Source of the DNA: Microbacterium sp. LWH7-1.2
GTDB lineage: Bacteria; Actinomycetota; Actinomycetes; Actinomycetales; Microbacteriaceae
Direction of reading: 5' to 3'
Assembly: GCF_038397755.1 (NCBI RefSeq)
Contig: NZ_CP151637.1
Coordinates: 1,116,001 to 1,180,000 of the forward strand
DNA: 64,000 nucleotides
The notes beneath the pieces were generated by a model. The model did no database searches. It was not told the DNA's origin and was given only the letters and a program-made list of their open reading frames with translations. The position numbers were made by a program, and so were the translations under genes. Each line of letters opens with the position of its first letter. The first letter of the stretch is position 1. This document shows, piece by piece, positions 1 through 64,000 of this stretch.

Positions 1-84
1 GATCGCCGCGATGCGCACGGTGGCCGCGTCGTGCAGCTCGTCGAGGAGCGCTCGCAGCTCTGTCCGGCTCGCGGCGGAGGTCAT
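1..84 (-). CDS. N-terminal fragment of an unknown protein, cut by the window edge
   Basis: An open frame begins at an ATG whose first base is 84 and runs off the left edge after 28 codons. The visible residues begin MTSAASRTELRALLDELHDA and look like an amphipathic helix with a Leu/Ala/Glu pattern. No family can be recognised from so little. It points away from the lipoprotein gene that follows, on the same strand. The support is only an uninterrupted frame with codon use like the neighbours, so a spurious frame remains possible. Confidence 0.4.
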   Translation of the reverse strand, partial: MTSAASRTELRALLDELHDAATVRIAAI

Positions 85-133
85 CGCATGAGACTACGCC
101 CGGATGCCGCGGCCCGGCCGCAGCCGTGCCGGA

Positions 134-499
134 TCAGCCCGAGACCTCCACGGTGAACGTCACATCCTGGATGCCGCCGTCCTCGTTCGACAGCACCACC
201 TTCGTCGTCCCCTCGGCGAGCCCCTCGACGCCCGGGTTGTACGTCGTGCCGCCCTCTTCGCGACCGGCCGTGAACGTCGCGACGGACGTATCGGAGACGA
301 CGCCGCGGTAGCTGTCGACGGCGAGGTCGCCGGTGTCGATGTTCAGCACCTGTCCCACCGCGAGCTCGACGGTCTCGCCCTGGAGGTCGCCGACGTCGCG
401 GGTGACCGGAGCGATGACCGGCTGCGGCGAGGCGCAGCCGCTGAGCGCGACGAGGGAGGCGGCGAGCATGAGCGAGACGACCGGTCCGGCGATGCGCAT
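134..499 (-). CDS. small secreted lipoprotein, unknown function
   Basis: The protein has about 121 residues. A positively charged start (MRIAGPV) leads into a hydrophobic stretch ending in a lipobox, VALSGC, so it should be exported, lipidated on the cysteine and anchored outside the membrane. The rest is Thr/Val/Gly rich with an alternating pattern that suggests a beta-sandwich (for example TYNPGVEGLAEGTTKVVL), similar in feel to bacterial Ig-like or extracellular binding modules, but no family is certain. A start 10 codons upstream exists; I chose the ATG at 499 because it gives a normal n-region. A CATCAT hexamer ends 6 nt before this ATG, so the gene may be leaderless. Confidence 0.7.
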   Translation of the reverse strand: MRIAGPVVSLMLAASLVALSGCASPQPVIAPVTRDVGDLQGETVELAVGQVLNIDTGDLAVDSYRGVVSDTSVATFTAGREEGGTTYNPGVEGLAEGTTKVVLSNEDGGIQDVTFTVEVSG

Positions 500-823
500 G
501 GCGTCATGATGACAGCCCAGCCGCCGCACGGCCAGTGCGCGGCATTCGTGTGGTCAGGCGATAGGGATCTCCCAGGACGAGCTCTTAGCCTGGAGGCATC
601 GCGGTGAGGGGGAATCCCGGTCCCCTCCGCGAAACCCCTGCAGGCGATGAGTCGCCCGGGACCACTCCTCGTGCCCGACCCCCCGTGGGCACGAAGGGCG
701 GTCTCACCGACCCGCCCGGAGCCGGCGATCTGCGACACTCCCCGGACGCGATCGCCGGCTTCTCCGCGTGCGCGCTGTGGATAACTCCGTCGGAGCGTCG
801 ACGCCGGCGGATAGCGTGGGGGC
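500..823. other. intergenic region with an inverted repeat and one DnaA-box-like site
   Basis: This 324-bp stretch between two divergent lipoprotein genes has no convincing gene. A perfect 10-bp inverted repeat (GCCGGCGATC at 721-730, its complement at 750-759, 19-nt spacer) lies in its right half. At 776-784 the plus strand reads TGTGGATAA, which on the minus strand is a perfect match to the DnaA-box consensus. The -10 element of the downstream gene lies at its right end. Confidence 0.5.
812..817 (+). promoter_or_regulatory. -10 element of a leaderless gene
   Basis: TAGCGT fits TAnnnT and ends 6 nt before the GTG at 824, so transcription would start at or next to the start codon. No Shine-Dalgarno sequence precedes the GTG. 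Confidence 0.55.
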
Positions 824-1351
824 GTGAGGACTCGGGTGACGGCGGCGGCGCTCAGCGGCCTGCTCGTGCTCGTGCTCGCCGGGTGTACCACCCCGGGGCC
901 GGTGGAGCCCACGCCGACGCCGGCGTTCTCGAGCGAGGAAGAGGCGTTCGCCGCGGCGGAGGAGACGTACCGGGCCTACGTGGACGCGCTGAATCAAGTG
1001 GATCTCAGCGACCCGGAGACGTTCGAGGCCGTGTACAGCTGGACGACCGGCGAAGCCAACGCCAACGAGCGGAAGTCGCTCTCCCAAATGCACGCCGACG
1101 GGTGGGTCGTCGATGGCGATACGGCTGTCGTGGGCTTCCACCCCGGTGCCATCGAGGACGGAACCGTTGACGCGGTCGTATGCAGTGACGTGAGTGAAGT
1201 ACAAGTGTCGAACGCCGAGGGGCAGTCGATGGTTTCTCCGAACCGCCCAAGTACATACGCGCTACAGGTAGCGTTCGTTGCTTCGTCAACTGCGACGGGG
1301 CTCAGCGTCAGCACCAGCGATGCTGTGGAAGACTCCCGGTGCAGCTCGTAG
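824..1351 (+). CDS. secreted lipoprotein, unknown function
   Basis: This 175-residue protein begins with a signal peptide and lipobox (VLVLAGC), followed by a Pro/Thr linker (TTPGPVEPTPTPAF) and a mixed helical and strand domain. The early part, SSEEEAFAAAEETYRAYVDALN, is the kind of amphipathic helix seen at the start of NTF2-like or SnoaL-like lipoproteins common in Microbacteriaceae; that resemblance is my inference. The gene starts with GTG 6 nt after a -10 hexamer. Its last 13 bases overlap the next gene, which begins at an internal GTG, so the two are probably co-transcribed and translationally coupled. Confidence 0.75.
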   Translation: MRTRVTAAALSGLLVLVLAGCTTPGPVEPTPTPAFSSEEEAFAAAEETYRAYVDALNQVDLSDPETFEAVYSWTTGEANANERKSLSQMHADGWVVDGDTAVVGFHPGAIEDGTVDAVVCSDVSEVQVSNAEGQSMVSPNRPSTYALQVAFVASSTATGLSVSTSDAVEDSRCSS

Positions 1352-2103
1352 CGGCCTCCCTGGTGTTGCTCGCGATTGTGGGGCCAGTGCACAGCTCACC
1401 AGCCTCAGATTGTTCGGGGTCTAGCGCTTGGACCTACTGCGAGGTAGACAACAGCGGGTCGAGCGTCAGCGTCGGCGCGGGCAAGTCCCAGCCCGGCAAG
1501 GCGACGAACAACGAGCCCCGATCGAACTCTGGCGCCGCTCCCGCGCCCGAAGCCCCCACCGAGCCCGAGGACTGCGGTCCGCTCAACCGCTGCGAGACGT
1601 ACGTCGTCGCCGGCCCGCCTGACGTGACCCTCGCCGACCTCGCCTCCTTCCGGCCCGCGCAGCCGACGCTCGCCGGAGAGCCCGCGGGCTTCGGCGTCGT
1701 CGGAATGCCGACGAACCTGCTGGCGTCGGCATCCGAGCAGCTCATCCCGGGCACCGTCCTCGGGTGGGACGTGACCGTGCGCTTCGTCCCGGTCGCCTAT
1801 GTGTTCGGCAACGGCGATGGCACGACAACGCGTGCGACCACCGGCGGCACGTCGTGGGCGGCCCTCGGCCAGGGGCAGTTCACGCCGACCGCGACGAGTC
1901 ACGCATACCGGGCCCGTGGGACGTACCCGGTCTCGGTGACGGTCGAGTACGAGGCCTCCGTCGATTTCGGCAGCGGCACCTGGCGGCCCGTGCCCGGTGT
2001 GGTGCGGGCCCAGGCGGCCGGCTACGGCGTGCGCGTCGTCGAGGTGCGCACGGCGCTCGTGGACCGCACCTGCGTCGAGGATCCGACCGGCCCAGGCTGC
2101 TGA
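1339..2103 (+). CDS. secreted PKD-like domain protein
   Basis: The protein has 254 residues. An N-terminal hydrophobic segment (residues 2-17) acts as signal peptide, then comes a low-complexity Ser/Gly/Pro stretch, then a region from about residue 120 with the layout of a PKD fold: FGNGDG, a strand, HAYRARGTYPVSVTVEY, and more strands. PKD domains are extracellular beta-sandwiches for protein or carbohydrate contact. Paired cysteines (for example CGPLNRC) suggest disulphides. It overlaps the preceding lipoprotein gene by 13 bp and its 3' end overlaps the convergent DUF6716 gene by 82 bp. The GTG start has no clear ribosome binding site, which fits coupling to the upstream gene. The exact role is unknown. 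Confidence 0.7.
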   Translation: MQLVAASLVLLAIVGPVHSSPASDCSGSSAWTYCEVDNSGSSVSVGAGKSQPGKATNNEPRSNSGAAPAPEAPTEPEDCGPLNRCETYVVAGPPDVTLADLASFRPAQPTLAGEPAGFGVVGMPTNLLASASEQLIPGTVLGWDVTVRFVPVAYVFGNGDGTTTRATTGGTSWAALGQGQFTPTATSHAYRARGTYPVSVTVEYEASVDFGSGTWRPVPGVVRAQAAGYGVRVVEVRTALVDRTCVEDPTGPGC

Positions 2104-3374
2104 ACGGCGCCCGCGATCGAGCGGCGCGCACGATTCGTCAGCCGCACCACCTCGCGCAGCGGCACGCCGACGGCGTAGGCCACAGCGCCCGATGCGGACG
2201 TGTCGCTGCGGCCGAGGGCGACCTTGCGCTCCCACGCGTCGCGCAGCACACCGCCACGGCGAGACACCGGCGCGCGGGGCGGCAGCCGCCCCGCCGAGCG
2301 CTGCGCGAGCAGCGCCTCGACGTGGGCTGTCCAGTCGTCGGCCTCGGGCGCATGGAAGTAGTTCTCGTCGAGCCACTCGGGATCGGGGTGCCTGAACCGG
2401 CGCGCGACGACGTCGTCCTCGCTCGCGAGCAGGTCGGCGTCGGCGAGCGTCTCGTTGATGAGGCGCGGCGAGACCCCGAACGTGTCGAGTGCGATGACGG
2501 GGATGCCGCGGGCGATCGCCTCGATCGCCGCCGTGGAGCTGACGGTGACGAGGCCCTCCGCGGTGTCGAGCGCGGCGCCCATCGACCCGGTCGAGGTCAC
2601 GAGATTCCGCGGCAGCGGGCCGAGCGAGGCGAGCAGCTCGGGGTAGCCGTCGAGCTCGGCGTGCGTCTGGTGCTCGCCCGACGCGGCCCGGAGCTTCACG
2701 ACGACGCGCCGCGACGGATCCGCCTCGGCCGCCCGCACGAGCATGCGCGCGACGCGCAGCCGGTCCTCCCGCCCTGCGGGCACCTTCGCCTGCGTGGCGA
2801 ACACGAGGTCGGTGCCGTCGGCGTCGGGGCGGGCGCCTCCGCAGGCGGTCACCGCGCCGCGCGCGAAGGGCAGCGTCGCCAGGGCGTAGCGGTGTGCGTA
2901 GCCGGTACGGGCAGACAACGCGCCGAACTCGCGCACCTCGCGGCGCGAGTGCACCACGAACAGGTCGGACTGCAGCCGGTAGACGACGGCTCTGCGTGTC
3001 GCGGGGATCGAGATGCCGGGAAGCCCCGTCACCACGACGGGGCGCAGAGCGAGTGCGGCAAGGTCGCGCGCGAGCACGCGCACGAGCGGACCGCGCGCGC
3101 CGATCACGACCACCTCTGCGCGCAGTTCGGCGAGGCGGGCCGCCAGGCCGGGGTAGGCGATCCGCTCCACGCGATCCCGCGCCAGCCCGCTTCCCCTGAG
3201 CGCGGAGTCGAGCTGGGCATCGCTCACCACGAGCGGCGTGTCGAGCACCAGGAGCGAGGCATCCCATCGCTCTCCGACACTTCCGAGCAGTGCCGCCGCC
3301 CACTTCACGTAGGAGTCGGTGTCGGCGATCGCGACGACCCGCGGCCGCCTGCCTTCCGTCGCGTGCGCACTCAC
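2022..3374 (-). CDS. DUF6716-type putative glycosyltransferase
   Basis: This 450-residue cytosolic protein ends the nonulosonic acid operon. It begins with a Rossmann-like strand and turn (VVAIADTDSYVKWAAALLG). Its C-terminal half carries SSTAAIEAIARGIPVIALDT, a pattern shared with GT-B enzymes of the capsule and polysialyl or CDP-glycerol transferase type, where the SST-E loop binds the nucleotide sugar. I recognise it as DUF6716, a family that sits beside NeuB genes in Microbacterium. A CMP-nonulosonate transferase is a reasonable inference, not shown. The GTG start at 3374 overlaps the neuB stop (GTGA). The last 82 bp overlap the convergent PKD gene in antisense, which is unusual. Confidence 0.8.
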   Translation of the reverse strand: MSAHATEGRRPRVVAIADTDSYVKWAAALLGSVGERWDASLLVLDTPLVVSDAQLDSALRGSGLARDRVERIAYPGLAARLAELRAEVVVIGARGPLVRVLARDLAALALRPVVVTGLPGISIPATRRAVVYRLQSDLFVVHSRREVREFGALSARTGYAHRYALATLPFARGAVTACGGARPDADGTDLVFATQAKVPAGREDRLRVARMLVRAAEADPSRRVVVKLRAASGEHQTHAELDGYPELLASLGPLPRNLVTSTGSMGAALDTAEGLVTVSSTAAIEAIARGIPVIALDTFGVSPRLINETLADADLLASEDDVVARRFRHPDPEWLDENYFHAPEADDWTAHVEALLAQRSAGRLPPRAPVSRRGGVLRDAWERKVALGRSDTSASGAVAYAVGVPLREVVRLTNRARRSIAGAVQQPGPVGSSTQVRSTSAVRTSTTRTP

Positions 3375-4243
3375 GCGGGGACGCGGCGCAGCTTCGCCAT
3401 GGGCGCGAGTTCGCCCGGGTACACGCGCTTGACGCCGTCGCCGAGGGCCGCCTCGATCACGCGGATGTCGCGCACCAGGTGCTGAAGGCCCGCCGGCTCG
3501 AGCGACGCGGCGTGGTCCGAACCCCACATCGTGCGGTCGAGCGTGATGTGCCGCTCCACCGCGACGGCGCCGAGGGCGACGGCCGCGAGCGAGATCTGCA
3601 GACCGCGCTCGTGGCCCGAGTAGCCGACCGGCACACCCGGGAAGCGGTCGCGCAGCGCCGGGATCATGCGCAGGTTGGCCTCCTCCGGTTCCATCGGGTA
3701 CGTCGACGTCGCGTGCATCAGCACGAGGTGATCGGTGCCGAGGATGTCGATCGCGGCGTCGATCTGCTCGATCGTCGACATGCCGGTCGAGAGGATCACC
3801 GGCTTGCCGGTGTCGCGGAGCGCCTGGAGGAGCTCGACGTCGGTGAGCGAGGCCGATGCCACCTTGTGTGCGACGACCCCGAGGTCCTCGAGGAAGGCCA
3901 CGCTCGGCACGTCCCACGGCGACGCGAACCACTCGAGGCCGCGGAGCAGCGCATGGTCCGAGATCTCGATGTACTCCTCGCGATCGAACTCGACGCGCCG
4001 ACGGTAGTCGAGATACGTCATGCGGCCCCACGGGGTGTCGCGCGGCATGTCGCGCATGTGCTCCGGAGTGGCGATCTCAGGTGTGCGCTTCTGGAACTTG
4101 ACCGCGTCCGCTCCGGCGTCGGCCGCCACGTCGATGAGGCGCTTGGCGATGTCGACGTCGCCGTTGTGGTTCAGCCCGATCTCGGCGATGAGGTACGCGG
4201 GGCGTCCTCCCCCGACGACGCGGGATCCGATGGTGACGGTCAT
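3371..4243 (-). CDS. neuB: NeuB-type nonulosonic acid synthase lacking the SAF domain
   Basis: NeuB family enzymes condense phosphoenolpyruvate with a hexose or hexosamine (ManNAc, or a 6-phosphate) to make sialic acid-type sugars. The 290 residues cover the TIM barrel: AEIGLNHNGD near the start, VKFQKRTPE, STGMSTIEQID, the HATSTYP region, VGYSGHERG, and GSDHAASLEP near residue 255. Typical NeuB proteins are about 340-350 residues because a C-terminal antifreeze-like SAF domain contributes to the partner's substrate site. This one stops just after the barrel (LAPMAKLRRVPA). It shares ATGA with the upstream gene and GTGA with the downstream gene, so it is the third gene of a tight operon. The substrate cannot be told from sequence. 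Confidence 0.9.
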   Translation of the reverse strand: MTVTIGSRVVGGGRPAYLIAEIGLNHNGDVDIAKRLIDVAADAGADAVKFQKRTPEIATPEHMRDMPRDTPWGRMTYLDYRRRVEFDREEYIEISDHALLRGLEWFASPWDVPSVAFLEDLGVVAHKVASASLTDVELLQALRDTGKPVILSTGMSTIEQIDAAIDILGTDHLVLMHATSTYPMEPEEANLRMIPALRDRFPGVPVGYSGHERGLQISLAAVALGAVAVERHITLDRTMWGSDHAASLEPAGLQHLVRDIRVIEAALGDGVKRVYPGELAPMAKLRRVPA

Positions 4244-5502
4244 GAGGCCTCCTGTGGTGCGGTGGGGTGATCGGATGCGGTGACTCGCACCGGCGCGACG
4301 GCGGGGCGGAGCGTGTCGGCCACGGCCGTGGCCGATCTGCCGGTGAGCACGCGCTCGGCGAGGTCGCGCACCGCGCCGGCGCCGCCAGGGTGGTCGAGCA
4401 CGACGCGCGCGGTGGACAGGACGAGGGGGTGCGCGTCGGGCACAGCGATGGGCCAGCCGACCATCTCGAGGCACCCGAGGTCGTTGACGTCGTTGCCGAG
4501 GTACGCGATGCGCGAAAGCGGAATGCCCCGCTCCCGCGCCCACTCGCGCAGCACCGCCGCCTTGTCGGCCGCGGCCTGTCGCACATCGACGCCGAGCTTG
4601 CGCGCACGGGCCGCGACGACGGGGTTCGCCTCGGTCGAGAGGATGAGGAAAGGGATGCCGCCGGCCCGCAGCATCCCCACCCCCATGCCGTCCGATCGGC
4701 TCACGGTGACGGATTCGACGCCGTTCTGGTCGACGTGCACGGTGTCGTCGGTGTGCACGCCGTCGAAGTCGGTCACGACCGCGTCGACGGGGATCGCACC
4801 CGCGTGGGCGCCGAACGAGTCGCGGTCGACCAGCGGCGCGAGCGTGCGCGCGAGCTCCAGCTCGTCGAGCGTGTCGATCTCGATCGCGGTGCGCGGGGCG
4901 ACCTCGGCGATGCCGACGCTGCCGAAGAAGCGGTGGTTCGCCGCGCGGAAACCCGCCGCCCGCATGACGTAGAAGCCGCCCGTCTCGAGGTAGTGCGGTT
5001 CGCGCTCCTGCCGGCGCGGGCGCACGTCGATCTCGTGGTTGACGGGCTCGGCCGCGCTGCCGACGCCCTTCTCCCACAGGAAGCCGTACGTCTCGACGGC
5101 CGAGAAGACGCTGTCGCGCCGTCGCGAGCGCACGAGCTGCACGGCCGCGGTGAGGGCGTCGACGTCGATGAACGGCGAGGTGGCCTGCAGGAACGCGAGG
5201 ACGCCCACGTCGACCTTGCGCGCGTCGAGCGTGTCGAGGGCGTGCACGAGCGCGCTCTCGCTGCTCGCCAGGTCGCCGGAGAGGTCCGCGGGTCGCTCGA
5301 CGATCTCCGCCCCCCATTCGGCGGCGACTGCGGCGATGTCGGCGTCGTCGGTCGTCACGACGACGCGGTCGATCGCGGGACAGCGCCGCGCCGCCTCGAC
5401 CGCACGCGCGACGAGCGGGACGCCGCCGACGCGCTGCAGGTTCTTGCGCGGCACGCCCTTCGAGCCGCCGCGGGCGGGGATGACGGCGACGACCTCGCTC
5501 AT
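4240..5502 (-). CDS. neuA: fused CMP-nonulosonate cytidylyltransferase and KdsC-like HAD phosphatase
   Basis: The protein has 420 residues in two parts. Residues 1 to about 225 are an acylneuraminate (CMP-sugar) cytidylyltransferase with the nucleotide-binding start IPARGGSKGVPRKN, the VVVTTDD strand, the LQATSPF motif and EIDTLDELELA near the end. Residues from about 240 onward are a HAD phosphatase of the KdsC type: DFDGVHTDD (catalytic Asp pair), LSTE (motif II), a lysine in DKAAVLREW, and LGNDVNDLGC (metal-binding motif). One polypeptide can therefore dephosphorylate a nonulosonate phosphate and activate the sugar with CTP. The start at 5502 overlaps the previous stop by ATGA, and the stop overlaps the neuB ATG. 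Confidence 0.9.
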   Translation of the reverse strand: MSEVVAVIPARGGSKGVPRKNLQRVGGVPLVARAVEAARRCPAIDRVVVTTDDADIAAVAAEWGAEIVERPADLSGDLASSESALVHALDTLDARKVDVGVLAFLQATSPFIDVDALTAAVQLVRSRRRDSVFSAVETYGFLWEKGVGSAAEPVNHEIDVRPRRQEREPHYLETGGFYVMRAAGFRAANHRFFGSVGIAEVAPRTAIEIDTLDELELARTLAPLVDRDSFGAHAGAIPVDAVVTDFDGVHTDDTVHVDQNGVESVTVSRSDGMGVGMLRAGGIPFLILSTEANPVVAARARKLGVDVRQAAADKAAVLREWARERGIPLSRIAYLGNDVNDLGCLEMVGWPIAVPDAHPLVLSTARVVLDHPGGAGAVRDLAERVLTGRSATAVADTLRPAVAPVRVTASDHPTAPQEAS

Positions 5503-6410
5503 GCCGCCGCCGTCCGGGCCGAGCGGCGCACGCGGCCGGTGTGCACGGTCGCTCCCGTGCCTGCGAGTACCAGCGGGAGTGTGGTCGTGGTGCTCGACGG
5601 CAGCGTGTGCACGTCGAGCGGCCCCCGAGCCCCGGCGAGCACGAGCTCGACGGGCAGTCCGGTCTGGTGGATCCGCAGCTCCGGCGCGGTCGCGACGGCG
5701 TCCAGCTGCTCCGCCGTCTCCCGGCGGTGCGGGAGGTACACGGCGCCTCCGGCAGCGGCATCCCGCGCCCATCGGACGTAGTCGAGCAGCAGCATCCGTC
5801 CGTCGACCGGCAGCGCGCTGCCGAGCACGACCCGGCGGCCGAGTCCGGGCGCGGGAGGCGCGCTCTGCCGAGTCCACGAGAAGTCGTGGCGTCGGATGCC
5901 GAACCCGTGGTCCGCGAGTGCGTCGAGGCGGTCGGCGCCGAGGTCGAACGCGGTGAACATCCCCGCTCGCCGCGCGGTCGCGCGGCGGTGGACGAGCTCC
6001 GCGGCGAACGGGGCGACGAAGGTGGTGAGTCCGCGCTCGTCGATGCTCGGGCGCGCGTAGGGACGCCGGCCGAGGAGCGTGTCGGCGTATGCGATCGCGT
6101 GGGCGCCGTCATCGAGGAAGGTGATGCGGTGCGGGCGCAGGACCGCGGCGGCGAGCCGGAACTGGCCCGAGAAGCCGTCGCCGACGAGCCAATGGCCGTG
6201 GCGGGCGAGCAGGCTCCAGGGGATGCCGAGGTAGGGCTCGAGCGCGCCGAAGCGCGCGCCGCGCGACAGCAGCACGTCGGCGGTGGCCGAGATCTGCGGG
6301 GTCAGCCGGCCGGCGACCGGAACGGTCGTCCTGTGGGCGGCCGCCCACTCCGCGGCGCCGACGAGCTGCAGCGGCGACTCGACCCACGCCAGCACGTCCT
6401 CGCGACCCAT
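5499..6410 (-). CDS. putative polysialyltransferase-like protein, first gene of the nonulosonic acid operon
   Basis: This soluble 303-residue protein has no signal peptide or membrane segment. Its start, WVESPLQLVGAAEWAAAH, resembles the SPLQL opening of polysialyltransferase or GT52-type sialyltransferases. An FLDDGAHAIAYAD stretch near residue 100 recalls the acidic DDG/DEG motif of those enzymes. This family link is pattern recognition and needs a profile search. Its place ahead of the CMP-sugar synthetase and NeuB supports a role in transferring the CMP-activated sugar. A strong ribosome binding site (AAGGAGG) lies 7 nt before the ATG; the other three genes rely on 4-bp overlaps, so translation of the set starts here. 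Confidence 0.7.
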   Translation of the reverse strand: MGREDVLAWVESPLQLVGAAEWAAAHRTTVPVAGRLTPQISATADVLLSRGARFGALEPYLGIPWSLLARHGHWLVGDGFSGQFRLAAAVLRPHRITFLDDGAHAIAYADTLLGRRPYARPSIDERGLTTFVAPFAAELVHRRATARRAGMFTAFDLGADRLDALADHGFGIRRHDFSWTRQSAPPAPGLGRRVVLGSALPVDGRMLLLDYVRWARDAAAGGAVYLPHRRETAEQLDAVATAPELRIHQTGLPVELVLAGARGPLDVHTLPSSTTTTLPLVLAGTGATVHTGRVRRSARTAAA

Positions 6411-6417
6411 GGGGCGC

Positions 6418-6424
6418 CCTCCTT
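6418..6424 (-). promoter_or_regulatory. strong ribosome binding site opening the nonulosonic acid operon
   Basis: On the minus strand AAGGAGG lies 7 nt before the ATG at 6410. It is one of the best Shine-Dalgarno matches in the window. The remaining divergent intergenic space up to 6635 holds no gene and no clear -10 hexamer for this operon that I could find. Confidence 0.7.
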
Positions 6425-6635
6425 CCGGCTGTGCCTCACGATCGGGCTCAGCGCTGTCTGCCCACGGTGGGCGCCCGACGTGAACGCGATGGGTCCTGGC
6501 GTGGGGCCGGTGCCGGTCCGGTAGGTGAACGGCGGGTAGCGGGGCACGGCACGTCGCGGCCGCCATCCCCCGACGACGAGCCGACGCGTTCCTGCGCCCG
6601 GGGTGCACGTCGGCGGCGCATGCCAGGATGAACGC

Positions 6636-7559
6636 GTGACCGACCGCCTGATGCTGCTCGACTCCGCGTCCCTGTACTTCCGCGCGTTCTACGGGGTGCC
6701 CGACACCGTGCGCGCCCCGGACGGGACGCCCGTCAACGCGGTCCGAGGCTTCCTCGACATCATCACGCGGCTCATCACGACCTACCGTCCGACGCATCTC
6801 GTGGCGTGCTGGGACGACGACTGGCGACCGCAGTGGCGCGTCGAGCTCATCCCGACGTACAAGACGCATCGCGTCGCCGAGGTGGTCGCCGGCGGACCCG
6901 ATGTCGAAGTGGTCCCCGATCCACTCGAAGTGCAGGTGCCTGTCATCCGCGAGGTGCTCGACACACTCGGAATCAGGATCGTCGGCGCCGCGGCCCACGA
7001 AGCCGACGACGTCATCGGCACCCTCGCCACCACCGCGACCATGCCGGTCGACATCGTCACCGGCGACCGCGATCTGTTCCAGCTCGTCGACGATGCGCGC
7101 GACGTCCGGGTGGTCTACACCGCACGCGGCATGAGCAACCTCGAAGTGCTCACCGACGCGTCCGTGGTCGCCAAGTACGGCGTGCTGCCGTCGCAGTACG
7201 CGGACTTCGCCACACTCCGCGGCGACTCGTCCGACGGCCTCCCCGGCGTCGCCGGGATCGGTGAGAAGACCGCCGCCGGGCTCCTCGCGGCCCACGGCGA
7301 CCTCACCGGGATCGTCGCCGCGGCCGAGCGCGGCGAGGGCATGTCCGCCGGCGTGCGCTCCAAGGTGCTCGCCGGGCTTCCTTACCTCGCCGTCGCTCCG
7401 CAGGTGGTGGCCGTCGTCCGCGACCTCCCGCTGGACGTGCCCGACCCCCGCCTGCGCCCTCTCACCGAGGAGGGCAAGACGGATGCCGCGTCCCTCGCCG
7501 AGCAGTGGGCACTCGGTGCGTCGATGAATCGCATCGTCGACGCCCTCGACACGGTCTGA
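6636..7559 (+). CDS. 5'-3' exonuclease, PolA N-domain family
   Basis: The 307-residue protein is a stand-alone relative of the 5'-nuclease domain of DNA polymerase I, which removes RNA primers and flaps. It shows LMLLDSASLYFRAF at the start (first metal-binding Asp), VACWDDDWRPQWR, the arch-region YKTHR, the acidic cluster AHEADDVIGTLA and VTGDRDLFQLVDD, and the helix-hairpin-helix stretch GDSSDGLPGVAGIGEKTAAG. Length matches stand-alone actinobacterial homologues. I chose the GTG at 6636, which begins VTDRLMLLD; a GTG-less extension upstream to 6603 has no support. CAGGAT precedes it by 6 nt, and AGGA could serve as a weak ribosome binding site. It is divergent from the glycan operon. Confidence 0.9.
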   Translation: MTDRLMLLDSASLYFRAFYGVPDTVRAPDGTPVNAVRGFLDIITRLITTYRPTHLVACWDDDWRPQWRVELIPTYKTHRVAEVVAGGPDVEVVPDPLEVQVPVIREVLDTLGIRIVGAAAHEADDVIGTLATTATMPVDIVTGDRDLFQLVDDARDVRVVYTARGMSNLEVLTDASVVAKYGVLPSQYADFATLRGDSSDGLPGVAGIGEKTAAGLLAAHGDLTGIVAAAERGEGMSAGVRSKVLAGLPYLAVAPQVVAVVRDLPLDVPDPRLRPLTEEGKTDAASLAEQWALGASMNRIVDALDTV

Positions 7560-7605
7560 GCCGCGGTGGCGTCAGCGGGCGCGGCGCCGGTCCGTCGGCG
7601 CGGGC

Positions 7606-8607
7606 TCAGGCGCCGCGGTCGCGTCCGGTCCAGGCGTGCAGCTTATCCAGCGGCCACGTGGTGACGATGCGCTCGGCCGGCACGCCCATGCGCTCGGCGC
7701 GCTCGGCACCGTAGTCGAGCAGCGACAGCTGGCCCGGCGCATGAGCGTCCGAATCGATGGAGAAGAGGCATCCGATCTCCAGCGCCAGGGCCATCAGTTC
7801 GTCGGGCGGATCCTGCCGCTCGGGCCGCGAGTTGATCTCGACCGCGACGCCGTGGGCCTCGCAGGCTTCGAACACGGCGCGGGCGTCGAAGGTCGACGGA
7901 GGCCGCGTCCCGCGCGAGCCCTCGACGAGACGGCCGGTGACATGGCCGAGCACGTCGATGTGGGGGCTCGACACCGCAGCCACCAGGCGCCGGGTCATCG
8001 GGCCGCGCTCCATGCGCAGTTTGGAATGGGCGGATGCGACAACGACATCGAGTTCGCCGAGCAGGTCGGGCTCCTGATCGAGCGCGCCGTCCTCGAGGAT
8101 GTCGACCTCGATGCCCGACAGCAGGGTGAACCCGTCGCCGCTCATGCCCGCCACGACCTCGAGCTGTGAGCGCAGGCGCTCGGGCGACAGCCCGTTCGCG
8201 ACGCGAAGCCGCGGCGAGTGGTCGGTGAGGGCGAGGTACTCGTGACCGAGGGCTCGGGCCGCGTCGACCATGAGATCGATCGAGGTGAGGCCGTCCGACC
8301 AGTCGCTGTGCGAGTGGAGGTCGCCGCGCAGCAGCGGCCGCAGCGTCGACGTGCGCTGCACGCCGGCGCGCTCGCGCAGGTCGACGAGGTAGCCGGGCAC
8401 GTCGCCCGCCAGCGCCTGCTGGATCACGGCCAAGGTGGAGTCGCCGATGCCCTTGCGGCGACGCAGAGCAGCGGTGTCCCGCAGCTCTGCGTCGCTCAGG
8501 CCCTCGATCGCATCGGCCGCGGCGCGAAAGGCCTTCGACTTGTACCGGGACGAGCGCTCACGCTCCAGGAGCGTGGCGATCTCGGCGAGCGCGTCGTGGG
8601 GATTCAC
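7606..8607 (-). CDS. PHP domain protein of the DNA polymerase X C-terminal type
   Basis: The 333 residues begin with a helical helix-hairpin-helix region (RRKGIGDSTLAVIQQAL), as in the N-terminal part of bacterial polymerase X. A PHP phosphoesterase domain follows, with metal-binding motifs RGDLHSHSDWSDG, LTDHSP, ASAHSKL, and IDSDAHAPGQ. The nucleotidyltransferase domain of true PolX is absent, so it is probably a metal-dependent phosphoesterase, perhaps acting on DNA ends or histidinol-phosphate-like substrates; the substrate is unknown. The GTG start lies 19 nt after the stop of the upstream membrane protein gene, so the two may be one transcript. It converges on the exonuclease gene. Confidence 0.85.
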   Translation of the reverse strand: MNPHDALAEIATLLERERSSRYKSKAFRAAADAIEGLSDAELRDTAALRRRKGIGDSTLAVIQQALAGDVPGYLVDLRERAGVQRTSTLRPLLRGDLHSHSDWSDGLTSIDLMVDAARALGHEYLALTDHSPRLRVANGLSPERLRSQLEVVAGMSGDGFTLLSGIEVDILEDGALDQEPDLLGELDVVVASAHSKLRMERGPMTRRLVAAVSSPHIDVLGHVTGRLVEGSRGTRPPSTFDARAVFEACEAHGVAVEINSRPERQDPPDELMALALEIGCLFSIDSDAHAPGQLSLLDYGAERAERMGVPAERIVTTWPLDKLHAWTGRDRGA

Positions 8608-8626
8608 GGGGAAAGAAGCGGGCGGA

Positions 8627-9115
8627 TCAGTAGACGTTCGACCGTCTGATCACCACCGGTACGCTCGCCAGGCGGTGGATCGCCCAGCCGAACAGGATCG
8701 CCAGCACGCCCATGCCGGCTGCGAACAGCGCGACGCCGTACGCGACGACCGAGGTGAAGAGGGATGCGCGCAGGAACGACGCCTGCATCACGGTCGCCCG
8801 CACCGGGTCGTCCTGGTCGAGCTCGGCGTACGTCTTGCCGCCCGACGCCTCGAGCGCATGGGTGTTGATGATGTCGGCCTGCACGTAGGCGGTGAAGGGT
8901 CCGGTGACCTGCTGGCCCTGGAACGCCGCGGCGTCGTCGGGGATGGTGATGTTCTCGGCCGTGAGCTGGGTGGTCACGCCGATCCACGCGATGATGCCGA
9001 CGACGATCAGCAGCACGCCGCCGATGATCCCGAGGATGCCGACCGCCTTCACCAGGCCGACCTTCTTCTCGGGGGGCTCGATCACGTCCGTGGTGCGGGG
9101 CTCTTCCTCGCTCAT
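8627..9115 (-). CDS. two-pass membrane protein, unknown function
   Basis: The protein has 162 residues. A charged N-terminus (EEEPRTTDVIEPPEKK) is followed by a first membrane helix (VGILGIIGGVLLIVVGIIAW), an extracytoplasmic loop of about 75 residues, and a second membrane helix (VAYGVALFAAGMGVLAILFG). Similar actinobacterial proteins are sometimes mislabelled as aromatic ring-opening dioxygenase LigA; nothing here supports an enzyme. A GGAGG ribosome binding site precedes the ATG at 9115. The PHP gene follows after a short gap on the same strand. Confidence 0.8.
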   Translation of the reverse strand: MSEEEPRTTDVIEPPEKKVGLVKAVGILGIIGGVLLIVVGIIAWIGVTTQLTAENITIPDDAAAFQGQQVTGPFTAYVQADIINTHALEASGGKTYAELDQDDPVRATVMQASFLRASLFTSVVAYGVALFAAGMGVLAILFGWAIHRLASVPVVIRRSNVY

Positions 9116-9213
9116 GCGTCCTCCTCGGATGCGGGTCGTTGAGCCACACGCTAGCGGCGCCGCGCGGGGCGGCGGAAGAGCGCGCGTCGAGAGAACCCGG
9201 TGGTCCGGGCGAC

Positions 9214-10275
9214 TCAGGACGCGAGTGCGCGCGTGGCGTCGACCCAGCGATCCAGGGTCGACGTCGCCGCGCCGCTGTCGATCGCGGCGGCGGCGTCGTC
9301 GCGCGCCTCCGCGAGGCGCTCGAGGATCGGCCGCTGCACCTGTCCGGCGTCGCGGAACAGCCGGTAGGCGACAATGCCGGCGGCCGCGTTGAGCAGCACG
9401 ATGTCGCGGACCGGACCCTCGTCGCCGGCGAGCACGCGGCGCACCACGTCCGCGTTGTGGGCGGGGTCCCCGCCGAGCAGGTCGTCCATGTCGGCCAGCG
9501 GGATGCCGAGGTCGCGCGGGTCGAGGTCGTGCTCGTGGATGTCGCCGCGACTGACCTCCCACAGCCGGCTGTGCCCGGTCGTCGTGAGCTCGTCCAGTCC
9601 GTCGTCGCCGCGGAACACCAGCGCGGTCGCGCCGCGCGTGCGGAAGACGCCGGTGATCAGCGGCACGCGGTCGAGGTGGGCGACGCCGACCGCGTTCGCC
9701 TCGGCACGCGCGGGGTTGCACAGCGGCCCGAGGAAGTTGAACACCGTCGGGACGCCGAGCTCGCTGCGCGTCGCCGCCGCGTTCTTGAAGCCAGGGTGGA
9801 ACGCGCCCGCGAACGCGAAGGTGATCCCCGCGCGGGAGAGCGTCTCGGCCACCGCGTCGGGCGACAATGCGAGATCGACGCCGAGTGCGCCCAGCACGTC
9901 GGAGGAGCCCGACGAGGAGCTGGCGGCCTTGTTGCCGTGCTTGACGACCGGGATCCCGGATGCTGCGGCCACGAGCGCAGACATGGTCGAGACGTTGACG
10001 GTGCCGAAGCGGTCGCCTCCCGTGCCCACGATGTCGAGGACGGCGGCGTCGACGGGAAGCGGCAGCGCGGCCTCGAGGATCGCGTCGCGGAACCCGACGA
10101 TCTCGTCGACGGTCTCGCCCTTCGAGCGCAGGGCGACCAGGAACCCCGCCAGTTGAGAGGAGGTGGCGGTGCCCGACATGATCTGCCGCATCGCCCAGGT
10201 CGACTCCGAGACGCTGAGGTCGCGTCGCTCGAGCAGCGTGGTGAGGATTCCCGGCCAGGTGTACAGCTCCGCCAT
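9214..10275 (-). CDS. trpD: anthranilate phosphoribosyltransferase
   Basis: TrpD joins anthranilate to phosphoribosyl pyrophosphate, the second committed step of tryptophan synthesis, in the cytosol. The 353 residues hold the signature loop [15 protein letters not shown] near residue 85, the [16 protein letters not shown] stretch, and the helical N-terminal domain with [11 protein letters not shown]. Length is normal for the family. The ATG at 10275 begins [11 protein letters not shown]; the frame is open further upstream but reads through promoter sequence. The gene is not linked to other trp genes; it is divergent from ctaE, an arrangement also seen in mycobacteria. Confidence 0.95.
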
Positions 10276-10471
10276 AACCGAGAAGCCTAGCCGGGCCCGC
10301 GAATCGGAACCGTTTCGTGACACGGCGTCCCGGTCGCGGCGATTCTGCGTCTTCACCACGGCTTCACGGCAGAGTCGCAGGGTTCTTTTAGGCTCTCCTA
10401 AGTTCGGGACCCGGCCAAGACATGCCCTCCGATGCGAAAATCGCGGCTTGAGATCGGCCATAATGGGGAGC
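10276..10471. promoter_or_regulatory. divergent promoter region trpD / ctaE
   Basis: On the minus strand TAGGCT (10289-10284) lies 8 nt before the trpD ATG. On the plus strand CATAAT (10459-10464) lies 7 nt before the GTG of ctaE at 10472. Both transcripts would have almost no leader. Nothing else was recognised in these 196 bp. Confidence 0.6.
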
Positions 10472-11104
10472 GTGACGACCTCCACAGCGACCTACTCCCA
10501 GGCCATGCGGTCCGTCAAGCGGCCGGATCCGGTCGCTGTCGGAACCATCGTGTGGCTCGGCAGCGAGGTGATGTTCTTCGCGGGCCTCTTCGCGATCTAC
10601 TTCACCCTGCGCAACACCTCGCCCGAACTGTGGGCGCAGGAGACGCAGCTGCTGAACATCCCGTACGCGACCGTCAACACGATCATCCTCGTGCTGTCCT
10701 CGGTCACGTGCCAGATGGGCGTGTTCGCGGCCGAGCGCTTCCAGCCCTACTCGACGAAGAAGCGCGGCTGGCTCGGCTGGGGCATGGTCGAGTGGTTCTG
10801 GCTGACCTTCGCGCTCGGCGCGATCTTCGTCTCGGGCCAGGTGTGGGAGTACGCCCAGCTCGTCATCGAGGGCATGCCGATCAGCGCGAACTCGTACGCG
10901 TCGGCCTTCTACCTCACCACCGGCTTCCACGCCCTCCACGTGACGGGCGGCCTCATCGCCTTCCTGCTCGTGATCGGACGCGCGTACGCCGTCAAGAACT
11001 TCGGGCGCAAAGAAATGACGTCCTCGATCGTCGTGTCGTACTACTGGCACTTCGTCGACGTCGTCTGGATCGCCCTCTTCCTCGTCATCTACTTCCTCAA
11101 GTGA
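10472..11104 (+). CDS. ctaE: cytochrome c oxidase subunit III
   Basis: This 210-residue integral membrane subunit of the aa3 oxidase has about five transmembrane helices, for example [39 protein letters not shown] and the last helix [13 protein letters not shown]. The [12 protein letters not shown] and [10 protein letters not shown] motifs are diagnostic for subunit III. I chose the GTG at 10472 because a CATAAT -10 ends 7 nt upstream; an ATG three codons earlier overlaps that hexamer. It opens the ctaE-qcrC-qcrA-qcrB operon. Confidence 0.95.
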
Positions 11105-11124
11105 GAGCGGAGCTGAACCCCGAA

Positions 11125-11928
11125 ATGGCACGAGAGACCACGCGCCGCTCGAAAGGCCGCCGCAGCCCCTGGGCAGCGGCCGCACTGATCGGCATCGGCC
11201 TGCTCATCACGGGCGGCGTCTACGCCGGTGCATCCGCCGCGATGGCGGCCACGACCCCCGAGACCGTCGCGAACTCCGCGCTCACCGTCGAAGACGGCAA
11301 GAAGCTGTTCCAGGCCAACTGCGCCACGTGCCACGGCCTCGACGTGCAGGGCACCGAGGACGGCCCGTCGCTCTACGGCGTCGGCGAGCTCGCCGTGCAC
11401 TTCCAGATGAGCACCGGCCGCATGCCGCTGCAGATGCAGGGCCCGCAGGCTCCGCAGAAGCCGGCGCAGTTCACCGAGGAGCAGATCACCGCGATCGCCT
11501 CCTACATCCAGTCGATCGCGCCCGGTCCGACCTACCCCGACGACGAGGTGCTCGACGGCGAGGGAAGCGCATCCGAGGGCGGCGAGCTCTTCCGCATCAA
11601 CTGCGCGATGTGCCACAACGTCGCGGGTGCCGGCGGTGCGCTCACCGAGGGCAAGTACGCCCCCGCTCTGCACACCACCACCCCGCTCAACATGTACGCG
11701 GCGATGGTGACGGGCCCGCAGAACATGCCGGTGTTCAACGACATGACGCTGACCACCGAAGAGAAGCGCGACATCATCACCTACCTGCTCTGGCTGCAGG
11801 ACAACGAGTCCGCGGGCGGATTCTCGCTCGGCTCGCTCGGCCCCGTCTCCGAGGGCCTCTTCATCTGGATCTTCGGCATCGGCTCGCTGATCGCCATCAC
11901 CGTGTGGATCACGGCGAAGTCCAACTGA
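11125..11928 (+). CDS. qcrC: cytochrome bc1 complex dihaem cytochrome c subunit
   Basis: QcrC passes electrons from the Rieske centre to the oxidase in the actinobacterial bc1-aa3 supercomplex. The 267 residues include an N-terminal membrane anchor (AAALIGIGLLITGGVYAGAS), two c-type haem sites, CATCH and CAMCH, and a C-terminal membrane helix (LFIWIFGIGSLIAITVWI). The dihaem form replaces a soluble cytochrome c in actinobacteria. A GTG at 11101 that overlaps the ctaE stop (GTGA) is an alternative start eight codons earlier. The stop is followed after 38 nt by qcrA. Confidence 0.93.
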   Translation: MARETTRRSKGRRSPWAAAALIGIGLLITGGVYAGASAAMAATTPETVANSALTVEDGKKLFQANCATCHGLDVQGTEDGPSLYGVGELAVHFQMSTGRMPLQMQGPQAPQKPAQFTEEQITAIASYIQSIAPGPTYPDDEVLDGEGSASEGGELFRINCAMCHNVAGAGGALTEGKYAPALHTTTPLNMYAAMVTGPQNMPVFNDMTLTTEEKRDIITYLLWLQDNESAGGFSLGSLGPVSEGLFIWIFGIGSLIAITVWITAKSN

Positions 11929-11966
11929 TCGACGCACGACACACGTAACACTTGACGAGGAGCAGC

Positions 11967-13046
11967 ATGGCCCACGAGGACGACCCGCTAGAGCACGAGA
12001 GGGCTTCCTGGAAGCCCTCCCCCGGGCTCGCCGTCGCGGTCACCGACCCGGTGAGCAACCCTGGCCTCCCCCCGCACCGCGAGCGGATGACCGACAAGGA
12101 CCCCGCTTCCATGAAGCGCGCGGTCCGGGGAATCTACACGCTCTTCTACCTGTCGATCGCCGGCAGCATCTGGGCGATCGCCGCCTACATGCTGTTCCCC
12201 ATCGAGAGCGGGCGGATCGTCGACATCCGCAACAACAACCTCTTCATCGGACTCGGCATCGCCTTCGCGCTGCTCGCCATCGGCGTCGGCGCGATCCACT
12301 GGTCCAAGGCCGTCATGTCCGACAAGGAGTTCGTCGAGCCCCGTCACGCCACGCGCGGTCGCGACACGACGCGTGAGGCCGCCATCAAGGCCTTCGCCGA
12401 CGCCGACGCCGACTCGGGCTTCGGCCGCCGCGCGATGGTCCGCAACTCGCTGATCGCCGCCCTCGTGGCGTCCGTCGTGCCCGGCGTCGTCCTGTTCCGC
12501 GGTCTCGCGCCGTTCAACTCGCCGGAGAAGCCGCACGCGGGCGACCCGGTGTACCTCCTCGAGCACACCATGTGGAAGGAGGGCATGCGCCTTGCGCACG
12601 ACCCGTCGGGCGAGCCCATCAAGGCGGCCGACCTGACCCTCGGCTCCGCCGTGCACGTCATCCCCGAGGCACTCGCCGAGGTCTCGCACAGCGACGGCTA
12701 CCTCGACGAGAAGGCCAAGGCGATCGTCCTCCTGATCCGCATGCTCCCCGAGCAGCTCACGGAGTCCGAGGACCGCAAGGAGTGGTCGTACAACGGCATC
12801 GTCGCCTACTCCAAGGTGTGCACGCACGTCGGCTGCCCGGTGGCGCTGTACGAGCAGCAGACCCACCACCTTCTGTGCCCGTGCCACCAGTCGCAGTTCG
12901 ACGTGACCGACCACGCGAAGGTCATCTTCGGCCCGGCGGCCCGCCCGCTGCCGCAGTTGCCCATCACCGTCGACGACGAGGGCTATCTCATCGCCCGCAG
13001 CGACTTCCTCGAACCCGTCGGCCCGAGCTTCTGGGAGCGTCATTGA
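11967..13046 (+). CDS. qcrA: cytochrome bc1 complex Rieske iron-sulfur subunit
   Basis: QcrA carries the 2Fe-2S cluster that accepts electrons from menaquinol. The 359 residues show the actinobacterial layout of three membrane helices (for example GIYTLFYLSIAGSIWAIAAY) before the Rieske domain. The cluster ligands lie in CTHVGC and CPCHQS near residues 290-310. A GAGGAG ribosome binding site sits just before the ATG at 11967; five codons upstream there is another possible start with no such site. The qcrB start overlaps its stop. Confidence 0.95.
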   Translation: MAHEDDPLEHERASWKPSPGLAVAVTDPVSNPGLPPHRERMTDKDPASMKRAVRGIYTLFYLSIAGSIWAIAAYMLFPIESGRIVDIRNNNLFIGLGIAFALLAIGVGAIHWSKAVMSDKEFVEPRHATRGRDTTREAAIKAFADADADSGFGRRAMVRNSLIAALVASVVPGVVLFRGLAPFNSPEKPHAGDPVYLLEHTMWKEGMRLAHDPSGEPIKAADLTLGSAVHVIPEALAEVSHSDGYLDEKAKAIVLLIRMLPEQLTESEDRKEWSYNGIVAYSKVCTHVGCPVALYEQQTHHLLCPCHQSQFDVTDHAKVIFGPAARPLPQLPITVDDEGYLIARSDFLEPVGPSFWERH

Positions 13047-14893
13047 GCACCTCAACCGTCACTGAGCAGCCTGCGGCTCCGGCGGCTCCCGTCTCACGCA
13101 ACGGTGACCGCCCGCTCGGCGGGCGCTTCATCGGCGCCACCGCGAACTACATCGACGAGCGCACGAGCCTGTCGGGCTTCGTCAAGGAGCTCGGTCGCAA
13201 GATCTTCCCCGACCACTGGTCGTTCATGCTGGGCGAGATCGCGATGTGGGCGTTCGTCGTCGTGCTCCTCTCGGGGACCTTCCTGACGTTCTTCTTCCAG
13301 GCGTCGATGACCGAGACGCACTACAACGGCGCGTTCCTGCCCATGCGAGGCATCGAGATGTCGGCCGCCATGGCGTCGACCCTCGAGATCTCCTTCGATC
13401 TGCGCGGCGGCCTCCTGGTCCGTCAGATGCACCACTGGGCCGCTCTCGTGTTCGTCGCCGGCATCGGCGTCCACATGCTGCGCGTGTTCTTCACTGGCGC
13501 GTTCCGCAAGCCGCGTGAGCTCAACTGGGTGATCGGCTTCATCCTGTTCATCCTCGCGATGGGTGAGGGCTTCACCGGCTACTCGCTCCCCGACGACGTG
13601 CTCTCGGGCAACGGCCTCCGCATCATCGACGGCATGGTGAAGGGCATCCCGATCATCGGAACCTGGACCTCGTTCCTGCTGTTCGGCGGTCAGTTCCCCG
13701 GTGACGCCATCGTCGGTCGCCTCTACACGCTGCACATCCTGCTGCTGCCCGCGATCCTCGTCGGCCTGCTCGTCGTCCACCTCATGCTGATGGTGATCAA
13801 CAAGCACACCCAGTTCGCGGGTGCGGGTCGCACGAACAGCGTCGTCGTCGGCTACCCGATGATGCCGGTCTACATGTCGAAGATGGGCGGGTTCCTGTTC
13901 ATCACGTTCGGCGTGATCGTGCTCATCGCGTCGCTGTTCACGATCAACCCGATCTGGAACTACGGCCCTTACGACCCGTCCCCCGTCTCCGCCGGCACCC
14001 AGCCCGACTGGTACATCGGCTTCGCGGACGGCGCCCTGCGCCTGGTTCCGCCGGGCTGGGAGTTCCTGTTCCTCGACCGCACGTGGTCGTTCAACATCAT
14101 CGTTCCGCTCGTCGGGCTCGGTCTGTTCATCGTCCTCGTCCTGATCTACCCCTTCATCGAGGCGTGGGTCACCGGCGACAAGCGTGAGCACCACATCGCC
14201 CAGCGTCCTCGCAACTCGGCGACCCGCACCGCCATCGGTGCGGCCGGCGTCACCTTCTACGCGGTGCTGTGGGCGGCGGCGGCCTCCGACATCATCGCCA
14301 CCCACTTCTGGCTGACGATGGAGGGCGTGATCCACACGCTCCAGGCTCTGCTGATCCTGGGTCCGGTGATCGCCTACTTCGTCACCAAGCGCATCTGCAT
14401 CGCGCTGCAGAAGAAGGACCGTGAGATCTCGCTGCACGGTTACGAATCGGGACGCATCGTCCGCCTTCCCGGCGGCGAGTACATCGAGGTGCACCAGCCG
14501 GTCGACGACTACGAGCGCTTCAAGCTGGCCTACTTCGAGACCTACGAGCCGCTCGTCGTGCGTCCGAACGCCAAGGGCCAGATCCCGTGGCACGAGAACC
14601 TCCGCGCATCGATCTCGCGCTGGTTCTTCGAGGATCGCCTGACCCCGGTCACCCAGGCCGAGCTCGACGCGGCGCTGGCTCACCAGCACCACGACCTCGA
14701 CCACATCGCGGCCGAAGAGGACCTCGAGATCCAGGCGGCACACGAGCGCGCCGGCGTGCCGGACGCTCCGCACAAGCCGATCGACGACGGGAAGCACGGA
14801 GAGGTTCCGGTGCGCCCCTCGAACGTGATCGTCCCGGAGCGCGAGCCCGGCACGAAGGCTCCGCGCAACCGCGAGAAGGAGTCCGACCAGTAG
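13043..14893 (+). CDS. qcrB: cytochrome bc1 complex cytochrome b subunit
   Basis: QcrB is the menaquinol-oxidising di-haem b subunit. The 616 residues include about eight membrane helices, histidine pairs in QMHHWAALVFVAGIGVHMLR and YTLHILLLPAILVGLLVVH, and the quinol-site region around GYSLPDDVLSGNG. The hydrophilic C-terminal tail of about 180 residues is typical of actinobacterial QcrB. The frame begins at TTG (13043), which overlaps the qcrA stop as TTGA and has GGGAG 5-6 nt upstream; no ATG or GTG gives the full N-terminus. A strong terminator follows. Confidence 0.95.
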   Translation: MSTSTVTEQPAAPAAPVSRNGDRPLGGRFIGATANYIDERTSLSGFVKELGRKIFPDHWSFMLGEIAMWAFVVVLLSGTFLTFFFQASMTETHYNGAFLPMRGIEMSAAMASTLEISFDLRGGLLVRQMHHWAALVFVAGIGVHMLRVFFTGAFRKPRELNWVIGFILFILAMGEGFTGYSLPDDVLSGNGLRIIDGMVKGIPIIGTWTSFLLFGGQFPGDAIVGRLYTLHILLLPAILVGLLVVHLMLMVINKHTQFAGAGRTNSVVVGYPMMPVYMSKMGGFLFITFGVIVLIASLFTINPIWNYGPYDPSPVSAGTQPDWYIGFADGALRLVPPGWEFLFLDRTWSFNIIVPLVGLGLFIVLVLIYPFIEAWVTGDKREHHIAQRPRNSATRTAIGAAGVTFYAVLWAAAASDIIATHFWLTMEGVIHTLQALLILGPVIAYFVTKRICIALQKKDREISLHGYESGRIVRLPGGEYIEVHQPVDDYERFKLAYFETYEPLVVRPNAKGQIPWHENLRASISRWFFEDRLTPVTQAELDAALAHQHHDLDHIAAEEDLEIQAAHERAGVPDAPHKPIDDGKHGEVPVRPSNVIVPEREPGTKAPRNREKESDQ

Positions 14894-14909
14894 GTCGCCG
14901 CATTTCGCA

Positions 14910-14956
14910 GACGGATGCCCCGGCACGATCTTGACGATCGCGCCGGGGCATCCGTC
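14910..14956 (+). terminator. hairpin terminator after qcrB
   Basis: A perfect 15-bp stem (14910-14924 with 14942-14956) with a 17-nt loop lies 17 nt after the qcrB stop. There is no long T-run. Both arms carry the heptamer that is over-represented in this window. Confidence 0.7.
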
Positions 14957-15046
14957 ATCCCGGCCCGGCGACATCCCGCCCCGTGTTCGGCAGGAATCGG
15001 ACGACGTCTGACCGAGCATCCGGCGCTCGGCGATCTTGCCCGGCCT

Positions 15047-15052
15047 TAGCGT
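15047..15052 (+). promoter_or_regulatory. -10 element of leaderless rhodanese gene
   Basis: TAGCGT ends 6 nt before the ATG at 15059. The 12 bases TAGCGTGGACGC are identical to those before the DinB gene start at 30254. Confidence 0.6.
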
Positions 15053-15058
15053 GGACGC

Positions 15059-15478
15059 ATGACAGATGCTCTCTCCTACTTCTCCGCCAAGCTCGCCCTC
15101 GAGACCGACTCGTCGGACGTCTACGCCGCGCAGAAAGCCGGCGAGCACCTCGTCCTCGTCGATGTCCGCGGTGACGAGGCGTGGACGCAGGGGCGCATCA
15201 GCGGCGCGATCCACATGCCGTACCGCGAGATCGCCGAGCGCGCCCCGCGCGAGATCGACCCGTCCTCATCCGTCGTCGTCTACTGCTGGAGCCCGGGCTG
15301 CAACGCCGGGGCCAAGGGCGCGATCGAGTTCGCGAAGCTGGGCTACGCCGTCAAGGAGATGATCGGCGGGTACGAGTACTGGGTGCGCGAGGGACAGCCG
15401 ACCGAGAACGACGAGGGCGCACTCCCCCGCGTGTTCGACGCGCAGGTCATGGTCGTACGCACCCGCGTCGCCGGCTGA
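15059..15478 (+). CDS. rhodanese-like domain protein
   Basis: This single-domain 139-residue rhodanese probably moves sulfur in thiosulfate or persulfide chemistry in the cytosol. It has LVLVDVRGDEAW (CDC25-type strand and Asp), SGAIHMPYREIAER, and the active-site loop YCWSPGCNAGAKGA, where the first cysteine is in the catalytic position. A longer C-terminal tail follows the usual end of the fold. The gene stands alone after the qcrB terminator and converges on the PP2C gene with a 9-nt gap. Confidence 0.88.
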   Translation: MTDALSYFSAKLALETDSSDVYAAQKAGEHLVLVDVRGDEAWTQGRISGAIHMPYREIAERAPREIDPSSSVVVYCWSPGCNAGAKGAIEFAKLGYAVKEMIGGYEYWVREGQPTENDEGALPRVFDAQVMVVRTRVAG

Positions 15479-15487
15479 GGCGCCCGC

Positions 15488-16294
15488 TCAGGCCGATTCC
15501 AGACCCTCCATGAACCGCTCGGCGGCGGCACCGTAGAAAGACGTCTGCGTGGGCTCGCCGCCGATCCCGTCGGCCGCGTCGACGTCGCACACGACGACGG
15601 TGACGTTGTCATGGGAACCGGCTTCGAGAGCGACCGCCACGCACGCCTCGACTGCCGTCCCCGCGTGAGGGAATTCCAGGAGGAGCGCGCGGATCTCGGC
15701 GTCCGGGACGTAGTCGGTGAGCCCGTCGCTGCACAGCAGCCACCGGTCTCCGTGCTGCGCGTCGAACCCGGTGACCGCCGCCGCATCACGCTCCGCCCCG
15801 CTGAGCGACGCGGTGATGATGTTGCGGCGAGGGTGGGAAGCGGCATCCGTGATCGAGACGATTCCCCGATCGACGAGCGCCTGCACGAGCGAATCGTCTC
15901 TGCTGGCCTGCGTGAGTTCACCGGCCCGCAGGCGGTATGCCCGTGAGTCACCGGTGTGCGCGAGCAGGAGTCCGCCGCCCCGGGCGACGAACAGTCCGGT
16001 GAACGTCGTGGCCATGCCGCTCAGCGATGGATCGCGCTCGACATGAGCGCGAAGGTCCCAGTTGGCCGATCGCACGGCATCGGCGAGCTGTACGGGCTCG
16101 AGGCCGTCCAGACGCCCCGCGGCCAGCCGGTGGATGAACGCGGCCGAGGCGAGATCGCCGGCGGGTCCTCCTCCGACGCCATCGGCCACGGCGGCGCCCC
16201 ACGAAGCCGTGAACGCTGCGTCCTGGTTCGTCGCGCGGTGCGGGCCGACGTCCGAGCAGGCGGCCGCACGGAGAAACGCACGGGGCCCCGTCAC
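15488..16294 (-). CDS. PP2C family protein serine/threonine phosphatase
   Basis: The 268-residue protein is a metal-dependent Ser/Thr phosphatase of the PP2C (PPM) class. Metal ligands are in GPHRATNQDAAF and AVADGVGGGPAGD; further motifs are LLAHTGDSRAYRL and LLCSDGLTDYV, with HDNVTVVVCDV near the C-terminus. It has no membrane anchor. It could counter the PASTA kinase encoded near 54 kb, although genomes usually have several such enzymes. The GTG at 16294 is the only in-frame start ahead of the catalytic domain, and it falls in the loop of a stable hairpin after ctaF. Confidence 0.88.
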   Translation of the reverse strand: MTGPRAFLRAAACSDVGPHRATNQDAAFTASWGAAVADGVGGGPAGDLASAAFIHRLAAGRLDGLEPVQLADAVRSANWDLRAHVERDPSLSGMATTFTGLFVARGGGLLLAHTGDSRAYRLRAGELTQASRDDSLVQALVDRGIVSITDAASHPRRNIITASLSGAERDAAAVTGFDAQHGDRWLLCSDGLTDYVPDAEIRALLLEFPHAGTAVEACVAVALEAGSHDNVTVVVCDVDAADGIGGEPTQTSFYGAAAERFMEGLESA

Positions 16295-16311
16295 AGACGG
16301 GTCCCCGTGCG
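16277..16311 (-). terminator. hairpin after ctaF that contains the PP2C start codon
   Basis: Arms at 16277-16292 and 16296-16311 pair over about 16 bp with one mismatch and a three-base loop. It lies 38 nt after the ctaF stop and is followed on the minus strand by GTTTCTC, a poor U-tract. The GTG start of the PP2C gene covers 16294-16292, at the loop. It may act as a leaky terminator or as a structure that presents the start codon. Confidence 0.55.
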
Positions 16312-16348
16312 CGTCACGCAGTGTGGCATGCGGGCCGGCAGCGCCGGA

Positions 16349-16783
16349 TCAGCGGGCGAAGTATCCGCGGTAGTACTCGTACACCCAGCCGACGATCGCG
16401 ACGACGAACACGCCGATGCCGATGGGCATGAGCCACGCACCCACGGCGAGGCCGATCATGCCCAGCGCCGCTGAGAACGCCAGCACGATGGGCCACCACG
16501 ACCACGGGCTGAACTCACCGAGCTCAGGGTCGCCGTCGTCGATGTCGGAGGTGAGGACATCCTCGGGCAGCTCGCCGCCTTGGGCGTTGTGCACCCGGCC
16601 GATGTAGAACGCGATCAGGGCGCCCATCAGGGCGGTGAACAGCAGCGCCACGCTGCCGACCCACTCGATGGCGTGGTACCACACCAGGTCGGGGTGGGCG
16701 ATGATGTTCCAGATGGTGTAGACGATCGCCACCAGCAGGAAGAAGATAGACAGCAGCCACCAGAGTCCGGTGTTCGTGCGCAC
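16349..16783 (-). CDS. ctaF: cytochrome c oxidase subunit IV, actinobacterial type
   Basis: CtaF is a small actinobacteria-specific subunit of the aa3 oxidase. The 144 residues contain four membrane helices: residues 7-28, about 40-62, and two in the C-terminal half (WWPIVLAFSAALGMIGLAVG, then IGIGVFVVAIVGWVYEYYRG). An acidic loop (SDIDDGDPELGEFSPW) lies between the pairs. The GTG start comes one base after the TAA of ctaD, so translation is coupled. Confidence 0.92.
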   Translation of the reverse strand: MRTNTGLWWLLSIFFLLVAIVYTIWNIIAHPDLVWYHAIEWVGSVALLFTALMGALIAFYIGRVHNAQGGELPEDVLTSDIDDGDPELGEFSPWSWWPIVLAFSAALGMIGLAVGAWLMPIGIGVFVVAIVGWVYEYYRGYFAR

Positions 16784-16784
16784 C

Positions 16785-18548
16785 TTACTTCACCTCTCCA
16801 TCGGCAAGGTCGGCAACCGGGGCTTCGGGAGCGTCCTTCGCGGGACCGACTCCGACGGGGATGCCCGCCTCGGGGTGGTTCAGGTCGAACGCGGGCCGCT
16901 CGCTGCGGATGCGCGGGATCGACGTGAAGTTGTGACGCGGGGGCGGGCAGGAGGTCGCCCACTCGAGCGATGCGCCGTAGCCCCACGGGTCGTTCACGGT
17001 CACCTTCGGCGCCTTGCGCGACGTGATCCACACGTTGAAGAGGAACGGGATCATCGAGGCGCCGAGGATGATGGCGCCGATCGTCGACACCTGGTTCTGC
17101 CAGGTCCAGCCGTCCGCCTCCGAGTAGTCCGCGTAGCGGCGGACCATGCCGTCGACACCCAGCCAGTGCTGGATGAGGAACGTCATGTGGAAGCCGATGA
17201 ACAGCATCCAGAAGTGGACGTATCCGAGCCGCTCGTTGAGCATGCGCCCCGTCCACTTGGGCCACCAGAAGTAGAAGCCGGCGAACATCGCGAACACGAC
17301 CGTGCCGAACACGACGTAGTGGAAGTGCGCGACGACGAAGTACGAGTCCGACAGGTGGAAGTCCAGGGGCGGCGACGCGAGGATCACGCCGGTGAGACCA
17401 CCGAACACGAACGACACCAGGAAGCCGAGGGCGAACACCATCGGGGTCTCGAACGTGACCGAGCCCCGCCAGAGCGTGCCGATCCAGTTGAAGATCTTCA
17501 CGCCGGTGGGCACCGCGATGAGCATCGTCATCAGCGCGAAGAACGGCAGCAGCACCGCGCCGGTGACGTACATGTGGTGGGCCCACACCGCGACTGACAG
17601 CGCGGCGATCGCGATCGTCGCGTAGACCAGCGTCTTGTACCCGAAGATCGGCTTGCGGCTGAAGACCGGGAAGATCTCGGACACGATGCCGAAGAACGGC
17701 AGCGCGATGATGTACACCTCGGGGTGACCGAAGAACCAGAACAGGTGCTGCCAGAGCAGCACACCGCCGTTGGCCGGGTCGTAGATGTGCGCGCCGAGCA
17801 CGCGGTCCGCCGCGGCGGCGAGGATCGCGGCGGCCAGCACCGGGAACGCCATCAGGATCAGGATGCTCGTGATCAGGGTGTTCCACGAGAAGATCGGCAT
17901 GCGCCACATCGTCATGCCCGGCGCGCGCATGGTGATGACCGTGGTGATGAAGTTCACCGCGCCGAGGATCGTGCCGAAGCCGCTCATGCCGAGGCCGAGC
18001 ATCCACAGGTTTCCGCCTGCGCCTGGCGAGAAGCTGGCGTTCGCGAGCGGCTGATAGGCGAACCAGCCGAATGCAGCCGCACCCTGCGGGGTGAGGAAGC
18101 CGGCGACGGCGATCGTCGAGCCGAACAGGAAGAGCCAGAACGCGAACGCGTTCAGACGCGGGAACGCGACGTCAGGCGCGCCGATCTGCAGCGGCAGGAT
18201 CGCGTTCGCGAAGCCCGCGAACAGGGGCGTCGCGAACATCAGCAGCATGATCGTGCCGTGCATCGTGAACAGCTGGTTGTACTGCTCCTTGGTCGGGATG
18301 ATCTGCATCCCGGGCTCGAACAGCTCCGCACGAATGAGCAGCGCCATCACTCCGCCGAGGAGGAAGAAGACGACGGAGGAGATCAGATACAGGTAGCCGA
18401 TCGTCTTGTGATCGGTGGAGGTGATCCACTTGACGATGATGTTGCCCTTCTGCTCTACGCGCGATGCGCTGAGCAGGGCCGCCTGCCGCGGCGGCAGGGT
18501 CGTCGGACGCCCCTGGGACGTCTCCTGGAGAGGGAGCGTCGTCGCCAT
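16785..18548 (-). CDS. ctaD: cytochrome c oxidase subunit I
   Basis: CtaD is the catalytic haem-copper subunit that reduces oxygen and pumps protons. The 587 residues carry twelve membrane helices. The binuclear centre is marked by [11 protein letters not shown] and by [10 protein letters not shown]; the haem a ligand region is [27 protein letters not shown] at the N-terminus and the C-terminal [20 protein letters not shown] are characteristic of this family. The ATG at 18548 shares one base with the ctaC stop (TGATG). It is the middle gene of the ctaC-ctaD-ctaF transcript. Confidence 0.97.
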
Positions 18549-19447
18549 CAGTGGTCCACCTCTTCCACGTTCTCATCGATGGAACCGCCCGTGCCGGGCA
18601 GGTTCTGAAGTCGGTCGTAAGCGTCGTTGATGTCGCCGGTCTGGCCCGCCTCGCGAAGCGTGTCGAGATACTCCTCGTACTCGGCTGCGCTCACGACCTT
18701 GACGTTGAACAGCATCATCGAGTGGTACTCGCCGCAGAGCTCGGCGCACTTGCCGGCGTACTCGCCCTCGCGGGTCGGCGTGAAGGACCAGTAGTTGTCC
18801 TTGCCGATGTACATGTCCTTCTTGTAAAGGAAGTCGATGATCCAGAACGAGTGGATGACGTCACGCGACTGCAGCTTGATCTTGACCGACTCGTTGACCG
18901 GGAGGACCAGCGTGGGAAGCTCGCTGATGACATCGCCGCGCTCGTCGGTCTGCGCCTGGACGCCCATGGTCCAGACGGTCTCGTCATCGCTCGCACCGTC
19001 GTACTGGAAGTCCCATGACCACTGCTTGCCGATCGCCGTGATCGACACGTCGGGCTCGTCGTACTGCGTCTCGAGGATCGCCTGGTCGCGCGCGGTGAAG
19101 GCGAAGAAGCCGACGACCAGGATGAGCGGGACGACCGTGTAGAAGATCTCGATCGGCATGTTGTAGCGCAACTGGACCGGCAGGCCCATCTGGCCCTTGC
19201 GACGCCGGTAGGCGATCGCCGCCCACCCCATGAGGCCCCATGTGATGACACCGACGACGAGCAGCACGATCCACGAATTGACCCAGAGACCCGCGACCAT
19301 GTCGACGTGGTTGGTGGCCGGCTGGCCTTCTTCGGTGAACCCGGGGAGGAAGCCGTGCAGCTCGGTCGGGGTGCATCCGGCGAGGACTGCAGCCGCTGCG
19401 ATCCCGAGTGGGAGAACGGCCCAGCGGATACGGCGTTTCGAAGGCAC
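18548..19447 (-). CDS. ctaC: cytochrome c oxidase subunit II
   Basis: CtaC holds the CuA centre that receives electrons from QcrC. The 299-residue precursor has a lipobox, VLAGC, with the cysteine at residue 25, then two membrane helices (for example [20 protein letters not shown]). The cupredoxin domain follows with WSWDFQYD and the CuA ligands in [12 protein letters not shown]. It is therefore probably a lipoprotein matured by LspA. The GTG start has AAGG 6-7 nt upstream. A TAGACT -10 lies about 36 nt before the start. Confidence 0.96.
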
Positions 19448-19482
19448 GGTGCACCTTTCCGATCACGAACAGGACTCTCGCC

Positions 19483-19488
19483 AGTCTA
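19483..19488 (-). promoter_or_regulatory. -10 element of the ctaC-ctaD-ctaF operon
   Basis: TAGACT on the minus strand, giving a leader of about 29 nt before the ctaC GTG, which has its own ribosome binding site. Confidence 0.5.
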
Positions 19489-19547
19489 GGGCAACCGCCC
19501 AGGCGATTCAGGCCATCCGCTCAGGTTGGATCGTGTCGCAGGGGCGG

Positions 19548-19591
19548 AAAAAGGCGGGCCCGGGCGCCAATCGGAGCGCACCGGACCCGCC
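19548..19591 (-). terminator. rho-independent terminator after the A-type Fe-S carrier gene
   Basis: Read on the minus strand, a GC-rich stem (19591-19576 with 19567-19553, an internal mismatch or two, 8-nt loop) is followed by five T residues (19552-19548). It lies 24 nt after the stop at 19616. Confidence 0.7.
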
Positions 19592-19615
19592 GGAAAAGTA
19601 TCGGATCGTTAGCGA

Positions 19616-19981
19616 TCAGTGGAAGCTGTCGCCGCACGCGCACGACCCGGCCGCGTTGGGGTTGTCGATCGTGAAACCCTGCTCCGAGATGGTGTCCTTG
19701 AAGTCGATCGTGGCGCCGTCCAGGTAGGGCACGCTCATGTCGTCGACGATCACCTCGACACCGTCGAAGTCGACCGTCTTGTCGCCGTCGAGGTAGCGCT
19801 CGTCGAAGTAGAGCTGGTAGATCAGGCCGCTGCACCCGCCGGGCTGCACGGCCACGCGCAGACGCAGGTCGTCGCGGCCCTCCTGCTCCAGCAGGTTCTT
19901 GACCTTGCCGGCGGCGGCGTCGGTCAGCAGCACACCGTGCTCGCGGGCGGTCTGCTCGGTCGTCAGTGCGGTGTCGGTCAT
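19616..19981 (-). CDS. erpA: A-type iron-sulfur cluster carrier (ErpA/IscA family)
   Basis: The 121-residue protein should carry Fe-S clusters to target enzymes. The three family cysteines are in PGGCSGLIYQL and, near the C-terminus, GSCACGDSF (C-x-C). VPYLDGATIDF in between is also conserved in the family. Its place beside the oxidase operon matches the mycobacterial gene next to ctaC. GGAGGAG lies 5 nt before the ATG, which fixes the start against a longer frame. A TAGAAT -10 lies further upstream. Confidence 0.93.
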   Translation of the reverse strand: MTDTALTTEQTAREHGVLLTDAAAGKVKNLLEQEGRDDLRLRVAVQPGGCSGLIYQLYFDERYLDGDKTVDFDGVEVIVDDMSVPYLDGATIDFKDTISEQGFTIDNPNAAGSCACGDSFH

Positions 19982-20041
19982 GGCACTCCTCCGGAAGGGC
20001 CGCCCTGGATCGATCATCCACTCAGGCGGCGGGATGCGTCG

Positions 20042-20047
20042 ATTCTA
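20042..20047 (-). promoter_or_regulatory. -10 element of the A-type Fe-S carrier gene
   Basis: TAGAAT on the minus strand, about 60 nt before the ATG at 19981. The leader would be about 54 nt and contains GGAGGAG. Confidence 0.5.
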
Positions 20048-20110
20048 CGCGTGCCCGCTGGCAGAAGGCTCCGGGACCGACGCATTCGCGGCGATCCCGG
20101 CGCCCCGGCG

Positions 20111-21511
20111 TCACGGCTGGGATGTGCGCCCGTCGAGCTTCTCGAGGAGGAGCGCCTCAGAGAGCACCGCGTTGCGGAACGTCTCGAGGTGCAGCGACTC
20201 GTTCGGGCTGTGGGCCTTCGCGTGCGGGTCCTCGACGCCGGTCACCAGGATCTGCGCACCCGGGAACTCGCGCACGAGGTCGGCGATGAACGGGATCGAG
20301 CCGCCGACGCCGATGTCGACGGACTCGACGCCGTAGCCCTCGTGCAGCGCCTCGCGGGCGGCCTCGACCGCCCAGCCCGACGTGTCGACGAGGAAGGCGT
20401 CGCCGTAGTCCTGGTCGGTGAAGGTCAGCTGCGCCCCGAACGGCGCATGCTCGCGCAGGTGCGACTCGATGGCGGCGTATGCCTCGCGCGCCGGCTGGCC
20501 GGGCGCGATCCGGGCGCTGATCACGACCGAGATCTCGGGGCTCAGCGTGTTGGAGGCGTTCACGACGCTCGGGGCGTCGATGCCCGTCACAGTGATCGAC
20601 GGCTTGTTCCAGATGCGGCTCAGGACCGTGCCGCGGCCGATGGGCGAGACGCCGGCGGGCAGCCCGGCCTCGTCGCGCAGGGTCTCCTCGCTGTACTCGG
20701 GGGTCGCCGCATCCCGTTCCGTCAGTCCCGCAACCGCGACGGCGCCGTCCTCGTCCCACAGCGTCGCGAGCAGCTTGACGGTCGCCATCATGGCGTCGGG
20801 GACGGCTCCCCCGAACATGCCGGAGTGCGAGGCGTGCGCGAGCGTGCGCACCCGGAGGGTGAAGCGTGTGTTGCCGCGCAGCGACACTGTGAGCGCGGGG
20901 GTCCTGGCGTCCCAGTTGCCCGAGTCGGCGACGACGATCACGTCGGCGCGGAGCGCGTCGGCGTTGTCGGAGAGGAACTGCGCGAACGACCGCGAGCCCG
21001 CTTCCTCCTCCCCCTCGAAGAACAGCGCGACACCGAGATGGAAGTCGTCGCCGACGCCCTCCGTGAGCGCGCGCAGCGCTGCCAGGTGGGCCATGATGCC
21101 GGCCTTGTCGTCGGCCGCGCCGCGGCCGTACAGCCGGCCGCCGCGCACGGTGGGCTCGAACGGCGACGACTCCCAGAGCGACTCGTCGCCGACCGGCTGC
21201 ACGTCGTGGTGTGCGTAGAGCAGGATCGTCGGGCGACCGTTGCGCGCGGCGCGGGTCGCGAGCACCGCAGGGTTGCCCGGCTCCCCCGTCTCCGGGATCA
21301 CCGCCGTCCGGATCTCCACCGTCTCGAACACACCGGTCCCGCGCACGAGTTCGGCGACGGCATCGGCGCTGCGCTGCACCTCGGCGGGGTCGAACCCGGG
21401 GAACGCGACGGACGGGATGCGCACGAGATTGCCGAGATCGGCGAGGGCGGCGGGGATGCCGGAAGCCGCGGCTTCGCGCACAGCATCCTGTCGGGAGAGC
21501 TCAGAGGTCAT
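20111..21511 (-). CDS. M20 family dipeptidase
   Basis: The 466-residue cytosolic zinc peptidase belongs to the M20 class that cleaves dipeptides. Metal ligands and catalytic residues appear in LLYAHHDVQPVG, GRGAADDKAGIMAHLAALR, FFEGEEEAGS, VVADSG, and near the C-terminus the final His region (DPHAKAHSPNESLHL). A dimerisation (lid) domain lies in the middle. The ATG at 21511 is 7 nt after a TAAGAT hexamer, so it is likely leaderless. It is divergent from the DUF3043 gene. Confidence 0.9.
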   Translation of the reverse strand: MTSELSRQDAVREAAASGIPAALADLGNLVRIPSVAFPGFDPAEVQRSADAVAELVRGTGVFETVEIRTAVIPETGEPGNPAVLATRAARNGRPTILLYAHHDVQPVGDESLWESSPFEPTVRGGRLYGRGAADDKAGIMAHLAALRALTEGVGDDFHLGVALFFEGEEEAGSRSFAQFLSDNADALRADVIVVADSGNWDARTPALTVSLRGNTRFTLRVRTLAHASHSGMFGGAVPDAMMATVKLLATLWDEDGAVAVAGLTERDAATPEYSEETLRDEAGLPAGVSPIGRGTVLSRIWNKPSITVTGIDAPSVVNASNTLSPEISVVISARIAPGQPAREAYAAIESHLREHAPFGAQLTFTDQDYGDAFLVDTSGWAVEAAREALHEGYGVESVDIGVGGSIPFIADLVREFPGAQILVTGVEDPHAKAHSPNESLHLETFRNAVLSEALLLEKLDGRTSQP

Positions 21512-21560
21512 GCGGGTAATCTTAAGTGCACCCCTTCTTCCCGCACTCCGAGGATCATCC
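21512..21560. promoter_or_regulatory. overlapping divergent -10 elements, M20 peptidase / DUF3043 gene
   Basis: The plus strand has TAATCT at 21517-21522 and the minus strand TAAGAT at 21524-21519. The two hexamers overlap by four bases, so the promoters should exclude each other in binding. The plus-strand mRNA would start about 21529, with AGGA before the GTG at 21561. Confidence 0.5.
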
Positions 21561-22142
21561 GTGGCCAAGAACACCGACCCCGTGCCGAACGACGCCCCTT
21601 CCGAGGGCGCCGTCCTGAACGGCATGCCCGCCGGCAAGGGCCGCGCGACCCCCTCTCGGGCCGAGCAGGAGGCCGCCCGCAAGCGCCCCCTGGTGCCCGA
21701 TAGCAAGGAGGCGAAGGCGCGGGCCAAGGCGGATCTCGCCGCGCAGCGCGAGAAGGCCCGCATCGGCATGGCCAACGGCGATCAGCGGTATCTCCCTGCC
21801 CGCGACCAGGGTCCGCAACGCAAGTTCGTGCGCGACTGGGTCGACGCCGGCTGGCACCTCGGCGAGGCGGTCATGCCCGCCATGGTGCTCGTCATCCTCG
21901 CGACGTTCCTGCCGATCCCCGCGCTCCAGTACTACGCCTTCGTGGGCCTCTGGATCTTCATCTTCTTCGTCATCGGCGACATGGTCATCACGTCCATCAC
22001 CGTCAAGCGCGCCGTCAAGAAGAAGTTCGGCGAGGGCAAGGTCGAGAAGGGCCTGGGCTGGTACGCCGCCATGCGCACCGTGCAGATGCGCTTCCTCCGT
22101 CTTCCGAAGCCGCAGGTCAAGCGCGGCCGGAAGCCGGCCTGA
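21561..22142 (+). CDS. DUF3043 membrane protein
   Basis: The 193-residue protein has a long basic, low-complexity N-terminal half (many Lys, Arg and Ala, including GKGRATPSRAEQEAARKRP) and then RDWVDAGWHLGEAVMP followed by two membrane helices (AMVLVILATFLPIPALQYYA and VGLWIFIFFVIGDMVIT). The C-terminus is basic again. This layout matches the actinobacterial DUF3043 family, whose function is unknown. The GTG start has a modest AGGA site. Its last 26 bp overlap the convergent pyrD gene. Confidence 0.88.
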   Translation: MAKNTDPVPNDAPSEGAVLNGMPAGKGRATPSRAEQEAARKRPLVPDSKEAKARAKADLAAQREKARIGMANGDQRYLPARDQGPQRKFVRDWVDAGWHLGEAVMPAMVLVILATFLPIPALQYYAFVGLWIFIFFVIGDMVITSITVKRAVKKKFGEGKVEKGLGWYAAMRTVQMRFLRLPKPQVKRGRKPA

Positions 22143-23160
22143 GCTTCACCAGACCCCGGTTGATCTGCCGCGCCCACAGCGGGCCGCGGTAGAGGAAGGC
22201 CGTGTAGCCCTGCACGAGGGTGGCGCCGGCATCCAATCGCTCCTGCACGTCGGCGGCGGTCTCGACGCCGCCGACCGAGATCACCGCGAACCCGGCGGGC
22301 ACCGCCTGGCGCAGCAGCCGCAGCACGTCGAGCGCCCGCGCCTTCAGCGGCGCTCCCGACAGCCCGCCGTCGCCGGCGGCCGCCACCGTCGCCGGGTCGG
22401 TGACGAGGCCCTCGCGTGAGATCGTGGTGTTCGTCGCGATGATCCCGGACAGTCCGGCATCGACCGCGAGCTGCGCGATCGCCACGATCTCGTCGTCGGG
22501 GAGGTCCGGCGCGATCTTCACCAGCAGCGGCGTGGCGCCCGCGGCGTCGCGCACGGCGTCGAGCAGCGGCCGGAGGGTCTCGACCGCCTGCAGGCCGCGC
22601 AGTCCCGGGGTGTTCGGCGATGACACGTTCACCACGAGGTAGTCGGCAAGCGGCGCCAGCAGGGTCGCGCTGCGGACATAGTCGGCGGTCGCATCGGCGA
22701 CGTCGACGACGCGACTCTTGCCGATGTTGACGCCCAGCACCGTGCGACGCGAGCGCTTGCGCAGCGTGCGCAGACGTGTGGCCGCCGCCTCGGCGCCGTG
22801 GTTGTTGAAGCCCATGCGGTTCACGACCGCGCGATCCGGGATCAGCCGGAACAGCCGCGGCCTCGGGTTGCCGTCCTGCGGGATCGCCGTGACGGTGCCG
22901 ACCTCGACGTGACCGAAGCCGAGGGCGTGCAGCCCCGATGCCCCCTTCACGTCCTTGTCGAACCCGGCGGCGACGCCGAACGGCGAGTCGAAGGACAGCC
23001 CCAGTGCGGTGGTCGCCAACGCCGATGCGGGCCGGGTGATCGCACGCGTGGCCCACGAGAACGGCGGGACCCCCAGCATCCGTATCACGACCATCGCCGA
23101 ATGGTGGGCGGACTCGGGGTCCATGCGCGACAGGACAGTGCGGAAGAGGAGGGGATACAT
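22117..23160 (-). CDS. pyrD: dihydroorotate dehydrogenase (quinone), class 2
   Basis: PyrD oxidises dihydroorotate to orotate and passes electrons to quinone in pyrimidine synthesis. The 347 residues include the N-terminal membrane-associating helices (MYPLLFRTVLSRMDPES) that define class 2. The FMN-binding barrel shows VGTVTAIPQDGNPRPRLFR, MGFNNHGAE, and VNVSSPNTPGLR with the catalytic serine. KIAPDL and SVGGVE are also typical. The ATG follows TAGCCT by 7 nt; those 7 bases, AGGAGGG, would also serve as a ribosome binding site if transcription started a little earlier. It follows nrdR on the same strand. Confidence 0.95.
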   Translation of the reverse strand: MYPLLFRTVLSRMDPESAHHSAMVVIRMLGVPPFSWATRAITRPASALATTALGLSFDSPFGVAAGFDKDVKGASGLHALGFGHVEVGTVTAIPQDGNPRPRLFRLIPDRAVVNRMGFNNHGAEAAATRLRTLRKRSRRTVLGVNIGKSRVVDVADATADYVRSATLLAPLADYLVVNVSSPNTPGLRGLQAVETLRPLLDAVRDAAGATPLLVKIAPDLPDDEIVAIAQLAVDAGLSGIIATNTTISREGLVTDPATVAAAGDGGLSGAPLKARALDVLRLLRQAVPAGFAVISVGGVETAADVQERLDAGATLVQGYTAFLYRGPLWARQINRGLVKLRPASGRA

Positions 23161-23167
23161 CCCTCCT

Positions 23168-23173
23168 AGGCTA
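23168..23173 (-). promoter_or_regulatory. -10 element before pyrD
   Basis: TAGCCT, 7 nt upstream of the pyrD ATG and just after the nrdR stop. It allows pyrD to be read separately from nrdR. Confidence 0.45.
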
Positions 23174-23178
23174 TCCGG

Positions 23179-23670
23179 TCACTCCGAGGCGGCCGCCGCG
23201 CTCTCATCGCGAGCCGGCGCGCGACCGTGGTCGGCTCGCAGCTGGTCGATCGCGGCCTCGAAGTCCTCGAGGGAGTCGAACGCCTGGTAGACGCTCGCGA
23301 AGCGCAGGTAGGCGACCTCGTCGAGGTCGCGCAGCGGGCCGAGGATCGCGAGGCCGATCTCGTTGGCGTCGAGCTGCGAGGCGCCGGTCTGCCGGATGCT
23401 CTCCTCCACGGTCTGCGCCAGGACCGCGAGGTCGGCGTCGGTCACGGGCCGGCCCTGGCACGCCTTGCGCACGCCCGACATGACCTTCTCACGGCTGAAC
23501 GGCTCGATCACGCCGGAGCGCTTGACGACGTTGAGGCTCGCCGTCTCGATCGTCGTGAAGCGGCCGCCGCACTGGGGACACTGACGACGGCGACGGATGC
23601 TGAGACCGTCGTCGCTGGTGCGCGAGTCGATGACGCGTGAATCGGCGTGACGGCAGAACGGGCAGTGCAT
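23179..23670 (-). CDS. nrdR: transcriptional repressor NrdR
   Basis: NrdR represses ribonucleotide reductase genes when it binds (d)ATP. The 163 residues begin with the zinc ribbon: [16 protein letters not shown] and [15 protein letters not shown], giving two CxxC pairs. An ATP-cone domain follows from about residue 46 ([20 protein letters not shown]). Length is normal. TAGGCT lies 9 nt before the ATG, giving at most a very short leader. No NrdR box was recognised in this window, so its targets lie elsewhere. Confidence 0.96.
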
Positions 23671-23679
23671 GGCAGAGAC

Positions 23680-23685
23680 AGCCTA
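23680..23685 (-). promoter_or_regulatory. -10 element before nrdR
   Basis: TAGGCT, 9 nt upstream of the nrdR ATG, in the 31-nt gap after hisD. Confidence 0.45.
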
Positions 23686-23701
23686 CGCCGGGAATCCCGG
23701 C

Positions 23702-25003
23702 TCAGTCCTGGAAGCGAGCCGTGATGGCCTCGCCGTGGGCGGGGAGCGCTTCGGCCTCGGCCAGCGTCACGATGGCGTCGTGGACAGCGGCGAGGGCGTC
23801 GCGGTCGTACTCGATGACCTGCTGAGGACGCAGGAACGTCGCAGCCGAGAGGCCGGACGAATAGCGCGCCTGTCCCCCGGTCGGCAGGACGTGATTGCTG
23901 CCGGCGAGGTAGTCGCCGAGGCTCACCGGGGAGTCGGCGCCGACGAACACGGCGCCCGCGTGCACGAAGTCCTCGGGGCGCGGGTCGGCGAGGTGCAGCT
24001 CGAGGTGCTCGGGCGCGTAGGCGTTGCTGAACGCGGTCGCCACGGAGATGTCGTCGACGAGCACGATCGCGGACTGCGGTCCCGCGAGGGCGGCGGCGAC
24101 GCGCTCGGCGTGCCGGGTCGCGGCCGCGCGGGGCGCGACGGCCTCGAGCACTCCGGCGGCGAGGCGCTCCGACGTCGTCACGAGGACTGCGGAGGCCTGC
24201 TCGTCGTGCTCGGCCTGGCTGATGAGGTCGACGGCGACCAGGCGCGCGTCGGCGCTGTCGTCGGCCACCACGAGGATCTCGGTAGCGCCGGCTTCGGCAT
24301 CCGTCCCGACGAGACCCGCCACGGCGCGCTTGGCGGCGGCCACGAAGTTGTTGCCGGGGCCGGTGACCACGTCGACCGGCTCGAGGCCGAGCGACGCGAC
24401 GCCGTGGGCGAGGGCGCCGATGGCGCCCGCCCCGCCCATCGCGTACACCTCGGTGACCCCGAGAAGCTTCGCGGCGCCGAGGATCACCGGGTGCACGCGG
24501 CCCGCGAACTCGCGCTGCGGTGGAGAGGCCAGCGCGATCTCGGACACTCCCGCGACCTGCGCCGGCACGACGTTCATGACGACGCTCGACGGGTACACGG
24601 CCTTGCCGCCGGGGACGTAGAGACCGACCCTGCGCACCGGCTGCCACCGCTGCGTCACCCTGGCGCCGGGTCCGAGCTCGGTCACCGTCGGCGCGGGCAC
24701 TTGCGCGGCGGATGCCTCGCGCACGCGCTCGATCGCCTGCTCGAGTGCGGCGCGCACGGCGGGGTCGAGCGCCTCGAGCGCCTCGTCGAGGTGCGCGGCG
24801 GGGACGCGGATGTCGTGTCCCGCCACGCCGTCGAACCTGTCGGCCTGCTCGCGGAGAGCGACCTCGCCGCGCGCGGCGACGTCTTCCACGATGTGCGCGG
24901 CGGTGGCGAAGGCCTCTTCGCGCGCCGCCTCGGCACGGGGAACGGTCGCGAGGAGTTCCGCGGGCGAGAGCGTGCGCCCGCGCAGGTCGATCGTCCGGAG
25001 CAT
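23702..25003 (-). CDS. hisD: histidinol dehydrogenase
   Basis: HisD performs the last two steps of histidine synthesis, turning histidinol into histidine with NAD. The 433 residues contain RVGLYVPGGKAVYPSSV, the AMGGAGAIGALAHGV region, DVVTGPGNNFVAAAK, the zinc-site stretch LISQAEHDEQA and YAPEHLELHL. Length matches the family. The start is an ATG 6 nt after TACCGT, a likely leaderless arrangement. No other his genes are in the window. Confidence 0.96.
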   Translation of the reverse strand: MLRTIDLRGRTLSPAELLATVPRAEAAREEAFATAAHIVEDVAARGEVALREQADRFDGVAGHDIRVPAAHLDEALEALDPAVRAALEQAIERVREASAAQVPAPTVTELGPGARVTQRWQPVRRVGLYVPGGKAVYPSSVVMNVVPAQVAGVSEIALASPPQREFAGRVHPVILGAAKLLGVTEVYAMGGAGAIGALAHGVASLGLEPVDVVTGPGNNFVAAAKRAVAGLVGTDAEAGATEILVVADDSADARLVAVDLISQAEHDEQASAVLVTTSERLAAGVLEAVAPRAAATRHAERVAAALAGPQSAIVLVDDISVATAFSNAYAPEHLELHLADPRPEDFVHAGAVFVGADSPVSLGDYLAGSNHVLPTGGQARYSSGLSAATFLRPQQVIEYDRDALAAVHDAIVTLAEAEALPAHGEAITARFQD

Positions 25004-25009
25004 CCGTCT

Positions 25010-25015
25010 ACGGTA
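25010..25015 (-). promoter_or_regulatory. -10 element of leaderless hisD
   Basis: TACCGT on the minus strand, 6 nt before the hisD ATG at 25003. Confidence 0.5.
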
Positions 25016-25033
25016 CCGCGCGCGGTGCCGGTG

Positions 25034-26056
25034 TCAGCCGCGCGTGACGCCCGAGACGTCGTGCAGGTAGCCGATGCGGCCGTCCTCGTGGCGCACCACG
25101 AACACGTCGCCGCGGTCCTCGATCACGAGGGCCCACGCGCTCGGGCCGATGCGGAAGACCGGGATGCCGATCTCGTCGACGATGTCGCGCTCCTCGGGCA
25201 CGAGCGCCCAGAAGGCCTGGTGCTGCGCCGCGGTGGCGGCCGCCGGCTCGACGGTCGACGTCGGATTCTCGACGTGCTCGAAGGACTCACGGGCCTGCGT
25301 CGGCTCGTTCGGCGCCGGCGTGGCCGGCTCCTCCGCCGGCACGACCTGCTCGTCGAGCGGGATGACGGTGGTGGCGAAGTCCTCGTTCGCGGACGCGTCC
25401 GGCGTCGCTGCGGCTTCAGCGCCTTCCGTCGCGGCACCTGCCGGGGCGTAAGGCGTGTACTCGGGCTCGACCTCGGGCTCCGGCTCGGGTCGAACGTGCG
25501 CAGGGCGAGGCGACACGCGCCGGACCGGGCGGGCGCTGCGGTGGGCAGGAACCTCGGGGCGACCACGGAAGTCCTGCGCGAATGGCGCGATGAACGGCGC
25601 GGCGACCGTGAGCACGACGCCGGCGAGCATGAGGAAGAACTCCACCCACACGACCCACGAGGCGAGGAAGCCCTGGCCGACGGAGAGCCGCACGAACGAG
25701 TTCCACAGGATGGACAACCACAGCACGGTGGCGACGGAGAAGGCGACCGAGGCGAACTGATCGATGCCGAGCGAACCCACACGCCGGATGCCCTGCGGCG
25801 ACAGGCGGCGCAGCACGATCAGGAACACCGCGATGGTGGGGACGCCGATCGTCAGCACCCAGTCGATGCCGCTGGTCCAGACCGACGGCGCCGACTCGAA
25901 CGGGCCGTAGATCGGGAAGAACGACACCACGAACGCGACGATCCACGTGCCGACGAGGGCGACCTCGCGGATGGAGAACGGTCCGACGCCGTACTGCGGC
26001 GGCTCTTCGGTCGCAACCGCCTCGTCGATGTTCTCGCCCTGCTTCTCGTCCGTCAC
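25034..26056 (-). CDS. multi-pass membrane protein with a Pro/Glu-rich cytoplasmic tail
   Basis: The 340 residues begin with a charged stretch, then about four membrane helices within residues 28-165 (for example EVALVGTWIVAFVVSFFPIY and VWVEFFLMLAGVVLTVAAPF). A long Pro/Glu/Ala-rich disordered region follows (residues about 185-270). The protein ends in a small folded module with WALVIEDRGDVFVVRHEDGR and GYLHDVSGV. I do not recognise the family. GAAGGA precedes the GTG start at 26056. The gene lies between dnaE and hisD on the same strand. Confidence 0.82.
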   Translation of the reverse strand: MTDEKQGENIDEAVATEEPPQYGVGPFSIREVALVGTWIVAFVVSFFPIYGPFESAPSVWTSGIDWVLTIGVPTIAVFLIVLRRLSPQGIRRVGSLGIDQFASVAFSVATVLWLSILWNSFVRLSVGQGFLASWVVWVEFFLMLAGVVLTVAAPFIAPFAQDFRGRPEVPAHRSARPVRRVSPRPAHVRPEPEPEVEPEYTPYAPAGAATEGAEAAATPDASANEDFATTVIPLDEQVVPAEEPATPAPNEPTQARESFEHVENPTSTVEPAAATAAQHQAFWALVPEERDIVDEIGIPVFRIGPSAWALVIEDRGDVFVVRHEDGRIGYLHDVSGVTRG

Positions 26057-26177
26057 GATGTTTCCTTCCGGCGAGCTCCCGAGGCTCGCGTCGACCCGAT
26101 ATTACCCACGGCGTATGAGACGCCGATGAGACGACGCGACGCGCGGCGACACGCGCCGGCGCCCGCGCACGATTGCT

Positions 26178-29100
26178 TCACCCCAGGCATTGCGGCCCGA
26201 GAAGTCCCTTGAGCTCGCCGTACAGATCCGGGGTGATCCGCACGGTGTGCGGGACCTCGAAGACCTTGGCCACCGTGCCGCTGTGGAGCTTGAGCGACAC
26301 CTCGGTGTCGCCGGCGTGACGGTTCAGGGTCTGCAGGAGCTCGCCGACGAGCGCCTCGCTCGCGCGGCGCTCCGGAATGATCAGCACCAGTGCGCTGGAC
26401 TCGTCCATGCTTCCGAGATCCGGGGCGAACGCCGACTGCGCGTGGAGGTTCATACCGTCGTCGCGACGCGAGACGCGGCCGCGCACCACGAGGATGGAGT
26501 CCGCCTGCAGCATGTGCTGGAACTCGGTGTAGGTCTTGCCCATGAACATGACCGTGATCTCGCCGTCGAAGTCCTCGACGGTGATCATGCCGTAGGGATT
26601 GCCGCTCTGCTTGGCCACGCGGTGCTGCACGCTCGTGACCAGGCCGGCGATCGTCACCTGGTCGCCGTCACCGACGTCCTCCGAGGCGAGCAGATCGTGG
26701 ATGCTGGTCGACGCGTGCTTCGCGAGCGGGATCTCGAGCCCCGCCAGTGGGTGGTCGGACACGTAGAGGCCGAGCATCTCCCGCTCGAACGCGAGCTTGT
26801 CCTTCTTGGTCCACTCGGGCCGGTCGGGCACCTTGGCCGCCTGGTGCGGCTCGTCGTCTGCCCAGAGCGAGTCGAAGTCGAAGCCGACCTCGCCGTTGGC
26901 CTCGCGGCGCTTGTCGAGCACGGCGGCCTCGGTCGCGTCCTCATGGATCTCCATGAGTGCGCGGCGCGTCGATCCCATCGTGTCGAACGCGCCGGCCTTG
27001 ATGAGCGACTCGACCGTCCGCTTGTTCGCGACGTGTACCGGCACCTTCGACAGGAAGTCGTGGAAGCTCGTGTAGGGTGCATCGGCCCGCGCGGCGACGA
27101 TGCCGTCGACGACGTTGCCGCCGACGTTGCGCACCGCCCCGAGGCCGAAGCGGATGTCTTCGCCGACGGCCGCGAAGTAGCGGATCGACTGCCCCACGTC
27201 CGGCGGGAGCACTTTGATGCCCATGCGGCGGCACTCGTTGAGGTACACCGCCATCTTGTCTTTCGAGTCGCCGACGCTGGTGAGGAGCGCGGCCATGTAC
27301 TCGGCCGGATAGTGGGCCTTGAGGTAAGCCGTCCAGTAGGACACGAGCCCGTAGGCGGCGGAGTGCGCCTTGTTGAAGGCGTAGTCCGAGAAGGGAAGCA
27401 GGATGTCCCACAGCGCCTGGATGGCGGCCTCGCCGAACCCGCGCTCCTTCATGCCGCCGGAGAAGCCCTCGTACTGCTTGTCGAGTTCGGACTTCTTCTT
27501 CTTGCCCATGGCGCGGCGCAGGATGTCTGCCTGGCCGAGCGAGAAGCCGGCGACCTTCTGGGCGATGGCCATGACCTGCTCCTGATAGATGATCAGGCCG
27601 TAGGTCGTGTCGAGGATGTCCTTGAGGGGCTCTTCGAGCTCGGGGTGGATCGGCGTGATGTCCTGCAGCCCGTTCTTGCGCAGCGCGTAATTGGTGTGCG
27701 AGTTCGCACCCATCGGGCCCGGGCGGTACAGGGCGATCACGGCCGAGATGTCTTCGAAGTTGTCGGGCTTCATCAGCCGCAGCAGGGATCGCATCGGCCC
27801 GCCGTCGAGCTGGAAGACCCCCAGCGTGTCGCCGCGGGTGAGCAGGTCGTAGGCGGGGCGGTCGTCGAGCGTCAGGTGCTCGAGGTCGAGCTCCTCCCCG
27901 CGGTTGAGGCGGATGTTGTCGAGCGCGTCCGAGATGATCGTGAGGTTGCGCAGCCCCAGGAAGTCCATCTTGATGAGGCCGAGGGTCTCGCACGACGGGT
28001 AGTCGAACTGCGTGACGATCTGGCCGTCCTGCTCGCGCCGCATGATCGGGATGATGTCGAGCAGCGGCTCCGACGACATGATCACGCCGGCCGCATGCAC
28101 GCCCCACTGCCGCTTCAGTCCCTCCAGCCCGAGTGCACGGTCGAACACCGTCTTCGCCTCGGGATCGGTCTCGATCAGCGTGCGGAACTCGACAGCCTCC
28201 TTGTAACGCGGATGCTGCGGGTCGAACATTCCGTCGAGCGGCATGTCCTTGCCCATGACAGGCGGCGGCATGGCCTTCGTCAGGCGCTCCCCCATGCTGA
28301 ACGGGAACCCGAGGACGCGTCCCGCATCCTTCAGGGCCTGCTTCGACTTGATGGTGCCGTACGTGACGATCTGCGCGACCCGCTCGGAGCCGTACTTCTC
28401 AGTGACGTAGTCGATCACCTCACCGCGGCGGCGGTCGTCGAAGTCGACATCGAAGTCAGGCATCGAGACGCGGTCCGGGTTGAGGAAGCGCTCGAAGATG
28501 AGGCCGTGCTCGAGCGGGTCGAGGTCGGTGATCTTCATCGCGTAGGCGACCATCGAGCCCGCACCCGAGCCTCGGCCGGGGCCGACGCGGATGCCGTGGT
28601 CCTTCGCCCAGTTGATGAAGTCGGCGACGACGAGGAAGTACCCCGGGAAGCCCATCTGCAGGATGATGCCGGTCTCGTACTCCGCCTGCTTGCGCACCTT
28701 GTCGGGGATGCCGCCCGGGTACCGGTAGTGGAGCCCGCGCTCGACCTCCTTGATGAGCCAGCTGTCTTCGGTCTCGCCGTCGGGGACCGGGAAGCGCGGC
28801 ATGTAGTTCGCGGCAGTGTTGAACTCGACCTTGCAGCGCTCCGCGATCAGCAGCGTGTTGTCGCACGCCTCGGGATGGTCGCGGAAGAGCTGGCGCATCT
28901 CCTGCGCGGTCTTGATGTAGTAGCCGTCGCCGTCGAACTTGAACCGATTCGGGTCGTCGAGGGTGGACCCGGACTGCACGCACAGCAGCGCCGCGTGCGC
29001 GTCGGCCTCGTGCTGGTGCGTGTAGTGGGAGTCGTTGGTGGCCACCAGAGGGATGCTGAGATCCTTGGCGAGTCGCAGCAGGTCGGACATGACCCGCCGC

Positions 29101-29696
29101 TCGATCGAGAGGCCGTGATCCATGATCTCGGCGAAGTAGTTCTCCTTGCCGTAGATGTCCTGGAATTCCGCGGCCGCCGCCCGGGCCGCGTCGTACTGAC
29201 CCAGGCGGAGGCGCGTCTGCACTTCGCCGGACGGGCAGCCGGTCGTCGCGATGAGTCCCTTGCCATACGTCTGCAGGAGTTCGCGGTCCATGCGCGGCTT
29301 GAAGTAGTAGCCCTCCATGCTCGACAGCGAGCTCAACCGGAACAGGTTGTGCATGCCCTCGGTGGTCTCGCTCCACAGCGTGGTGTGCGTATACGCACCG
29401 GAGCCGGAGACGTCGTCGCTCTTCTGCTCGGGCGTGCCCCACGCCACACGAGACTTGTCGCTGCGGTGGGTGCCGGGCGTGACGTACGCCTCGAGTCCGA
29501 TGATCGGGTTGATGCCTGCGGCCTGCGCCGCACGATAGAACTCGAACGCCGCGAACGTGTTGCCGTGGTCGGTGACGGCGATGGCCGGCATGCCGTACTC
29601 GGCCGCAGCCTGCGTCATCGCCCCGATCTTGGCCGCTCCGTCGAGCATCGAGTACTCGCTGTGCACGTGCAGATGAACGAAGGAATCGGATGCCAC
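26178..29696 (-). CDS. dnaE: DNA polymerase III subunit alpha
   Basis: DnaE is the replicative polymerase catalytic subunit. The 1172 residues begin with a PHP domain (FVHLHVHSEYSMLDG, VTDHGNTFAAFEF), then the palm with PDFDVDFDDRRR carrying catalytic aspartates, FNKAHSAAYGLVSYWTAYLK, a helix-hairpin-helix region, and an OB fold near residue 1000 (VTIAGLVTSVQHRV). Length is normal for the major bacterial DnaE1. The GTG start lies 6 nt after TAGACT, so the mRNA is probably leaderless. The stop is followed by 121 bp with nothing recognised. Confidence 0.97.
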   Translation of the reverse strand: MASDSFVHLHVHSEYSMLDGAAKIGAMTQAAAEYGMPAIAVTDHGNTFAAFEFYRAAQAAGINPIIGLEAYVTPGTHRSDKSRVAWGTPEQKSDDVSGSGAYTHTTLWSETTEGMHNLFRLSSLSSMEGYYFKPRMDRELLQTYGKGLIATTGCPSGEVQTRLRLGQYDAARAAAAEFQDIYGKENYFAEIMDHGLSIERRVMSDLLRLAKDLSIPLVATNDSHYTHQHEADAHAALLCVQSGSTLDDPNRFKFDGDGYYIKTAQEMRQLFRDHPEACDNTLLIAERCKVEFNTAANYMPRFPVPDGETEDSWLIKEVERGLHYRYPGGIPDKVRKQAEYETGIILQMGFPGYFLVVADFINWAKDHGIRVGPGRGSGAGSMVAYAMKITDLDPLEHGLIFERFLNPDRVSMPDFDVDFDDRRRGEVIDYVTEKYGSERVAQIVTYGTIKSKQALKDAGRVLGFPFSMGERLTKAMPPPVMGKDMPLDGMFDPQHPRYKEAVEFRTLIETDPEAKTVFDRALGLEGLKRQWGVHAAGVIMSSEPLLDIIPIMRREQDGQIVTQFDYPSCETLGLIKMDFLGLRNLTIISDALDNIRLNRGEELDLEHLTLDDRPAYDLLTRGDTLGVFQLDGGPMRSLLRLMKPDNFEDISAVIALYRPGPMGANSHTNYALRKNGLQDITPIHPELEEPLKDILDTTYGLIIYQEQVMAIAQKVAGFSLGQADILRRAMGKKKKSELDKQYEGFSGGMKERGFGEAAIQALWDILLPFSDYAFNKAHSAAYGLVSYWTAYLKAHYPAEYMAALLTSVGDSKDKMAVYLNECRRMGIKVLPPDVGQSIRYFAAVGEDIRFGLGAVRNVGGNVVDGIVAARADAPYTSFHDFLSKVPVHVANKRTVESLIKAGAFDTMGSTRRALMEIHEDATEAAVLDKRREANGEVGFDFDSLWADDEPHQAAKVPDRPEWTKKDKLAFEREMLGLYVSDHPLAGLEIPLAKHASTSIHDLLASEDVGDGDQVTIAGLVTSVQHRVAKQSGNPYGMITVEDFDGEITVMFMGKTYTEFQHMLQADSILVVRGRVSRRDDGMNLHAQSAFAPDLGSMDESSALVLIIPERRASEALVGELLQTLNRHAGDTEVSLKLHSGTVAKVFEVPHTVRITPDLYGELKGLLGPQCLG

Positions 29697-29702
29697 GCAT
29701 CG

Positions 29703-29708
29703 AGTCTA
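29703..29708 (-). promoter_or_regulatory. -10 element of leaderless dnaE
   Basis: TAGACT on the minus strand, 6 nt before the GTG at 29696. An out-of-frame ATG at 29700 lies in the spacer. Confidence 0.55.
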
Positions 29709-29804
29709 GGTTCGGCCGCCGACACCTGCCGCGGCATCCGTCGTGAGTCGCGCACTCCCGCCGCGAGGTCCCCTCACCCTCGACTCGAGGATGAAGGCCG
29801 GATC

Positions 29805-30254
29805 TCAGAAGTCTTCGTCGAGGGCGTACTGGCGCTGCCACGACTCGGGGCGGTCGATCCTGAGGCCGTACAGGTAGCGGATCAGCTGCCCCTGGTGCTG
29901 GGTCTCGTGCTCGAGCAGCGCAAGCACGTAGCGGAGCGAGTCGTCGTCGGCGGGATCGATGCCGCCGACCCATTCGTCGACGGCGGCGGCGGTCTGGCCG
30001 AGCGCGGTACGGACCGCGGCGGCGTCCGACGAGCCGTCGCGCGCGACGGGGCTGGAGAATCCCTGCCACTCCCCCGCCCGTGCGGCCTTCGGGAAGCTCT
30101 CGCGCGCGCCGAGCACGCACCACAGCTGGTGTCCGATCGTGTCGGAGGGCAGATCTGCCAGATGCGAGCCGAGGTGCTCGGCGGGAATCGTGTCGATGAA
30201 GTCGAGGTAGAGGGTGTTGGCGCGCTCGAGCCGGCGGCGCAGGAGTTCGTTCAC
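29805..30254 (-). CDS. DinB family (metal-binding four-helix) protein
   Basis: This 149-residue protein has the DinB/YfiT four-helix plan, a family that includes metal-dependent thiol transferases. Three histidines in the expected places are seen: DTIGHQLWCVLG near residue 46 and HETQHQGQLIRYL near residue 120. Substrate is unknown; mycothiol-dependent reactions are possible in actinobacteria. The GTG start lies 6 nt after TAGCGT, and the TAG of that hexamer is also the stop codon of the upstream GNAT gene. Confidence 0.85.
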   Translation of the reverse strand: MNELLRRRLERANTLYLDFIDTIPAEHLGSHLADLPSDTIGHQLWCVLGARESFPKAARAGEWQGFSSPVARDGSSDAAAVRTALGQTAAAVDEWVGGIDPADDDSLRYVLALLEHETQHQGQLIRYLYGLRIDRPESWQRQYALDEDF

Positions 30255-30260
30255 GCGTCC

Positions 30261-30266
30261 ACGCTA
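30261..30266 (-). promoter_or_regulatory. -10 element sharing the GNAT stop codon, leaderless DinB gene
   Basis: TAGCGT on the minus strand. Its first three bases (30266-30264) are the stop of the acetyltransferase gene, and it ends 6 nt before the DinB GTG. Confidence 0.55.
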
Positions 30267-30833
30267 GAGGTCGAGCCGCATGAGCACGCGGGGAAACCCC
30301 GACAGCACCGACTCGGTGTCGGCCGCCTTCACGAATCCCGCCTGCTCGAAGAGGCGGCGCGTGCCGACGTAGGCCATCGTCAGGTCGACCTTCTCGCCGC
30401 GGTTGTCGACGGGGTAGCCCTCGAGCACCGGGGCGCCGCGATCACGCGCGAAGTCGATGGCGCCGTCGATGAGTGCGTGCATGACCCCCTTCTTGCGATG
30501 ACCGGGCCGGACGCGGAAGCACCACACCGACCATGCGTCCTGTTCGTCGACGTGCGGGATCTTGCGGAAGGTGGCGAAGTGTGTCTGCGCGCGCGGCGCG
30601 ACAGCCGCCCACCCGACGACCTCCTCACCGTCGTACGCGAGCACGCCGATCGGTCCCTCCTCGTCGATGAGTCGCCGCACCCGCTCGCCGCGCTCCGGCC
30701 CCTTGAGCGCGAGGTTCTCCTTCGACGGGATGCGGTAGCTGAGGCAGAAGCACACATTGGAATCCGGATTCTTCGGACCGACCATCGTGGCGACGTCTTC
30801 ATAGACCGTCGCAGGTCTCACCTCGATCGACAT
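30264..30833 (-). CDS. GNAT family N-acetyltransferase
   Basis: The 189-residue cytosolic protein has the GNAT fold: N-terminal IEVRPATVYEDVATMVG, a central strand VVGWAAVAPR, and the acetyl-CoA loop VRPGHRKKGVMHALIDGA (R/Q-x-x-G-x-G/A type) near residue 110. The C-terminal LFEQAGFVKA is also typical. A CFCLSYRIPSKENLAL stretch near residue 30 resembles a GNAT subgroup found widely in Microbacteriaceae; the acceptor is unknown. I chose the ATG at 30833; in-frame codons further upstream extend into the region divergent to the NUDIX gene. Confidence 0.85.
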   Translation of the reverse strand: MSIEVRPATVYEDVATMVGPKNPDSNVCFCLSYRIPSKENLALKGPERGERVRRLIDEEGPIGVLAYDGEEVVGWAAVAPRAQTHFATFRKIPHVDEQDAWSVWCFRVRPGHRKKGVMHALIDGAIDFARDRGAPVLEGYPVDNRGEKVDLTMAYVGTRRLFEQAGFVKAADTESVLSGFPRVLMRLDL

Positions 30834-30898
30834 GCGAACACTCTGCCCGCAGCATCCGACATCGTCCAGGCGGTGGCGATCGCGCCCACCACGCCGCA

Positions 30899-30904
30899 TA
30901 GGGT
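30899..30904 (+). promoter_or_regulatory. -10 element of leaderless NUDIX gene
   Basis: TAGGGT ends 6 nt before the ATG at 30911. The GTG at 30905 directly abuts the hexamer and would lie upstream of the transcript start. Confidence 0.55.
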
Positions 30905-30910
30905 GTGAGC

Positions 30911-31387
30911 ATGCCCACCCCGGATTTCGTCCTCGAGCTGCGCGAGAAGATCGGCACCCACCCTCTGCCGCTGGTCGGCGTGACCGCGGTGGTCGTCCGC
31001 GATGCCCGTGTGCTGCTCGGCCGGCGCAGTGACAACGGCCACCTCACGCCGGTCACCGGCATCGTGGACCCCGGCGAGGAGCCCGCCGATGCCGCCGTTC
31101 GGGAGACCCTCGAAGAGGCCGGCGTGGTCTGCCGGGTCGAGCGGCTCGCGTGGGTGCATCAGATTCCACGGGTCACGTACGACAACGGCGACCAGAGCGA
31201 CTATCTCGACCTCGCGTTCCGCTGCCCGTGGGTGTCGGGCGAGCCCTACCCCGCCGACGGCGAGATGACGGAGGTCGGCTGGTACGAGCTCGCGGCCCTG
31301 CCCGCCGAGGTCAGCGCGGAGATGCGTCGCCGGATCGAGGTGGCGGTGCAGGACGAGGTCCCCGCACGCTTCGAGGGCGGGCGCTGA
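30911..31387 (+). CDS. NUDIX hydrolase
   Basis: The 158-residue enzyme should hydrolyse a nucleoside diphosphate linked compound. The NUDIX box reads GIVDPGEEPADAAVRETLEE followed by AGV, with all catalytic Glu and Arg positions present, near residues 50-72. VGVTAVVVRDARVLLGRRS before it and YLDLAFRCPWVSG after it complete the fold. The exact substrate is unknown; an NAD-pyrophosphatase or housecleaning role is possible. It is divergent from the GNAT gene and converges on rluD with 27 nt between. Confidence 0.9.
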   Translation: MPTPDFVLELREKIGTHPLPLVGVTAVVVRDARVLLGRRSDNGHLTPVTGIVDPGEEPADAAVRETLEEAGVVCRVERLAWVHQIPRVTYDNGDQSDYLDLAFRCPWVSGEPYPADGEMTEVGWYELAALPAEVSAEMRRRIEVAVQDEVPARFEGGR

Positions 31388-31414
31388 GCTCGCCTCGAGC
31401 CTGCTCCCGCCGGT

Positions 31415-32335
31415 TCAGTCGCCCCGCAGCAGGCTGAGAGCGTGGGCGAGGTCGGCCGGATAGTCCGACGTGAACGTGACCCAGTCCCCCGTCGTGGGGT
31501 GCGCGAACGAGAGCTCGCGCGCGTGCAGCCACTGACGGGTCAGGCCCAGCCGCGCCGACATCGTCGGATCCGCGCCGTAGAGCGGATCGCCGACGCACGG
31601 GTGCCGGTGCGCGGCCATGTGCACGCGGATCTGGTGGGTGCGGCCGGTCTCGAGGTGGATCTCGAGCAGCGACGCGCCAGGGAACGCCTCGAGCGTCTCG
31701 TAGTGGGTGACCGAGTCCTTGCCTTCCGGGGTCACCGCGAACTTCCACGAATGGGACGGATGCCGCCCGATCGGCGCGTCGATCGTGCCCGCGAGCGGGT
31801 CGGGGTGACCCTGCACGACGGCATGGTAGATCTTCTCGACCTCGCGCTCCTTGAATGCGCGCTTGAGCGCGACGTACGCGCTCTCGGTCTTGGCGACGAC
31901 CATGAGCCCGCTCGTGCCGACATCCAGTCGGTGCACGACGCCCTGGCGCTCGGCGGCGCCGGTCGTCGCTATGCGGTAGCCGCCGGCCGCGAGGGCGCCG
32001 AGGACGGTCGGCCCCTCCCATCCGAGGGACGGGTGCGCCGCGACACCGGAGGGCTTGTCGACCACCACGATGTCGTCGTCGTCGTAGACGATGCCGAGGT
32101 CGGGCACCTCCACAGGCACGACGCGGGGCTCCTCCTTGGGCGCCCACGACACATCCAGCCACGCGCCGCCCCGCAGCTTGTCGGACTTGGCGAGCGTGCG
32201 CCCGTCCATCGTGACGCCACCGGCCTCAGCGACCTCGGCCGCGAACGTGCGGGAGAAGCCGAGCATCTTGGCGAGTGCCGCGTCTACGCGGACGCCGTCG
32301 AGGCCGTCGGGGACGGGTAGGCTGCGCGAATCCAC
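31415..32335 (-). CDS. rluD: RluA/RluD family pseudouridine synthase
   Basis: The enzyme isomerises uridines in 23S rRNA. The 306 residues begin with an S4-like RNA-binding domain ([20 protein letters not shown]) and continue with the catalytic domain: [12 protein letters not shown], then [17 protein letters not shown] with the catalytic Asp in HRLD, and [13 protein letters not shown]. As in many bacteria it directly follows lspA: one base separates the lspA stop from this GTG start. It is the last gene of the run of minus-strand genes that begins at mraZ. Confidence 0.93.
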
Positions 32336-32336
32336 G

Positions 32337-33152
32337 TCAGAGCTGGGCGCCCGACCCGGGCCGCTTCGGATCGTTGCCCGTCTCATGGTCGGCCTCGAAC
32401 TCCTCGGCCTCGCGCTCGGCCTCTTCCTCGACCTTGCGCTGCTCCGCCTCGCTGAGCGGCGGCAGGCCGCGCTCGGCGGCGGGGATGCCGGCATCCGGGT
32501 CGGCCACGGGGAACTCGTCACCGAAGCCCTCCACGGTGCCGCCCGAGGCGAACTGGTCGCCTTCGGCGCCGAGCAGCGTCTCGTCGCTCTCGCTCTCGCT
32601 CTCGTTCTTGTCCTTGCGGCCGTGGTCGCGCGTACCGTCCATGTGAACCCCCACGAGTACCAGGAGTGCGATCGCGATCATGTCGCACACGATGAAGATG
32701 TCGGCGACGTTGTAGATCGCCGGGGACATGCCGGGGAAGAACCACATCCACGGCGTGTTGATGAAGTCGACGACGTGCCCGACGCCGAAGCCGGGGTCGC
32801 GGAACAGCCGGTCGGTGAGGTTGCCCAGGACGCCGCCGAGGAGGAGTCCGAGGGCGACCGCCCAGAGGCGCGAGCGCACGCGCGTCGCCGCGAGCCACGC
32901 GATGACGACGGCGACGGCGGCCAGCGCGATCGTGAAGATCCATGTGACCTCCTCGCCGAGCGAGAAGGCGGCGCCGGGATTGCGGGTCAGATAGAAGCTC
33001 AGGAAGTGGCCGAGGACCTCGACCGGCTCCTGGTACGGCAGATTCTCGAGTGCGAGATACTTCGCCAACTGGTCGGCGGCCAGCACCGCCACCGCGAGAA
33101 CCGCGATGATGGTGCCGGCCGCCGCCTGACGAAGGGGAGGTCGGCGCGACAA
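32337..33152 (-). CDS. lspA: signal peptidase II with an acidic C-terminal tail
   Basis: LspA removes signal peptides of lipoproteins such as CtaC and the small lipoproteins of this window. Residues 1 to about 170 hold four membrane helices and the two catalytic Asp motifs, [12 protein letters not shown] with GNLTDRL and NVADIFIV. A further 100 residues are very acidic and probably disordered ([24 protein letters not shown]). LspA is normally about 150-200 residues, so the tail is an addition. The TTG start lies 3 nt after the divIVA stop. The coding DNA of the ESESES segment is a short CTCTCG repeat. Confidence 0.93.
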
Positions 33153-33155
33153 GGC

Positions 33156-33725
33156 CTAGAGGCCCAGCGCGGAGACCGGCTGTGCGCCGGACGCCGTCGC
33201 CGTGGTCTCGAGGTCGCGCAGCTTGCCCTCGATGTAGCTGCGCAGCTGCGCGCGGTAGTCGCGCTCGAAGTTGCGGAGCTCGGAGATGCGGCCCTCGAGC
33301 GTCGTGCGCTCGCGCTCGAGCTTGGAGAGCTCCTCGCGACCGCGGGTCTCGGCCTCGGACACGATCGACGCCGCCTGCGACTTGGCGTCGGAGATGAGCT
33401 GGTCGCGCTGCGCGATGCCCTCGGCGACGTGCTCGTCGTGCAGGCGCTGGGCAAGCTCGATGATGCCGGCGCTCGCGGCGGGGCCGGCTCCGCCGACGGG
33501 GGCGGCCTCGACGACAGGCGCCGGGGTGGGCGCAGCGGCAGGTGCGGCAGCACCCGACTCGTACGCCGCCAGCTTGGCCTTCAGCTCCTCGTTCTCGGTG
33601 AGAGCCTTGCGCCACTCCACGACGATCTCGTCGAGGAAGTCGTCGACCTCATCCGGGTCGAAACCCTCCTTGAAGCGGACGTGCTGGAACTGCTTGGTGA
33701 CGACGTCATCGGGGGACAATGCCAT
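33156..33725 (-). CDS. divIVA: DivIVA / Wag31 polar growth protein
   Basis: DivIVA marks curved membrane at poles and septa and directs polar wall growth in actinobacteria. The 189 residues start with the membrane-binding domain (LSPDDVVTKQFQHVRFKEG, then YDPDEVDDFLDE-like GFDPDEVDDFLDEIV). A first coiled-coil, a Pro/Ala linker (about residues 58-85) and a second coiled-coil (about 88-175) follow. Length is somewhat short for actinobacteria. lspA and rluD follow almost without gaps. Confidence 0.94.
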   Translation of the reverse strand: MALSPDDVVTKQFQHVRFKEGFDPDEVDDFLDEIVVEWRKALTENEELKAKLAAYESGAAAPAAAPTPAPVVEAAPVGGAGPAASAGIIELAQRLHDEHVAEGIAQRDQLISDAKSQAASIVSEAETRGREELSKLERERTTLEGRISELRNFERDYRAQLRSYIEGKLRDLETTATASGAQPVSALGL

Positions 33726-33861
33726 GGTGATTCCTCTTTCGAGCGTCTGGTCGCTGGCCGATGTCGGGGCGGCCGCCGGCTGGCGGCCGTTCGTATCAGC
33801 AAAGCATAGTCATCGGTTCTGAGAGTGTCGAAGCCGGCGACCGGGTCGGAGATGAGTCGGT

Positions 33862-34161
33862 TCAGCCCGCGATAGTGCGGGTGATGCTGAGCAGGATGAA
33901 GCACAGCAGCATCGTCAGCGCGAACCCGAAGTCGATCGCGATGGCACCCACGCGCAGCGGCGGGATGAAGCGACGGAACAGCCGGATCGGCGGGTCGGTG
34001 ACGGTGTAGATGATCTCCGCGGCGACCAGGCCCGCGCCCCGGGGGCGCCACTCGCGGTTGAAGAACGGGATCCAGTCGAGGACCAGGCGCGAGAGCAACA
34101 CGAAGACATAGATGAGCAGCGCGAGGTTGAGGATCGCTGCGATGAGTTGGACGACTGCCAC
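33862..34161 (-). CDS. yggT: YggT family membrane protein
   Basis: The 99-residue protein has two membrane helices, residues about 5-27 and 70-95, separated by a loop with SRLVLDWIPFF and TDPPIRLFRRFIPP, both typical of YggT. The family has an unclear role near the division site or in osmotic tolerance. It sits between sepF and divIVA as in mycobacteria. The GTG start is 6 nt after TAATCT, whose TAA is the sepF stop codon, so it can be read both from the operon and from its own leaderless promoter. Confidence 0.9.
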   Translation of the reverse strand: MAVVQLIAAILNLALLIYVFVLLSRLVLDWIPFFNREWRPRGAGLVAAEIIYTVTDPPIRLFRRFIPPLRVGAIAIDFGFALTMLLCFILLSITRTIAG

Positions 34162-34167
34162 GTAGCC

Positions 34168-34173
34168 AGATTA
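34168..34173 (-). promoter_or_regulatory. -10 element formed by the sepF stop codon, leaderless yggT
   Basis: TAATCT on the minus strand. TAA (34173-34171) is the stop of sepF, and the hexamer ends exactly 6 nt before the yggT GTG. Confidence 0.5.
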
Positions 34174-34635
34174 CGGCTGTGCGAACGGAACCGACTCCGG
34201 ATCCGCCTGCGCGACCGCTCCGTCGCCTGACACGGCGACGTTCTCGGGCGACAGCAGGAACACCTTGCTGGTGACCCGCTCGATGCGTCCGTAGAGGCCG
34301 AGCGACAAGCCGCTCGCGAAGTCGATGAGGCGCCGCGCATCGGCGTCGCTCATCTGCGAGAGGTTGATGATGACGGGGATGCCGTCACGGAAGTTCTCCG
34401 CGATGATCTGGGCATCGCGGTACTGCTTGGGGTGCACCGTGAGGATCTCGTTGATCGCCGCGGGCGCCGGCTGACGCACGACCGCCGGGCGGTGGATCGG
34501 GGTCACCGGCGCCGCCGGCTTGTCGACCACCTTCTCGGAGGTGCGAGCACGCGGCTGAGGGGCCGGCTCTTCGTAGACCTCTTCCTCGTCGGCGAGTCCG
34601 AGGTACACCATGGTCTTCTTGAGCGGGTTCGACAT
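34171..34635 (-). CDS. sepF: cell division protein SepF
   Basis: SepF links the FtsZ ring to the membrane. The 154 residues start with the amphipathic membrane-binding helix ([18 protein letters not shown]), pass through a Pro/Ala-rich linker, and end in the FtsZ-binding domain with [40 protein letters not shown] and [10 protein letters not shown] prefer the ATG at 34635 because GGAGG lies 5 nt upstream; another ATG seven codons earlier (34656) is possible. It follows yggS and precedes yggT. Confidence 0.94.
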
Positions 34636-34664
34636 CTGATCCTCCGTAGTGCTCATCTGTTCCG

Positions 34665-34670
34665 AGGCTA
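34665..34670 (-). promoter_or_regulatory. -10 element formed by the yggS stop codon, before sepF
   Basis: TAGCCT on the minus strand. TAG (34670-34668) is the stop of yggS. It is 8 nt before the ATG at 34656 and 29 nt before the ATG at 34635 with its GGAGG. Confidence 0.4.
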
Positions 34671-35354
34671 ATCGCGTTCTGGCCTGGGTCCGGTGATTGC
34701 CGAACCGATGCGTAGGTGTGTCGCGCCGGCCGCGATGGCCTCGGCGAAGTCGGCCGTCATGCCCGCGGAGATCCAGTCGGCGTCGGCGACGACCGAGCGC
34801 ACGACGCCCGAGAGACCGTTCAGGCGCTCGAAGGCGGGTGCGGGCGGCTCGTCCAGCGGTGCGACCGCCATCACCCCTCGCACGCGCAGCGAGGGCAGCG
34901 CCGCGGCATGCGAGGCGAGTGCCTCGAGGTCGCCCGGTGCGACTCCCCCACGACCCGGGTCGTCCGTGAGATTCACCTGCAGCAGCACGTCCAGGACGAG
35001 GTCGCCCGGCTCGGCGGCGGCGTCGAGCGCGTCGGCGAGGCGGGCGCGGTCGAGCGAATGGACGACGGATGCCGCGGCCCGGATCGCACGCGCCTTGTTG
35101 GTCTGCGCCTGCCCGATGAAGTGCCAGTGCAGGCCGTCGAGGTCTCCGACCTCGACGGCCTTGCGACTGAACTCCTGCTGCCGGTTCTCCCCCACGTCGC
35201 GCACACCGAGCCCGTACAGCTCCTTTACGAGCGACGCAGGGTGGAACTTCGTCACGACGATGCGGGTCAGCTCGGACGGATCGCGATGCGCTGCCCGCGC
35301 AGCATCCGCTATCCGTTCATCGATCGCCGCGAGACGCTCGGCGAGACCGCCCAC
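34668..35354 (-). CDS. yggS: YggS family pyridoxal phosphate homeostasis protein
   Basis: YggS/PLPBP proteins bind PLP and buffer its level; no reaction is established for the family. The 228 residues form an alanine-racemase-like barrel with the PLP lysine in [12 protein letters not shown], the [12 protein letters not shown] motif, and [35 protein letters not shown] sequence near the end binds phosphate. The GTG start directly follows the ftsZ TAA with no gap. Confidence 0.93.
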
Positions 35355-36509
35355 TTACTTGAGGAAGTCGGGGATGTCGAGGTCGTCGTCGCCGAAGGCG
35401 GTGTCGTACGACGACTCGGTCACCGCGCCGACGGGCACCGGAACGGCGGCAGGCGTCTCGACGACATCGCGGTCCTTCGCAGCCTCGTCGGCGGGCGTCA
35501 CCGGCAGCGCGGGGGTCGAGACGACGCGGGCGGCCGTGATCGGCTCGATCCGCGCTTGCGGCTCGCCGCCGTCGAAGCCGGCGGCGATGACGGTGACGCG
35601 CACCTCGTCGCCGAGCGTGTCGTCGATGACGGTACCGAAGATGATGTTCGCCTCGGGGTGCGCGGCCTCCTTGACGAGCTGCGCCGCGTCGTTGATCTCG
35701 AAGATGCCGAGGTTCGAGCCGCCCTGGATCGACAGCAGCACGCCGTGTGCGCCCTCGATGGAGGCTTCGAGCAGAGGCGATTCGACGGCGAGCTCCGCGG
35801 CCTTGATGGCGCGATCCGCTCCCCGCGCCGAGCCGATGCCCATGAGGGCCGACCCCGCTCCCTGCATGACCGACTTGACGTCGGCGAAGTCGAGGTTGAT
35901 GAGACCGGGCGTCGTGATGAGGTCCGTGATGCCCTGCACACCGGCGAGGAGCACCTGGTCGGCCGTGGCGAACGCCTCGATCATCGAGATGCCGCGGTCG
36001 CTGATCTCGAGCAGGCGGTCGTTCGGCACCACGATGAGGGTGTCGACCTCTTCCTTCAGGCGCGCGACGCCCGACTCGGCCTGCTGCTGGCGGCGACGAC
36101 CCTCGAAGGAGAAGGGCTTCGTCACGACACCGATCGTGAGTGCTCCTATCGACTTCGCGATCTTCGCGACCACCGGGGCACCGCCGGTGCCGGTGCCGCC
36201 GCCTTCGCCCGCGGTCACGAAGACCATGTCGGCGCCGCGCAGCGCCTCCTCGATCTCCTCCGCGTGGTCCTCGGCGGCGCGGCGACCCACTTCGGGGTCG
36301 GCGCCCGCGCCGAGCCCGCGTGTCAGCTCGCGTCCCACGTCGAGCTTGACGTCGGCGTCGCTCATGAGCAGCGCCTGGGCATCGGTGTTGATGGCGATGA
36401 ACTCGACGCCTCGCAGGCCGAGCTCGATCATGCGGTTGACCGCGTTCACTCCGCCGCCGCCGACGCCGACCACCTTGATGACGGCGAGGTAGTTCTGGTT
36501 CTGGCTCAT
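35355..36509 (-). CDS. ftsZ: cell division protein FtsZ
   Basis: FtsZ is the tubulin-like GTPase that forms the division ring. The 384 residues include [23 protein letters not shown], the GTP-binding loop [12 protein letters not shown], and the T7-loop region around [11 protein letters not shown]. The variable linker ends in the conserved tail [10 protein letters not shown], the docking site for SepF and FtsW. The ATG at 36509 has GGAGG upstream. The 176-bp upstream region is AT-rich for this genome and holds two palindromes, so ftsZ very likely has its own promoter. Confidence 0.98.
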
Positions 36510-36547
36510 GCCGGCCTCCGTAGCCCTGGACCTGTCTAAACCTTCAA

Positions 36548-36587
36548 CCTCTAGTAGAGGTATAAAGAATTGCCCGGTATGCAATTC
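36548..36587 (-). promoter_or_regulatory. two palindromes and promoter-like sequence upstream of ftsZ
   Basis: CCTCTA-G-TAGAGG spans 36548-36560 and GAATTGC-7nt-GCAATTC spans 36567-36587. Between and across them the minus strand reads TTGCAT, about 15 nt, then TATACC, a plausible -35/-10 pair. The second palindrome would cover the spacer, so a regulator bound there could block RNA polymerase. Confidence 0.5.
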
Positions 36588-36685
36588 CTTTGTCACGAAA
36601 GTAGGCGGATGCCGCGCGCGCGCTCGGACCGAGTCGGCGTGTCGCGGCATCTGGTGCCGGAAGTCGCTGCAGGAAGGCGCGGAGG

Positions 36686-37699
36686 TCAGCGGACGACGAC
36701 GGCGTCCGGTGACGAGACGTCATAAGAGAACACGTCAGCGGGCGGGCGGGCGGCCATCGTCGCCTGCAGCACATACGCCTTCTTCGCCGACTCCTCGGCA
36801 CTCCCCCACACCACCTGGGTGTTCGTGCCGCCCAGCTCGAGCGTGACGTCGTCGGGGGTGGAGGCCGTGACCGCCGTCACCTGTGCGCGGATCTCCTCGG
36901 GCAGCGATCGCATGACCCGGCCGGCAGCGGCGAAGGCCTCGGAATCCACGCCGCCGGTGATCGTGAGCAGCGGCGTGCCGGGGCTCGGCGTCGCCGTGGT
37001 CGAGAGGGCGACCCCCGCCGCGTCGACGAGCGTGTAGCCGGCGCGGGTCTCGATGAGGCCGATCGGCGTGCGCTCGACGATCCGCACCACCAGCTCGTGC
37101 GGCGGGCGCGCCTCGAGCGCGTAGGTCTCGATCAGCGGGAATGCGACGAGCTCGGCCTTGACGGCGCTCTCGTCCACGAGCGGCAACGGCGTTCCGAGCT
37201 GCCCCGACAGGGCGTCGGTGATGTCGGCGACGGCGAGCTGCTGCGCGCCCACCACCGTGATCTTCTCCACCCCGAAGAGCGGACTGTACGCGGCGCCGAG
37301 AGTGCCGAGGGCGAGGAGCAGAACGGATGCTGCCGCCCCGAGCCACACCGCACGCCGGCGTCGCTGGCGCACGGTGAAGCGGCGGATCTCGGCGCGCAGC
37401 GCCTTGCGCCGGGCGCGAGCCGCCTTGAACACCTCGCGGAAGCCGACGTCCGCAGCATCCGTCGCCTCGCCCGTCGTCGCCTCCGCGAGCGTCGGCTTCG
37501 CGTCGGCCAGCGGCGTCGGCGGCGCCAGCGGGATGACGGGCGCCGTGGGGCTCTCGTCGAGCGTCGGCTCCTCGGGCTCGCGCTCCGCCGTGCGCGGCGC
37601 GGGTGCATCGACGCGACGGGGGGCGCGCGCCGGCGCGGCCTTCTCCGCCGTGCCGCGCGAGGCGACCGGCGGCTGCGGCAACGGCGACGGGCGGCGCAT
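36686..37699 (-). CDS. ftsQ: cell division protein FtsQ
   Basis: FtsQ is a bitopic divisome protein that connects early and late division proteins. The 337 residues have a long Pro/Glu-rich cytoplasmic part (about 145 residues), one membrane helix ([20 protein letters not shown]), then a POTRA domain beginning [17 protein letters not shown], and the FtsQ beta domain with [19 protein letters not shown]. The cytoplasmic part is longer than in most bacteria but common in actinobacteria. The ATG lies 7 nt after the murC stop. Confidence 0.9.
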
Positions 37700-37706
37700 A
37701 CGACCC

Positions 37707-39113
37707 CTACGCTCCGGCGTCCTCGCGGCCGAGGGCCTCGAGCACCTGCGGAATGATGAGGTACACGTTGCCGCAGCCGAGCGTGATGACGTAGTCGCCG
37801 TCTCGGGCGACCGAGGCCGTGTAGTCGGCGGCCTCCTGCCAGTCGGGCACGTAGTGCACGTGCGACGGGTCCGCGAACGCGCCGCTCACGAGCTCTCCCG
37901 TGACACCGGGCACGGGGTCTTCGCGGGCTCCGTACACGTCGAGCATCACCGTATGGTCGGCGTACCGCTCGAGCACCTCGGCGAACTCGCGGTACATCTC
38001 CTGCGTGCGCGAGTAGGTGTGCGGCTGCTGGATCGCGATGAGACGCCCGTCGCCGACGACCGAGCGCGCGGCCGCGAGGGCGGCGGCGACCTCGGTCGGG
38101 TGATGGGCGTAGTCGTCGAAGACGCTCACGCCGCGCTCGACGCCGTGCAGCTCGAAGCGGCGGACGGTGCCGGCGAAGCCCTCGACCGCGCGGACCGCGG
38201 GCTCGAGATCGTGGCCGAGCGTGAGCAGCACGGCGACAGCGCCGGCGGCGTTGATCGCGTTGTGCGCGCCGGGCACCGGCAGCTGCGCGTCGACGGTCAC
38301 GCCGTCGTGCGTGATGCGGAACGAGACGGGGCCGTCGGTCACGATGTCGCTGACCCGCACCGTGGCGCCGTCGGCTTCGCCGAAGGTGACGACGTGAGGG
38401 TGTGTCAGCTGGGCGGTGACGAGCTGCGCGCCCGCATCGTCGGACGAGATGACGACGGCTTCGCGCGCCTCGTTCGCGAACCGGGCGAACGCGGCGTAGA
38501 ACGCGTCGCGCGTGCCCCAGTGGTCGAGGTGGTCGGGGTCGACGTTCGTGATGAGCGCGACCGACGTGTCATAGAGCAGGAACGTGCCGTCCGACTCGTC
38601 GGCCTCGATGACGAACAGGTCGTCCGAGCCGCTGCCGCTGGAGACGCCGAGCTGCGCGATCACGCCTCCGTTGACGAAGGTCGGCTGGACGCCGAGATCC
38701 CGGAGGGCGGTGACGATCATGCCCGTCGACGTGGTCTTGCCGTGCGCGCCGGCGACCGACACGAGGCGGCGGCCGCCGATCAGCCAGTACAGCGCCTGTG
38801 AGCGATGGATGACGTGAAGTCCGCGCTCTTTCGCGAGCACGAACTCGGGGTTCTCGGGCCAGATCGCGCCTGTGTGCACGACGGTGTCGACGTCGTCGGC
38901 GAGGTTCGCGGCGTCGTGCCCGACGTAGACGGTCGCACCGAGCTCAGCGAGTTCGCGCAGCGCCTTGCTGTCGGCGCGATCGGAGCCCGAGACGCGGATC
39001 CCGCGCTCCACGTACATGCGGGCGAGCCCCGACATGCCGGATCCGCCGATTCCGATGAAGTGCGCGGCGGTGATGTCGTCGGGAATGGGAAGACTGAGAT
39101 CGGGTCTGATCAT
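37707..39113 (-). CDS. murC: UDP-N-acetylmuramate-alanine ligase
   Basis: MurC adds the first amino acid of the peptidoglycan stem peptide using ATP. The 468 residues show [16 protein letters not shown] at the UDP-binding start, the ATP loop [14 protein letters not shown], the central [12 protein letters not shown], and [14 protein letters not shown] in the C-terminal domain. Length fits the family. A TAGACT hexamer 10 nt before the ATG suggests an extra promoter inside the dcw cluster, ahead of murC-ftsQ. Confidence 0.97.
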
Positions 39114-39123
39114 GACCGGTCAA

Positions 39124-39129
39124 GTCTAG
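39124..39129 (-). promoter_or_regulatory. -10 element before murC
   Basis: TAGACT on the minus strand, 10 nt before the murC ATG, leaving a leader of about 3 nt. Confidence 0.45.
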
Positions 39130-39188
39130 GTCGGGTCACGGATGCTGCGGCCCCGGCGCGCTGGAGGGCCCGGCTCAGCCCGCTCGCG

Positions 39189-39593
39189 TCACAGCTTGGT
39201 GTTCGTGCACTCGCCGAGCTGCGACATCGACAGCGCCTCGGGGCACTCGTCGAGCCACCACCCCTCGCCGTACGCATCCTTGGTCATGTCGGTGTAGATC
39301 TCCCACCCGCCGCCGGGGAGCACCCGGTAGTACTGCGTGATCGGGTCGCCCTCGACGGTCGGTCGCGTCACTGCGAGCTCTGCGCCGGCGGACGTCGCCT
39401 CCTCGAGGCAGGCGATGTCTCCTGTCGGGACCGCCTCACCCTGATCGAGCTCGACAGTGCCGCACGACGGAAGCTCCTCGCGCTGCAGAAACGCCGTCGG
39501 AGTCGGTCCGCCCTTCGGCTCCCCCGGGCCGACGACGCATCCGCTCAACGCGAGGATGCACAGCGCGGTCAGTGAGGCCGTAATGACGCGCAT
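39189..39593 (-). CDS. small lipoprotein inserted in the dcw cluster
   Basis: The 134-residue protein has a signal peptide and lipobox (LALSGC), so it should be anchored outside the membrane. The mature part has four further cysteines (in LPSCGTV, IACLEEA, LDECPEA and GECTNT) that could form two disulphides, and a TYYRV-like strand (ITQYYRVLPGGGWEIYTDM). I do not recognise a family. The ATG comes one base after the murG stop (TGA-G-ATG), so it is co-translated with murG. A lipoprotein gene at this position is not part of the usual dcw order. Confidence 0.8.
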   Translation of the reverse strand: MRVITASLTALCILALSGCVVGPGEPKGGPTPTAFLQREELPSCGTVELDQGEAVPTGDIACLEEATSAGAELAVTRPTVEGDPITQYYRVLPGGGWEIYTDMTKDAYGEGWWLDECPEALSMSQLGECTNTKL

Positions 39594-39594
39594 C

Positions 39595-40680
39595 TCAGGC
39601 GCGGAGAGCGTCGTCGATCATCGCGACGACGTTCTCCGTACCCGTGCGGGTGCCGACGGATGCTGCGGCCGCCGCCATGGCCGCGCGGCGGGCCTTGTCG
39701 GCCAGGAACGGCACGACCTCGGACCGCACGCGCTCGCCGGTGAACTCAGCATCCGGGATCAGGATCGCCGCGCCCGCGCGGACCGCTGACGAGGCGTTCA
39801 GCGCCTGCTCGCCGTTGCCGACGGCGTACGGCACGTAGGCGGTGGGGATGCCCAGCGCACTGATCTCGCTGACGGTGGCGGAGCCCGCGCGCGAGACGAT
39901 GAAGTCGGCGAGGGCGAAGGCAAGGTCCATCCGATCCACGTACCGGCGGACGACATAGCCGGGCGCGGCGGGGTCGACGAGTTCGGAGCGCTCGCCGGTG
40001 ACGTGCAGCAGCTGCCACCCGGCGTCGACGACGGCGCGCCAGCCCTCGCCGTGTCCCTCGCCGAAGGCGGCGTTGAGTCGCTGGGCGCCGAGCGAGCCGC
40101 CGAACACGAGGAGCACGGGCTTCGCCGGATCGAGGCCGAAGTACGCGGCGGCCTGGTCGCGGAGCGCCTCGCGGTCGAGCGACACGATCTCGCGGCGCAG
40201 CGGCATGCCGACGACCGTCGAGCGCTTCAGCGGGGTCCCCTCGAACGCCACGCCGACGCCCGCCGCGCGACGGGCGCCGAGCACGTTCGCGAGACCCGGG
40301 CGGGCATTCGCCTCGTGCACGACGAACGGCACGTTCTCGCGCCGCGCCGCGACGTACGCGGGAGCCGACGCGTAGCCGCCGAACCCGACGAGGACGTCGA
40401 CGCCGCGCTGGGCGATGTGCGCGCGCACCTGCGAGATCGCGCGGGGGAAACGCGCCGGGAACGCGGCCGCCGCCTTGTTCGGACGGCGCGGGAACGGCAC
40501 CTTGTCGACGAACAGGAGTTCGTAGCCGCGCTCGGGCACGAGCCGCGCCTCGAGCCCCTCGCGAGTGCCGAGCACGAGCACCTCGGCCTCGGGGTCGCGT
40601 GCGCGCAGCGCGTCGGCGACAGCCAGGAGCGGGTTGACGTGTCCGGCGGTGCCGCCGCCGGCGAGAAGATACGTCGTCAC
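39595..40680 (-). CDS. murG: UDP-GlcNAc transferase of lipid II synthesis
   Basis: MurG adds GlcNAc to lipid I at the inner membrane face, giving lipid II. The 361 residues have the GT-B fold with LLAGGGTAGHVNPLLAVADA at the start, VGFGGYASAPAYVAA, LVFGGSLGAQRLN, and SRAGSATVSEISALGIPTAY, all family signatures. The GTG start lies downstream of a 119-bp gap after ftsW that contains a large nested hairpin. Confidence 0.96.
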   Translation of the reverse strand: MTTYLLAGGGTAGHVNPLLAVADALRARDPEAEVLVLGTREGLEARLVPERGYELLFVDKVPFPRRPNKAAAAFPARFPRAISQVRAHIAQRGVDVLVGFGGYASAPAYVAARRENVPFVVHEANARPGLANVLGARRAAGVGVAFEGTPLKRSTVVGMPLRREIVSLDREALRDQAAAYFGLDPAKPVLLVFGGSLGAQRLNAAFGEGHGEGWRAVVDAGWQLLHVTGERSELVDPAAPGYVVRRYVDRMDLAFALADFIVSRAGSATVSEISALGIPTAYVPYAVGNGEQALNASSAVRAGAAILIPDAEFTGERVRSEVVPFLADKARRAAMAAAAASVGTRTGTENVVAMIDDALRA

Positions 40681-40710
40681 TCCCCGAGCCTACCCGGCTC
40701 GGTCCCTCCC

Positions 40711-40783
40711 GGGTTTGGGGCGCGTCGCGGTCGTTCGGGGTGCACGGCGTGCGCCCCGAACGCACGCCGCACGCCCCAAACCC
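40711..40783. repeat. nested inverted repeat between ftsW and murG
   Basis: An outer 12-bp perfect stem (40711-40722 with 40772-40783) encloses an inner stem (40733-40740 with 40754-40761) that continues through GCAC/GTGC (40742-40745 with 40749-40752) to a 3-nt loop. The outer arm reads GGGTTTGGGGCG. There is no T-run on either strand. It fills most of the only sizeable gap in this part of the dcw operon. Confidence 0.75.
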
Positions 40784-40799
40784 CGGCGGCAGCCCGTGG

Positions 40800-42089
40800 T
40801 CAGCGGACGGCGCGGAGCTTCGCGCGCTCGCGCGCGGCGCGGGCCGACGCGATCGCAGCTTCGCGGCGCGCGACGGATGCCGGCAGCGATCGCGCGAACG
40901 CGAGCAGCACGCCGCACGCCAGCAGCACCGACAGCAGCGACGTGCCGCCCTGCGACATGAACGGCAGCGGCACGCCGAGCACCGGGAACACGCGCAGCAC
41001 GACCCCGATGTTGATGAGCGCCTGCCCGACGATCCACACCGTGATCCCGCCGGCCGCGATGCGCACGAACGGGTCGTCGGTCTTGCGGATGACGTGGAAC
41101 GCGCCGACCGCGAAGAGGGCGAACAGCGCCAGCACGACCGCGCAGCCGATGAGACCGAGCTCTTCGCCCACGATGGCGAAGATGTAGTCGTTCGCCGCCG
41201 CGGGGAGCCAGTCGTACTTCTCGCGCGAGTTGCCCAGACCGAGGCCGAAGATCCCTCCGCTCGCGAGTCCCCAGATCCCGTGCAGCGGCTGGTAGCAGTC
41301 GTTGAAGTAGTCGTCGAGGCAATTCGGGTTCAGGAAGCTCATGAACCGACGCATGCGGTCGGGGCTCGTCACGGCGAGGAACGCCACGGCACCCGCCGCC
41401 GCGATCGCGGGCAGGACGAAGATGCGGAGCTTCACGCCCGAGAAGAACAGCGCGCCCAGCACGATGAGCACGAGGATCATCGCGGTGCCGAGGTCGTCGC
41501 CGGCGAGCACCGTCGCGATCGCGAGGCCCGCGACGGGGACGAGCGGGATGAACACGTGCTGCCACTTGGTCAGCAGTGTGCGCTTGCGGAACAGCACGAA
41601 CGCGACCCACAGCGCCAGGCCGAGCTTGAGGAACTCCGACGGCTGCGCCTGGAAGCCGCCGATGATGATCCAGTTGCGGTTTCCGTCGGCGCCGTGGCCG
41701 AGCGGCGTGAAGACGAGGAGCTGGAAGGCGACGCCGAAGATGAGCGCCGGCCACGCGATCTTCTTCCAGAACGTCACCGGCAGGCGGCTCGCGATGAACA
41801 TCAGCGGGATGCCGATCACGGCGAAGACGACCTGCTTGAGCACCATCTCCCACGGCGCCTCGCCGGCGGCGGTCGCCGTCGCGGAGGTCGCCGACAGCAC
41901 CATGACCAGCCCGAAGACGGTCAGCAGCAGCGCGGTCGAGGCGATGAGCAGGAACTCGCTCGGCACGGGTGCGAACACGCGCCCGAGCGAGACGCGGGCG
42001 GCGAGCCCGCGACGTGCCGGCTTGTCAGCCTCGGTCGTCGCCGGGGCGGGGCGCGTCTGGCGGGCCCGAGGCGGCTGCGTCGTGGTCAC
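40800..42089 (-). CDS. ftsW: peptidoglycan glycosyltransferase FtsW
   Basis: FtsW is the SEDS-family polymerase that makes septal glycan strands with FtsI. The 429 residues contain about ten membrane helices, and the motifs LGHGADGNRNWI, QPSEFLKLGLALW, GDDLGTAM, ANDYIFAIVGEELGLIG and GVPLPFMSQGGTSLL. The basic C-terminal tail (AASARAARERAKLR-like) is cytoplasmic. The GTG start lies inside the last 65 bp of murD, in another frame, so the genes overlap. Confidence 0.96.
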   Translation of the reverse strand: MTTTQPPRARQTRPAPATTEADKPARRGLAARVSLGRVFAPVPSEFLLIASTALLLTVFGLVMVLSATSATATAAGEAPWEMVLKQVVFAVIGIPLMFIASRLPVTFWKKIAWPALIFGVAFQLLVFTPLGHGADGNRNWIIIGGFQAQPSEFLKLGLALWVAFVLFRKRTLLTKWQHVFIPLVPVAGLAIATVLAGDDLGTAMILVLIVLGALFFSGVKLRIFVLPAIAAAGAVAFLAVTSPDRMRRFMSFLNPNCLDDYFNDCYQPLHGIWGLASGGIFGLGLGNSREKYDWLPAAANDYIFAIVGEELGLIGCAVVLALFALFAVGAFHVIRKTDDPFVRIAAGGITVWIVGQALINIGVVLRVFPVLGVPLPFMSQGGTSLLSVLLACGVLLAFARSLPASVARREAAIASARAARERAKLRAVR

Positions 42090-43593
42090 CCGGGTCCCCC
42101 GTTCCGATCCGTTCCCTCACCGCTGCAGCGAATCTGCGGCCGCGGTCCGCGTACGACGCGAACTGGTCGAAGGATGCGGCAGCGGGAGCGAGAAGAACCA
42201 CGTCCCCGTCACGCGCCACCCCTGCCGCCAGTTCGACGACCTGCGCCATGACCTCTTCAGTCTCATCGGCGTCCACCTCGAAGACGGGCACCGCCGGCGC
42301 GTGTCGCTCGAACGCGGCCACGACCGCGGTGCGGTCGAGGCCGATGACGATCGCCGCCTTCGCTCCGGCGCCGCGGCCCGAGACGAGGTCTGCGATGTCG
42401 ACCCCCTTGAGGAGCCCGCCGACGACCCAGACGGCTCCCGGGTAGGCCGCGAGCGACGAGGCCGCGGCGTGGGGGTTGGTGGCCTTGGAGTCGTCCACCC
42501 ACGTGACGCCGTCGTGGCGCGCGACGACCTCGATGCGATGCGGGTCGAGGCGGAAGCCGCGCAGCGCGTCGCGGATCGCCGCGGGTGCGACATCCAGCGA
42601 TCGCGCGAGCGCCGACGCCGCCAGGATGTTCGCGACGATGTGCGGCGCCGCCAGTCCGAGGGAGGCGAGCTCCTCGACCGTGGTGAGTTCGAGGGCGCTC
42701 TTGTGCCGGTCCTCGAGGAACGCGCGGTCGACGACGATCCCCTCGACGACACCCAGGTCGCTCGGTCCCGGCACGCCGAGGTCGAAGCCGATGGCGCGGG
42801 CGCCCTCGACGACCTCGGCGTCTTCGACCATCGCCTGGGTGGCGGCATCCGCCTTGTTGTAGACGCAGGCCGCACGCGTGTTGTCGTACACGTGCGCCTT
42901 GGCGGCGCGGTACTCCTCGAACGATCCGTGCCACTCGAGATGGTCGTCGGCGAGGTTGAGGCACACCGCGGCGTAGGGCGACAGCGGGTCGTCCGAGTCC
43001 TGCAGCCCGAGATACCAGAGCTGGTGGCTCGACAGCTCGACCACCAGCGCGTCGAAGCCGGAGGGGTCCCGCACCGCGTCGAGCACCGGCGTGCCGATGT
43101 TGCCGACCGGCGCGGCGCGCAAGCCGCCCGCGACGAGCATGCTGGCCGTGAGACGGGTGGTGGTGGTCTTGCCGTTGGTGCCCGTGATGAGGATCCAGTC
43201 GGCGGGCGTGCCGTCCGCACGCACCACCTTGTCGCGCACGCGCCACGCGAGTTCGACGTCTCCCCACAGCGCGATGCCGTTCTCCCGCGCCCACGAGATG
43301 AGCGGATGCCGCGGCGCGAAGCCCGGCGACGCCACGACGACCTCGGGCGCGAACTCGATGAGCTCGGCGGGCACCGACTCGAGCGATCCCGTCCACAGGC
43401 GTGCGCCGATGACGGGCAGCAGGCGCTCGTACTCCTCGTCTGCCTTCTCGGTCACGACGAGGACGTCGGCGCCGAGCTCGGCGAGCGTGTCGGCGACGGA
43501 GAAGCCGGTGACCGAGAGGCCGAGCACGGCGACCCGCAGACCCTTCCAGTCGGCGTTCCAGCTGGTCAGGGCGCGGAGGCGATCCGGGGTCAT
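42025..43593 (-). CDS. murD: UDP-N-acetylmuramoylalanine-D-glutamate ligase
   Basis: MurD adds D-glutamate to the stem peptide. The 522 residues include RVAVLGLSVTGFSVADTL, VVASPGFAPRHPL, the ATP loop ITGTNGKTTTTRL, VVELSSHQLW and DDSKATNPHAA. The last 40 or so residues (after RRFAAAVRERIG) are a Gly/Asp/Pro-rich extension that overlaps the ftsW start. I chose the ATG at 43593, which overlaps the mraY stop (ATGA); an ATG five codons earlier is possible. Confidence 0.96.
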   Translation of the reverse strand: MTPDRLRALTSWNADWKGLRVAVLGLSVTGFSVADTLAELGADVLVVTEKADEEYERLLPVIGARLWTGSLESVPAELIEFAPEVVVASPGFAPRHPLISWARENGIALWGDVELAWRVRDKVVRADGTPADWILITGTNGKTTTTRLTASMLVAGGLRAAPVGNIGTPVLDAVRDPSGFDALVVELSSHQLWYLGLQDSDDPLSPYAAVCLNLADDHLEWHGSFEEYRAAKAHVYDNTRAACVYNKADAATQAMVEDAEVVEGARAIGFDLGVPGPSDLGVVEGIVVDRAFLEDRHKSALELTTVEELASLGLAAPHIVANILAASALARSLDVAPAAIRDALRGFRLDPHRIEVVARHDGVTWVDDSKATNPHAAASSLAAYPGAVWVVGGLLKGVDIADLVSGRGAGAKAAIVIGLDRTAVVAAFERHAPAVPVFEVDADETEEVMAQVVELAAGVARDGDVVLLAPAAASFDQFASYADRGRRFAAAVRERIGTGDPGDHDAAASGPPDAPRPGDDRG

Positions 43594-44702
43594 GTGCGAG
43601 AGAGCCATTCGACGTAGAAGAATCCGACGCCCGACACCGCGAGGAGGCCGGCGATGATCCACATGCGCACGACGATCGTGACCTCCGACCACCCTCGCAG
43701 CTCGAGGTGGTGGTGGAACGGGCTCATGAGGAACAGGCGTTTGCCGCGCGTGATCTTGAAGTAGAGCCGCTGCAGGATCACCGACCCGGGGCCGATGATG
43801 AAGACGCCGGCGACCAGCACGGCCAGCAGCTCGGTCCGGGTGAGGATCGCCATCGCAGCGATGACGCCGCCGATCGCCATGGACCCGACGTCGCCCATGA
43901 AGACCTTGGCCTTGGGCGCGTTCCACCAGAGGAACCCGACCAGCGCCCCGACGAAGGACGCCGAGACGATCGCCAGATCGAACGGGTCGCGCGTCGGATA
44001 GCAGGCAGCCTTCGCCGCGGCCGAGAGCGCGTCGCCTCCCCAGCACGCCTGGTTGAACTGCCAGAACGCGATGAGGCTGTAGGCACCGACGACGAAGATC
44101 GCCGCTCCCGCGGCCATCCCGTCGAGCCCGTCGGTCACGTTCGTGCTGTTGGAGAACGCGACCCCGATGAACGTCACCCATGCGAGGTAGAGGATCCAGC
44201 CGATGACGAGCCCGAGCGTCATGAACCCCAGGGCCGGAACATCGCGGAAGACCGACACGAACGGCGACGCCGGCGTCTGGTCGAACTGGTTCGGGAAGTT
44301 CAGGGCGACGATGCCGAACGGCACCGTGACTGCGACCTGGCCGGCGACCTTGCGCCAGCCGCTCAGGCCCATGAACTTCTGCTGGCGCACTTTCATGTAG
44401 TCGTCGATGAAGCCGACCGCGCCGAGCCCGACCATCATCCAGATGACGAGCAGACCCGAGATCGTCGGCGGGTTGTTGCCCACGTAGCACCCGACCAGGT
44501 AGCCGACGATCGTGCCGACGATGAAGATGGTGCCGCCCATCGTGGGCGTGCCGCGCTTGGTCTGGTGGTTGGGGTTGCGGATGTCTTCCGGTGTCCGGAT
44601 GACCTGGCCCCAGCCCCATTTGCGGAAGAGCCGCAGGAACACCGGGGTGAGGAAGAGGGTGAATGCCAGCGAGATCGCCGCCGCGGTAAGGAGAGATCTC
44701 AC
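43590..44702 (-). CDS. mraY: phospho-N-acetylmuramoyl-pentapeptide transferase
   Basis: MraY transfers phospho-MurNAc-pentapeptide to undecaprenyl phosphate, forming lipid I. The 370 residues have ten membrane helices and the signatures KRGTPTMGGTIFIVG, GFIDDYMKV, SNSTNVTDGLDGMAAG, FMGDVGSMAIGG and MSPFHHHLE. A loop of about 25 residues with CWGGDAL and CYPTRD is slightly longer than average. The GTG start overlaps the murF stop (GTGA), and the stop overlaps the preferred murD start. Confidence 0.97.
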   Translation of the reverse strand: MRSLLTAAAISLAFTLFLTPVFLRLFRKWGWGQVIRTPEDIRNPNHQTKRGTPTMGGTIFIVGTIVGYLVGCYVGNNPPTISGLLVIWMMVGLGAVGFIDDYMKVRQQKFMGLSGWRKVAGQVAVTVPFGIVALNFPNQFDQTPASPFVSVFRDVPALGFMTLGLVIGWILYLAWVTFIGVAFSNSTNVTDGLDGMAAGAAIFVVGAYSLIAFWQFNQACWGGDALSAAAKAACYPTRDPFDLAIVSASFVGALVGFLWWNAPKAKVFMGDVGSMAIGGVIAAMAILTRTELLAVLVAGVFIIGPGSVILQRLYFKITRGKRLFLMSPFHHHLELRGWSEVTIVVRMWIIAGLLAVSGVGFFYVEWLSRT

Positions 44703-46111
44703 GAGAACGATTCTCCCAGACGATCGCCGAGGAACCGGAGCCCCGCTGAGTTCGAGGACTTCACCAGCACGCGGTCGCCGTCGCGCAGCTCGCCCTGCAG
44801 GTAGTCGAACGCCTCGTCGGCGGTCGAGAAGAAGACGGCCTCGTTGTCCCACGAGCCCTGCGCGACCGCCTCGAGGTACATGCGGCGCGCCGGGTCGCCC
44901 ACGACGACGATGCGCTGGATGCCGAGTCTCACGGCCAGCAGCCCGACGCGGTCGTGCTCCTCTTCGGCGTACTCGCCGAGCTCGCTCATCGCGCCGAGCA
45001 CGGCGACGGTGCGCTCGTCTGGCGCGGTGATCTGCGCGAGGGTGCGCAAGGCAGCCGCCATCGAGTCGGGGCTCGCGTTGTAGGCGTCGTTGATGATGCG
45101 CACGCGGTCCGAGCCGAGCGGCTGCATGCGCCACCGCTCGGCGATCTCGACGGTCTCGAGGCGAGCGACGGCATCGGCGAGCGAGACGCCGAACGTCGTC
45201 GCCGCGGCGATCGCGGCCAGCGCGTTCATCACGTGGTGCTCGCCCAGGACCCTCAGGCGCACCGGCAGCGAGACGCCGTCGGCGGTGACGGTGAAGGAGG
45301 TCCCGGATGCTGTGACCACGACGTCGTCGGCGCGCACATCGGCGGCGGGGCCGCGGCCGAACCAGCGCACCGAGGCACCCTGCTCGGCGGCGATCGGGGC
45401 CATCGCCGCAACCCGGGCGTCGTCGGCGTTGAGCACCGCCACTCCCCCGGTGCTCAGCGCGCGGACGAGCTCGGACTTGGCGTGGAACGTCGCCTCGATG
45501 CCACCGAAGCCGCCCGCGTGGGCCATGCCGACCATGAGCACGACGCCGACGTCGGGGTCGACCAGCCCGGCGAGGCGCGCGATCTCGCCGGGCGCGCTCG
45601 CGCCGAACTCGCTGACGAGGTACTTGGTGGTGCCGGTGACGCGCAGCATCGTGAGCGGCGCTCCGACCTCGTTGTTGAACGACGCCTTCGGCGAAACGGT
45701 CTCGCCCTCCCCCTCGAGGATGCGGGCGAGCAGGTTCTTCGTCGTGGTCTTGCCGTTTGACCCGGTGATCCCGACGACGCGCAGGTCTCCGGCATCCTTC
45801 ACCGTCCTCACGACCTCGCGGGCGAGGTCCGCGATGGCGGCGACCACATCGGGCACCACGATCTGGGACACGGATGCCGTGACCCGCCGCTCGACGAGGG
45901 CCAGCGCGGCCCCCTTCTCGACGGCGGCGTCGACGAACAGATGCCCGTCGGTGGATTCGCCCGGCTTGGCGACGAAGATGCCGCCGGGCTCGATCAGGCG
46001 GGAGTCGGTGTCGACGGCCCCCGACACGACGGTGTCGAGGGTGTCACCGTTCTCGAGGTGCACCTCGCCCGAGACGGCACGGGCGATCTGGGCGATGTTG
46101 AGCGCGATCAT
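44699..46111 (-). CDS. murF: UDP-MurNAc-tripeptide-D-Ala-D-Ala ligase
   Basis: MurF adds D-Ala-D-Ala to the UDP-MurNAc-tripeptide. The 470 residues show the MurF-type N-terminal domain (DTDSRLIEPGGIFVA), the ATP loop GITGSNGKTTTKNLLA, FNNEVGAPLTML, HVMNALAAIA and INDAYNASPDSMAAAL. INDAYNASP distinguishes MurF from MurE, which is not present in the cluster. GGAG lies 8 nt before the ATG. A TAGTGT hexamer built on the ftsI stop lies just upstream. Confidence 0.95.
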   Translation of the reverse strand: MIALNIAQIARAVSGEVHLENGDTLDTVVSGAVDTDSRLIEPGGIFVAKPGESTDGHLFVDAAVEKGAALALVERRVTASVSQIVVPDVVAAIADLAREVVRTVKDAGDLRVVGITGSNGKTTTKNLLARILEGEGETVSPKASFNNEVGAPLTMLRVTGTTKYLVSEFGASAPGEIARLAGLVDPDVGVVLMVGMAHAGGFGGIEATFHAKSELVRALSTGGVAVLNADDARVAAMAPIAAEQGASVRWFGRGPAADVRADDVVVTASGTSFTVTADGVSLPVRLRVLGEHHVMNALAAIAAATTFGVSLADAVARLETVEIAERWRMQPLGSDRVRIINDAYNASPDSMAAALRTLAQITAPDERTVAVLGAMSELGEYAEEEHDRVGLLAVRLGIQRIVVVGDPARRMYLEAVAQGSWDNEAVFFSTADEAFDYLQGELRDGDRVLVKSSNSAGLRFLGDRLGESFS

Positions 46112-46134
46112 GTGGGGAACTCCGGAAGCTCGGG

Positions 46135-46140
46135 ACACTA
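46135..46140 (-). promoter_or_regulatory. -10-like hexamer formed by the ftsI stop codon, before murF
   Basis: TAGTGT on the minus strand. TAG (46140-46138) is the ftsI stop. The leader would be about 17 nt and contain the GGAG of murF. Confidence 0.35.
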
Positions 46141-47922
46141 CCCGAACTTGGGCAGCAGCTCCGGCGACGTCGTCGAGGGCATGACGCGGTAGGTCTTGAG
46201 AACCTGGGTCATGGCCTTCTGGAACGCGGTCGCGTTGGCCGCAGACGATGTTACCTTCGTCGGCTCGTCGAGGGTGACGACGACGACGTACTCGGGGTCG
46301 TCGGCAGGGGCGAAGCCGACCATCGTCGTGTAGTAGACGCCGGCCTTGTAGTTGCCCTGGCCGTCGCTCTTCTCACCCGTACCCGTCTTGCCGCCGAGGC
46401 GGTAGCCGGGGATGGCGACCGTCTTGGCGTAGGGCGCCTGGAGGAAGACGTTCTCGAGCATCTCGCGCATCTGTGCCGACGTACCCTCGCTGATGACACG
46501 CTCGGGCTCGGCGACGTCGGGTTCGACGACCGTGCCGTCGGCCTTCGTGCACGACTCGATGATCTGCAGCGGCATCTTCATGCCGCCGTTCACGATCGCC
46601 CCGTACGCGCGGGCGAGCTCGGGCATGGTCGTGGTGACGCCCTGACCGAACGAGGTGTTGAGCGTCGTCTGGGCTCCCCATTGATCCGCCGGGTAGATGA
46701 GCCCCTGACCTTCGCCCGGGTACCCCGATGCCGTGCCCTTGCCGATGCCGAACCGCGTGAAGTAGTCGTAGCGCGTCTGCTTGTCCACCTTCTGGCTGAA
46801 CTTCGAGATGCCCGCGTTCGAAGAGTCGATGAGCACGCCGGTGAGCGTGTAGGTGTACGCCGGGTGCTGGAAGGAGTCGCGCACGCGCGCGCCCCCGTCG
46901 AAGCCCTCGAGACCCGATGCGACGACGGTGGAGCTCGGTGTCTGTCCGCCGGCGTCGATGACGGTCGCCGCCGTGAGGCCCTTGAAGGTCGACCCGGGCT
47001 CGAACCAGTCGGTGAAGATGCTGCTCGTGCGGTCCTTCACCGGGGCGGCGGCGAAGTCGTTGGGGTCGACGGTCGGGTACTCCGCGGCCGCGCGCACCTT
47101 GCCGGTCTTCACCTCGTAGACGAGGATCGCGCCGCGCTGGGCGGCCATCGTCTGCGTCTGCTCGGCGATCAGCTGCTGCATGTACCACTGCAGATCGCGG
47201 TCGATCGTGAGCTGCAGTGTGCCGCCGTCGGTGGCGGGTGTCTCCCGCTCGGTGCCCGGGATGACGACCCCGTCCTTGCCCTTCTCGTACGTCCGCGTCC
47301 CGTTCGTCGCGGCGAGGCACGCGTTCTGGGACTGCTCGAGGCTCTCAAGGGGGGTGCCGTCGGCGCCGACGAAGCCGATGAGGTTGCCGGCGACCGCGCC
47401 GTCGGGATACGTGCGTGCGGGATGCGAGACGCACGCGATGTACGGCGTCTCGAGGTCGGCCAGAGCCCGGAACTGCTCTGTCGACACGCCCTTCTTCAGC
47501 ACCGCGTACTGCGAGTTCGGGTCCTCTGCGAGGGCAGCGCCGACGATCGCACGGACCTCTTCGGGCGTCTGGCCCGTGATCTCGGCCACGTCGTTCGAGA
47601 CGTCCGCCCACAGTCGGTCGTCGGATTCTCCCGCGAGCACCTGCTCGTCGATCTGGGTGATGAGCAGCGGCGACAGCTGACAGTCGTAGCGAAGGATGCT
47701 GCCAGCCAGGGTCTGGCCGTTGGTGTCGACGATCGCCCCGCGCGTGCCGTAGAGCGTCTGCTCGCCGGCGAAGGCGACATCGAGCGAGTCCTTGATGTGA
47801 TCGTCGGCGTTCACGACCTGGATGTCGACGAGGCGGACGATGAATCCGGCCAGCACCGCCAGGACGACAGCGAGGGCCACGACGGTTCGGCGGCGGGGGC
47901 TTCTCGTGCTTCGTGTCGTCAT
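46138..47922 (-). CDS. ftsI: peptidoglycan transpeptidase FtsI (class B PBP)
   Basis: FtsI crosslinks septal peptidoglycan together with FtsW. The 594 residues have one membrane helix near the N-terminus (TVVALAVVLAVLAGFIVRL), a dimerisation/pedestal domain starting YGTRGAIVDTNGQTLA, and a transpeptidase domain with the active-site motifs EPGSTFKGLT (Ser-x-x-Lys), SSNAGISKF (SxN) and GGKTGTGEKS (KTG). Length is normal. It is separated by 68 nt from the upstream FtsL-like gene. Confidence 0.96.
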   Translation of the reverse strand: MTTRSTRSPRRRTVVALAVVLAVLAGFIVRLVDIQVVNADDHIKDSLDVAFAGEQTLYGTRGAIVDTNGQTLAGSILRYDCQLSPLLITQIDEQVLAGESDDRLWADVSNDVAEITGQTPEEVRAIVGAALAEDPNSQYAVLKKGVSTEQFRALADLETPYIACVSHPARTYPDGAVAGNLIGFVGADGTPLESLEQSQNACLAATNGTRTYEKGKDGVVIPGTERETPATDGGTLQLTIDRDLQWYMQQLIAEQTQTMAAQRGAILVYEVKTGKVRAAAEYPTVDPNDFAAAPVKDRTSSIFTDWFEPGSTFKGLTAATVIDAGGQTPSSTVVASGLEGFDGGARVRDSFQHPAYTYTLTGVLIDSSNAGISKFSQKVDKQTRYDYFTRFGIGKGTASGYPGEGQGLIYPADQWGAQTTLNTSFGQGVTTTMPELARAYGAIVNGGMKMPLQIIESCTKADGTVVEPDVAEPERVISEGTSAQMREMLENVFLQAPYAKTVAIPGYRLGGKTGTGEKSDGQGNYKAGVYYTTMVGFAPADDPEYVVVVTLDEPTKVTSSAANATAFQKAMTQVLKTYRVMPSTTSPELLPKFG

Positions 47923-47990
47923 CTGCGTCTCGTGCTCTGCGCCTCGTGCAGTGGGGCGTCTCGATCGGTTCTCGGCTCGGCGTCGTCGCT

Positions 47991-48593
47991 TCAGTGTGTG
48001 CTCGGAGTGGGCAGTCCGTCCGTGAGCGGCGGCGGAGTGTTGCCGACTCCGCCGTCGGGTGTCTCGGCGACCTCGACCGGCAGCCCGTCGATGGTCGCAT
48101 CGGGCACGGTGACCAGAGGTGTGTCCGTGATGAGCGAGTTGGGAACGGATCCGCGGCCGATCGCGTCGACCGACGACGTGCCCATCGCGACCTCCGACGG
48201 TCCGAGGATCGCGCCGTCGCTCAGCCGGAGGTAGCTGGGCGCCTCGTTGATGACCATGCCGAGCGCCGCCGCGTTGGCGGCCAGGTACTGCGGCGAGCTG
48301 AGCCCGGCGACGTCGTCGTAGAGGATCTGCTTCTCGTACGTGAGGTCGCGCTGCTCCTTCGTCAGCGCCGCGATCTCATACGTGCCCTGCGTCGTCATGA
48401 TCGACAGCGACATCTGGGCGCCGGCGATCAGGAACGCCCCCAGCACGGCGACGATCCCGTAGAAGAGCTTCGGACGACGCCGGCGGGCCGGGGCATCGAC
48501 CACCCGCAGCCGGCGGCGCGGGGCATCCGTCCTCTCCGGGGCGACGGCCCGGCCGAAGCGCGCGCTCGTCGTGGCGTTCGCGATCGTGCTCAT
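47991..48593 (-). CDS. ftsL: FtsL-like division protein, position-based
   Basis: The 200-residue bitopic protein sits in the ftsL slot between rsmH and ftsI. It has a basic cytoplasmic part, one membrane helix ([20 protein letters not shown]), and a short coiled-coil-like stretch with [20 protein letters not shown], as expected of FtsL. Beyond this it has an extracytoplasmic Pro/Thr/Gly-rich tail of about 85 residues that FtsL usually lacks. FtsL sequences diverge strongly, so the name rests on topology and position. Its ATG overlaps the rsmH stop (ATGA). Confidence 0.8.
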
Positions 48594-49558
48594 GACGCAC
48601 CCCCAGCGTGCTCGGGCCTCACGCGCTCAGCGGCTCGGAGGCGCACCGGCGTGGCGCGCGGGTTGACCGCGCGCTCCTCGTCGGTGGCGAGCTCGGCACC
48701 CTTGACGAGCAGTCGGAACTTGGGGGCGTGCTCGGGCAGCTCGACCGGCAGCCCCTTCGGAGCGGTGGATGCCGAGGCGTCGGCGAAGGCGCGCTTCACC
48801 AGCCTGTCTTCGAGGGACTGGTACGAGAGCACCACGATGCGGCCTTTGACCGGGAGGATGCCGAGCGCAGAGGGCACCGCCCGCTCCAGCACCGACAGCT
48901 CGCGGTTGACCTCGATGCGCAGGGCCTGGAACACGCGCTTGGCCGGGTGGCCGGTGCGCTGGACGGCGGCAGGAGTCGCCGCCTGCAGGATCTCGACGAG
49001 GCGGCCGGACCGATCGATGGGCGCCTCGGCACGCGCGGCGATGATCGCACGGGCGTAGCGACCGGCGAGCTTCTCCTCGCCGTACCGCTCGAAGATGCGC
49101 CGCAGGTCGCCCTCGCCGTAGGTCGCGAGGATGTCGGCGGCCGTCGTGCCCGCCGACTGGTCCATGCGCATGTCGAGCGGCGCATCCTGCGCATACGCGA
49201 AGCCGCGGTCGGCGACGTCCAGCTGCAGCGATGAGACGCCGAGATCGAAGAGGATGCCGTCGGCCGCGGCGAAACCGCTCGAGATCACCGCGTCCGCGAT
49301 CCCGTCGTAGACGGTGTGCACCAGGTGCACGCGGTCGCCGAAGGGGGCGAGGCGCTCCCCCGCGATGCGGAGGGCGTCGGTGTCGCGGTCGAGGCCGATG
49401 AGCTGGAGCTTCGGGAAGCGCTGGAGGAAGGCCTCGGAGTGGCCGCCCATGCCGAGTGTGGCGTCGACGAACACGGCACCGTCGTGCTCGAGCGCCGGCG
49501 CCAGCAGCTCGACGCAGCGCTCGAGCATGACGGGGGTGTGGATGTCGCGGAGGTTCAT
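48590..49558 (-). CDS. rsmH: 16S rRNA (cytosine(1402)-N4)-methyltransferase
   Basis: RsmH (MraW) methylates C1402 of 16S rRNA using S-adenosylmethionine. The 322 residues begin with [15 protein letters not shown], then the SAM site [25 protein letters not shown], the [12 protein letters not shown] motif and [25 protein letters not shown] is also typical. The ATG at 49558 fits the family length; the frame upstream stays open for 33 codons without support. It is the second gene of the dcw transcript. Confidence 0.97.
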
Positions 49559-49667
49559 GATCGTCGCCTGGCGGTCCTGGTCCGTCGGCCCTGATCCCCA
49601 TCCGCTCCGACCTGGCGCCGGGGAAGTGGCGTCAGGGCACGAGCAGCTGGGAGTCACGGCCGAGGGC

Positions 49668-50099
49668 TCAGAACAGGCCCGGAATCACCTCCTGCTCCAG
49701 CTCGGCGTAGCTCTCTTCGTTGGCCTCGGCGTAGGTGTTCCACGCCGTGGCGTCCCAGATCTCGGCATGAGCGCCTACGCCGGTGACGACGAGGTCGCGC
49801 TCCAAGCCGGCGTATGCGCGCAGCGGAGGGGGGATCGTGATGCGGTTCTGACTGTCGGGCTTCTCGGCGCTCGCGCCCGAGAGGAACATGCGCAGGAAGT
49901 CGCGCGCCTGCTTGTTCGCGAGCGGCGCCTCGCGGATGCGGTCGTGCACCCGCTCGAACTCCTTCTCGCTGAACACGTACAGGCAGCGATCCTGTCCGCG
50001 CGTCACGACGACACCCCCACCAAGGTCGTCGCGGAACTTCGCCGGAAGGATGACGCGCCCTTTGTCATCGAGCTTGGGTGTGTGCGTGCCCAAAAGCAT
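49668..50099 (-). CDS. mraZ: MraZ, transcriptional regulator of the dcw cluster
   Basis: MraZ is a small AbrB-like DNA-binding protein that binds repeats in front of its own operon and represses it. The 143 residues have the two family motifs: [19 protein letters not shown] near the start and [18 protein letters not shown] near residue 85. The length is typical when starting at the ATG at 50099 ([12 protein letters not shown]). It leads the dcw cluster, with three 10-bp spaced repeats upstream. Confidence 0.96.
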
Positions 50100-50140
50100 C
50101 GGTACATCACACCCCCTTCGTCCGGACCCCGGGTTATGCG

Positions 50141-50165
50141 CCACTTTACTCCACTCTCCTCCACT
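50141..50165 (-). promoter_or_regulatory. probable MraZ operator: three direct repeats at 10-bp spacing
   Basis: CCACT occurs at 50141, 50151 and 50161 on the plus strand (AGTGG on the minus strand), exactly one helical turn apart. Known MraZ sites are also sets of short repeats at 10-bp intervals. A TAAAGT hexamer (50148-50143, minus strand) lies within the repeats and could be the dcw -10, about 44 nt before mraZ. Confidence 0.7.
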
Positions 50166-50237
50166 TCGCTACCGATTCGTGATCTGACGCTCCTCCGCTC
50201 ATCGCCCGGGCGGATGTACGGCCGGCGCGCGGGCAAC

Positions 50238-50267
50238 AAAAAAGCACCGACCCGAAGGTCGGTGCTT
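50238..50267 (-). terminator. rho-independent terminator after the DUF3040 gene
   Basis: On the minus strand an 11-bp stem (50267-50257 with 50252-50242), whose loop gives a UUCG-type tetraloop, runs into six T residues (50243-50238). It separates the DUF3040 gene from the mraZ promoter. Confidence 0.9.
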
Positions 50268-50295
50268 CTCGTGCCGGTTCAGGCGGCGGGGACGC

Positions 50296-50661
50296 TCAGC
50301 GCTCCTCCTGCCGCTTGTCCCAGCGATCGTTCATGCGGTCCATGAACGAAGCGCTGTTCTGGGGTTTGGCGGGTCGGTCGGCTTCGACTCTCACCTTTCC
50401 GGGGCCCCGCCCGGGAGTGACGGCGAGGAGGACCCCGCCCAGCATCACGACGAATCCGATGACGCCGACGACGATCAACTGCTGCGAGACCCCGACGATG
50501 AGACCGCCGAGCCCGAGCAGCACGAGGATCGTGCCGTACACGATGTTGCGATAGCTCAGAGTGCGTCCGTCGCGGGGCGCGCTGACGACATCCGCGTCGT
50601 TGCGCATGAGATGGCGTTCCATCTCGTCCAGCAGGCGCTGCTCCTGTTCGGAGAGTGGCAT
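50296..50661 (-). CDS. DUF3040 membrane protein
   Basis: The 121-residue protein begins MPLSEQEQRLLDEMERHL, the signature of actinobacterial DUF3040 proteins, then has two closely spaced membrane helices (VYGTILVLLGLGGLIVGVS and LIVVGVIGFVVMLGGVLLAV) and a basic tail. The function is unknown. GAGGGGGAAG precedes the ATG at 50661. It lies directly upstream of mraZ, as in many actinobacteria, but a strong terminator separates them. Confidence 0.92.
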   Translation of the reverse strand: MPLSEQEQRLLDEMERHLMRNDADVVSAPRDGRTLSYRNIVYGTILVLLGLGGLIVGVSQQLIVVGVIGFVVMLGGVLLAVTPGRGPGKVRVEADRPAKPQNSASFMDRMNDRWDKRQEER

Positions 50662-50712
50662 GCTTCCCCCTCTGTACTTCCGTGGCTCGATTGTACGCGT
50701 GCCGTTCCTCAC

Positions 50713-50718
50713 TAGGCT
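50713..50718 (+). promoter_or_regulatory. -10 element of leaderless polyprenyl synthase gene
   Basis: TAGGCT ends 6 nt before the GTG at 50725. Confidence 0.55.
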
Positions 50719-50724
50719 AGGCCC

Positions 50725-51819
50725 GTGTCCGCCTCCGCCTCGCCGATCGAAGCCATTTCCCAGCGAGTGGACATGTTCGTCTCGGCTCAGCGCCGGAGTG
50801 TGGCCGACGCCGGTCCCGAAGCGGCCCGATTCGTCGCGGCCGGAGCGGATGCCGTGACCGGCGGAAAACGCCTTCGCGGACGCTTCTGCATCTCCGGGTG
50901 GAGGGCTGTGGAGGAGTCTTCGGGCACTGTCGGCCCCGCACCCGCCCCCGTGATCGGTGCGGCCGCCGCCCTCGAGGTGTTCCACGCCGCGGCCCTCGTC
51001 CACGACGACCTCATCGACAACTCCGACACGCGCCGCGGCCGCCCGTCGGCGCATCGCGCCCTCGAGGCCGGGCACCGCGGCGCGGGCTGGCTCGGCGACG
51101 CGGACGCGTTCGGCCGCTCGGGCGCGATCCTGCTCGGCGACCTGCTCGTGGCGTGGAGTGATGACCTCCTCGAGGAGGGTCTTGCGCAGACCTCCCCCGA
51201 CCGCGCGGCAGCGGCCCGCCGTCAGTACGCGCTGATGCGTCGCGAGGTCACGCTCGGACAGTTCCTCGACATCGCCGAGGAGTCCGCGTTCGCCAGCGAG
51301 CCCGACGACCGGCACACCGAGCGGGCGCTGCGCGTGGCATCCTTCAAGTCCGCGCGTTACAGCGTGCAGCAGCCGCTCGCGATCGGCGCTGCGCTCGCGG
51401 GGGCGGATGCTGCGCAGGCGGCGGCGCTGGCCGCGTTCGGGCACCCGCTCGGCATGGCCTTCCAGCTGCGCGACGACGTGCTGGGAGTGTTCGGCGATGA
51501 GGCCGCGACCGGCAAGCCGTCCGGCGACGACCTGCGCGAGGGAAAGCGCACGGTGCTGATCGCGTATGCGCGGGAGGCGCTCGCGCCGACCGCACGGCGG
51601 ATCGTCGACGAGCTCGTCGGCGACCCCGGCCTCGACTCTTCCCAGATCGCGTCGCTGCAGCAGACGATCGTCGACACCGGCGCGCTCGACCGCGTCGAGA
51701 GGCTCATCGCCGATTACGCGCACGAGGCCGATCGCGCACTCTCGGGCGCACGGCTCGGCAATGCGGCCGTGGGCGAGCTGCGCGACCTCGCGCGGGCCGC
51801 GACGGTCCGCACGACCTGA
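50725..51819 (+). CDS. polyprenyl diphosphate synthase (trans-type, GGPP-like)
   Basis: The enzyme chains isopentenyl diphosphate onto allylic diphosphates. The 364 residues carry the first Asp-rich motif LVHDDLIDNSDTRRGRP near residue 95, the second, FQLRDDVLGVFGDE, near residue 255, GGKRLRGRF, and YSVQQPLAIG. The chain length is probably C20 (the residues before the first motif are AAAL, small side chains), but this is inference. The product may feed menaquinone or carotenoid synthesis. In mycobacteria an ids-type gene lies at the same place near pknL. Confidence 0.92.
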   Translation: MSASASPIEAISQRVDMFVSAQRRSVADAGPEAARFVAAGADAVTGGKRLRGRFCISGWRAVEESSGTVGPAPAPVIGAAAALEVFHAAALVHDDLIDNSDTRRGRPSAHRALEAGHRGAGWLGDADAFGRSGAILLGDLLVAWSDDLLEEGLAQTSPDRAAAARRQYALMRREVTLGQFLDIAEESAFASEPDDRHTERALRVASFKSARYSVQQPLAIGAALAGADAAQAAALAAFGHPLGMAFQLRDDVLGVFGDEAATGKPSGDDLREGKRTVLIAYAREALAPTARRIVDELVGDPGLDSSQIASLQQTIVDTGALDRVERLIADYAHEADRALSGARLGNAAVGELRDLARAATVRTT

Positions 51820-51838
51820 GTCCCCGGACGCCGAAGGG

Positions 51839-52189
51839 TCAGGCCAGGGTGCGGGCGACCCGGCGGACCTCGCTCTTACGACCGGCGAGGAGCGCCTCGA
51901 TCGGTGCGATCCCGATCGTGTCCTCGGGGCTCAGCAGCCAGTCGATCGCCTCGTCGTCCGAGAAGCCGGCGTCGTGCAGGACGAACACGGTGCCCCGCAG
52001 CGACGACAGCGGGTGCCCGTCCACGACGAAGACCGACGGCACCTTGAATACGCCGTCGCGCTTGGAGCCGACGAGGTAGTACTCGTCGAGCAGTCGGCGT
52101 ACCCGGCCGAGGGGTTCGCCGAGCACCTCCACGAGGTCGGGCAGGGTGAGCCAGTCGGTCTCGAAGCGCGGAGCGGCGTCAGAGGTCAC
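51839..52189 (-). CDS. Rv2175c-like DNA-binding protein
   Basis: The 116-residue protein has the winged helix-turn-helix layout of Rv2175c, a mycobacterial DNA-binding protein phosphorylated by the PknL kinase: TDWLTLPDLVEVLGEPLGRV, then LLDEYYLVGSKRDGVFKVPSVF and, in the C-terminal half, FSDDEAIDWLLSPEDTIG. The kinase gene nearby suggests a shared pathway. I prefer the GTG at 52189; frames from ATGs at 52213 or 52228 are possible. It is convergent to the polyprenyl synthase gene. Confidence 0.85.
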   Translation of the reverse strand: MTSDAAPRFETDWLTLPDLVEVLGEPLGRVRRLLDEYYLVGSKRDGVFKVPSVFVVDGHPLSSLRGTVFVLHDAGFSDDEAIDWLLSPEDTIGIAPIEALLAGRKSEVRRVARTLA

Positions 52190-52332
52190 GGAAGCAACTA
52201 TCTCAGATCGCATCGGGCACTCGTCCACCGCACTCTGGCCTCATGAGTAACAGAAACCTCTTTGATTAACACCAGTTGACACCAATAAACATCCGTGACA
52301 CGGTTCTCGAAGTCGACTGAGGGGGGAAACTC

Positions 52333-53550
52333 GTGCGACAGGTCCGGAGTACAAAGAATCGTGTCGACCGCAGCGGCACGCCGTCTCGAGCGATCTTCGC
52401 CGGCGTCCCCGTGGCCGTCGCAGGTTCGATCGCGCTGACGCTGTCGGCGGCGCCCGCACATGCAGCGACGACGGATGCTGCGCCCGTGAGCGTGCCGCGC
52501 ATGCTCGGCGCCGCCGCCGTGAACGTCCCCCGCGTCACCGCGCTTCCCACGGTCCGGGTGGCGGCCGAGACCGCGCCCGCGACGTATACCGTGCAGCGCG
52601 GCGACACCGTGAGCCGGATCGCGGCGCGGTTCGGCCTGCGCACGAACGACGTGCTCGCCCTCAACGGGCTCGGCTGGTCGTCGACGATCTACCCGGGTCA
52701 GGTGCTCAAGCTCAGCGCGGCCGCCGCACCCGCGCCCGCCGCACCCGCGCCGGCCCCGTCTGCCGGCACGTACACCGTCCAGCGCGGCGACACCGTCAGC
52801 GCGATCGCCAAGCGCCACGGCACCACGACGAACGCGGTGCTCTCGGCCAACGGGCTCGGCTGGTCTTCGATCATCTACCCCGGCCAGACCATCAGGATTC
52901 CCGGCGCGGCCGCGCCCGCAGCATCCGTTGCCGCGCCGGCGCCGGCGCCCGCTCCTGCTCCCGCGCCCGACACGACGTCGGGCGGGTCGCACACGATCAC
53001 CGCAGGCGAGACGATCAGCTCGATCGCGAGCCGGTACGGCGTCACGACGAACGCCGTGCTCTCGGCCAACGGGCTCGGCTGGTCGTCGATCATCTACCCC
53101 GGACAGACCATCAAGATCCCGGTCTCGGCCCCCTCGATCCCAGGCCTCACGTCGGAGCAGGTCTCCAACGCGCAGCTGATCGTGCGCATCGGGCGGGAAC
53201 TCGGCGTCTCCGACAGAGGTATCGCCATCGCACTCGGCACCGCGATGCAGGAATCGTCGCTGCGCAACGTGACGTGGGGCGACCGCGACTCGCTCGGCCT
53301 GTTCCAGCAGCGTCCGAGCTACGGCTGGGGCACTGCCGCGGAGGTGCAGGATGCTGCACGTGCGACGCGCGTCTTCTTCGGCGGCGCCGGCGACCCCAAC
53401 GGCTCGCGCACGCGCGGGCTGCGCGACATCCCCGGCTGGGAGAACCTGACCTTCACGCAGGCCGCCCAGGCGGTGCAGATCTCGGCCTATCCGGACGCGT
53501 ACGCCCAGTGGGAGGCCTCCGCCTACTCCTGGCTCGCCGCGCTCGGCTGA
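52333..53550 (+). CDS. secreted LysM protein with a lysozyme-like C-terminal domain
   Basis: The 405-residue protein has a signal peptide (residues about 19-42, ending SAAPAHA) and three LysM peptidoglycan-binding modules, each of the YTVQRGDTVSxIA type, at about residues 80-127, 148-195 and 217-265, joined by Pro/Ala linkers. The C-terminal domain (from about residue 275) resembles a transglycosylase or lysozyme fold with ALGTAMQESSLRN, where Glu is the candidate acid, and SLGLFQQRPSYGWG. It probably cuts or binds wall glycan. GGGGGG lies upstream of the GTG. The second and third LysM units are nearly identical in DNA. Confidence 0.9.
   Translation: MRQVRSTKNRVDRSGTPSRAIFAGVPVAVAGSIALTLSAAPAHAATTDAAPVSVPRMLGAAAVNVPRVTALPTVRVAAETAPATYTVQRGDTVSRIAARFGLRTNDVLALNGLGWSSTIYPGQVLKLSAAAAPAPAAPAPAPSAGTYTVQRGDTVSAIAKRHGTTTNAVLSANGLGWSSIIYPGQTIRIPGAAAPAASVAAPAPAPAPAPAPDTTSGGSHTITAGETISSIASRYGVTTNAVLSANGLGWSSIIYPGQTIKIPVSAPSIPGLTSEQVSNAQLIVRIGRELGVSDRGIAIALGTAMQESSLRNVTWGDRDSLGLFQQRPSYGWGTAAEVQDAARATRVFFGGAGDPNGSRTRGLRDIPGWENLTFTQAAQAVQISAYPDAYAQWEASAYSWLAALG
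52825..53118 (+). repeat. near-identical tandem LysM coding repeat, 219-bp period
   Basis: About 75 bp at 52825-52899 recur at 53044-53118 with about four mismatches, including the segment encoding SANGLGWSSIIYPGQT. The rest of the period is a diverged linker. The first LysM unit shares less. Confidence 0.8.
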
Positions 53551-53607
53551 CGTCACATTGCGATCTCGGCGGGTGAGCCGCTCCGCCGGCTCGCAGGCAC
53601 GGATCCG

Positions 53608-53613
53608 TAGACT
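53608..53613 (+). promoter_or_regulatory. -10 element of leaderless PASTA kinase gene
   Basis: TAGACT ends 6 nt before the GTG at 53620. Confidence 0.55.
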
Positions 53614-53619
53614 CTGAGG

Positions 53620-55575
53620 GTGAGCACGAGTCAGCAGACGGATCCGCTGATCGGCCGTCTGGTCGACGGCCGATACCGGGTGCGTGCTCGCATCGCCCGC
53701 GGTGGCATGGCCACCGTGTATGTGGCGACAGATCTGCGCCTCGAGCGACGGGTCGCGCTCAAGGTCATGCACTCCCACCTGAGCGATGACACGGTCTTCC
53801 AGAGCCGGTTCATCCAGGAGGCCCGCGCGGCCGCCCGCCTCGCCGATCCGCACGTGGTCAACGTGTTCGATCAGGGCCAGGACGGCGACATGGCGTACCT
53901 CGTCATGGAGTACCTCCCCGGCATCACGCTGCGCGAGCTCCTGCGCGAGCAGCGCCGGCTGACCGTCCCGCAGGCGGTGTCGATCCTCGACGCCGTGCTG
54001 TCCGGGCTCGCCGCCGCGCACAAGGCCGGCATCGTGCACCGCGACGTCAAGCCTGAGAACGTGCTCCTCGCCGAAGACGGCCGCATCAAGATCGGCGACT
54101 TCGGTCTTGCCCGCGCGACGACCGCGAACACCGCATCGGGCGCCCAGCTGCTCGGCACGATCGCGTACCTGGCACCCGAGCTCGTCACGCGCGGCACCGC
54201 AGACGCGCGCAGCGACATCTACGCCATCGGCATCATGCTGTACGAGATGCTCACCGGCGAGCAGCCGTACAAGGGCGAGCAGCCGATGCAGATCGCGTTC
54301 CAGCACGCCACCGACTCCGTGCCGCGGCCGAGCGTGAAGAATCCGGGCGTTCCCGAGCCCCTCGACGAGCTCGTGCTGTGGGCGACCGAGAAGTCGCCCG
54401 ACGAGCGGCCCGTCGACGCGCGCGAGATGCTGCAGCGCCTGCACGACATCGAGCGCGAGCTCGGCATCTCCCCCGTCGTCACCCGCACGGGCCCCATCGG
54501 CATCGTGCGCGACGACGTCGCCGCGACCGGCGAGCTCACGGCGGTGCTGCCCGGCACGGCGACCGGTCCCATCGCCACGATGGCCGATGTCGACAACGCC
54601 GGCCGTCTGCGCACGGCGACCCAGCGCCGACGCTCTCGCGGCGCCTGGCTCGTCGTGCTCGTGCTCGTGCTCGCGACGCTCGCGGGCGGCCTGGGCTGGT
54701 GGTTCGGCTCCGGTCCGGGCTCGATGGTCGCGGTCGCCGACGTCACCGGCATGACGTTCGACCAGGCGTCTGCACGTCTCCAGGAGGACTCGCTCGTCGC
54801 GGTCCAGCAGGGCGAGTACAGCCTCGACGTCGCGGCGGGTGAGGTCATCCGCAGCGATCCGGGTGGCGGCACCCGCGTCGACAAGGGCGCCGAGGTGGAC
54901 GTCTACGTCTCGCTCGGTCCGCAGGAGGCGACATTCCCGTCGTTCTCGGGAATGCCCGAGGCCGATGCGCGCGCCGCCCTCCAGGCCCAGTCCGTGTCCG
55001 CCCCAGACGAGAGCGCCACCTTCTTCACCGACGCCGCCCCCGACGTCGTCATCGGCGTGATCATCCGCCCCGCGGGCGCGCCGGAGGACGGCTCGCAGGA
55101 TGTCGCCTGCATGGACGGCTGCACCGTGCACCAGGGCGACACCGCGCGCCTGCAGGTCTCGCTCGGCCCTCTCCCGAACGTCTCGGGCGAGAGCGAGGGC
55201 AAGGCGCGCAGCACGCTCGAGGGCCTCGGGCTCGTCGTCGCCGATCCCAGCCAGGCCGAGTCCAGCGACTCGGTGAAGGCCGAGCGCGTCATCCGCGTCA
55301 TCGGCAAGGAGGACGGCACCTGGCTCGCTCCCGGCGACACGGTGACCCTCGTGGTGTCGACCGGCCCTGCGCTGTTCGAGGTCCCCGACTTCGAGGGCAT
55401 GACGCTGGCGGCAGCACGCCAGGCCGCCGCCGACGCCGGATTCACCATCGACTACGACGACCGCTGGGACGCCTTCCCCGACCCGTTCACCAAGGTCGAG
55501 TCGCAGAAGCCCGACGCCGGCGACATGGAGCCCAAGGGCACCGTCATCTCGCTGCGCATCGCCGCCGCCCTCTGA
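53620..55575 (+). CDS. PASTA-domain serine/threonine protein kinase
   Basis: The 651-residue transmembrane kinase senses wall fragments and phosphorylates growth proteins. The kinase domain (residues about 14-275) shows IARGGMATVYVATDL, VALKVM, IVHRDVKPENVLL, IGDFGLARATT and YLAPELVTRG. A Pro/Thr linker is followed by one membrane helix (AWLVVLVLVLATLAGGLGWW, about residue 345) and four extracellular PASTA repeats to the end. The second PASTA contains an insertion with a possible disulphide (VACMDGC). It occupies the mycobacterial pknL position, whereas PASTA repeats are the hallmark of PknB. Confidence 0.96.
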   Translation: MSTSQQTDPLIGRLVDGRYRVRARIARGGMATVYVATDLRLERRVALKVMHSHLSDDTVFQSRFIQEARAAARLADPHVVNVFDQGQDGDMAYLVMEYLPGITLRELLREQRRLTVPQAVSILDAVLSGLAAAHKAGIVHRDVKPENVLLAEDGRIKIGDFGLARATTANTASGAQLLGTIAYLAPELVTRGTADARSDIYAIGIMLYEMLTGEQPYKGEQPMQIAFQHATDSVPRPSVKNPGVPEPLDELVLWATEKSPDERPVDAREMLQRLHDIERELGISPVVTRTGPIGIVRDDVAATGELTAVLPGTATGPIATMADVDNAGRLRTATQRRRSRGAWLVVLVLVLATLAGGLGWWFGSGPGSMVAVADVTGMTFDQASARLQEDSLVAVQQGEYSLDVAAGEVIRSDPGGGTRVDKGAEVDVYVSLGPQEATFPSFSGMPEADARAALQAQSVSAPDESATFFTDAAPDVVIGVIIRPAGAPEDGSQDVACMDGCTVHQGDTARLQVSLGPLPNVSGESEGKARSTLEGLGLVVADPSQAESSDSVKAERVIRVIGKEDGTWLAPGDTVTLVVSTGPALFEVPDFEGMTLAAARQAAADAGFTIDYDDRWDAFPDPFTKVESQKPDAGDMEPKGTVISLRIAAAL

Positions 55576-55587
55576 CGCAGAACGAAC

Positions 55588-55624
55588 AGATCCCGGATGC
55601 CTCGGGGTGAGGCATCCGGGATCT
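55588..55624 (+). terminator. hairpin terminator after the PASTA kinase gene
   Basis: A perfect 16-bp stem (55588-55603 with 55609-55624) with a 5-nt loop lies 12 nt after the kinase stop. It has no long T-run. Both arms contain the over-represented heptamer. Confidence 0.8.
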
Positions 55625-55639
55625 TCTGCGTGTCAGGCT

Positions 55640-55720
55640 GACGGGGTCTCGACTCGCTTCGCTCGCTCAACCTCGACCCGGCACGCATCAACGCTCGCTG
55701 GCGCTCGCATTGATCCGAGC
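55640..55720. repeat. imperfect palindromic intergenic element
   Basis: The 100 bp between the kinase terminator and the DAHP synthase gene hold CTCGACTCGCTTCGCTCGCT and, a little further, ATCAACGCTCGC-TGG-CGCTCGCATTGAT-like inverted sequence (about 55687-55713). Short CGCTCGC units recur on both arms. It looks like a REP-type or stem-loop element; only one copy is seen in the window. Confidence 0.4.
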
Positions 55721-55724
55721 CGCG

Positions 55725-57062
55725 TCAACGCTTCTCGAGCTCCTCGGCCACGAGGAAGGCGAGCTCGAGCGACTGCATGTGGTTGAGGCGCGGGTCGCAC
55801 AGCGACTCGTAGCGGGTCGCAAGGGTGGCCTCGTCGATCTGCTCGGAGCCGCCGAGGCACTCGGTGACGTCGTCGCCGGTGAGCTCGACGTGTATGCCGC
55901 CGGGGAACGTGCCCACCGAGCGGTGCGCCTCGAAGAAGCCGCGCACCTCGTCGACGACGTCGTCGAAGCGACGCGTCTTGTAACCGGTGGGCGTCGTGAT
56001 GCCGTTGCCGTGCATCGGGTCGGTGACCCACAGCGGGGTCGCGCCCGAGTCCTTGACGGCCTCGAGCAACGGCGGCAGCGCGTCGCGGATCTTGCCCGCT
56101 CCCATGCGAGTGATGAAGGTGAGGCGACCGGGCTCCCGGTTCGGGTCGAGCTTGTCGATGAGCTCGAGCGCCGTCTCGGGCGAGGTGGTGGGGCCGAGCT
56201 TCACGCCGATGGGGTTGCGGATCTTCGAGAAGTAGTCGACGTGCGCGCCGTCGAGGTCGCGCGTGCGCTCGCCGATCCACAGGAAGTGGGCCGACGTGTT
56301 GTACGGCGTGCTCGTGCGCGAGTCGATGCGGGTCATCGGGCGCTCGTAGTCCATGAGCAGACCCTCGTGACCCGTGTAGAACTCGACGCGCTTGAGCTCG
56401 TCGAAGTCCGCGCCGGCGGCCTCCATGAACTTGATGGCGCGGTCGATCTCGGTCGCCAGGCGCTCGTACTGCTGGTTGGCGGGGTTCTGGGCGAATCCCC
56501 TGTTCCACGAGTGCACCTCGCGGAGGTCGGCGAAGCCACCCTGCGTGAACGCGCGGATCAGATTGATGGTCGACGCGGCCGTGTGGTAGCCCTTGAGCAG
56601 CCGGTTCGGGTCCGCCTTGCGCGAGTGCTCGGTGAAGTCGTAGCCGTTCACGATGTCGCCGCGGTAGGCCGGCAGGGTCACGTCGCCTCGCGTCTCGGTG
56701 TCGCTCGAGCGGGGCTTCGCGAACTGGCCCGCCATGCGGCCCATCTTCACGACCGGCATGGACGCGCCATACGTGAGCACGACGGCCATCTGCAGCACCG
56801 TCTTGATGCGGTTGCGGATCTGCTCGGCGGTCGCGCCGGCGAAGGTCTCGGCGCAGTCGCCGCCCTGGAGGAGGAACGCCCTGCCCGAGGCGGCGCGCGC
56901 GAGGCGGTCGCGGAGGTTGTCGACCTCACCGGCGAAGACCAGCGGCGGCAGGGTCGCCAGTTCGGCGGATGCTGCGGCCACAGCCTCGGCGTCATACCAC
57001 TGCGGCTGCTGCTTGATGGGCAGGGTCCGCCAATGGTCGAGTGCGTCGAGGTGCTGGAGCAT
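55725..57062 (-). CDS. aroG: class II 3-deoxy-7-phosphoheptulonate synthase
   Basis: This is the plant-type (class II) DAHP synthase that condenses PEP and erythrose 4-phosphate, the first shikimate step. The 445 residues show ALDHWRTLPIKQQPQW, the FLLQGGDCAETF motif, KMGRMAGQFAKPRS, YTGHEGLLMDYE, and WVTDPMHGNGI with metal ligands. Actinobacteria use this class. The ATG lies 6 nt after TAGAAT, so the mRNA is probably leaderless. It occupies the same neighbourhood as the mycobacterial homologue. Confidence 0.96.
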   Translation of the reverse strand: MLQHLDALDHWRTLPIKQQPQWYDAEAVAAASAELATLPPLVFAGEVDNLRDRLARAASGRAFLLQGGDCAETFAGATAEQIRNRIKTVLQMAVVLTYGASMPVVKMGRMAGQFAKPRSSDTETRGDVTLPAYRGDIVNGYDFTEHSRKADPNRLLKGYHTAASTINLIRAFTQGGFADLREVHSWNRGFAQNPANQQYERLATEIDRAIKFMEAAGADFDELKRVEFYTGHEGLLMDYERPMTRIDSRTSTPYNTSAHFLWIGERTRDLDGAHVDYFSKIRNPIGVKLGPTTSPETALELIDKLDPNREPGRLTFITRMGAGKIRDALPPLLEAVKDSGATPLWVTDPMHGNGITTPTGYKTRRFDDVVDEVRGFFEAHRSVGTFPGGIHVELTGDDVTECLGGSEQIDEATLATRYESLCDPRLNHMQSLELAFLVAEELEKR

Positions 57063-57068
57063 CCCCCG

Positions 57069-57074
57069 ATTCTA
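57069..57074 (-). promoter_or_regulatory. -10 element of leaderless DAHP synthase gene
   Basis: TAGAAT on the minus strand, 6 nt before the ATG at 57062. Confidence 0.55.
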
Positions 57075-57125
57075 GCCGTGGCTCGGCGGGCGCCGGCGCC
57101 GCGTGACGACCGGCCAGCCGGGCGT

Positions 57126-57815
57126 TCAGCGGGACTTCGGCTTGAGCCGGTCCTTGACGGTCGACGCGTAGACGTCCTCGTACTCCTGCTCCCCCAGCCG
57201 CTGCAGCGCGACCATGATCTCGTCGGTGATCGAGCGCAGGATGTAGCGGTCGCCCTCCATGCCCTGGAAGCGCGAGAAGTCGAGCGGTTCGCCCACCACG
57301 ATGCCGACCCGCACGATCCGCGGGATGGTGGTGCCGATGGGCATCATCGTGTCAGTGTCGACCATCACGACCGGCACGACCGGAACGTGCGCCTCGAGGG
57401 CCATACGGGCGATGCCGGTGCGACCGCGGTAGAGCTTGCCGTCGGGGCTGCGCGTGCCCTCGGGGTAGATGCCGAGCAGATCACCGCTGCCGAGCACCTG
57501 AAGACCCGTGTTGAGGGATGCCTCGGACGCCTTGCCGCCGGAACGGTCGATGGGAAGCTGGCCCGTGCCCTTGAAGAACATGCGGGTCGCCCAGCCCCTG
57601 AGCCCCTTGCCGGTGAAGTAGTCGCTCTTCGCGAGGAACACCACCGGCCGGTCGAGCATGAGCGGCAGGAAGATCGAGTCCACGAACGACAGGTGGTTGC
57701 TCGCGAGGATCGCGGCGCCCTCGGCGGGGATGTTGCGACGGCCGACGATCCACGGGCGCCAGATCGCCTTGACGATCGGTCCGATGACCACGTATTTCAT
57801 CAGCCAGTAGAACAT
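57126..57815 (-). CDS. 1-acyl-glycerol-3-phosphate acyltransferase family protein
   Basis: The 229-residue protein belongs to the PlsC family, which adds an acyl chain to lysophosphatidate or related lipids at the membrane. The catalytic NHLSFVDS (NHx4D) lies near residue 40 and the substrate motif YPEGTRS near residue 115. PVVPVVMVDT is also typical. A hydrophobic N-terminus (MFYWLMKYVVIGPIVKAIW) may anchor it. The ATG lies 4 nt after the stop of the ROK kinase gene, so they form one transcript. Confidence 0.93.
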   Translation of the reverse strand: MFYWLMKYVVIGPIVKAIWRPWIVGRRNIPAEGAAILASNHLSFVDSIFLPLMLDRPVVFLAKSDYFTGKGLRGWATRMFFKGTGQLPIDRSGGKASEASLNTGLQVLGSGDLLGIYPEGTRSPDGKLYRGRTGIARMALEAHVPVVPVVMVDTDTMMPIGTTIPRIVRVGIVVGEPLDFSRFQGMEGDRYILRSITDEIMVALQRLGEQEYEDVYASTVKDRLKPKSR

Positions 57816-57819
57816 CGCG

Positions 57820-58755
57820 CTACGCCTGTGTCCCCGCGAGGTCGGCCGCTCCGATGAGGCCTGCGTCGTTGACGAGCTTCGCGATCTTGAAACTCGCGAT
57901 CGGCCGGTCGCCGTAGCCGGGCAGCGACTTCTCGTACGCAACGCGCATAGGGGCGAGCAGGGCGTCGCCGAGCTGGGCGACGCCGCCGCCGATGACGAAG
58001 AGCTCGGGGTCGAGCACCGCCTGGAATCCGCCGCACGCCTCGCCGAGCGCGGTCGCGACGCGCCGGAGCGCCTCTGCGGCGCCGGCGTCGCCGGCGAGCA
58101 CGAGGCGCGACACGGCCGGCCCGCTGATCTTGCCGTTCTCGGCACGGTGCGCTGCGAGAGCGGCGCCGATGCCGCCGCCGTCGGCGATGTCGTTGGCCTC
58201 GCGCTGCAGAGCGCGGCCCGACGCATACTGCTCGAGGCATCCGTGCTGACCGCAGCCGCAGAGGATGCCGTCGCGGATGAAGCGGATGTGCCCGAGCTCG
58301 GCGGCGATGCCGTGCCCGCCGCGGAAGAGCTGGCCGTCCAGGACGACCGCCCCGCCGACGCCGGTGCCCATCGTGAGCATGACCATGTGCTCGACGCCGC
58401 GGCCCGCCCCGAAGCGGAACTCGGCCCACCCTGCGGCGTTCGCGTCGTTCTCGATGGTGACCGGCAGGCCGATCCCCTCTTCGAGCGTCGCCTTCAGCGG
58501 CTCGTTGTGCCACGCGATGTTGGGGGCGTGGATGACGGTCGCCCGGTCGCGGTCGATGAAACCGGCCGCCGCGACGCCCACGGCGGCGACGTCGTGCGCG
58601 CCGCGGAAGTAGCGGGCCATGTCGACGACGGCCTGCGCCAGCGCGGCGGTGTCGGTGGGCGTGTCGACACGGAGCTGTTCGACGATGGTGCCCTCTGAGT
58701 CGACCACTCCGCCCGCGATCTTGGTTCCGCCGATGTCGATGCCGACCTTGAGCAC
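57820..58755 (-). CDS. ROK family glucokinase
   Basis: The 311 residues have the ROK sugar kinase fold: GIDIGGTKIAGGVVD (ATP phosphate loop) at the start, VGVAAAGFID, VTIENDANAAGWAE with the catalytic Asp region, and the zinc site with CGCGQHGCLEQYASG. Glucose is the likely substrate by family. The GTG start has a purine-rich GGAGAGGGAG site upstream, and TAGACT at 58801-58796 is a likely -10. It is cotranscribed with the acyltransferase. Confidence 0.94.
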   Translation of the reverse strand: MLKVGIDIGGTKIAGGVVDSEGTIVEQLRVDTPTDTAALAQAVVDMARYFRGAHDVAAVGVAAAGFIDRDRATVIHAPNIAWHNEPLKATLEEGIGLPVTIENDANAAGWAEFRFGAGRGVEHMVMLTMGTGVGGAVVLDGQLFRGGHGIAAELGHIRFIRDGILCGCGQHGCLEQYASGRALQREANDIADGGGIGAALAAHRAENGKISGPAVSRLVLAGDAGAAEALRRVATALGEACGGFQAVLDPELFVIGGGVAQLGDALLAPMRVAYEKSLPGYGDRPIASFKIAKLVNDAGLIGAADLAGTQA

Positions 58756-58906
58756 GTTCTCCCTCTCCTCCGCCGCACGCGCGACAGCGCCTTGAAGTCT
58801 ATCCAGGCGGTGCTCTCCACATCCCCCGCTGAGTTCGATGTGACACCTGATTAGACTCGGATGAGATCCACCCGAGATTCAGTCGTCCGGTACCGAAGGA
58901 GCTGCC
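58756..58906. promoter_or_regulatory. divergent promoter region, ROK glucokinase / acyl-CoA ligase
   Basis: The minus strand has TAGACT at 58801-58796 and the plus strand the same hexamer at 58852-58857. Leaders would be about 35 and 43 nt; both downstream starts have ribosome binding sites, unlike the leaderless genes nearby. Confidence 0.5.
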
Positions 58907-60733
58907 GTGGTCCAATTCGAAGTCCCTGCTATCGTCCCCGCCGATCCGCAGGCGAACATCACCGACCTCCTGGTCGAGCGCGTCAAGGCGACGCCGAACC
59001 TCGCGCTGTTCGCCGTGCCCGAGGGCGAAGGGTGGCGCGACATCACCGCCGCCGATTTCCAGAAGCAGGTCATCGCGCTGGCCAAGGGCTTCGTCGCGGG
59101 CGGCATCGAGCCCGGCGACAAGGTGGGCTTCATCGCACGCACGACCTACGAATGGACGCTCGTCGACTTCGCGCTGTTCTTTGCCGGCGCGGTCATGGTG
59201 CCGATCTACGAGACCAGCTCGAGCGCGCAGATCGCCTGGAACCTGACCGACTCGGGCGCAGTCGCCGTCATCACCGAGCTGCCCGACCACAGCGCGCGGC
59301 TCGCCGACGCGCGTCCCGAGCTCCCGCTGATCCGCTCGGCGTGGGAGATGCACGGCGGCGACCTCGACAAGCTCGTCGCCGAGGGCGCGAGCATCACGGA
59401 CGAAGAGATCGAACGGCGTCGCAACATCGCGAACGGCGCCGACATCGCGACGCTCATCTACACCTCGGGCTCCACCGGGCGTCCCAAGGGCTGCGTGCTG
59501 ACCCACAGCAACTTCGTCGAGCTGGCGCGCAACTCCGCCAAGTCGCTGCACGAGGTCGTCGAGACGCCGGGCGCCTCGACCCTCCTCTTCATCACCACGG
59601 CGCACGTGTTCGCGCGCTTCATCTCGATCCTCGACATCCATGCCGGGGTGAAGACGGGCCACCAGCCCGACACGAAGCAGCTGCTGCCCGCCCTGGGGTC
59701 GTTCAAACCGACGTTCCTCCTGGCCGTGCCGCGCGTGTTCGAGAAGGTCTACAACTCGGCCGAGCAGAAGGCGGAGGCGGGCGGCAAGGGCAAGATCTTC
59801 CGCGCCGCCGCGCACACCGCGATCGAGCACTCCCGCCTTCAGCAGGAGGGCAAGAAGATCCCCTTCGGCACGAAGATCAAGTTCGCGCTGTTCGACCGCC
59901 TCGTCTACAGCAAGCTGCGCACGGCGATGGGCGGGAATGTCACGTACGCCGTCTCGGGCTCCGCTCCCCTGGGCCCGCGCCTCGGGCACTTCTTCCACAG
60001 CCTCGGCGTCACGATCCTCGAGGGCTACGGCCTCACCGAGACGACGGCCCCCGCGACCGTCAACCTGGCGACGAAGTCCAAGATCGGCACCGTGGGCCCG
60101 GTCCTGCCGGGTGTCGGCATCCGTCTCGCCGACGACGGCGAGATCCAGGTGCGCGGGATCAACGTGTTCAAGGAGTACTGGCGCAACCCGGAGGCCACCG
60201 CGGCCACGTTCGACGGCGACTGGTTCAAGACCGGCGACATCGGCGCGTTCGACTCCGAGGGCTTCCTCACGATCACCGGTCGCAAGAAGGAGATCATCGT
60301 CACCGCCGGCGGAAAGAACGTCTCCCCCGCGGCTCTCGAGGACCCGATCCGCGCCAACCCGATCGTCGGTCAGGTCGTGGTCGTCGGCGACCAGAAGCCG
60401 TTCATCGCGGCCCTCGTGACGCTCGACCCCGAGATGCTGCCGGCTTGGCTCTCGAACAACGGCCTGCCGGGCGACATGTCGCTCGCCGACGCCGCCAAGA
60501 ACGACGCGGTGCGTGCCGAGGTGCAGCGGGCGATCGACATCGCGAACAAGAACGTCTCGCGCGCCGAGTCGATCCGCAAGTTCACCATCCTCCCCACGGA
60601 GTGGACGGAGGGCAGCGGGCACCTCACCCCGAAGATGAGCATCAAGCGCAACGTCATCCTCGATGACTTCGCCGGCGACATCGACGAGATCTACGCCGTT
60701 CCCGTCAACACGACGAACGTGTCGCTCTCGTAG
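58907..60733 (+). CDS. long-chain acyl-CoA ligase (AMP-forming)
   Basis: The 608-residue enzyme activates fatty acids with ATP and CoA. The AMP-binding motif YTSGSTGRPKGC lies near residue 186; GYGLTETTAPA, KTGDIGAFDSEGFL and GRKKEIIVTAGGKNVSPAAL complete the signature set. It resembles the mycobacterial FadD15 type, which has a similar location in the pknL-ctaE region. GAAGGAG precedes the GTG at 58907. The ATG at 58861 is upstream of the leader and not in use. Confidence 0.94.
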   Translation: MVQFEVPAIVPADPQANITDLLVERVKATPNLALFAVPEGEGWRDITAADFQKQVIALAKGFVAGGIEPGDKVGFIARTTYEWTLVDFALFFAGAVMVPIYETSSSAQIAWNLTDSGAVAVITELPDHSARLADARPELPLIRSAWEMHGGDLDKLVAEGASITDEEIERRRNIANGADIATLIYTSGSTGRPKGCVLTHSNFVELARNSAKSLHEVVETPGASTLLFITTAHVFARFISILDIHAGVKTGHQPDTKQLLPALGSFKPTFLLAVPRVFEKVYNSAEQKAEAGGKGKIFRAAAHTAIEHSRLQQEGKKIPFGTKIKFALFDRLVYSKLRTAMGGNVTYAVSGSAPLGPRLGHFFHSLGVTILEGYGLTETTAPATVNLATKSKIGTVGPVLPGVGIRLADDGEIQVRGINVFKEYWRNPEATAATFDGDWFKTGDIGAFDSEGFLTITGRKKEIIVTAGGKNVSPAALEDPIRANPIVGQVVVVGDQKPFIAALVTLDPEMLPAWLSNNGLPGDMSLADAAKNDAVRAEVQRAIDIANKNVSRAESIRKFTILPTEWTEGSGHLTPKMSIKRNVILDDFAGDIDEIYAVPVNTTNVSLS

Positions 60734-60748
60734 CGGACGACGGATGCC

Positions 60749-60785
60749 GCGAGCCCCGGGCCCTTTTCAGGGTCCGGGGCTTCGC
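60749..60785. terminator. hairpin between convergent acyl-CoA ligase and deformylase genes
   Basis: GCGAGCCCCGG-type stem (60749-60764 with about 60769-60785, one or two mismatches) with a short T-rich loop. It lies between two convergent genes and may serve both. Confidence 0.7.
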
Positions 60786-60807
60786 GTTGCGCGGTGAAGC
60801 GGGCGTC

Positions 60808-61299
60808 TCAGAACCAGTCGGACTCGCGGATCTCACGCATCGCCGTGCGGCGCCCCTCAGGGGTGAGGCGGTCGAGGTACAGCGTGCCGTCGAGGTGGTC
60901 GGTCTCGTGCTGCAGCGCCTGGGCAAGAAGGCCTTCGCCCTCGAGCACGACTTCGGCGCCGTCGAGGTCGATGCCGACGACCTTTGCCCAGGGGTAGCGC
61001 ACGGCGTCGTGCCACAGGCCGGGCACCGACAGGCAGCCCTCGCCGATCGCCTCGGGCTCACCCGAGACCTCGACCAGCACGGGATTCAGGACGTAGCCGA
61101 TGTCGCCGTCGATGTTGTAGCTGAACGCGCGCAGCCCGACACCGATCTGCGGCGCTGCGACGCCGGCTCGACCGGGGAGCTCGACGGTGTCGACGAGGTC
61201 GCGGACCAGGGCGCGCACGCCGTCGTCGATCACACCGATGGGGGCGCTGACGGACTTCAGGACGGGGTCGCCGAACACGCGGATGGGGCGGACTGCCAT
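60808..61299 (-). CDS. def: peptide deformylase
   Basis: The enzyme removes the formyl group from new polypeptides. The 163 residues contain the three signature motifs: [18 protein letters not shown] with the metal-binding Cys, and QHETDHLDG with both His ligands and the catalytic Glu. The position of the ATG at 61299 suits the family. It lies 8 nt after the stop of the ParA-like gene, so both may share a transcript. Confidence 0.96.
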
Positions 61300-61307
61300 C
61301 GGATGCC

Positions 61308-63320
61308 TCAGGCCGCCGTCGAGAGGGAGCGCAGGCCCTCGACCACGGTGGCGGCGAGCCGGCGGGCGGCATCGCGCGTCGCGGGCTGGAGCTCGCGGAA
61401 CACGATGGCGCTGCCGGCCGCGATGTGCGCGTCGTACGGCACGCGCACGACGGCGCGCACGCGGGTGCGGAAGTGCGATTCGAGCTCATCGAGCTGGACG
61501 AGCGGATGCCCCGGCCGCGCGTTGTTGAGCACCACGACGGCGCTGCGCACCTTGTCGGCGTAGCCGTTCGTCTCGAGCCACGTGAGCGTCTCGGACGCGA
61601 GCCGCGCCTCGTCGACGCTGAGGCCGGCGACGATCACGATCTGGTCGGCGAGGTCGAGCGTCGCCCCCATCACCGAGTGGACGATGCCCGTGCCGGTGTC
61701 GGTGAGCACGACCGAGTAGTAGTGGGCCGCGAGGGCCGCGACATCCCGGTAGTCGGCGTCGTTGAACGCCTCGGAGACGCGCGGGTCGGTGTCGGAGGCG
61801 ACGACGTCCAGACGCGTCTCGTCGCGGGCGACGATGCCCGAAAGGTCGTTGAAGCCGACGACCTCAGGGCTGATGCGCACGAGGTCGCGCACCGTCTTGC
61901 CGCTGTCACGCGAGATGCGCTCGGCGAGCGTGCCACGGTCGGGGTTGGCGTCGACGGCGATCACCCGGTCGTCGCGCGCGTCGGCCAGCGCCTGACCGAG
62001 CAGGGTGGTGACGGTCGTCTTGCCGACGCCGCCCTTGCGCGAAAGCACGGGCACGAAGCGCGCGCCGCCGGCGAGCGGCGCCGCGATGCGGCGGTCGAGC
62101 TCTTTGCGGGCCTTCGCGCGCTTGCTGTCGCCGAGGTTGATGCGCTTGCCCGAGATCGAGTAGACGAAATGCTGCCACGCGCCCTCGGGCTCGGGGCGCA
62201 CCACCTGGTGCGGGTCGAGCAGGCGATCGGCGGTGAGCAGGTCGGCGGTCTCACGGTCGGCCTCGAACTCGCCGAGGCGCTTCGAGGTCAGGGCCACATC
62301 GGCGCGCGGGAACGGCGTGCGCTCGACCGCCGAGCGCTCCATCACCGGCTGGGCGCCGGTGTGGTTGGCCTCGCGGCGCGTGGCGGGCGCAGGTGCAGGT
62401 GCGGTCTGCGCCGCCGCAGCTGCCGCCGGGACCGACGGACGGGCGGGCGCCGGCTTCGGCGCGGCAGGCGCCGGTGTCGCGGTTGCCTTCTGGTCGTCGG
62501 CAGGGGTCTTGGCGCTCATGGGCTCCTCCGCGCTGTCGTCGGTCGCGATGACATCGTCTCCCGTTGCGGCGTTCTCCGCCAGGGCGGATTCCACGCCGTC
62601 GTCGGCGAGTTCGAGGTCGAACTCGGCCGGATCGAATTCGCCGTCGAAGTCGGCGTCTTCGAATTCCACGGCGTCGAAGTCGGCGATCGCGAACTCGTCG
62701 ACCGCTGGCTCCGCGGGTGCGGACTCGGTGGCAACGGGTTCGGCCGGCGGCTCTTGGGCCACGGGCTCGGCCTCGGGCTCGGTGGCGACGGGCTCTTCGG
62801 CGACGGGCTCTTCGGCGACCGGCGCGGACTCGTCGGCGACGGCTTCGGGCTCTTCGACCACGGACTCGACCTCGGTTTCGGGCTCGGCCCATGCCTCCTC
62901 GACCACGTCGTCGCGGTCGACCTCGACCTCGGCCTCGATCACGTCGACGATCTCAGCGTCGGCGAGGTCCTCCGTCGGCGGGACCGGGGCGAACCCCTCG
63001 CCCTCGACGGTCCACTCCTCGAGGTCGGCCGGGCTCTCGACGATCTCGGCCTCGCTCGTCTCGGTGGAGAATTCCTCCACCGAGACCGCCTCGATCACCG
63101 GAAGGTCGGCGTCGGCCGGGATCTCGATGACGAAGGGCACCTCGTCGTCGATCACGCCGTCGTCGTCGCGGTCGTCGTCGGATTCGGACGGCAGTTCGAC
63201 GTTCACCTGCGCCGTCGCACCACCCAGGATGCCGAGACCGGTCGTGTCGATGCTTTCGGTCTCGGACAGCACGCCGTTTTCAGGCTCGTCGGGCGTGTGT
63301 TCGGTGCGATCGGGCGTCAC
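61308..63320 (-). CDS. MinD/ParA-like P-loop ATPase with a long acidic N-terminal region
   Basis: The protein has about 670 residues. The first 290 or so are very acidic, Val/Pro/Glu-rich and repetitive (for example [19 protein letters not shown]), probably disordered. A basic linker (around [22 protein letters not shown] sequence) leads to the ATPase domain with the deviant Walker A KGGVGKTT near residue 440, [11 protein letters not shown], and LTDTGTGIV (Walker B-like). The plan resembles EspI/MinD-like proteins of actinobacteria; no ParB partner or ESX gene is in the window. AGGAGA lies 8 nt before the GTG at 63320; an ATG 12 codons upstream (63356) is the alternative. Confidence 0.88.
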
Positions 63321-63389
63321 AGCGGGGTTCTCCTGAAAAGACGGCGCCGGGCTCATGCCGCAGGCGCGTAGGGGCGGATGCCACCCTCC

Positions 63390-63395
63390 AGGCTA
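63390..63395 (-). promoter_or_regulatory. -10 element formed by the pyruvate carboxylase stop codon
   Basis: TAGCCT on the minus strand. TAG (63395-63393) is the stop of the carboxylase gene. The transcript would start near 63383 and lead into the ParA-like gene. Confidence 0.4.
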
Positions 63396-64000
63396 CTGCG
63401 CCGGACGGATGACGACCAAAAGGTCGCCGGCATCGACCTGCGCGGTCTCGGGGATGACGAGGCGCTCGACGACGCCTTCGACGGGTGCGGTGATGGCCGC
63501 CTCCATCTTCATCGCCTCGATCGACGCGACCGGCTGGCCGGCCGCGACCGTGTCGCCCGTCTTGGCCTTGAGCGTGACCACACCCGAGAACGGCGCGGCG
63601 ACCTGCCCCGGCTTCGAGGTGTCGGCCTTCTCCGCCTGGCGTGCTTCGACCTTGATGCTGCGGTCGCGCACGAACACCGGGCGCAGCTGACCGTTGAGCG
63701 TCGTCATGACCGTGCGCATGCCCTTGGCATCCGCTTCACCGATCGCCTCGAGTCCCACGTACAGCTGCACGCCGGGGTCGATCTCGGCGACATGCTCCTC
63801 TCCCGGCTTGAGGCCGTAGAGGTAGTCGGGAGTGCCGAGACTGGCGAGGTCGCCGTACGTCTCGCGGTTCTTCTCGAATTCGCGCGCGGGCCCGGGGAAC
63901 AGGAGGCGGTTGAGCGTACGGCGGCGCGTCGCGGCGTCGCCGGCGAGGCCCGCCTCCTCGTCCGCGGTGAGCGGCGGGATCTCGATCGAGACCGTGCGCC
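63393..64000 (-). CDS. pyc: pyruvate carboxylase, C-terminal part, cut by the window edge
   Basis: The frame enters from the right edge and ends at 63393. The visible 200 or so residues cover the end of the carboxyltransferase region (LNRLLFPGPAREFEKNRET, YGDLASLGTPDYLYGLKPGE), then LYVGLEAIGEADAKG, and the biotinyl domain with IEAMKMEAAIT, where Lys in AMKM carries biotin. The full enzyme would make oxaloacetate from pyruvate and bicarbonate. The layout fits single-chain pyruvate carboxylase. Its TAG stop forms part of the -10 of the next gene. Confidence 0.9.
   Translation of the reverse strand, partial: RTVSIEIPPLTADEEAGLAGDAATRRRTLNRLLFPGPAREFEKNRETYGDLASLGTPDYLYGLKPGEEHVAEIDPGVQLYVGLEAIGEADAKGMRTVMTTLNGQLRPVFVRDRSIKVEARQAEKADTSKPGQVAAPFSGVVTLKAKTGDTVAAGQPVASIEAMKMEAAITAPVEGVVERLVIPETAQVDAGDLLVVIRPAQ

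Follow-up and report, generated by a model that had tools for sequence, protein, structure and literature searches.

The closest described counterpart of the locus reported here is the teichulosonic-acid cluster SCO4873-4882 of Streptomyces coelicolor, for which Ostash et al. 2014 is cited. Passages of PMC13011467 place this cluster under the control of PhoP, and those of PMC7831098 and PMC11481543 that deal with the polymer describe it as phosphate-free and composed of galactose and Kdn. A second point of reference is the Kdn pathway of Bacteroides thetaiotaomicron, which comprises a Kdn-9-P synthase, a phosphatase and a CMP-Kdn synthetase. According to the relevant sections of PMC6200933, the route from mannose-6-P via Kdn-9-P to CMP-Kdn was shown in Prymnesium, with the Bacteroides phosphatase, and is cited for Bacteroides. 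When the open-licence literature was searched for wall chemistry, Kdn or nonulosonic acid, and the cassette gene names in Microbacterium, nothing on the present cassette was found.

The locus and its Streptomyces counterpart

In the window, by which we mean the whole 64,000-nucleotide stretch of Microbacterium DNA that was analysed, four genes are transcribed from the minus strand in the order A-B-C-D, running from 6410 to 2022 (Table 1). Both ends of this span, as given in the initial annotation, agree with the ORF calls. The 4 bp overlap that it had noted between successive genes was confirmed by the ORF coordinates and by the letters at the junctions, which are ATGA for A/B and B/C and GTGA for C/D. 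Pfam matches likewise agreed with its reading of the last three genes as a CMP-sugar synthetase-phosphatase fusion, a NeuB-type synthase and a DUF6716 glycosyltransferase: B matched CTP_transf_3 (6e-23) and carried a C-terminal HAD-type match, C matched NeuB PF03102 (3e-80), and D matched DUF6716 PF20471 (3e-125; 418 bits, above the cut-off of 27).

Table 1. Genes of the cassette and repeat elements upstream of it (positions in the window)
Feature	Position	Strand	Length	Remarks
Gene A	5499..6410	-	303 aa	Predicted transferase using CMP-nonulosonate, family uncatalogued; Q15, D100-D101-G102, H228, E255 and S272 invariant
Gene B	4240..5502	-	420 aa	Fusion of a NeuA-type CMP-sugar synthetase (N-terminal half) with a HAD phosphatase (C-terminal half) closest to the Kdn-9-P type (E291, K302)
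Gene C	3371..4243	-	290 aa	NeuB-family synthase, no SAF domain detected; the genome's only NeuB match found
Gene D	2022..3374	-	450 aa	Putative glycosyltransferase (DUF6716); start codon GTG
PHO-box-like direct repeat	6520..6541	-		CGCTACCCGCC GTTCACCTACC; 131 to 110 nt upstream of the first base of A
Second half-site (GTTCAC)	6475..6485	-		GTTCACGTCGG; begins 45 nt after the first GTTCACC

In a phylum sample of 296 genomes, DUF6716 scored above its cut-off in 12, all of them among the 47 genomes with a NeuB match, and there was no case of DUF6716 without NeuB. Of the 13 genome places in this sample that were worth fetching, nine were taken. Homologues of all four genes lay together in six Streptomyces-type loci, in the order D-B-C-A; this genus call is based on the A protein of one of them, L176, which shares 98% identity with a named protein from Streptomyces, and on a shared genus code. 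A locus from another family contained all four homologues and an extra DUF6716 copy, while L180 lacked A but had the other three, B, C and D, and in L175 D was the only one present. The gene content of a Streptomyces-type teichulosonic-acid cluster, with NeuB, NeuA-HAD, DUF6716 and A-type genes together, was thus found. Since homologues of all four genes are co-located in Streptomyces, the cassette appears to be a Microbacterium member of the already known Streptomyces teichulosonic-acid gene set.

In L176, a GT2 gene on the opposite strand is followed by D, B, C and A and then by M20 peptidase and Bmp genes, and in S. coelicolor M20 and Bmp genes presumably follow SCO4882. From this order, and not from S. 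coelicolor DNA, we infer that D corresponds to SCO4879, B to SCO4880, C to SCO4881 and A to SCO4882. A first numbering with A as SCO4879 was dropped, since GT2 adjoins D and M20 adjoins A. In the part of PMC2267785 concerned, SCO4878 is a glycosyltransferase, which fits the GT2 neighbour, while SCO4880 is given as a transferase and SCO4881 as a polysaccharide-biosynthesis protein, which fits the assignment of B and C. However, a table in PMC8269224 places a 'sialic acid synthase' at SCO4880, at odds with C being SCO4881. The NeuB of the Streptomyces loci is 65-67% identical to C. These loci also differ from the window: their A is only 28-31% identical to the A of the window; their order is D-B-C-A instead of A-B-C-D; and L176 has GT2 and acyltransferase genes as neighbours, which were not seen among the ORFs scanned beside the cassette.

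We consider it probable that the cassette makes Kdn, or another deaminated nonulosonic acid closely akin to it, and installs it in a phosphate-free acidic wall polymer, a teichulosonic acid, and that it is probably switched by PhoP. A nonulosonic acid cassette feeding a wall polymer, as proposed at the outset, remains the best-supported reading of the predicted product, with the four homologues lying together in Streptomyces, in what we read as part of the teichulosonic-acid cluster. Quite unlikely by comparison is that the product caps the ends of some other surface glycan, a capsule or a glycoprotein instead of forming a wall polymer repeat. While A, being a short protein, might attach residues singly, and Pfam showed no export or ligation gene among four neighbouring ORFs (window positions 134-529, 824-1351, 1339-2103 and 6603-7559), a cap would sit poorly with the homology to the Streptomyces locus and with the PHO-like sites described below, which fit a replacement of phosphate-rich wall polymers. 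A profile search of the genome gave three LCP-family matches.

The predicted sugar

The HAD half of B was aligned to PDB 3e81, which, together with 4hgq, we take to be the Bacteroides Kdn-9-P phosphatase, an enzyme of HAD type C0, in its wild-type and E56A forms, respectively. Both entries bear the label acylneuraminate cytidylyltransferase. The Glu that is Ala in 4hgq corresponds to E291 of B, and the Lys eleven residues after it is also Lys in B (K302); in the numbering of the Bacteroides enzyme these are presumably residues 56 and 67. This Glu/Lys pair, which sets specificity in the Bacteroides phosphatase, is common to that enzyme and B. Among the 112 B homologues that have the HAD half, E291 was kept in 110 and K302 in 110, and the HAD catalytic positions were kept in 111 or 112. 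A YrbI-family phosphatase, 3mn1, has Arg and Ser at the positions of E291 and K302. The best HAD-type NCBIfam model for this half was the Kdn-9-P phosphatase NF058599, with 90.7 bits against a cut-off of 180; the KdsC model followed just behind with 83.9 bits.

Profile searches of the genome gave no match to the epimerase family PF02350 (NeuC, WecB) or to PF04131 (NanE), so that the absence of NeuC from the window, on which the initial annotation had remarked, extends to the genome sequence available. Mannose-6-P isomerase was represented by one match to PF20511, the PMI type I catalytic model, and PF01238, the 48-position C-terminal PMI model, matched nothing in the genome. A precursor drawn from central metabolism, suggested in the same place, fits the Kdn-9-P-type phosphatase half, the missing epimerase matches and the isomerase match. 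The one NeuB match that profile search found in the whole genome, C, scored 259.5 bits against the N-acetylneuraminate synthase NeuB equivalog TIGR03569, below the cut-off of 399.65, and was also under the NCBIfam cut-off for PseI; Pfam detected no SAF domain in it.

These residues and matches point to Kdn as the likely chemistry of the cassette. The three steps predicted here are the same as in the B. thetaiotaomicron pathway, with the difference that phosphatase and CMP-sugar synthetase are fused in B, whereas the three Bacteroides proteins carry separate accession numbers in the relevant part of PMC6200933.

It is unlikely that the same type of wall polymer carries, in place of Kdn, an N-acylated sugar such as a sialic, legionaminic or pseudaminic acid. 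The best NCBIfam names, PseF for B and NeuB_NnaB for C, would suit such a product, both being below threshold, yet the genome has no PF02350 or NanE match, and for PseB it gave only two distant matches, whose 40.2 and 26.1 bits lie below the cut-off of 407.75. The SAF domain, which touches the N-acetyl group in Neisseria NeuB, was not detected in C. In addition, the sugar of S. coelicolor is described as Kdn in the passages of PMC7831098 and PMC11481543 cited above. An N-acylated acid would nevertheless agree with the 13 of 39 family loci having B in which B is without the HAD half, as expected of non-phosphorylated routes; the phosphorylated route is therefore not universal to the cassette. 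For the cassette of the window, Kdn remains the sugar that we favour.

Conservation of the cassette and exchange of gene A

A survey of whether the genes stay together, as envisaged in the initial annotation, covered loci of related species whose counts are not independent: 80 named loci kept of 537 relatives, the named ones being nearly all Microbacterium, and a family sample of 150 genomes. D neighbourhoods were fetched for 40 of the 44 family genomes with a match to D, omitting the window's own genome, G066 (an 8.4 kb contig) and the weak matches G016 and G097. B, C and D lay together on one strand in 39 of these 40 neighbourhoods, the exception being L034 with only part of C before D, and they were together in 79 of the 80 named loci. 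The arrangement is therefore not due to chance. With D matched in 44 of the 150 genomes, own included, presence in the family is patchy, as a degraded or silent remnant might be; however, the overlapping frames are intact, the HAD catalytic positions are conserved as described above and so are the upstream repeats, and we regard decay as very improbable.

Gene A was far less constant, being present in 9 of the 40 family neighbourhoods and in 33 of the 80 named loci. Of the 47 that lacked it, 43 had a polysialyltransferase (polyST)-type gene in its place, on the same strand and ending 0 to 254 nt before B, and no such gene occurred in the 33 that had A. All 13 replacement proteins that were scanned matched PF07388 (best E 4e-18), and a GT2 gene stood ahead of the polyST-type gene in 42 of the 47.

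For the Mannheimia polysialyltransferase (MhPST), the portion of PMC5517516 on its active site names Glu153 of the D/E-D/E-G motif as the base, with Gln41 and Gln44 near it, His291 of the HP motif and Ser339 as handling the phosphate, and Glu323 as handling the ribose; both motifs also appear in passages of PMC2169525. In an alignment of 51 A homologues, 19 of which had been found by searching with the Streptomyces A protein, Q15, D100, D101, G102, H228, E255 and S272 were invariant. Judging by this alignment, the active-site residues of bacterial GT-B sialyltransferases are for the most part found in A, in order and without variation. It shares D/E-D/E-G, His, Glu and Ser, in the same order, with the GT38/PF07388 polysialyltransferases and the GT52 sialyltransferases, but has HR where HP would be expected, is shorter and shows no significant profile similarity to these enzymes. 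The spacing from His to Glu and from Glu to Ser is 27 and 17 residues in A, compared with 32 and 16 both in MhPST and in the PF07388 proteins that replace A. A Monte Carlo test of the pattern gave 0 of 20000 in both shuffles, a result to which we attach little weight because the tolerances were set after the pattern had been seen.

Profile methods gave A no family. It had no Pfam match at E 0.1, no NCBIfam match and, at E up to 10, no match among PDB profiles. When all 51 homologues were searched against Pfam, PF07922 (GT52) appeared in 3 (best E 0.12) and PF07388 was not among the matches; MeaB, the commonest match (5 of 51, best E 0.0074), is probably noise. When the profile of A was compared with that of its polyST replacements, E was 0.094 and the probability 0.6%, the aligned stretch including the D-G motif, and comparisons of A with D and of D with polyST gave nothing. 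Common descent of A with polysialyltransferases or GT52 thus had no support by any profile method used. The label 'polysialyltransferase-like' that A had received at first is therefore based on motifs and position and not on a profile: the active-site pattern and the exchange with PF07388 proteins speak for it, while no family profile does. Regarding D, PDB profiles at E up to 10 returned three matches, all at chance level, and no literature on DUF6716 was found among open-licence papers.

Upstream repeats and the proposed pathway

In the direct repeat ahead of A, the second unit is perfect in its first seven bases, and the first is weak (3 of 7). The pstS-type gene of the same genome is preceded by GTTCACCTTCC GTTCACCCGCA, a direct repeat of GTTCACC with an 11-nt period. 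Upstream regions were scored by comparing two 7-mers 11 nt apart with GTTCACC, the maximum being 14. The repeat of the window itself reached 10, a value also reached by 8.3% of controls. A score of at least 10 was found in 33 of 34 regions upstream of A-type cassettes versus 8.3% of 4000 control stretches, and a score of at least 11 in 18 of the 34 versus 1.3% of 4000 (230 nt each). Nine of nine A-type loci of six other genera scored at least 11 within 260 nt, as did 36 of 42 polyST-type loci, compared with 2.3% of 4000 controls of 400 nt. Furthermore, a pair of GTTCAY half-sites spaced by 44 or 45 nt was present in 24 of the 34 A-type regions.

As controls, the antisense strands gave 0 of 34 at a score of at least 10, and the regions before gene R gave 0 of 21, although GTTCACC itself occurred in 9 of these 21. 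The regions before C, meant as a further control, were not clean (43 of 80 at a score of at least 10, with GTTCACC in 19 of 80). Outside the family, the 500 nt before D were scored in six Streptomyces-type loci and two others, and none of these eight gave a score of at least 11. A PHO-like GTTCACC repeat ahead of both A-type and polyST-type cassettes is a new observation of this study. Since such a repeat stands before both cassette types, as it does before pstS, control of the cassette by phosphate starvation through these putative sites is plausible.

Gene identities and order, co-conservation, active-site residues and upstream repeats come directly from the computation; substrate, product, wall attachment, regulation and the division of work between A and D are proposed as follows. 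At low phosphate, PhoP probably turns on transcription. C would form Kdn-9-P by condensing mannose-6-P and PEP; B would then take off the phosphate with its HAD half and convert Kdn into CMP-Kdn with its NeuA half. A is predicted to transfer Kdn from CMP-Kdn, and D may add the partner sugar of the repeat or make the second linkage.

A broader reading, which we put forward tentatively and hold to be somewhat less probable than its opposite, is that A is the founding member of a CMP-Kdn transferase family not yet catalogued, and that this family is exchanged in evolution for PF07388 polysialyltransferases before a constant B-C-D core. The whole module might then be a programme induced by phosphate starvation that replaces phosphate-rich wall polymers across the Microbacteriaceae, and DUF6716 might be the shared polymer-building glycosyltransferase of actinobacterial nonulosonate polymers. 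What the analysis adds is a connection with the Streptomyces locus, residues of the Kdn type, a transferase that is exchanged and a likely control by phosphate. A wall-polymer pathway known genetically from Streptomyces is thereby extended to Microbacterium and to further genera of the same family. A role that can be tested is proposed for A and DUF6716, two protein families with no assigned function, and the wall of these bacteria is predicted to change at low phosphate.

The phosphatase half of gene B

The HAD phosphatase half of B, which encodes a CMP-sugar synthetase fused to a phosphatase, was absent in 13 of the 39 family loci that possess B (see table). In two further compared loci, L060 and L061, the two halves of B were recovered as separate alignment matches. 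The phosphatase of B seems to have been lost or unlinked repeatedly. At L116, no B was found within the stretch examined, and the predicted CMP-nonulosonate transferase gene A adjoins C, the gene for the NeuB-type synthase.

Genes surrounding the cassette

Downstream of D, the DUF6716 (PF20471) gene, the window carries a convergent open reading frame at 1339-2103 (+), which overlaps the 3′ end of D (2022-3374, -) by 82 bp. Homologues of this frame and of its neighbour at 824-1351 were located upstream of A in L102, L108, L111 and L115, where they are placed between an exonuclease gene and the cassette. A putative LCP wall-polymer ligase gene was present downstream of the core (B-C-D) in 9 of 41 loci, the translations having been judged by eye.

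Features and loci
Feature	Location	Strand	Evidence
ORF with PKD-domain match	window 1339-2103	+	weak, sub-threshold
mraW RNA motif	window 49572-49672	-	60.8 bits
Putative LCP-like gene, downstream of core	L035, L038, L040, L041, L043, L046, L052, L057, L063		by eye
B without HAD half	L035, L039, L040, L042, L046, L050, L055, L059, L062, L063, L066, L067, L068		

In L179 and L180, the core is flanked by a second, divergent DUF6716 copy. The profile search of control genomes also returned a PF20471 match above the cut-off in Escherichia coli, which was unexpected, as the family was otherwise seen in actinobacteria in this analysis.

A possible internal PHO-like box

Within the 230 nt preceding C, a PHO-like score of at least 10 (two 7-mers 11 nt apart scored against GTTCACC; maximum 14) was obtained in 43 of the 80 named loci, with subtypes pooled. 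This suggests a second, internal PHO-like box ahead of C, which in polyST-type loci, where a PF07388-type polysialyltransferase gene replaces A, is perhaps sited in the gap between B and C.
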